In this document: positions 1 through 26,794 of the stretch, in pieces
How positions within the stretch are numbered: position 1 is the stretch's first letter
Layout of the letters: each line of letters begins with the position of its first letter
Origin: Epulopiscium sp. Nele67-Bin004
GTDB taxonomy: Bacteria; Bacillota_A; Clostridia; Lachnospirales; Cellulosilyticaceae
Direction of reading: 5' to 3'
Length of the DNA stretch: 26,794 nt
Assembly (NCBI GenBank): GCA_002007315.1
Contig: LNZQ01000209.1
Span: 1 to 26,794 of the forward strand
Program-made: the position numbers and the translations under genes
The notes under the pieces: model-generated
Databases searched by the model: none
Seen by the model: only the letters and a program-made list of their open reading frames with translations
What the model was told of the DNA's origin: nothing

Positions 1-2
1 CG

Positions 3-263
3 AATTGTGCTGAAAGAACTGCTATATTTAAAGCTATATCAGAAGGCGAAAAAGAAGAAATTGTAGCAATTGCCATAGTTAGTTCAGGCAAAATTGTAAC
101 GTATCCATGCGGTGTTTGTAGACAAGTTATAAGCGAGTTTATGGGCAAAGATGGATTATTGATATTTGAAGATGAAAACGGAAACGAAATTACTCACACT
201 TTTGGAGAAATGTTTCCATATGGATTTACTAAAGATGAATTAGATAAGGGGTTAGGTATATGA
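3..263 (+). CDS. cdd: Cytidine deaminase, 3' end (5' truncated by window edge)
   Basis: The gene is cut by the window start; its last 86 codons are present in frame from base 3. Cytidine deaminase hydrolyses (deoxy)cytidine to (deoxy)uridine in pyrimidine salvage in the cytosol. The translation begins NCAERTAIF, which holds the Cys-Ala-Glu zinc/catalytic motif (zinc ligand Cys and proton-shuttling Glu). About 35 residues later comes PCGVCRQ, the Pro-Cys-x-x-Cys pair giving the other two zinc ligands. The C-terminal part (FGEMFPYGF) is typical of the small homotetrameric Gram-positive type. Its TGA stop overlaps the ATG of era (ATGA), so the two are translationally coupled, as in the cdd-era pair of Bacillus. 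Family assignment is secure; the promoter and N-terminus lie outside the window. Confidence 0.93.
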   Translation, partial: NCAERTAIFKAISEGEKEEIVAIAIVSSGKIVTYPCGVCRQVISEFMGKDGLLIFEDENGNEITHTFGEMFPYGFTKDELDKGLGI

Positions 264-1156
264 GATCAGGATTTATTTCGATTGTAGGACGCGCAAACGT
301 TGGGAAATCAACACTTATGAATAGACTAGTGGGGGAAAAGATTGCAATAATGTCAAACAAACCACAAACGACACGTCACAGAATACAGTCGATATTAACA
401 ACAGACGACTTTCAAGCGATATTTATAGACACGCCAGGGATACACACACCAAAAACTAAGCTTGGAAACTATATGGTTAATGCAGCAAACACAACACTAA
501 ACGAAGTAGACATAGTGTTATATTTGGTTGAACCAGAAGACAAAATTGGACGACTTGACAGAGAAATTATTGACCGTCTAAAAACGATAAACACGACTAT
601 CTTTTTATGTATAAACAAAGTTGATTCAGTTTCTAAAGAAGATGTATTGGAAGTAATTAATCACTATAAAAATGAAGATATATTTGAGGAGATTATACCA
701 ATATCAGCATACGAGGGATACAACTTAAATAGGCTTATGGATTGCATATACAACCATTTGCCAGAAGGTCCACAGTTTTTCCCAGATGACATGATTACAG
801 ACCAGCCAGAGCGTCAACTTGTGGCAGAGCTTATTCGTGAAAAAGCACTTCATCTACTGGACAAAGAAATACCACACGGTATTGCTGTAGAAATTGACAC
901 GATGCGTCAAAGAGAAGGCAGTGATATAGTTGATATTGAAGCTACAATTGTATGTGAACGTGACTCGCATAAACGTATTATTATCGGCAAGCAAGGGCAG
1001 ATGATTAAAAATATCGGAACTAATGCAAGACGTGATATAGAAAGACTATTAGGCTCAAAAATTTACCTAAACTTATGGGTGAAAATTAAGAAAAACTGGC
1101 GTGATAGCGATTTTCTTCTTAAAAACTATGGCTATAACAATAGAGATATGCAATGA
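260..1156 (+). CDS. era: GTPase Era (ribosome assembly)
   Basis: Era is an essential GTPase that binds the 3' end of 16S rRNA during 30S maturation and links ribosome assembly to the cell cycle. The 298 residues match the usual family length. GTPase motifs: G1 GRANVGKS (10-17), G3 DTPG (57-60), G4 NKVD (119-122) and G5 SA (149-150). The C-terminal KH RNA-binding domain has its GxxG-type loop at GKQGQMIKNIG (243-253). The P-loop has Ala where most Era proteins have Pro (GRPNVGKS), a tolerated position. The start overlaps the cdd stop and has AAGGGG about 8 bases upstream. Its stop overlaps the recO start. Confidence 0.97.
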   Translation: MRSGFISIVGRANVGKSTLMNRLVGEKIAIMSNKPQTTRHRIQSILTTDDFQAIFIDTPGIHTPKTKLGNYMVNAANTTLNEVDIVLYLVEPEDKIGRLDREIIDRLKTINTTIFLCINKVDSVSKEDVLEVINHYKNEDIFEEIIPISAYEGYNLNRLMDCIYNHLPEGPQFFPDDMITDQPERQLVAELIREKALHLLDKEIPHGIAVEIDTMRQREGSDIVDIEATIVCERDSHKRIIIGKQGQMIKNIGTNARRDIERLLGSKIYLNLWVKIKKNWRDSDFLLKNYGYNNRDMQ

Positions 1157-1881
1157 TAGTAAAGGGTTTAGTTATAAAAGAATATGTTGTGGGCGAGGGT
1201 GATAAATATATCACCCTTTTTACGCACGAACTTGGTAAAATAGATGTATTTGTACAACGATATACAAAAAATTATTCAGCAGGTACAGGGCTATTTGTGT
1301 ATGGAACTTTTCAAATTGGTGTTTCAAAAGGTACATATAAGTTGCAAAGCGTAGATATTATAAATATGTTTCATAAATTGCGGGAAGATATTTTGATGCT
1401 TAGTTATGCAAGTTATATAACAGAATTTTTGCTTGAAGTAGCACATGAAGGAGAAAAAGAGTTGCTTAGACTATCGCTTTACACTTTGCATGAGCTGACA
1501 TTAAATAAGCTTTCATACAAATTAATAAAAGCAGTATTTGAGCTTAGGGCAATGAGGTGTATAGGGCTTATGCCAAGCGTAACGCATTGTACGCAGTGTG
1601 GCGAACAAGCCTCAGAACAAGACTATTATTTGTTTTCGATTGAAGAAGGGGGATATATTTGCAATAGTTGCAACGTTCCAAAAGCTATAAAAATACAAGC
1701 TGATACAATGTATGCTATGAATTTCATTTTAAGCACACCATACAAACAACTATTTAAGTTTAGTGCCTCAAATAAATTAGTGTTAGAACTTGTAAAACTT
1801 GTAGATAAATACATTTTATACTATATTGAAAAAACTTTTAAAACTACAAATTTCATACGCAATCTTGACGGTTTAATGTAA
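1153..1881 (+). CDS. recO: DNA repair protein RecO
   Basis: RecO mediates RecA loading and strand annealing in RecF-pathway gap repair. The 242-residue protein has the family layout: an N-terminal OB-fold (about 1-80), a helical middle and a zinc site formed by Cys146, Cys149, Cys170 and Cys173 (CTQC...CNSC). The ATG lies inside the end of era (ATGA overlap) with no strong Shine-Dalgarno of its own, so translation is probably coupled to era. The cdd-era-recO order is conserved in Firmicutes. In many relatives glyS genes follow; here polA does. Confidence 0.94.
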   Translation: MIVKGLVIKEYVVGEGDKYITLFTHELGKIDVFVQRYTKNYSAGTGLFVYGTFQIGVSKGTYKLQSVDIINMFHKLREDILMLSYASYITEFLLEVAHEGEKELLRLSLYTLHELTLNKLSYKLIKAVFELRAMRCIGLMPSVTHCTQCGEQASEQDYYLFSIEEGGYICNSCNVPKAIKIQADTMYAMNFILSTPYKQLFKFSASNKLVLELVKLVDKYILYYIEKTFKTTNFIRNLDGLM

Positions 1882-1903
1882 TATGTGGCAAAATATGTAT
1901 AAT
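1875..1903 (+). promoter_or_regulatory. Possible promoter for the polA cluster
   Basis: The 44-base gap between recO and polA contains a perfect TATAAT (1898-1903). The hexamer 17 bases upstream (AATGTA) is a poor -35, so this is either a weak sigma-A promoter or chance in AT-rich DNA. No terminator is visible between recO and polA, so read-through from the upstream operon is also possible. Confidence 0.3.
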
Positions 1904-1925
1904 ACAATTTAAGAGGAGTATACGA

Positions 1926-4475
1926 ATGGATAAAATTTTACTAATTGATGGACTAAGTATAGTAAACCGTGCTTATTATGGTATGCCAAAACTTACAACT
2001 AAAACAGGGTTTAATACTGGTGCGATAGTTGGATTTTTTAATATTATATTTAGCATTATAAATAAAGACAAGCCAGACTTGGTATGTATAGCATTTGATG
2101 TTAGCAAACCAACGTTTAGACACATTCATAGTGAAACGTATAAAGCAACTAGAACTGGTATGCAAAGTGAGCTTAAAGAACAAATTCCCGTTTTAAAACA
2201 AATTCTTGACACTATGGGCATATTTAGAATAGAAAAAGAAGGCTTTGAGGCAGATGATTTGATTGGTACAATCGCTAAAAAAGCCGAAGCAGATGGATTA
2301 AGTCCAATAATACTTTCGGGTGATAGAGATTTACTCCAAATTGCAAGCAAAACTACGCTAATAAAAGTTCCAACAACTAAAAATAGAGAAACTATAACAA
2401 AAGAATATTTTGAAGCTGATGTTATAGAAGAATATGGGGTTACACCTACAGAGTTTATTGACGTTAAGGGGCTTATGGGCGATAGTTCGGACAACGTTAA
2501 AGGCGTGCCAAGCATTGGTCAAAAAACAGCTACAAAACTTATAACCGAATATCACTCGATTGAAAATTTATATGAAAACATAGATAAAATCACAGCAAAA
2601 AAACAACGTGAAACTCTTATAGCACATAAAGACGATGCGTTAGAAAGCAAATTTTTAGTAACGATAAAATGCGATGTTGATATTAAATTTGATTGGGAGC
2701 AATTAAAATACAATCTAGTGGCAACTGATGAAGTTATAGAACTTCTAAATAAATTTGAGCTTAGCAAAATTTTAGCAAAACTAGCAGTGGTTGATAAACC
2801 AGCCCCAGCACAGCTAGAAATAGATACTATAGATATTTGTGCACTAACATTTATGGATAAATCTGAACTATCACTAGTAGTAGATATACAAGATATAAAT
2901 TTGCACTTATATTTAACAAACAAGCAAAAAACAGTTAAAACAATTGTAAATTTGCATAATACTGATGAGGTAAAAGTTTTAAAAAAATTATTTGAAGACC
3001 CAAACACAAAAAAATATGTATACGATAACAAAACACTTAGACATATGTTATACAATTTACAAATATCATTAGAAGGGGAAGTGTTTGATATAATTATTGC
3101 ATCATACTTACTTGCACCAACCGAAAAAGATTATGATGTTAAAACGTTGCTAGGACAATTTTTAAATGTTCCAGATATAGCAGAAAATGATTTTGGAGCA
3201 ATATCAAAATCTATATTTGAACTTGTGCCTAAAATGCATAGTGAACTTGAACAGCAGGACATGTTGGACTTGTATTATAATGTGGAGCTTCCATTATCAA
3301 AAGTGTTATTTGATATGGAAATTGAGGGAATAACAATTAATCCTGATGCATTAAAACAATTTGGTGAAAAACTGCAACTGCTAATAGCCGACATAGAAAC
3401 ACAAGTTTATGAAGAGGCGGGAGAAAAGTTTAATATCAACTCACCAAAACAGTTAGGAGTAGTTTTATTTGAAAAGATGGGGATACCCCCAATCAAAAAA
3501 ACTAAAACAGGTTACTCAACATCAGCAGAAGTACTTGAAAAGCTTGAGTCACTGTATCCTGTAGTATCAAAAATTTTAGAATATCGCCAATATACAAAAC
3601 TTCACAGCACGTACGTTGTTGGGTTGTTAAAAGAAATGTCTAGCGACAACAAAATTCATTCAACATTCAAGCAGACGATAACAGCGACAGGGCGACTAAG
3701 CTCAACAGAGCCAAATTTGCAAAACATTCCTATTAGAATGGAACTTGGGCGTGAAATACGAAAAGTATTTATCCCAAAAAGTGAGGAGTATACATTTGTT
3801 GATGCTGATTACTCACAAATTGAACTTAGAGTGCTTGCAGCAATGTCGGGCGATGAGACGATGATAAATGCATTTAAAAACGATATTGATATACATTCAC
3901 TAACGGCGTCACAAGTGTTTGGTGTGCCATTAGATGAAGTTACAAGTACGATGCGATATAAGGCAAAAGCTGTAAACTTTGGGATAGTGTATGGGATAGG
4001 GGCATTTTCACTATCAGACGATATAAAAGTTTCTCAAAAAGAAGCGGCACAATATATAGAAAGCTATTTTGAAAACTATCCAGCTATCAAGAGCTTTTTG
4101 GATAAATTAGTTTTAGATGCTGAGCAAACAGGATACGCTACAACTATATTAAATAGACGTCGACCTATAGTTGAGCTATCGGCAAGTAACTACTCTATTA
4201 GAGAATATGGCAAACGAATAGCTATGAATATGCCAATACAAGGAAGTGCAGCCGATATCATAAAAATTGCAATGGTAAATGTGGCAAACAAACTTAGGGG
4301 GCTTAAATCTAATTTGATTTTAACAGTGCATGATGAATTGTTGTTAGAAGTTCATGTGTCAGAGCAGGAAATAGTTACAAATATATTAAAAGAAGAAATG
4401 GAAAATGCAATAAATTTTTCAGTACCATTATTAGTAGAAGTCAAAAGCGGAAACAATTGGTTTGAAACAAAGTAA
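1926..4475 (+). CDS. polA: DNA polymerase I (5'-3' exonuclease plus polymerase; proofreading site degenerate)
   Basis: Pol I removes RNA primers and fills gaps in replication and repair. The 849 residues contain an N-terminal FEN-like 5'-3' nuclease (about 1-290) with acidic motifs FEADDLIG (108-114) and SGDRDLLQ (131-138) and the helix-hairpin-helix GVPSIGQKTA (193-202). A 3'-5' exonuclease-like domain follows (about 300-450), then the polymerase: TGRLSS (588-593), motif A DADYSQIELR with Asp628, O-helix RYKAKAVNFGIVYG (677-690) and motif C VHDE (801-804). The proofreading domain lacks the DxE motif, and the second conserved Asp region reads VYDNKTLRHML, so proofreading is predicted absent, as in Bacillus Pol I. 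Phe685 in the O-helix is the usual bacterial residue. Ribosome binding site AGAGGAG lies upstream; coaE follows after 10 bases. Confidence 0.97.
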   Translation: MDKILLIDGLSIVNRAYYGMPKLTTKTGFNTGAIVGFFNIIFSIINKDKPDLVCIAFDVSKPTFRHIHSETYKATRTGMQSELKEQIPVLKQILDTMGIFRIEKEGFEADDLIGTIAKKAEADGLSPIILSGDRDLLQIASKTTLIKVPTTKNRETITKEYFEADVIEEYGVTPTEFIDVKGLMGDSSDNVKGVPSIGQKTATKLITEYHSIENLYENIDKITAKKQRETLIAHKDDALESKFLVTIKCDVDIKFDWEQLKYNLVATDEVIELLNKFELSKILAKLAVVDKPAPAQLEIDTIDICALTFMDKSELSLVVDIQDINLHLYLTNKQKTVKTIVNLHNTDEVKVLKKLFEDPNTKKYVYDNKTLRHMLYNLQISLEGEVFDIIIASYLLAPTEKDYDVKTLLGQFLNVPDIAENDFGAISKSIFELVPKMHSELEQQDMLDLYYNVELPLSKVLFDMEIEGITINPDALKQFGEKLQLLIADIETQVYEEAGEKFNINSPKQLGVVLFEKMGIPPIKKTKTGYSTSAEVLEKLESLYPVVSKILEYRQYTKLHSTYVVGLLKEMSSDNKIHSTFKQTITATGRLSSTEPNLQNIPIRMELGREIRKVFIPKSEEYTFVDADYSQIELRVLAAMSGDETMINAFKNDIDIHSLTASQVFGVPLDEVTSTMRYKAKAVNFGIVYGIGAFSLSDDIKVSQKEAAQYIESYFENYPAIKSFLDKLVLDAEQTGYATTILNRRRPIVELSASNYSIREYGKRIAMNMPIQGSAADIIKIAMVNVANKLRGLKSNLILTVHDELLLEVHVSEQEIVTNILKEEMENAINFSVPLLVEVKSGNNWFETK

Positions 4476-4485
4476 GGGGTGACAT

Positions 4486-5067
4486 ATGGTTTTTGGAATA
4501 GTTGGTGGGATAGGGGCTGGAAAAAGCTTTGTATCCCAACTGATAGGCGAAATGGGAAGTGCAAAAATTATAGATACAGATAAAATTGGACATCAAATTT
4601 TGCTTAAAGATGGTGAAGCATATGCAAAAATTGTAGATATTTTTGGGGAAAGTATTTTAGATACAGATAAGCAAATAGTGCGTCAAAAGCTTGCAACTAT
4701 TGCATTTTCAAATCCTCAAAATGTAAAACTACTAAATGATATAACCCACCCTATTATATACAACATTGTGCAGACGCAAATTAAACAATCGCCCGAAAAG
4801 TTAATATTAGTGGAAGCACCTCTACTCATAGAAAGTGGGCTAATAAATATTGTAGACAAAGTAATAGCTGTTTATGCTGATGAAGATATAAGAATTGAGC
4901 GAGTTATAAAAAGAAGTGGTTACACTTATGATGAGGCGAAAGCTAGAATTAACAATCAAAAGCCTTGGAGTGAGCTTGAGAAAGTGGGGGATATTATTAT
5001 AAATAATAGCGGAGGAATAAACGATACAAAAGAACAAGTTTCAAAGTTGCTAAAGGAGGTTGACTAG
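4486..5067 (+). CDS. coaE: Dephospho-CoA kinase
   Basis: CoaE phosphorylates the ribose 3'-OH of dephospho-CoA with ATP, the last step of coenzyme A synthesis. The 193 residues fit the family. Visible are the P-loop GGIGAGKS (7-14), DTDKIGHQ (30-37), RQKLATIAF (66-74), THP (87-89), EAPLLIESG (110-118) and the lid segment RVIKRSGYTYDEAKARI (139-155), whose arginines contact phosphate. AGGGGTG lies upstream of the ATG. It sits 10 bases after polA and its TAG is directly followed by the ATG of the transglycosylase gene. A polA-coaE-transglycosylase order is common in Clostridia. Confidence 0.95.
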   Translation: MVFGIVGGIGAGKSFVSQLIGEMGSAKIIDTDKIGHQILLKDGEAYAKIVDIFGESILDTDKQIVRQKLATIAFSNPQNVKLLNDITHPIIYNIVQTQIKQSPEKLILVEAPLLIESGLINIVDKVIAVYADEDIRIERVIKRSGYTYDEAKARINNQKPWSELEKVGDIIINNSGGINDTKEQVSKLLKEVD

Positions 5068-5586
5068 ATGAAAAAAAAGCTTACATTAATGGCGATTTTG
5101 GGTATACTAATGTTTGGTATAGTAAATGTTGTATATACAGTTTATCCGATGCCCTATGCAGATATAGTAGTTGAAATGTCAGATAAATATGGCGTAGACT
5201 ATTTGTTAGTTTATGCCATAATCCAAACAGAATCAAGGTTTAGAGAAGACGCATTGTCCCCAAGTGGTGCAAAAGGGCTTATGCAAATTATGGATATAAC
5301 AGGCAAGTGGGGGGCAGATGAAATAGGAATTTCTGATAATTTGTTTGACCCTAGAATAAATATAGAAATTGGAACGTGGTATATTGCAAAGTTGATAAAT
5401 CAATATGATGACGTTGATATGGCACTTATGGCATACAACGCAGGCAGCGGAAACGTTGCAAAATGGCTAGGTGATACTAGATATAGTTCGGACGGAAAAA
5501 CTGTACATACTATTCCATTTAAAGAAACAGATGACTATATAGATAGAGTAAATTTTCATAGACAGATGTATGAATGGTTGTATTAG
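5068..5586 (+). CDS. Membrane-anchored soluble-lytic-transglycosylase-like protein
   Basis: Predicted murein lytic transglycosylase, which cleaves the MurNAc-GlcNAc bond outside the membrane to form 1,6-anhydroMurNAc ends. Residues 1-27 form a lysine-flanked hydrophobic N-terminal anchor without an obvious cleavage site. The rest is a compact SLT (goose-lysozyme-like) domain: catalytic Glu55 in IIQTESRFRED, ALSPSGAKGLMQIM (62-75), AYNAGSGNV (122-130) and FKETDDYIDRV (151-161). At 172 residues it is a minimal single-domain enzyme without LysM or SH3 domains. The ATG follows the coaE TAG without a gap, and AAGGAGG lies inside the coaE end, so the two genes are transcribed together. Confidence 0.9.
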   Translation: MKKKLTLMAILGILMFGIVNVVYTVYPMPYADIVVEMSDKYGVDYLLVYAIIQTESRFREDALSPSGAKGLMQIMDITGKWGADEIGISDNLFDPRINIEIGTWYIAKLINQYDDVDMALMAYNAGSGNVAKWLGDTRYSSDGKTVHTIPFKETDDYIDRVNFHRQMYEWLY

Positions 5587-5599
5587 AGAGGAGAAACAA

Positions 5600-7177
5600 A
5601 TGATTAGGTTTTTATATGTACTAATGACTATTTTTCTAGTTGGTTGCGGTTTTGACTTTGACAATGTTGTGTTGTCAGATGAAGAAATAGTTTTAGAAGA
5701 AGAAATTAAAACAACTAGCGTATTGTCACTTAGTACAGGAACAAATAAAAAAGATGATGAGCTAATATTGTCGATGAATACCCCTCAAACGTTGCACCCG
5801 ATATATAATACAGACGAAACGGTATTTCAAATATTACACTTAGTATTTGACACATTAGTTAATGTTGAGCCAGATGGGAGTGTATCAAAAAATATAGCCG
5901 AATATTGGACAATAAATGATGATAACAGTATTACGATGGTTCTTAGAAGTGATATTTTTTGGCATGACGGTGAGCCACTTGAGGCAGATGACGTAGTATT
6001 TTCGATACAAACGATAAAATATGCAAAAAGTAGCATATATTCATCTAACGTAGCAAATATTGCATATTCAACTGTGCTTAGTCCAAACACTGTGCAAATA
6101 TATTATAATCAACCATTTAGTGGTATGTTGCAAACTTTATTTATTCCTATTATACCAGAGCATATTTATAACGTGCCATATGCACAGGCGATAAATTTAG
6201 ATCCCGTTGGTAGTGGTGCATACAAGTTTAGCGAACATGTCCCGCTAAAGTCGTTACATCTTGAGGCAAATGCAAATTATTTCAAAGGTAGTCCGAATAT
6301 AGACAAAGTTGAAATTTTGATGACACCTGACCATGAAGCAACGTTATCAGCATTTTCACAAGATTTAATAGATGTTATTTATACAGAAGTTATGGACTGG
6401 GGTAAATATGCAAAAGATAAGTCGGCTACAATTTATGAAATTCCAACACAAAAGTATGAATTTATAGGAGTAAACTTTAATGACGAAATTTTGAGTAAAA
6501 GAGGTGTACGTGAAGCGTTGATATCGTCAATAGATAGAGAAAATTTGATTGACATATATTATTTGGGGCAAGGAAGTGTTGCTGACACCCCTATTAGTGC
6601 TAATAGTTATTTGTTAGATAGCACATTAGAAAGTATAAAATATGATAAAGAAAATGCAAGATTACTTCTTGCAAAAGAAGGATTTGAGTATGATGAAACG
6701 CTAACTTTTTCATTGCTAGTAAACAAAGATAATGCCGAGCGACTTCGAGTTGCACAAGGTATTGTTCAAATGTATGATCAAGTTGGTATACGTTTAGTGC
6801 TTGAAGAAGTTGATGTTACAACTTATATGGATAGAATTTATAGTGGTGATTATCAATTGTTTTTGGGTGGTTGGAAACTTTCATATATACCAGACTTAAC
6901 ATTTGCATTTCATTCGTCACAAAGATATCGTGGCGATAATTTTATAAATTACAACAGTGATGAAATGGATACATTGTTAGAGGAAGCGTTTATAGCACAT
7001 CCGAACGATATAACAACAGCATATTCAAACTTGCAACAATTTTTCATATCAGAAGTTCCATATATAAGTTTATATTTTAAAAATGGGGCATTAATAACAA
7101 AAAATCGTGTGTCGGGCGATATTGACCCTGATCCGCTAAATATTTTTAGTAACATACAAAATTGGAAGCTAGATTAA
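5600..7177 (+). CDS. Peptide/nickel-type ABC transporter substrate-binding lipoprotein (orphan)
   Basis: Extracellular solute-binding protein of family 5 (DppA/OppA/NikA type), which captures oligopeptides or similar ligands. The reading frame is open from an ATG at 5570, inside the previous gene. The start at 5600 is preferred because AGAGGAG lies 7-8 bases upstream and it gives a proper lipoprotein signal: MIRFLYVLMTIFLVGC, with lipidated Cys16. The acidic linker (about 17-50) is typical of surface lipoproteins. The SBP_bac_5 domain starts with SMNTPQTLHPIYN, and the signature WHDGEPLEADDVVFS lies near residues 121-135. Length is 525 residues. No permease or ATPase gene is adjacent, so it is an orphan that must partner a distant transporter, or act as a sensor or peptidoglycan-peptide scavenger beside the transglycosylase (inference). 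Confidence 0.88.
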   Translation: MIRFLYVLMTIFLVGCGFDFDNVVLSDEEIVLEEEIKTTSVLSLSTGTNKKDDELILSMNTPQTLHPIYNTDETVFQILHLVFDTLVNVEPDGSVSKNIAEYWTINDDNSITMVLRSDIFWHDGEPLEADDVVFSIQTIKYAKSSIYSSNVANIAYSTVLSPNTVQIYYNQPFSGMLQTLFIPIIPEHIYNVPYAQAINLDPVGSGAYKFSEHVPLKSLHLEANANYFKGSPNIDKVEILMTPDHEATLSAFSQDLIDVIYTEVMDWGKYAKDKSATIYEIPTQKYEFIGVNFNDEILSKRGVREALISSIDRENLIDIYYLGQGSVADTPISANSYLLDSTLESIKYDKENARLLLAKEGFEYDETLTFSLLVNKDNAERLRVAQGIVQMYDQVGIRLVLEEVDVTTYMDRIYSGDYQLFLGGWKLSYIPDLTFAFHSSQRYRGDNFINYNSDEMDTLLEEAFIAHPNDITTAYSNLQQFFISEVPYISLYFKNGALITKNRVSGDIDPDPLNIFSNIQNWKLD

Positions 7178-7192
7178 TAAGGAGGAATGCAA

Positions 7193-7699
7193 ATGGGTGA
7201 CGTATTTAAAGAACAGTTAGTAAAAGCAAAACGCAGTAAAGAAGATTCTAAAAACAGAATTTTAATGATGATAGGAGCAGTTGTCATATCACTTATAACT
7301 ATTATAATTATACCAGCTTTAGGGGTATTAGTTAGTATTGCAGCGGCAATTGGTTGCATGTATGGTATGCGTTATTTTGATAAAGAGTATGAATATTCAT
7401 TAACTAATAACGAACTAGATATTGATATAATTTATAGTCAACAAATTAGAAAAGAATTTTATGCTGTGGATATAAAAAAGATTAGTTTGATGGCAAGTAT
7501 AAATGATTATCGCCACAAAGCTGAAATTGAGCAAGCAACTAAAGTTGTTGATGCAAGTGACGGGCAGGAGACACCTGCAACATACGCTATAATTTATCCA
7601 AATGAGGGACAAAATGTCAAGGTTTTATTTACTCCAAATGAGGAGATGGTGACATTAATTTACAAACAAGCACCTCATAAGGTACACAAAATGAGATAA
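7193..7699 (+). CDS. Small membrane protein, DUF6106-like
   Basis: Function unknown. The ATG at 7193 is chosen over the one at 7187: GGAGG (7181-7185) is 7 bases from the former and only 1 from the latter. The 168-residue product has a short charged N-terminus, two adjacent membrane helices (about 23-41 and 43-60) and a roughly 110-residue C-terminal domain, probably cytosolic, starting EYEYSLTNNELDIDII. From memory this resembles the DUF6106 proteins of Lachnospiraceae (N-terminal DVFxEQLVK, then EYEY...NGELDIDKI); I could not verify this by search. It is the last gene of the polA cluster and lies 15 bases after the lipoprotein gene. The guaB promoter overlaps its 3' end. Confidence 0.75.
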   Translation: MGDVFKEQLVKAKRSKEDSKNRILMMIGAVVISLITIIIIPALGVLVSIAAAIGCMYGMRYFDKEYEYSLTNNELDIDIIYSQQIRKEFYAVDIKKISLMASINDYRHKAEIEQATKVVDASDGQETPATYAIIYPNEGQNVKVLFTPNEEMVTLIYKQAPHKVHKMR

Positions 7700-7711
7700 T
7701 TGTGGTATAAT
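7683..7711 (+). promoter_or_regulatory. Sigma-A promoter of guaBA
   Basis: TACACA (7683-7688, four of six matches to TTGACA), a 17-base spacer and TATAAT (7706-7711). TGG precedes the -10, giving an extended -10 (TGnTATAAT) that compensates for the weaker -35. The -35 overlaps the end of the preceding gene. The short leader to guaB (about 35 bases) leaves no room for a purine riboswitch. Confidence 0.65.
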
Positions 7712-7749
7712 ATCTTTTAACCAAAAAAAACCAAACTAGGAGGAAATAA

Positions 7750-9207
<1,458 letters not shown>

Positions 9208-9216
9208 GAGGCAAAC

Positions 9217-10740
9217 ATGATAATAGTACTTGATTTTGGGGGACAATATAACCAACTTATCGCTAGACGTATTAGAGAAAATAACGTTTATTGCGAAGTT
9301 CACCCATACAACATAAGCCTAGATAAAATTAGGGAAATGAATCCTGAAGGTATAATTTTTACAGGTGGACCAAACAGTGTTTACCAAGAAGATTCGATTG
9401 TATGTTCAAAAGAAATTTTTGATATTGGCGTACCTATTCTTGGAATTTGCTACGGATCACAACTTGTTGCACATTTACTTGGTGGAAAAGTTTCAACTGC
9501 GCCTGTTAGCGAGTATGGAAAAACTGAAGTTAGCGTTGATACAAACTCAAAGTTGTTTAAGGGGATATCTCCAACAACTATCGCTTGGATGAGTCATACT
9601 GACTATATCGCAGAACCACCAGCAGGATTTAAAATTACAGCAACAACGGCTGATTGTCCTGTTGCAGCGATGGAGTCTGATAATGTTTATGCAGTGCAGT
9701 TTCACCCAGAAGTTATGCATACAGCTGAAGGTGAAAAAATGCTTGCAAACTTTGTAAATGAAGTGTGTAAATGTGATTGCAACTGGAAGATGGACGCATT
9801 CGTTGAAAAAAGCATAAAAGACATTAGAGAAAAAGTTGGCGATGGAAAAGTGTTATGTGCCTTGTCTGGTGGGGTAGATTCATCAGTTGCGGCTGTAATA
9901 CTTTCTAAAGCGATAGGTAGTCAACTAACGTGTGTTTTTGTTGACCATGGGTTGCTTAGAAAAGATGAGGGCGATGAAGTTGAAGCTGTGTTTGGAAAAG
10001 ATGGCGAATATGACTTAAACTTTATTAGAGTTAATGCAGCAGATAGATTTTATGAGAAACTTCAAGGGGTTACAGAGCCAGAACATAAGCGTAAAATTAT
10101 AGGTGAAGAATTTATCCGAGTTTTTGAAGAAGAAGCGAAGAAAATTGGAGCTGTTGACTATTTGGTGCAAGGGACAATTTACCCTGACATAATAGAAAGC
10201 GGGCTTGGAAAATCGGCTGTAATAAAATCACATCATAACGTTGGTGGACTGCCTGATTGTGTAGACTTTAAAGAAATTATCGAACCGCTTAGACTTTTGT
10301 TTAAAGATGAAGTTCGTAAAGCAGGGCTTGAACTTGGTATACCTGAGTATTTGGTATTTAGACAACCATTCCCGGGGCCGGGGCTTGGAATTCGTATAAT
10401 AGGCGAAGTTACAGCAGACAAAGTTAAAATCGTTCAAGAAGCAGACTATATTTATAGAGAAGAAATTAAAAATGCAGGTATTGATAGAGAAATTGGTCAA
10501 TATTTTGCAGCTCTAACAAATATGCGTTCGGTTGGTGTTATGGGCGATGAGAGAACTTATGACTATGCGATTGTGCTACGTGCTGTAACGACAAGTGACT
10601 TTATGACAGCTGAAAGTGCGGAGTTGCCTTGGGAAGTGCTTGGCAAGGTGACAACTAGAATTGTAAATGAAGTTAAAGGGGTTAACCGTGTGTTGTATGA
10701 TTGTACGGGGAAACCACCAGCAACGATAGAACTTGAGTAG
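9217..10740 (+). CDS. guaA: GMP synthase (glutamine-hydrolysing)
   Basis: Converts XMP, glutamine and ATP to GMP. The 507-residue protein has an N-terminal class I glutamine amidotransferase with triad Cys78 (GICYGSQ), His163 and Glu165 (QFHPEVMHT). The ATP-pyrophosphatase domain follows with P-loop LSGGVDSS (216-223). The C-terminal dimerisation domain ends in [12 protein letters not shown], a small variant of the usual PPGTIEWE tail. AGGAGG precedes the ATG. It is the last gene of the guaBA operon and is followed directly by a strong hairpin terminator. Confidence 0.98.
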
Positions 10741-10746
10741 TAAAAT

Positions 10747-10789
10747 AAAACCTTATTATCTAATTGTTTAGGTAATAAGGTTTTTTATT
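10747..10789 (+). terminator. Rho-independent terminator of guaBA
   Basis: A 15-base-pair stem (10747-10761 with 10770-10784; core CCTTATTA/TAATAAGG, one U-G wobble) with an 8-base loop runs into a T-run at 10781-10786. It begins 6 bases after the guaA stop. Confidence 0.9.
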
Positions 10790-10822
10790 ATAATTGACTG
10801 GGAATAACGGGTAAGAAACACC

Positions 10823-10862
10823 AAAAAAAACTGAAGGACACTAACCACCTTCAGCTTTTTTC
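10823..10862 (-). terminator. Terminator of the minus-strand cyclophilin/transporter pair (bidirectional)
   Basis: CTGAAGG (10831-10837) pairs with CCTTCAG (10848-10854) across a 10-base loop. Read on the minus strand the stem is followed by eight T's. On the plus strand it is followed by C then a T-run, so it can also stop read-through from guaA. Confidence 0.85.
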
Positions 10863-10863
10863 T

Positions 10864-12027
10864 TTATATAATCCCTGCAACAAACCCCGCAAGGAAAATC
10901 GAAATTATCCCAGTTATAAACCCTGCAGTTATCATATTAGGTCGCAAATAGTTTTCAAGAATTTCAACTTCTTTTTCATCTTTCCCTATTGCTTGTGCAA
11001 CCTCGTTTGACATAAACATAGTTGTTGGGAATCCAAACATACAAGTCAAACACATACATATAGCCATACATTCTTCAACTTTAAATATACGTCCAACTAC
11101 TACGCCAGACACGCATGCACCAAACACCCCAACGCCCAAAACTACAGCTAGTGGTATCAACAGCTCAAACAAATCATTTGGTGTTGCATTAGCCAAGTTT
11201 GAGAAAATCATAAGCGTACAAACAAATAACATAAACCCATATGATTTCGTGTTTTCAAGTGCATTTTTTTCAAGGAAACCAAGTTCTGTAAATATCGTAC
11301 CATAAACTAATGCAATTACGATATAGCTGATAGCACCGTTCATTGCAGCTGATGTGTAATACGCAAAAATTGTAACAAGCCCTAATTTAGCCATCGTCAT
11401 AGATGGTCTTTCAAAATCATCAGGCAGTTGCAATGGTTTACGTTTTTGAGTTCCTGTTGCATCAATAGTTTCAGACTTTAATGGTTGTTTACTTGCATCA
11501 CTAGCTAAATATTTTCTAGCTGCAATTTTTAGCAAATATGACGCTGTTGGTATACCAACAAAAGTTTGACACACAAGCATTAATACAACAAATAGTGCCA
11601 GTTGGTCTTTACCAAGCTCTGTTAATGCTGTTGTCATAACGATTGACGCTGTTGTGCTACCTGAAAATATAGGTGCTCCAGCAAGTGCCAAATCTCTACC
11701 GATAATAAATTGTCCAATAAGATATACGCCAGCAGTTGCAAAAGTAACAGTTAAAGTAGCGATAACTACTGTTTTCCACTGTTGTTTTAGCGACTCAAAA
11801 TCTAGCATGTTACCCATACCTGTAAGCAAAATTCCTACCAAAATGCTTGCGATAGGTAAAATTGCTGCACTATCAAATATTTCAGGTGGTAGCCCAAACC
11901 AAAATCCTAATAGTAGTGTAATCCCAACGACAAATACTGCCGAAAATGTTGCTTTAGTTTTTAGTGCTACATACTCGCCAAATGTAAATATAAAAGCGAA
12001 TATAGTAAATGCCACTATACCTGGCAT
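10864..12027 (-). CDS. Polytopic membrane protein, putative transporter
   Basis: A 387-residue, very hydrophobic protein with roughly 10-11 membrane segments in two halves. They are separated by a charged cytosolic loop (about 165-205, KIAARKYLASDASKQPLKSE...). Features that look conserved include a Gly/Ser/Thr-rich re-entrant-like stretch GAPIFSGSTTASIVM (about 114-128) in the first half and CLTCMFGFPTTMFM in the second. This inverted-repeat-like layout suggests a secondary transporter of the anion/cation symporter type. I recall similar uncharacterised proteins in Clostridia, but no named family or substrate can be given. GGAGGGG lies 6-7 bases upstream of the ATG. It is 12 bases downstream of the cyclophilin gene and shares its promoter. 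Confidence 0.8.
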   Translation of the reverse strand: MPGIVAFTIFAFIFTFGEYVALKTKATFSAVFVVGITLLLGFWFGLPPEIFDSAAILPIASILVGILLTGMGNMLDFESLKQQWKTVVIATLTVTFATAGVYLIGQFIIGRDLALAGAPIFSGSTTASIVMTTALTELGKDQLALFVVLMLVCQTFVGIPTASYLLKIAARKYLASDASKQPLKSETIDATGTQKRKPLQLPDDFERPSMTMAKLGLVTIFAYYTSAAMNGAISYIVIALVYGTIFTELGFLEKNALENTKSYGFMLFVCTLMIFSNLANATPNDLFELLIPLAVVLGVGVFGACVSGVVVGRIFKVEECMAICMCLTCMFGFPTTMFMSNEVAQAIGKDEKEVEILENYLRPNMITAGFITGIISIFLAGFVAGII

Positions 12028-12039
12028 GTAAAACCCCTC

Positions 12040-12612
12040 CTATCTAGCGTTTCCAGTATATTCTTTTGTCACAGCAGGAACTATTCTTTCAGGTGTTTTT
12101 AGCTCATAGTCGTTAGCTTCAACCCTAATGCTTTTTATAATAACTGGTGTAAGTGGTGGCGTAAATTTGCCTTCTGTTTCGTCAACTGGCACATTTGCAA
12201 GTTCCTCAAGTAAGTCTTGTCCAGAAATAATATTTCCAAATCCTGAATAGTTTCCATCAAGTTCATCTGCTACTTCTTTATGTACAATAAAAAATTGTAC
12301 AGCTTGACTGTCAACATGGTCATATCTCCCCATAGAAATAACACCTTTGACGTGTTTAAGTGGATTTTCTACTCCATTTAATGAGAATTCTCCTTTAATA
12401 GAAAATTCTGTTGGGCTAAAACAAGTTCCGTCAGTTGACCCTCCTTGTAACACCCAGCCTTTTCTAATTCGTTGGAATGGTAGCCCGTCATAAAATTTGC
12501 TATTTGCAAGATCTGCAAAGTTATACACCGTATTTGGTGCATGTTCAGGGTGCAATTCAAATGTCATCGTTCTGTCGTCTTGCATTGTAATTGTTGCGAT
12601 TGGTTTTTTCAT
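12040..12612 (-). CDS. Cyclophilin-type peptidyl-prolyl cis-trans isomerase
   Basis: Catalyses Xaa-Pro isomerisation in protein folding. The 190 residues contain the cyclophilin fold: FQRIRKGWVLQGG (46-58, matching FHRVIxxFMxQGG with the catalytic Arg at 48), GVISMGRYDHVDSQAVQFFIV (90-110, including QFFI), and GNYSGFGNIISGQDLL (120-135). No signal peptide or lipobox is present, so it is cytosolic. A C-terminal extension of about 25 residues (DYELKTPERIVPA...) follows the domain. AAAGGAA precedes the ATG. It is first in a two-gene minus-strand operon with the membrane protein; there is no clear functional link between them. Confidence 0.93.
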   Translation of the reverse strand: MKKPIATITMQDDRTMTFELHPEHAPNTVYNFADLANSKFYDGLPFQRIRKGWVLQGGSTDGTCFSPTEFSIKGEFSLNGVENPLKHVKGVISMGRYDHVDSQAVQFFIVHKEVADELDGNYSGFGNIISGQDLLEELANVPVDETEGKFTPPLTPVIIKSIRVEANDYELKTPERIVPAVTKEYTGNAR

Positions 12613-12664
12613 AGTATGTTCCTTTCTACTTTTGAAATTTAGTAAAACATTGTGTACTATTGGT

Positions 12665-12693
12665 ATTATACTAAACCTGTAATATTATGTCAA
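12665..12693 (-). promoter_or_regulatory. Consensus sigma-A promoter for the cyclophilin operon
   Basis: On the minus strand TTGACA (12688-12693), a 17-base spacer (12671-12687) and TATAAT (12665-12670): a perfect match in both hexamers at ideal spacing. The start codon is 53 bases beyond the -10. Confidence 0.88.
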
Positions 12694-12787
12694 TCTTTTA
12701 TATACGGAGTTAACAAATGAAACATTATGTAAATAATCAATTTACTTTAAAACTAATATAATAATTTTGATTTATGTAAGACATAAC
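12694..12787. other. Divergent regulatory gap with repeated TTATGT elements
   Basis: This is the space between the two divergent consensus promoters. TTATGTaagACATAA (12772-12786) is a 6+6 inverted repeat ending one base before the -35 of the MoxR operon. TTATGTAA also occurs at 12725-12732, and TTATGT at 12685-12690 overlaps the -35 of the cyclophilin promoter. These could be operator half-sites. The gap is AT-rich, so chance cannot be excluded. I see no RNA gene or reading frame here. Confidence 0.35.
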
Positions 12788-12816
12788 TTGACAGCTCATA
12801 GTATTAATAATATAAT
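12788..12816 (+). promoter_or_regulatory. Consensus sigma-A promoter for the MoxR/VWA operon
   Basis: TTGACA (12788-12793), a 17-base spacer (12794-12810) and TATAAT (12811-12816): both hexamers perfect. The ATG at 12849 lies 32 bases beyond, preceded by AGGAG. This predicts strong expression unless repressed. Confidence 0.88.
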
Positions 12817-12848
12817 CTATATAATTATAAATAGATAGGAGAATTGAA

Positions 12849-14066
12849 ATGTCAAGTAAAGTAATAGTATCACTAAATAAGGCTGAAAAAATAATATATA
12901 CACAAATTATTGGACAGTTATTATACAACTTGCCTGCATCGGTAGTTTATATAGAAGGAATTATGGGAATAGGTAAATCACAAAAAATTGAGCAACTTAA
13001 ACAACAATTACAACAGTATACTAATAACCACCCAGACTTAGAAGATGGTGAGTGGGGGTTTGTTGATATGCGTGTTGCAGGATTTACAGGGTCAGACTTG
13101 CAAGGTATTCCAAGCATCGAAAAAGATGGAAAAGAAGCTGTTTTAAGATGGATTAAAGATGTAACGTTGCCTAGGCATACAAGTAAGCACCCTTATGGGA
13201 TTATTTTTTTAGATGAAATTAACCAAGTTGAAGATAACTCAGTTCGTTCTGTTTTGTATCAGTTTTTACTAGACAAAAAAATGAATGATTATGAACTTCC
13301 AGATGGCTGGTTCATTGTTGCAGCAGGAAATCGTGAGGAAGATGGAGGAGTATACAATAGATTGCTTGCCCCTATTCGTGATCGTATAATGATTATAGAA
13401 GTTGAGCCAAATATAAAAGAATGGATAGATTGGGCTAGGCAAACAAAAGTACATCCAGCAGTTGTTTCAGCTGTTGATTTGTTTCAAGAAGATATTTTTC
13501 ACACATATAGTCCAGATGTTGAAATGGAAGGTGACTCTGATGGTACAAACTACGTATTTTCAACACCACGTTCGTTGTCGTTTGCATCAGATAAAATTAA
13601 GCTTTATGAACAACTTAAAAATAATGAAGATATAACTCTGGAAATAGAAGATTTGGAAGTTATGTTGCGTGGATTACTTGGGAATGTTGTTGGGAGAACG
13701 CTATGCACATTTTATAAACAAACAGGAAGTATCCCTATTGAGCAAATTAAAGCTGCAAAATGGAAAGACGGTAAAAGTAGCATTATAAAGGAACATAAAC
13801 TACAAAAATTGTCAACAGACAACGTTGTATATTTAACAAATTTAGCGGTATATCCGCAAACAGAAAACGAGCTAATTATAACACGTAATATAGTATATTT
13901 GTTGGCATACAATTCAAGTTATGCATCATCTATAAACTTAATAATTAATACGCTTACTCCAGACCAACGACTTGAAATCAACACTCATGCTATACACAAC
14001 TCAAACGTTAGCTTGATTGATTTGGCACAAACTATTGCCGATGAAACAACAAAAGCTTTGAAATAA
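12849..14066 (+). CDS. MoxR-type AAA+ ATPase
   Basis: AAA+ ATPase of the MoxR/dynein-like class; members work with VWA proteins to remodel or insert metal into protein complexes. The 405 residues show Walker A GIMGIGKS (37-44), an insert with AGFTGSDLQGIPS (77-89), Walker B IIFLDEIN (118-125), sensor 1 AAGNREED (158-165), arginine finger region APIRDRI (174-180) and sensor 2 STPRSLSFA (238-246). The C-terminal lid (about 250-405) is unlike RavA and I do not recognise it. It is first in the operon behind a consensus promoter and AGGAG. The 928-residue VWA gene starts 12 bases after its stop. ATPase identity is secure; the subfamily and substrate are unknown. Confidence 0.92.
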   Translation: MSSKVIVSLNKAEKIIYTQIIGQLLYNLPASVVYIEGIMGIGKSQKIEQLKQQLQQYTNNHPDLEDGEWGFVDMRVAGFTGSDLQGIPSIEKDGKEAVLRWIKDVTLPRHTSKHPYGIIFLDEINQVEDNSVRSVLYQFLLDKKMNDYELPDGWFIVAAGNREEDGGVYNRLLAPIRDRIMIIEVEPNIKEWIDWARQTKVHPAVVSAVDLFQEDIFHTYSPDVEMEGDSDGTNYVFSTPRSLSFASDKIKLYEQLKNNEDITLEIEDLEVMLRGLLGNVVGRTLCTFYKQTGSIPIEQIKAAKWKDGKSSIIKEHKLQKLSTDNVVYLTNLAVYPQTENELIITRNIVYLLAYNSSYASSINLIINTLTPDQRLEINTHAIHNSNVSLIDLAQTIADETTKALK

Positions 14067-14078
14067 GGGGGGTATACT

Positions 14079-16865
14079 ATGTTTGATTTATTTGAACAGC
14101 TGGAGGAGGCAACAAAGAGCCAACAAGAGGAAGCAAAAAAAGAAGTTGCCACTAGAAAACTTGAAAATATGTCTGCTATGGAACGTGCGACAACAAAAAG
14201 TTATAACGGAGTTGTTGTGCAAGAAAAAGATATAAGCGAATTTATTGTCACATCTGCAATGGAAATTGCCCCGCATTTATCCCCTATATTTTTGCGTGAT
14301 AAAGAATACAACAAAAATTTGCCTCATACAGTAACGTTATCATCGGGTAAAATCTCGTTTGGTAGAGGAATAACGACCCAACAAGCAAATGAAAATATTT
14401 TTGATATGCTGCATACATCACTTATGGCTATAGTTGGGGGGTATCTTGAAATACGAATGCCCGAAAATATTTTTCTTGATACAACAATGAGGCAATTGTA
14501 TGTGTATTGCACAAGATATTTGTATGCTACGGGGGTTGCATATACTCTTATAAATTCGCCATATGCATTGGGGATAAGCGAAAATAAAATGCCTGCAATA
14601 GCTAACAAACATTCAAAAAAATATTTAAAAGACGTTGATTATGTTATTGCAAATCTTGCTATGAATGTAGATAAGACAGATTTAAAACAGACGATTGCTA
14701 ATGCAGTGCAAAAATTTGAGGATAGGGGCGAATATTTTATAGTTCCGATAAAATACAAATCAAGTTCGCATGATATTATAATAAGGAAGAAAAGCCTACA
14801 AGTTATATTTATGCCTGACCAAAGTTTTGAACAGCAACTGCAAGTTGTAACTGATAAGCTGGAGAACTTATATGAGGAAAAAGAACAGTTGCAAAAAGCA
14901 GTTGATACTAAAAATGAGCAAAAGCAAAATAACCCGAAAGCAACACAGGCTCAAAAAGATTTGATAGAAAAATATTTGTTATCCAAAAAGGCTTGGAAAA
15001 ACGTTAAATCCAACATATCAAGCGACATATCAGAAGTTGATGCAAAGCAAGTGCATACAACTTTACTGCAATCGCTACAAAATAATTTGGATAACCCTAA
15101 TGTGGTTGTTGTGCTAGATAAATATAACGAGCTTGAACCTATATTTTTTGATGGAACAACAAAAAGTGTATTAAACTTGCTAAAATTGTTGATGCATGCG
15201 GTATACGCAACAACAGGGGACGACTTTAGTGGTATAGTTGATATTTTGGAACCACCAACAAATTATGACTCTATACCGTTATATGCAATAAAACAAGTGT
15301 ACAACCAAAATTATGACCAAATGAGCATGGACTTACTTGCAAATAAAGTTATAGATATTGGTGTAGATAAAGTTAGTAAAAGTACGTTACGTTCACTTGT
15401 TGCTAAGTTTAAAAAGTCACCAGCTGATTTTTTAGGCAATTTGCAAAATACCGATAAAAATCTAGCATTTGAATATTATTTATCGCCTGAATATTGGTCA
15501 CTCATAAGTGATGTGTGTTGCCCGATATTGTTAGACGATGAAACGTATAACAAGTTATTTGACGATATGTATAAAATTGTATCTACGAATATGCAATTTA
15601 GAAGTTTAAACACTTTGTTTGATGAGTTGTGTGAGTTACTAAATCCTGTTACCCCTGAGGAAAAGTATGTTATGATGGTGAGCGTGATTAAGGCGTATAC
15701 AGTATCAACAAACTTAGACACGTCACCCCTAAACTTAAATACCGAAACAGGAACGAGAGGTAATTTTTTTGTTACACCTGATAGTTATGATGATATACCA
15801 TTTACAGCGTTGTTAAATATGTTAAAAGAGGCGAATGTGCAAATAAGTCCAATTGGGAATATTGTGACACAATATCAAAATTTATCGGCAAATATTCGCT
15901 TAACGATACTTGCTAACTTTAAAGCTGACCCCAAAAAATACATTTTGGATATGACACAAAATAATGAAACAGAGCAAGGGAAAATAGAGGGGCTTGAGTC
16001 CCAAATAGATGATTTAACAAACCAACTTAATCAATTACAACAGCAACAATCAGACACTTCAGATATAGATGAATTTGATGCTAATATCGGAAATGTTCTT
16101 AGTGCTGATATGACAAAAAATGAATTTACAACTTTGGTTGAAGATTTACAAAAAACAGCACAAATACTCCAAGCAAAAGGAATTTCGGTCGATGGTTTAT
16201 CTACACTGTTAGATAGAACTCTCGATAGTTTGTATAACACAAAGCCAACTTTATACCAACAAATTTCGGCATTAGTACGAACAATGAAACCATCAAACCA
16301 ACCGACTTTTTCAAGACCAAATAAAAAGTATTTGTCTAGTGGATTTATATTGCCTACTAATTCGGCTAAATCATACAAAAACGACTTAGAGGGTTTTAGT
16401 ATATTTTTGGATAGTTCGGGTTCAATGAGTTTTGATGACGTAAAAATTTGTATTTCATTAATCGCATCTATGGAAAAACAATTGCCTAGAAAAGGTGAGT
16501 ATTTAGAATTTAACTCTGAGATACTTCCTTTAAAAGTACGAAATGGCAAATTAGTTGAAATGCCAAAGTCAACAGGGGGTACGGATATTAGAACAGTTAT
16601 TAATCATTGCAAATATGATACAAAAAATAATGGAAAAATGTTACGTATTATAATATCAGACGGTGGATTTTGTTGGAACACACTTATTGATTTTGCAAAC
16701 GAAAATAAGCGTGAAAAAATTGTTGTTATACTAACAGATAATGACAGCTATTTTATAACTAACAGAAAAAAAGAGCAGTTTTTAAGCAGTGGCAGAAATA
16801 GAACGATGATAATAGAGGCACAGCCGTCTAAAGATAAATTGTCAACAAAAGTTTGGCGAAAGTAG
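14079..16865 (+). CDS. Large protein with C-terminal VWA domain (MoxR partner)
   Basis: A 928-residue soluble protein without signal peptide or membrane helices. Residues 1-250 are of unrecognised fold. Residues 251-315 are a likely coiled coil (EQQLQVVTDKLENLYEEKEQ...), 316-625 are alpha-helical and unrecognised, and 632-660 form a second Gln/Glu-rich coiled coil. The C-terminus (about 770-928) is a VWA-like domain with an intact metal-ion-dependent adhesion site: DSSGS (Asp778, Ser780, Ser782), TGGTD (Thr835) and SDGG (Asp861). The latter resembles the VWA-like domain of DUF2201 proteins encoded beside MoxR ATPases. ViaA, partner of RavA, has the same VWA-at-the-end design, but this protein is about twice its size. 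GGGG precedes the ATG; the next gene follows after 9 bases. Confidence 0.87.
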   Translation: MFDLFEQLEEATKSQQEEAKKEVATRKLENMSAMERATTKSYNGVVVQEKDISEFIVTSAMEIAPHLSPIFLRDKEYNKNLPHTVTLSSGKISFGRGITTQQANENIFDMLHTSLMAIVGGYLEIRMPENIFLDTTMRQLYVYCTRYLYATGVAYTLINSPYALGISENKMPAIANKHSKKYLKDVDYVIANLAMNVDKTDLKQTIANAVQKFEDRGEYFIVPIKYKSSSHDIIIRKKSLQVIFMPDQSFEQQLQVVTDKLENLYEEKEQLQKAVDTKNEQKQNNPKATQAQKDLIEKYLLSKKAWKNVKSNISSDISEVDAKQVHTTLLQSLQNNLDNPNVVVVLDKYNELEPIFFDGTTKSVLNLLKLLMHAVYATTGDDFSGIVDILEPPTNYDSIPLYAIKQVYNQNYDQMSMDLLANKVIDIGVDKVSKSTLRSLVAKFKKSPADFLGNLQNTDKNLAFEYYLSPEYWSLISDVCCPILLDDETYNKLFDDMYKIVSTNMQFRSLNTLFDELCELLNPVTPEEKYVMMVSVIKAYTVSTNLDTSPLNLNTETGTRGNFFVTPDSYDDIPFTALLNMLKEANVQISPIGNIVTQYQNLSANIRLTILANFKADPKKYILDMTQNNETEQGKIEGLESQIDDLTNQLNQLQQQQSDTSDIDEFDANIGNVLSADMTKNEFTTLVEDLQKTAQILQAKGISVDGLSTLLDRTLDSLYNTKPTLYQQISALVRTMKPSNQPTFSRPNKKYLSSGFILPTNSAKSYKNDLEGFSIFLDSSGSMSFDDVKICISLIASMEKQLPRKGEYLEFNSEILPLKVRNGKLVEMPKSTGGTDIRTVINHCKYDTKNNGKMLRIIISDGGFCWNTLIDFANENKREKIVVILTDNDSYFITNRKKEQFLSSGRNRTMIIEAQPSKDKLSTKVWRK

Positions 16866-16874
16866 GAGAAGATT

Positions 16875-17957
16875 ATGCTAAAAATTTTTAATACAAAATG
16901 TATAAAGCATTTAAAAGAAAATTATATAAAGTATGCACCAAGTTTAAAAGTTGCATTTGTATCAGATGACGATGTAAAGAAGAAATTGGAGCTACAAGAC
17001 GGCTTAACAATAGTTCAAACTAAACGTTGTTTAATTGCATATATTAACAATCCCAAGTCGTTTAAAGATAATGTATTTTATGATGCTATGTTAGAACAGC
17101 TTGAGAAATTGCCTACAGGTAACTACACCCCTAAGTTGCCGTTATCTATATACACTCCAACATATAATATTGAGATGCAAAATTTTGCTGATAGTATGCA
17201 TTTTAGTTGCTTTTTTGACTTGAATGTAGAAACAAAAAATATTGAAGTAACTAGAGTTGTATATAATGTTGAGGCTAGAAATGCAAAACCACATGAGTGG
17301 GCATTGACTGCGGACGGGCATTTTGAACCAGCTATACAAAATCTAAAAGTTAAATATTATATTGATAGTTATTATGACGATCAATCAACAGAGGCATACC
17401 CTTTTGAAGTTGACGAACAAAGCAATATAATTATAGATGGTAAGCTGATAATAGCAGGAAAGACACCACCAACTTGTTATTTAAACAATCTTTATGTTAA
17501 ACTTTCTAAAGAGCCAACGCAAATAATGTGCACATTTAATACTGTGCAACGTCGTCAACTACAAATAGGGGCAAACTATACCGACCTCACCCCAGATAAA
17601 GTTGTGAGTGAGTCGCCTGCAATTTTTGTTGATGATGAATATTTTTTATTTGGGACAAAAATGCCTAAAAAAGAACAAATTGATAGAGGACTACCTGAAC
17701 AAAAAACGTATTATTACAACTTTAAGTTTGCTGAGGACCAATTTGCTTTATCAGTGTTAGGACTAGTGTTGTATGGATTTTCTCTTGGTGAAGTTATAAA
17801 ATATATAGAAGAACCATATGAAGAAAAATCTATAAATAAAAACGTTGTGAATTGGGTAAAAAAATTGGCAAGCATAAATTCTAATACTTTTATTTATATG
17901 AAAGAAAGACAAAATGAATATTTAGCGGAAACTATTATTAGATGTAGGAGGGACTAA
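16875..17957 (+). CDS. Unknown protein, paralogue A of a tandem pair
   Basis: No family recognised. The product has 360 residues, is predicted soluble, and is rich in Tyr, Asn and Lys with alternating beta-type segments and no signal peptide. It is clearly related to the next gene product. Both start MLxIF and have NYxxYAxxLK near residue 20, YTPxLP near 100, EWxLxxxGxFEP in the middle and DKVVSES before the C-terminal block. That block is TYYYNFKFAEDQFALSVLGLVLYGFSLGE here. The strongest conservation is this C-terminal block, which may be the shared functional module. Its TAA overlaps the ATG of paralogue B by one base (TAATG), so the pair is translationally coupled. AGGAGA precedes its own ATG. 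Its place in the MoxR operon suggests a substrate or adaptor of the ATPase (inference). Confidence 0.82.
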   Translation: MLKIFNTKCIKHLKENYIKYAPSLKVAFVSDDDVKKKLELQDGLTIVQTKRCLIAYINNPKSFKDNVFYDAMLEQLEKLPTGNYTPKLPLSIYTPTYNIEMQNFADSMHFSCFFDLNVETKNIEVTRVVYNVEARNAKPHEWALTADGHFEPAIQNLKVKYYIDSYYDDQSTEAYPFEVDEQSNIIIDGKLIIAGKTPPTCYLNNLYVKLSKEPTQIMCTFNTVQRRQLQIGANYTDLTPDKVVSESPAIFVDDEYFLFGTKMPKKEQIDRGLPEQKTYYYNFKFAEDQFALSVLGLVLYGFSLGEVIKYIEEPYEEKSINKNVVNWVKKLASINSNTFIYMKERQNEYLAETIIRCRRD

Positions 17958-18976
17958 TGTTAACAATATTTGAAAATTCAAGATTAAAGCCGATTATTGA
18001 CAACTATATGTTTTATGCTAAAGGGCTAAAAATAGTGTTAGATGAACAAGATTCATCTTATCGTGCACAATGTAAGTTGGAAGTTTCGGTAAGTGAGGAC
18101 AAAAAATATTTGGTGGTACGTATTATAAACCCAAGCAATTTTAATGCTTACAACACTCCAAATTTTTCTGACGTGCTTGATAACTTTCCAAAAGAAGAAG
18201 AACCATATACGCCAGAATTGCCATCTTCATATCATAATGTATCGTATAAGTTTAGATTAATTGATAAATATCCTGATAAAAAACCAAGGTGTAACTCTTT
18301 TCATTATGAAATATTAGATAACGGAGATATAGAGCCGACTAGTTATTTTATGATAAATAAAGTTGATGAATGGGTATTAAACGTAGCAGGAACTTTTGAA
18401 CCAACAAATCGCAACTGCAAAATAGTATTTCATCTAAAGACAGATCGATATACTGATTGGAAAAATCTCAAAATAAATAAAGTTGGGGACATAATTTCTA
18501 GTAAAATACCGCTTGTTAAAACTGACTATGAACCTACGTACAGACTAAACAAAAAAATGGTTAAGCGTACGAAATGTGGATCAAAACTAGTATGCAAAAA
18601 AACTAGCATATCAGAGTATTATTTGCAAGAAGGTAAAAGTGTATTTGATTTAACATTTGATAAAGTTGTAAGTGAGTCACAAATATTACTCATTGGCAAC
18701 AGAAGTTTTATGGGAATAGAAATGTCGGAAGAAGAAAAGATAGAACGAGAACTAAAAACGACTAAAACATACTATTTTAAGTTTAAACTTATCGAGGATA
18801 GGTTGCCATTATCAATATTGTCACTAGTGTTTAACGGTGCAACTTTGGGGGAAGCGTTTTATAAGCTTGATGAGTTTTATGGACCAAAGTTTGGAAGAAC
18901 AAAAATAGATAGCAATAAGTTTATTGGGGGTTGTGGATATAACAATTTGCCAGAATACACAGTAAAAAGCGTATAA
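17957..18976 (+). CDS. Unknown protein, paralogue B of a tandem pair
   Basis: A 339-residue homologue of the preceding protein. Shared blocks: N-terminal MLTIFENSRLKPIIDNYMFYA, YTPELP, EWVLNVAGTFEP, DKVVSES and TYYFKFKLIEDRLPLSILSLV followed by GATLGE. Between the blocks the two have diverged strongly, indicating an old duplication rather than a recent copy. B lacks A's C-terminal tail (WVKKLASINSN...) and ends with a different short tail containing GGCGYNN. AGGAGGG upstream of the ATG lies inside gene A, and the start overlaps the stop of A. No signal peptide, membrane segment or known catalytic motif is visible. Retention of two coupled paralogues suggests a heteromer or two alternative clients (inference). 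Confidence 0.82.
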   Translation: MLTIFENSRLKPIIDNYMFYAKGLKIVLDEQDSSYRAQCKLEVSVSEDKKYLVVRIINPSNFNAYNTPNFSDVLDNFPKEEEPYTPELPSSYHNVSYKFRLIDKYPDKKPRCNSFHYEILDNGDIEPTSYFMINKVDEWVLNVAGTFEPTNRNCKIVFHLKTDRYTDWKNLKINKVGDIISSKIPLVKTDYEPTYRLNKKMVKRTKCGSKLVCKKTSISEYYLQEGKSVFDLTFDKVVSESQILLIGNRSFMGIEMSEEEKIERELKTTKTYYFKFKLIEDRLPLSILSLVFNGATLGEAFYKLDEFYGPKFGRTKIDSNKFIGGCGYNNLPEYTVKSV

Positions 18977-18991
18977 TATAAGGAGAAAATT

Positions 18992-19705
18992 ATGCAAGAA
19001 ATTAAATTGCGAAATAGAAATGAAATAACTAGATCACTTGCCGAGCTTGGTATAGATATAAAAAAGAAAGTAGCTAGATCGGGATTTGAAAGTCTAAAAG
19101 GTATTGAGGCGTTACTTATGTACACGATTACAAATGCTGATTATTTTAGTGTAACTGCTGATAGAAATACGCCTCCTAAAGATGCCGATAAATTCATGAT
19201 ACAACTCGAAACGTTTATTAACACTTCTCTTGAAGGGCGTGCATCAGTTTTTGAAACGTCATCAGTTCCGCAAGTGCTTGGATATGGAGTTTATGTTAAC
19301 AACTATGTGTCTAATAATTCGGCTAATTTTAAGTATATATACGGAATTTCTCAATTGTTATTGCCAAAACATATGATTGATGAACTGGGTGATATTTCGA
19401 GGAAAAGTATAACAGAAGTTATTGCAAATTTAGATGTTGAAACTATACAAAGCCTTGTAGGTATTGAGGGGCAAGTGCCCACTATTTATGAGGTGACGAT
19501 ACGTACAAATGAAGAATCAAGAGAATTTGCAACTGATAAATTTGCTTGTTATGCAACAGATGGACAAATTTTAATTATTTTTCCAGTAGATGAAATGAAT
19601 GAAACCAGCGAGCTTAGAGGAGCACATATAAATTTAAAAACGGGAGAAAAAAAGTTTATTGAGTCACAAATGGAGCTACTAGGGACGCTGAAACTAATCT
19701 TATAA
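18992..19705 (+). CDS. Unknown protein, last gene of the MoxR/VWA operon
   Basis: A 237-residue, mostly soluble protein of unrecognised family. The N-terminal third is helical and charged (IKLRNRNEITRSLAELGIDIKKKV), the rest mixed alpha/beta. No catalytic or metal-binding motif stands out, and it shows no clear similarity to the two paralogues. AAGGAGA lies 6-7 bases before the ATG, 15 bases after paralogue B. The operon terminator starts about 20 bases after its stop, so it is the final cistron. Base composition matches its neighbours. Confidence 0.78.
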   Translation: MQEIKLRNRNEITRSLAELGIDIKKKVARSGFESLKGIEALLMYTITNADYFSVTADRNTPPKDADKFMIQLETFINTSLEGRASVFETSSVPQVLGYGVYVNNYVSNNSANFKYIYGISQLLLPKHMIDELGDISRKSITEVIANLDVETIQSLVGIEGQVPTIYEVTIRTNEESREFATDKFACYATDGQILIIFPVDEMNETSELRGAHINLKTGEKKFIESQMELLGTLKLIL

Positions 19706-19723
19706 TAACTTAAATTGTAATTC

Positions 19724-19754
19724 AAAGCAACCTGATAATTTGGGTTGCTTTTTT
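19724..19754 (+). terminator. Rho-independent terminator of the MoxR/VWA operon
   Basis: AAAGCAACC (19724-19732) pairs with GGTTGCTTT (19743-19751) over a 10-base loop and runs into six T's (19749-19754). It separates this operon from the convergent acetyltransferase gene, whose stop is 2 bases further on. Confidence 0.88.
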
Positions 19755-19755
19755 G

Positions 19756-20166
19756 TTATAAATCTATTTTATAAATACAATAAGGTTTTATATTTTCATA
19801 CCAATCTGAAAAATCTATAGGGAGGCTATTGCATGTTTCTAACAGCTTGCCATCTAGCTGTTCAATAATTTTTTTTGATGCAATATTTGAACTACAACAC
19901 GTAATATAAACATAGTCCATATTGTGTGCTTTAGCTACTTCAAAAGCTAGTTTTGAGGCATAGTACGAGTATTTGTGACCACGATATGGTATGTCGATTT
20001 CGTATTCAATATGTCCATCATAATATGTATGTTGATTGTAACCAATACGAATATTAATTTTTCCAATTTTATTGTTTGCACTATAAATTTGATAATAATA
20101 CAATGAATTTGCCCAGTTATTCATTAGTTTTAACGTTAAAGTTTCGTCTGATATTTCAGTAATCAT
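19756..20166 (-). CDS. GNAT-family N-acetyltransferase
   Basis: Transfers an acetyl group from acetyl-CoA to an amine; the substrate is not predictable. The 136 residues show the GNAT core: strand GHIEYEIDIP (51-60), acetyl-CoA pyrophosphate loop YRGHKYSYYA (61-70, matching RGxGxA with His/Tyr variants), helix SKLAFEVAKAHNMDYVYITC and motif B with SSNIASKKIIEQLDGKLL (92-109). It is shorter than RimI/RimJ types (about 150-180), with a minimal N-terminus. AAAGGA lies upstream. It is convergent with the MoxR operon and lies 81 bases downstream of the deacetylase stop, with its own promoter in between, so it is probably not part of the MoxR system. Confidence 0.85.
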   Translation of the reverse strand: MITEISDETLTLKLMNNWANSLYYYQIYSANNKIGKINIRIGYNQHTYYDGHIEYEIDIPYRGHKYSYYASKLAFEVAKAHNMDYVYITCCSSNIASKKIIEQLDGKLLETCNSLPIDFSDWYENIKPYCIYKIDL

Positions 20167-20200
20167 GCGTAAAAATCCTTTCTCATTTTTATCTACATAT

Positions 20201-20228
20201 ATTTTATCATATGTCCTAAAAATGTCAA
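20201..20228 (-). promoter_or_regulatory. Promoter of the acetyltransferase gene
   Basis: On the minus strand TTGACA (20223-20228), a 16-base spacer and TAAAAT (20201-20206). The -35 is perfect and the -10 has five of six matches. An AGGACAT half-site lies in the spacer and a full palindrome of the same sequence abuts the -35. Confidence 0.65.
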
Positions 20229-20229
20229 G

Positions 20230-20250
20230 TAGAGGACATAATGTCCTCTA
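20230..20250. promoter_or_regulatory. Perfect palindrome, operator or terminator stem
   Basis: TAGAGGACAT-A-ATGTCCTCTA: 10-base arms around one centre base. It spans the deacetylase stop codon (20248-20250) and ends two bases upstream of the acetyltransferase -35. No T-run follows immediately on either strand, which argues for a protein-binding operator over an intrinsic terminator. A partial copy (AGGACATATG on the minus strand) lies in the promoter spacer. Confidence 0.55.
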
Positions 20251-21054
20251 ATCACACAATTTATTTACAATTCGTAACAATTTTTCAGGACTATCATAGC
20301 TAGATACAGCTATTCTTTGAATGTTTGTTGGACAAGTTGCATCGTTGCCTATTCCTGTAAATTGCAAGTCAACCCCAATTTGTTCAAGCCACACTATAGT
20401 ATCATCTGTATACAAACACTGCGGGTACGCCAAGGCGTGCACATCACGTTTGCCAAGGTGTGTTTCAATTTCTCTTAAACAATGCAGTACTTCTTTTTGG
20501 GCTGTAGTGCAATCTGTGCTATCCATTAAAATATGACTGCTAGTATGATTTTGTATATCGATAAGCCCACTATCTTCCATTTCTTTAGCTTGCTCCCAGT
20601 CGAAATATGAACTATAAGTTGTATCACCAATCAAATCAGCTATAACAAAATATGTAGCAGGAATATCATATTTTGTTAATACTGGAAAAGCTTCTTCATA
20701 ATTACACAAATAACCGTCGTCCATCGTTATCAAAAATGGCTTGTCTGGCATTCCCCCCAGTCCGTGCAAATATTTAGCCAAGTCAAGCATCGTGACAGGG
20801 GTATAGCCATTATCTATTAATGTAAGCAGCTGTTGCTCAAATAAATCCGTTTGGACTATAAATGCTTTGTCGACTTCGGCAACTTCCGTGGCAAATTTGT
20901 GATAAACTAACACAGGTATATAACCATTTTCGTATGATACTTCTTGGTCAGTAGTATAAGTTTGTGTGGTACGCTCGGCACGAATTGGCATATTTCCGTA
21001 TAGGGTAGGGGTGTATAAAAGTGCGATTAATGCAAAAATAGAAAATTTTATCAT
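20248..21054 (-). CDS. Secreted polysaccharide deacetylase (NodB-like)
   Basis: Carbohydrate esterase family 4-type enzyme, expected to remove N-acetyl groups from an extracellular glycan such as peptidoglycan or an exopolysaccharide. Residues 1-20 are a hydrophobic signal peptide or anchor (MIKFSIFALIALLYTPTLYG). The NodB core shows LITMDDGY (108-115; catalytic base and metal Asp112/Asp113), HTSSH (170-174; metal ligands His170 and His174) and AYPQC (209-213, in the place of the RxFRxP-type third motif). The C-terminal LQFTGIGND...RIAVSSYDSPEKLL is typical of the PgaB/YadE-like branch. Length is 268 residues. AGGAGG precedes the ATG. It is transcribed away from glyS. Confidence 0.9.
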   Translation of the reverse strand: MIKFSIFALIALLYTPTLYGNMPIRAERTTQTYTTDQEVSYENGYIPVLVYHKFATEVAEVDKAFIVQTDLFEQQLLTLIDNGYTPVTMLDLAKYLHGLGGMPDKPFLITMDDGYLCNYEEAFPVLTKYDIPATYFVIADLIGDTTYSSYFDWEQAKEMEDSGLIDIQNHTSSHILMDSTDCTTAQKEVLHCLREIETHLGKRDVHALAYPQCLYTDDTIVWLEQIGVDLQFTGIGNDATCPTNIQRIAVSSYDSPEKLLRIVNKLCD

Positions 21055-21084
21055 GTTTTTTCCTCCTAAACTGAATATAATTCT

Positions 21085-21112
21085 ATTATAAACAACATAC
21101 TTAATTTATAAG
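21085..21112 (-). promoter_or_regulatory. Possible promoter of the deacetylase gene
   Basis: Minus-strand TATAAT (21085-21090) lies about 30 bases upstream of the start codon. The best -35 at 16 bases is CTTATA, a weak match. Confidence 0.4.
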
Positions 21113-21118
21113 CACTCC

Positions 21119-21158
21119 AAAAAGAGGAAATACGACAAAACGATAGTATAATAATATA
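21119..21158 (+). promoter_or_regulatory. glyS promoter sharing a conserved box with dnaG
   Basis: AAAAAGAGGAAATACGACA (21119-21137), six variable bases, then TAGTATAATAAT with TATAAT at 21147-21152. The hexamer 17 bases upstream of the -10 is GAGGAA, not TTGACA. The same layout at identical spacing precedes dnaG. An alternative reading is ACGACA (21132-21137), 17 bases and TATAGT (21155-21160). There is no T-box leader: only about 38 bases separate the -10 from the glyS ATG. Confidence 0.55.
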
Positions 21159-21190
21159 GTTAACGAAAAAACACAAAGGAGTATAAGTAA

Positions 21191-22573
21191 ATGGCAAAGA
21201 CAATGCAAGATATAGTAGCAATCGCAAAATCGAGAGGTTTTGTATACCCAGGCTCTGAAATTTATGGGGGGCTTGCAAACACTTGGGACTATGGTCCGCT
21301 TGGTGTAGAACTTAAAAACAACATCAAAAGAGCTTGGTGGCAAAAATTTATCCAAGAACACCCACTAAATGTAGGGGTAGACTGTGCAATTCTTATGAAC
21401 CCTCAAGTTTGGGTTGCATCAGGGCATCTTGGAGGCTTTAGTGACCCTTTAATGGATTGTAAATCATGTAAAGAGCGTTTTAGAGCAGATAAAATAATCG
21501 AAGATTTTATGTCAGAACAAGGCAAAGAAGAAGTTGTTGACGGTTGGTCAAATGAAAAAATGCAAGACTATATAAAGGAAAATTCTATTAATTGTCCATC
21601 ATGTGGAGAACATAATTACACCGACATTAGACAATTTAACCTAATGTTTAAAACATTCCAAGGTGTAACTGAAGACTCAAAAAATACTGTATATTTGCGC
21701 CCAGAAACGGCACAAGGTATTTTTGTAAACTTCAAAAATGTACAACGTACAAGCCGCAAAAAAATTCCGTTTGGTATCGGGCAAATTGGAAAGTCGTTTA
21801 GAAATGAAATTACACCTGGTAACTTCACATTTAGAACAAGAGAATTTGAGCAGATGGAACTTGAATTTTTCTGCAAACCAGGAACAGAAATTGAGTGGTT
21901 TGACACTTGGAAAGAAACTTGCCACAACTGGTTGTTGACGCTAGGGATAAGCCCAGACAACTTACGTATGAGAGACCATTCTCCAGAAGAACTTTCTCAC
22001 TATAGCAACGGAACAGCAGATATCGAATATTTGTTCCCATTTGGGTGGGGTGAGTTGTGGGGTATTGCAAGCCGCACAAATTATGACTTGACAAAGCATA
22101 GCGAGCACTCAGGCGAAGACATGAATTATTTTGATCCAACGACTAACGAAAAGTATATCCCGTATTGTATTGAACCAGCACTTGGTGCAGACAGAGTAAC
22201 GTTGGCATTTTTATGTGATGCTTATCAAGAAGAAACTCTTGAAGATGGTGAAACTAGAAATATATTTAAGTTTCACCCTGCAATTGCACCAATAAAAGCA
22301 GCGATTTTACCACTTTCTAAAAAACTTAGTGAGCCTGCAACAGAAATTTATAGCACACTAAGCAAACACTTTAACGTGGAATACGATGAAACAGGTTCAA
22401 TTGGGAAACGTTATAGACGTCAAGATGAAATCGGTACGCCGTTTTGCATTACGTATGATTTTGAGTCACAAAATGACAACATGGTGACAGTGCGTGAGAG
22501 AGATTCTATGGAGCAACACCGTATTGAAATTAGTAAATTAGTTGAATATATATCAGACCACATTAAATTTTAA
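21191..22573 (+). CDS. glyS: Glycyl-tRNA synthetase, dimeric (alpha2) class II type
   Basis: Charges tRNA-Gly with glycine. The 460 residues are of the single-chain eukaryote/archaea-like type also found in many Clostridia and Actinobacteria, not the GlyQ/GlyS tetramer. Visible are the N-terminal [23 protein letters not shown] (16-38), a zinc-binding insert with Cys90/Cys93 and Cys135/Cys138, motif 2 [21 protein letters not shown] (203-223), motif 3 GADRVTLAF (332-340) and the C-terminal anticodon-binding domain (about 365-460). AAGGAG precedes the ATG. It is monocistronic by position: a hairpin follows, and dnaG has its own promoter. Confidence 0.97.
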
Positions 22574-22577
22574 TTGC

Positions 22578-22593
22578 GGGCGCCTATGCGCCC
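22578..22593 (+). terminator. GC-rich hairpin after glyS, possible terminator without U-run
   Basis: GGGCGC-ctat-GCGCCC forms a perfect 6-base-pair stem with a tetraloop 4 bases after the glyS stop. It is the most GC-rich short element in its surroundings. It is followed by AAACCTATAAAA, not a T-run, so ordinary intrinsic termination is uncertain. Confidence 0.45.
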
Positions 22594-22778
22594 AAACCTA
22601 TAAAATAATAAAAATAGTAATTAAAAAATTAGTATGCCCATATTATATTGTAAGAAGTATTATAAATATGCGATTATTTGTCAATACTAATATCAGATAA
22701 AAAAAGAGGAAATATGACACGTTTGTAGTATAATTATGTTGTATAAACTATTATTAATTAAGGAAGGTATAAAAATCT
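22594..22778. other. Intergenic region between glyS and dnaG
   Basis: AT-rich with no reading frame of note. It holds 8-base inverted arms ATTAGTAT (22628-22635) and ATACTAAT (22684-22691), 48 bases apart, and the dnaG promoter box. No riboswitch or small RNA is recognised. Confidence 0.4.
22701..22740 (+). promoter_or_regulatory. dnaG-sigA promoter sharing a conserved box with glyS
   Basis: AAAAAGAGGAAATATGACA (22701-22719), six variable bases, then TAGTATAATTAT with TATAAT at 22729-22734. The first block differs from the glyS one at a single base, and the distance to the -10 is the same (28 bases start to start). AGAGGAAAT fits the -35 consensus of sigma-H, but no matching sigma-H -10 is visible. 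Confidence 0.55.
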
Positions 22779-24548
22779 ATGTATTTTTCGGATACTTTTA
22801 TTGAAAAAATAAGAGCCCAAAGCGATATTGTATCTGTTATCTCAGAACATACAAAGCTTACTAAAAAAGGTCACTCACATGTTGGACTATGCCCTTTTCA
22901 TTCTGAAAAAACACCATCTTTTTCTGTAAGTGATGACAAACAAATGTATTATTGCTTTGGCTGTGGTGCTGGTGGCAATATCATAACTTTTGTTATGGAA
23001 AAAGAAAATTTGGCGTTTGTAGATGCTATTGAAGAACTTGCCAATCGTGCAAATATACCTTTAGAATTTAGTGAGAACAGCGAAAATCAACATGAAAAAG
23101 TTGTTAAGCAAACTGCTATAATGGAACTTCATGTTAAATCAGCACGTTTTTATTACTTTAATTTACAACAAACATCTAATCCTGAAATTAAAGATTATTT
23201 AGCATTTAGGCAACTAGACGAAAAAACTATTAAAAAATTTGGTTTAGGCTATGCCCCATCTGACTATACTATATTATATAACCACCTAAAAATGCAAGGG
23301 TATAACGATAATATATTGTTAGACAGTGGATTATTTTCAAAAAGCCAACATACAGGAAAGCTGTATGATAAGTTTTCAAATAGGCTTATGTTTCCGATAT
23401 TTAATGTTAATAAAAAAGTAATTGCTTTTGGTGGTAGAGTTTTTGGTGATGCTATGCCAAAATATTTAAACTCTCCAGAAACAATTATTTTTGATAAAAG
23501 CCAAACTTTGTATGGCTTAAATCTTGCAAAGATGCACAAACATGACTACTATATTCTAGTTGAAGGATATATGGACGTTATTGCTATGCATAAAGCTGGT
23601 TTTACACAAACGGTTGCATCTTTAGGCACTGCATTTACTACGCCACAAGCAAGACTGTTAAAACGATATACAAGCGAAGTCGTAATTATGTATGATAGCG
23701 ACCAAGCAGGTAAAAAAGCGACGTTTAGAGCAATGGCTATTTTGCGTGAAGTGAATATAAATGCTCGGGTTGTAGAACTTTTGGACACAAAAGACCCTGA
23801 TGACTTTTTGGTCAAATATGGGGCAGAAAAATTGCAAAAATGTATTGATACATCAAAAACAGATGTATGGTTTCAAATTATGGACTTACAATTGCAATAT
23901 GACATTAAAGTGCCCGAACAAAAAATTAAATTTTTGCAAAATATTTCCGAAATTATTGCTAAATTAGCCAGCAGTATAGAACAATCGGTGTATGTTGATG
24001 AAGTTTCAAAAAAATACGATATTGATAAAGTAGCTCTTGAGGCCGAAATTAAACGAGTCTATGTTGGGACACCAAAACCTATTGAGACAACATCTCAAAT
24101 TGGACGTCTACCACGTGAGTTTACATCAAATATTTCAATTGATTTGTTATCTGTATTATATCATTATAAGCAAATTTTTCCTAAAGTAGAAAACTACATA
24201 GGGGAGTGGCTGTTTGATGAAGGCGTTTTGCAAGATTTATATAAATGTATTGTAAATGCTATTAAATTCGATCAAGAAATAGATCTTGGTTATTTAAATA
24301 GCAAATATGTTTCTAAAGAAGAACAACAAATAATTTCTAATGTTATTTTAGGGGAAGATACCCGTTATCAGACGAGCACACTACTAAACAAAATGTTAAA
24401 TGACACAATAAAAAAATTAAATGATCAACATTTTGATCGTCAAATAAAGGAATTATCTGCACAGCCTCAAAAGGCATTAGAATTACAAAATCTACTTTCT
24501 GCTAGACAGGATTTTAAGAAATTGAATATTGCTGTTATAAATGGTTAG
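22779..24548 (+). CDS. dnaG: DNA primase
   Basis: Synthesises RNA primers for Okazaki fragments and interacts with the replicative helicase. The 589 residues show the N-terminal CHC2 zinc ribbon (Cys38, His41, Cys59, Cys62 in LCPFHSEKTPSF...YYCFGCGAGGN), the RNA-polymerase core with FGGRV (217-221) and a TOPRIM domain: ILVEGYMDVIAMHKAGF (259-275, catalytic Glu262), SLGTAFT and VIMYDSDQAG (302-311, metal Asp306/Asp308). The C-terminal helicase-interaction region (about 365-589) is less conserved. AAGGAAGG lies 11 bases upstream of the ATG, rather far. It is followed by sigA, the classic macromolecular-synthesis operon order. Confidence 0.97.
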   Translation: MYFSDTFIEKIRAQSDIVSVISEHTKLTKKGHSHVGLCPFHSEKTPSFSVSDDKQMYYCFGCGAGGNIITFVMEKENLAFVDAIEELANRANIPLEFSENSENQHEKVVKQTAIMELHVKSARFYYFNLQQTSNPEIKDYLAFRQLDEKTIKKFGLGYAPSDYTILYNHLKMQGYNDNILLDSGLFSKSQHTGKLYDKFSNRLMFPIFNVNKKVIAFGGRVFGDAMPKYLNSPETIIFDKSQTLYGLNLAKMHKHDYYILVEGYMDVIAMHKAGFTQTVASLGTAFTTPQARLLKRYTSEVVIMYDSDQAGKKATFRAMAILREVNINARVVELLDTKDPDDFLVKYGAEKLQKCIDTSKTDVWFQIMDLQLQYDIKVPEQKIKFLQNISEIIAKLASSIEQSVYVDEVSKKYDIDKVALEAEIKRVYVGTPKPIETTSQIGRLPREFTSNISIDLLSVLYHYKQIFPKVENYIGEWLFDEGVLQDLYKCIVNAIKFDQEIDLGYLNSKYVSKEEQQIISNVILGEDTRYQTSTLLNKMLNDTIKKLNDQHFDRQIKELSAQPQKALELQNLLSARQDFKKLNIAVING

Positions 24549-24577
24549 AATAGTAGACAGAGAAAGGATTGAGTATA

Positions 24578-25666
24578 TTGAAAGAAGAAGCACAACAACA
24601 AAAACTGACATTTAAAATTAAGCTAGATCAACTTTTGCAATTGGCTCGTGATAAAAATGGGGTTTTAGAGCAAAAAGAAATAAGCGACGCTTTTGGGGAA
24701 TTAGAACTTGAACCAGTACAAATTGAACAAGTGTATGAATATTTAGAATCACAAAGTATAGATATTATAGGTGATATGATTGAAATTGATAATCCAATAG
24801 AAGATGAGGAAATTGATTTTAGCTTACCTGAAGGAATTAGCATTGATGACCCTGTACGAATGTATCTAAAAGAAATAGGAAAAGTTCCTCTATTATCCGC
24901 TGAAGAAGAAATACGACTTGCACAGCGTATGGAAGAAGGCGATTCTGAGGCAAAAAAGCGTCTTGCGGAAGCAAATTTGCGTTTAGTTGTAAGTATAGCA
25001 AAGCGTTATGTTGGACGTGGTATGTTGTTTTTGGACTTAATCCAAGAAGGAAATCTAGGACTTATTAAAGCAGTTGAAAAGTTTGACTACCGTAAAGGTT
25101 ATAAATTTAGTACGTATGCAACGTGGTGGATTAGACAAGCAATAACACGTGCAATAGCTGATCAAGCTCGTACTATAAGAATTCCTGTTCATATGGTTGA
25201 AACGATTAACAAACTAATGCGAGTTTCTAGACAACTTCTTCAAGAACTTGGGCGTGAACCTCAACCAGAAGAAATTGCTGTACAAATGGAAATGACTGTA
25301 TCCAAAGTACTGGATATCATGAAAATATCGCAAGAACCTGTCGCTTTAGAAACTCCTATTGGGGAAGAAGAAGACACAAGCCTTGGCGATTTTATACCAG
25401 ATGATGATGCACCTGCACCTGCAGAAGCAGCAGCATTTACCTTATTAAAAGAACAGCTTATAGAAGTGCTTGATACACTTACAGAGCGTGAACAAAAAGT
25501 ATTACGTCTTAGATTTGGGTTAGATGATGGTAGAGCACGTACGTTAGAAGAAGTGGGCAAAGAATTTAAAGTGACACGTGAGCGTATTAGACAAATTGAG
25601 GCGAAAGCACTTAGAAAACTTCGTCACCCAAGCCGTAGCAAAAAACTTAAAGATTATTTGGAATAA
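24578..25666 (+). CDS. sigA: Primary sigma factor (sigma-A/RpoD), TTG start
   Basis: Housekeeping sigma factor directing RNA polymerase to TTGACA/TATAAT promoters. No ATG precedes the conserved region. Two in-frame TTG codons exist at 24569 and 24578. The second is preferred because AAAGGA (24563-24568) is 9 bases from it, whereas it touches the first. The product is 362 residues: region 1.1 (about 5-75), region 1.2 [17 protein letters not shown], region 2 with [20 protein letters not shown] and [27 protein letters not shown] (region 3), and region 4.2 [20 protein letters not shown]. It is followed 17 bases later by trmK. A non-ATG start may lower the translation rate. Confidence 0.95.
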
Positions 25667-25683
25667 GAAGGTGTGTACAAAAG

Positions 25684-26778
25684 ATGAAATTATCAAATAG
25701 ATTACAAATAATTGCAAGTTACGTTCCTCAAGGGACTAGGCTAGCTGATATAGGCACAGATCACGCTCATATCCCAGCATATCTTAGTAGCAAAGTTGAC
25801 TATATTATCGCAAGCGATAAAAATGCTGGGCCTTTAGAAAATGCTAGACGAAATACGCAAAACTTATCAAATGTAGATATACGACTTGGAGATGGTTTAA
25901 GTAGTATATATTTAACTGATAATATCCAAACTATAATTATTGCTGGTATGGGGGGACACGTTATACAGGAAATTTTGAAAAATGGAATGGAAGTAGTTCA
26001 AAATTCTCAAAAATTAATTTTGTCCCCACACACTGCTCAAGATGAGGTTACCGAGTTTATAAAAAACATTGGTTTTAAACTAGTATCAAAACATCAAATA
26101 GAAGATAGCGGAAAATATTATACGATAATAGTTGCCGACAATATAAAATTCTATAAAGGAGAGAAGAAAATGTATACAGTTAAAGATGTTATGGAAAAAT
26201 TAGAATATCTTGCCCCTGTAAATATAGCTGAAAGTTGGGATAACGTTGGCGTGTTAGTTGGAGCTGATGACGAACCTGTTACTAAAATAATGTGTGCGTT
26301 AGATATTAATGATGCTATTATTGATGAAGCGATTGACGAAAAAGTTGATTGCATAATAACACACCACCCATTTATTTTTTCAGCATTCAAAAAAATTGAT
26401 TATAATACGCCACTTGGACGTGGTATACGCAAACTGATTATGAATAAAATATCATTAATTGCTATGCATACAAATTTTGATAGTGCATTTGGCGGTATAA
26501 ATGACATAATATGTAAGAGGCTTAATATTACTGGTACAAAAGTGCTTAATAATTTTGGGTGTACAGAACAAAAATATGGGCTTGGCAGATTTGGGATGAC
26601 GACAGCTATTACGTTAGATGAGCTTATAGCAAATGTGAAAGTTTGCTTTGATATAAATCATCTTAGACTAATCGGGACGACAGACGAGCCTATCAAAACA
26701 ATTTCAGTGTGTTCAGGCAGAGAGCTGATGAGGAGGCGGTGGAGGAAGAAGAGGAAGCTGGAGAGTCAACTAGGGTAA
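25684..26778 (+). CDS. trmK: TrmK (tRNA m1A22 methyltransferase) joined in frame to a Nif3-like protein
   Basis: Residues 1-155 are the SAM-dependent Rossmann domain of TrmK, which methylates adenosine 22 of tRNA: LADIGTDHAHIPAYL (20-34, SAM loop), GDGLSS (69-74), IIIAGMGGHVI (84-94) and LSPHTAQDEV (113-122). B. subtilis TrmK continues with a helical coiled-coil tail to about 238 residues. Here that tail is absent and, with no stop codon, the frame runs into a Nif3-like sequence at Met163. AAAGGAG 8 bases before Met163 suggests independent initiation there too. So this is either a true fusion or a truncated TrmK with read-through. Homology stops near 26718; the formal stop at 26776-26778 lies in foreign-looking sequence. 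RBS before the ATG at 25684 is weak (AGAAGG). Confidence 0.75.
   Translation: MKLSNRLQIIASYVPQGTRLADIGTDHAHIPAYLSSKVDYIIASDKNAGPLENARRNTQNLSNVDIRLGDGLSSIYLTDNIQTIIIAGMGGHVIQEILKNGMEVVQNSQKLILSPHTAQDEVTEFIKNIGFKLVSKHQIEDSGKYYTIIVADNIKFYKGEKKMYTVKDVMEKLEYLAPVNIAESWDNVGVLVGADDEPVTKIMCALDINDAIIDEAIDEKVDCIITHHPFIFSAFKKIDYNTPLGRGIRKLIMNKISLIAMHTNFDSAFGGINDIICKRLNITGTKVLNNFGCTEQKYGLGRFGMTTAITLDELIANVKVCFDINHLRLIGTTDEPIKTISVCSGRELMRRRWRKKRKLESQLG
26170..26718 (+). CDS. Nif3-like metal-binding protein (YqfO family), 3' end missing
   Basis: Nif3/YqfO family proteins bind a dinuclear metal centre; their cellular role is unsettled. The start at 26170 is supported by AAAGGAG 8-10 bases upstream and by the typical N-terminus MYTVKDVMEKLEYLAPVNIAESWDNVGVLVG. 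Visible are the metal-binding IITHHPFIF and AMHTNFDSAFGG. The family continues past ISVCSG with a Gly-rich GSG...DxxxTGE/D block, but after codon 183 here the sequence turns into an unrelated GC-rich stretch. The protein is thus cut by the contig end rather than by a real stop. It follows trmK as yqfO does in Bacillus. Confidence 0.85.
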
Positions 26779-26794
26779 GTGGAGAATCCTAGTC
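26719..26794. other. Foreign-looking terminal segment (probable assembly chimera)
   Basis: These 76 bases are about 53% G+C, against roughly one third elsewhere, and purine-rich. They destroy Nif3 homology. In the frame starting at 26724 they encode ADEEAVEEEEEAGESTR, an acidic low-complexity string. GTAAGT at 26775-26780 after AGG looks like a eukaryotic splice donor. The likely reading is host or contaminant DNA joined at the contig edge. Confidence 0.6.

Follow-up and report, generated by a model that had tools for sequence, protein, structure and literature searches.

Operon layout and chromosomal setting

The DNA analysed is a stretch of 26,794 nt from Epulopiscium sp. Nele67-Bin004 (hereafter the window), which carries one transcription unit on its forward strand at positions 12788–19751, made up of a promoter, five tightly spaced co-directional genes, and a terminator. 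The promoter is of the sigma-70 type and perfect (TTGACA-17-TATAAT, 12/12; 12788–12816). Gene 1 (12849–14066) encodes a MoxR-type AAA+ ATPase of 405 aa, recognised by its catalytic motifs, and gene 2 (14079–16865) encodes a 928-aa protein in which alignment identifies a C-terminal vWA domain with an intact MIDAS. Genes 3 (16875–17957) and 4 (17957–18976) encode the tandem paralogues P3 (360 aa) and P4 (339 aa), which share 30% identity; the start of P4 overlaps the stop of P3 by 1 nt, and no homologue of P3 was found outside the window. Gene 5 (18992–19705) encodes P5, a 237-aa protein with no family match. An intrinsic terminator with a 12-bp stem, a 4-nt loop, and a T-rich tail closes the unit (19724–19751). 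The first-pass annotation, made from the sequence alone, had described a consensus promoter, five close co-directional genes, a terminator, a MoxR ATPase with a VWA partner, and two tandem paralogues, all of which are confirmed here. It had also stated that no known client accompanies the pair, and none was found beside it in the window.

Besides the operon, the window contains era, recO, polA, coaE, guaB, guaA, glyS, dnaG, rpoD, and genes for a lytic transglycosylase, a family-5 solute-binding protein, a 387-aa membrane-type protein, a cyclophilin, a GNAT protein, a polysaccharide deacetylase, and one more. Pfam or NCBIfam backs recO, polA, coaE, dnaG, the transglycosylase, the solute-binding protein, the cyclophilin, the GNAT protein, and the deacetylase; era is the name given to a GTPase/KH protein with support from the same databases, while guaA, guaB, glyS, and rpoD are presumed identities named by sequence. 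The hydrophobic 387-aa membrane-type protein is encoded on the opposite strand (10864–12027). NCBIfam does not match it, nor does Pfam at E ≤ 1, and 19 of 391 sampled genomes encode relatives with 27–39% identity. The window yielded no tRNA and no Rfam match at the gathering threshold, and no integrase was present among its genes scanned against Pfam. In GC content, base composition, and codon usage, the operon resembles the genes that flank it, and a compositional island is not supported.

Between positions 1153 and 22573, polA, coaE, guaB, guaA, and the operon sit between recO and glyS. The first-pass annotation had the operon in a block that interrupts conserved housekeeping synteny. This idea is weak because, among the four relatives with more than 10 kb upstream, era, recO, and glyS are adjacent in L051 and not in L052–L054; the block between recO and glyS also carries housekeeping genes. 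The best identity listed for the GlyS of the window was 76% (391 genomes sampled, one class), and an empty-site comparison would have needed a closer relative than any among the matches listed for glyS and the membrane-protein gene.

The MoxR-type ATPase and its family

The ATPase has an intact set of catalytic motifs, namely Walker A (EGIMGIGKS), Walker B (FLDEINQ), sensor 1 (AGNR), the Arg-finger region (RDR), and sensor 2 (TPRS). In all 12 family ATPases, Walker A GxxGxGK, Walker B DE, the sensor 1 N, RxR, and the sensor 2 R are invariant. Pfam matches of the window protein are below threshold (AAA, 16.4 bits against a cut-off of 21.2; AAA_5, 13.1 bits against 22), and AAA_5 matches 5/12 of the family at E ≤ 0.01. 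Among PHROGs, the ATPase matches phrog_1297 (E = 2.5e-51).

A search of 5.8 billion proteins returned 389 ATPase matches, the best 120 of which comprise the query, 11 relatives scoring 236–301 bits, and other proteins, beginning with the next match at 109 bits. These sequences appear as a small, well supported clade of at least 12 among the database matches listed; 12 is a lower bound because the ATPase of the related locus L002 (see below) is absent from those matches. A tree was built from 56 chosen rows, namely the 12 family proteins, L002, 34 of the 108 other listed hits, seven proteins from other genomes, and two from phages; RavA, NorQ, and CbbQ themselves were left out. Family support was 100/100, and the neighbours were the two included phage ATPases (95/91), the only phage rows in the tree, both of which drew the program's long-branch warning. 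An ATPase relative occurs in 631 of 50,697 phage records, every one with less than 60% identity, and none of the 56 candidate stretches that two peptide patterns picked out in viral contigs was confirmed as a relative. In the portions of the open-licence PMC literature available, no description of this ATPase clade was recognised.

Related loci and distribution

Scanning 84,980 species genomes with peptide patterns located three related loci (L001, L002, and L003) in two Clostridia MAGs (G001 and G002). In all three, the ATPase gene and the vWA gene are followed by genes X and Y, in this order and co-directional. Gene Y is cut by the contig end in L001 and L002; L003 lacks the start of the ATPase and is the only locus to show a further gene, Z. 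The related pairs match phrog_1297 and phrog_1314, in pieces for the L001 vWA protein and the L003 ATPase. The products of X, Y, and Z matched no family above cut-off, PHROGs weakly (best E = 0.00064), and PADLOC not at all at E ≤ 0.001. The recurrent five-gene block that the first-pass annotation had proposed as a check was not found: the pair recurs in 3/3 related loci, whereas P3–P5 do not.

Three in-frame stops lie in the L001 vWA frame (L001:4584–6548) and one in the L003 ATPase frame (L003:1–1176), and gene X of L001 (L001:6568–7273) is split over two frames. These are either decaying copies or assembly errors. The two MAGs each hold a second MoxR–vWA pair (L007 in G001, L008 in G002) with a 486-aa ATPase, and the vWA protein of this second pair carries HxxxHxxxxH without the Glu.

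With an ATPase profile, matches at E ≤ 1e-30 were found in 4 of 295 order-level genomes, two of these being distant relatives only. At E ≤ 1e-40, matches were obtained in 2/48 genomes from the family of G002 and in 0/225 from the order of G582.

The vWA protein

The 928-aa protein consists of an N-terminal region without HExxH, a Gln-rich stretch before the last third, and the C-terminal vWA domain, which is 34.5% identical to that of L002 and 38.1% to that of L003. Its MIDAS residues (D778, S780, S782, T835, and D861) are intact, and are invariant both among the window, L002, and L003 and across a ten-protein alignment that includes DUF2201 types and one phage protein. As a whole query against the protein database, the protein retrieved only itself among 7,995 candidates scored; its relatives in L001–L003 nonetheless exist.

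Among PHROGs, the protein matches phrog_1314 (E = 1.1e-15) from profile position 132, and in the window, L002, and L003 alike the match does not extend into the peptidase-like domain. The vWA proteins of phages SSBI34 and MIF8, of plasmid pSYSA, and of Clostridia DUF2201 pairs fall into this family as well. It is labelled 'HNH endonuclease', yet every matching protein examined is a vWA protein, and several carry a metallopeptidase motif; the label is likely a mis-annotation.

From a MAFFT alignment, we propose that residues 44–200 (14208–14678) form a metallopeptidase domain of the DUF2201_N-like type that has degenerated. The vWA proteins of the window, L002, and L003 contain no HExxH at any position. 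In the alignment columns of HExxHxxxxH, the window reads M-A-I-V-G-G-Y-L-E-I, while L001, L002, and L003 read K/R-E-F-T-Q-V-L-x-G-F; the motif is lost in all three related loci and is absent from the window. Pairwise, the N-terminus of the window is borderline against its relatives (at best, 54 of 1000 shuffles scored as high, against L003). Comparison of the window or L002/L003 N-termini with DUF2201 proteins by hhalign gave no support, the 928-aa protein has no Pfam match to DUF2201 (PF13203/PF09967) at E ≤ 1, and PF09967 stays below its cut-off of 26.4 bits in L002 and L003 (13.1 and 13.5 bits). A model of the N-terminus from a 10-row alignment is of low confidence (mean pLDDT 45); its order of helix, beta-hairpin, and helix is compatible with a peptidase-like fold and proves nothing. 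Judged from order and alignment, the N-termini of the window, L001–L003, and the DUF2201 types are likely the same domain.

The downstream proteins P3, P4, and P5

Consistent with the three unknown partners of the first-pass annotation, P3–P5 gave neither an above-threshold nor a convincing match in Pfam, NCBIfam, PHROGs (best E = 0.03), or PADLOC. P3 has weak thioredoxin-like matches in Pfam (E = 0.011) and NCBIfam (E = 0.043), which lie below cut-off and in separate portions of its sequence. P5 is matched by no Pfam, NCBIfam, or PADLOC entry at E ≤ 1, and its best PHROG and PDB matches have E-values of 0.18 and 0.27, respectively. Above the Pfam cut-offs, no effector, VMAP, or STAND domain was recognised in the three proteins. 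In the protein database, P3 and P4 found only themselves. Queries with P3 and P5 (P4 was not among them) gave no match in the 50,697 phage records, and P3/P4 and P5 gave none at E ≤ 1 in genomes G001 and G002, in a search run without a positive control. The structure predicted for P3 with its paralogue, from two sequences, is of low confidence (mean pLDDT 31).

No homology was detectable between P3–P5 and X, Y, and Z by hhalign or shuffled Smith–Waterman comparison. A likeness by eye of P3/P4 to genes X and Y was rejected, with hhalign probabilities below 1% and 16 of 300 shuffles as high for the best cross pair. The apparent uniqueness of P3–P5 may in part reflect thin sampling, because the protein search was word-based, which lets distant relatives escape, and of the three proteins it covered P3 and P4.

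Interpretation of the operon

On sequence grounds, the window pair is a diverged member of the phage/plasmid-type MoxR–vWA pair that lacks the peptidase site. It probably remodels protein complexes, because described MoxR–vWA pairs do so (PMC7159879) and because its ATPase and MIDAS are intact. Our preferred explanation, for which we judge the case evenly balanced, is that the operon encodes a dedicated ATP-driven remodelling chaperone together with the substrates that it acts on. A hexameric ring of the ATPase would work with the 928-aa protein as its vWA co-chaperone, whose MIDAS-bearing domain would dock clients or the ring. The N-terminal region, probably a metallopeptidase-like domain with its catalytic site lost, could act as a non-catalytic recognition part. 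Gene order suggests that P3, P4, and P5 are most likely clients, or the complex being assembled; P3 and P4 arose by tandem duplication and may form a hetero-oligomer. P3–P5 were not found with the pair elsewhere, and the role of client or adaptor, as proposed in the first-pass annotation, therefore rests on operon position and is without comparative support.

A broader alternative, possible but doubtful in our view, is a MoxR–vWA machine of phage ancestry in which the peptidase has turned into a non-catalytic receptor and the operon-encoded partners are replaced wholesale between lineages. Uncultured Clostridia would then possess a new class of MoxR–vWA system, which may serve conflict as a modular system or assemble a paralogue-based complex.

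Less probable than our preferred explanation is an anti-phage or anti-plasmid conflict system, in which a MoxR–vWA switch holds or triggers P3–P5 as fast-turnover sensors or effectors in the manner of VMAP, iSTAND, or FtsH systems. MoxR–vWA genes with fast-evolving third components have been described as such systems (PMC7159879), and the window and L001–L003 share the pair but not the genes that follow it. The rare, patchy distribution (three loci in two genomes; 2/48; 0/225) and the in-frame stops in a pair gene of 2/3 related loci point the same way. However, the best PADLOC match of the five operon proteins has an E-value of 0.022, and none was obtained at E ≤ 0.001 for five related proteins and four other window genes tested. 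No effector domain is recognised in P3–P5, because none of them has a Pfam match above cut-off; the ATPase-first order is unlike the described VMAP-MoxR-vWA order; and the identified neighbours are mostly housekeeping genes.

We regard as unlikely a domesticated or passenger module of a phage or mobile element, that is, a chaperone pair for virion or structure assembly, taken from a phage and retained alongside three structural or accessory genes that share its origin. The position of the ATPase clade as sister to the two included phage ATPases and the 631/50,697 phage records with an ATPase relative, all below 60% identity, are consistent with such a module, as is the virion-assembly role proposed for a jumbo-phage pair (PMC7824862). 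Against it, P3 and P5 have no match in the 50,697 phage records, the best PHROG E-value for P3–P5 is 0.03, and no relative was confirmed among the 56 viral-contig candidate stretches; nor does the window show an integrase among the genes scanned against Pfam or a tRNA, and the operon matches its flanking genes in GC and codon usage. Least likely is an ordinary metallation or maturation chaperone of the NorQ–NorD, CbbQ–CbbO, or CoxD–CoxE type with P3–P5 as accessories and the client elsewhere in the genome: the general role of MoxR–vWA pairs (PMC7159879) and a reading confined to a 26,794-nt window, beyond which the client gene may lie, allow for it, but neither window protein matches such families above cut-off in Pfam or NCBIfam, and the closest relatives found are of the phage/plasmid type, in a tree without RavA, NorQ, and CbbQ.

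If the operon is a remodelling chaperone with its own substrates, client recognition could be tested directly, since a compact unit would hold the promoter, the pair, and three candidate clients on one predicted transcript. To our knowledge, clients are known for few MoxR–vWA pairs. A pair that has kept its ATPase and MIDAS and lost the peptidase would also set remodelling apart from the proteolysis proposed as a role of the phage pair. Should further loci agree, the combination of a constant pair and varying downstream genes would make it interesting as a modular system.

Comparison with described MoxR–vWA systems

RavA–ViaA, NorQ–NorD, CbbQ–CbbO, and CoxD–CoxE each combine an AAA+ MoxR ATPase with a vWA co-chaperone. 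The window shares this ATPase and co-chaperone type, but its pair has no Pfam or NCBIfam match above cut-off, the comparison being by family profiles only. Membership of the RavA, NorQ, or CbbQ families had no support from these profiles.

In ternary conflict systems, MoxR–vWA pairs with fast-evolving third components form a conflict architecture, with the gene order VMAP-MoxR-vWA (PMC7159879), and a BREX paper mentions MoxR-vWA iSTAND systems (PMC12839542). VMAP, iSTAND, and FtsH systems likewise have MoxR and vWA genes plus one or more genes that differ between loci. The window order, in contrast to that of VMAP systems, is MoxR-vWA-P3-P4-P5. A third component of the VMAP or iSTAND kind would carry a VMAP-C or inactive STAND domain; Pfam gave no match above cut-off for P3–P5.

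Bacterial MoxR and DUF2201 pairs (L044, L046–L049, and pSYSA) share with the window the gene pair, a MIDAS-bearing vWA domain, and probably an N-terminal peptidase-like domain. This pairing is usual, because a Walker A ORF adjoins 5/6 PF13203 loci (L044 and L046–L049; 56 genomes searched); by a simple motif test, L045 has none. The DUF2201 types L044, L045, L010, L047, and L048 keep HExxHxxxxH, and L046, L049, and L008 lack the Glu. The window vWA protein has no DUF2201 match at E ≤ 1. In genome G044 (L009/L044), a MoxR–DUF2201 pair with HExxH lies directly after a helicase-C-like ORF of 451–466 aa (a helicase by eye), a setting that suggests a mobile element.

By sequence, the closest relatives found are the phage/plasmid MoxR–(metallopeptidase-)vWA pairs. 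In Salmonella phage SSBI34 and in Synechocystis plasmid pSYSA, genes of phrog_1297 and phrog_1314 adjoin each other in this order; the window pair shares both families, adjacent and in the SSBI34 order, and in the tree the two phage ATPases form the sister group of its ATPase clade. In Erwinia phage MIF8 (L058), the vWA gene lies two genes from an rIIA-like annotated gene, and in phage rV5_ev147 (L026), which belongs to a different phage family, the MoxR gene is likewise two genes from an rIIA-like gene. A paper on jumbo phages describes a MoxR–vWA pair with an N-terminal metallopeptidase and proposes a role in virion assembly (PMC7824862); from this description, we infer that it corresponds to phrog_1297 and phrog_1314. 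The first-pass annotation had considered the system not obviously described, which is not supported for the pair, since its closest relatives found are of a type described for jumbo phages. The phage pair is described with an N-terminal metallopeptidase, whereas the window vWA protein lacks HExxH and is longer (928 aa, against 393 and 522 aa in two phage examples). Unlike the phage pair, the window pair lies among chromosomal genes and is accompanied by three extra genes.
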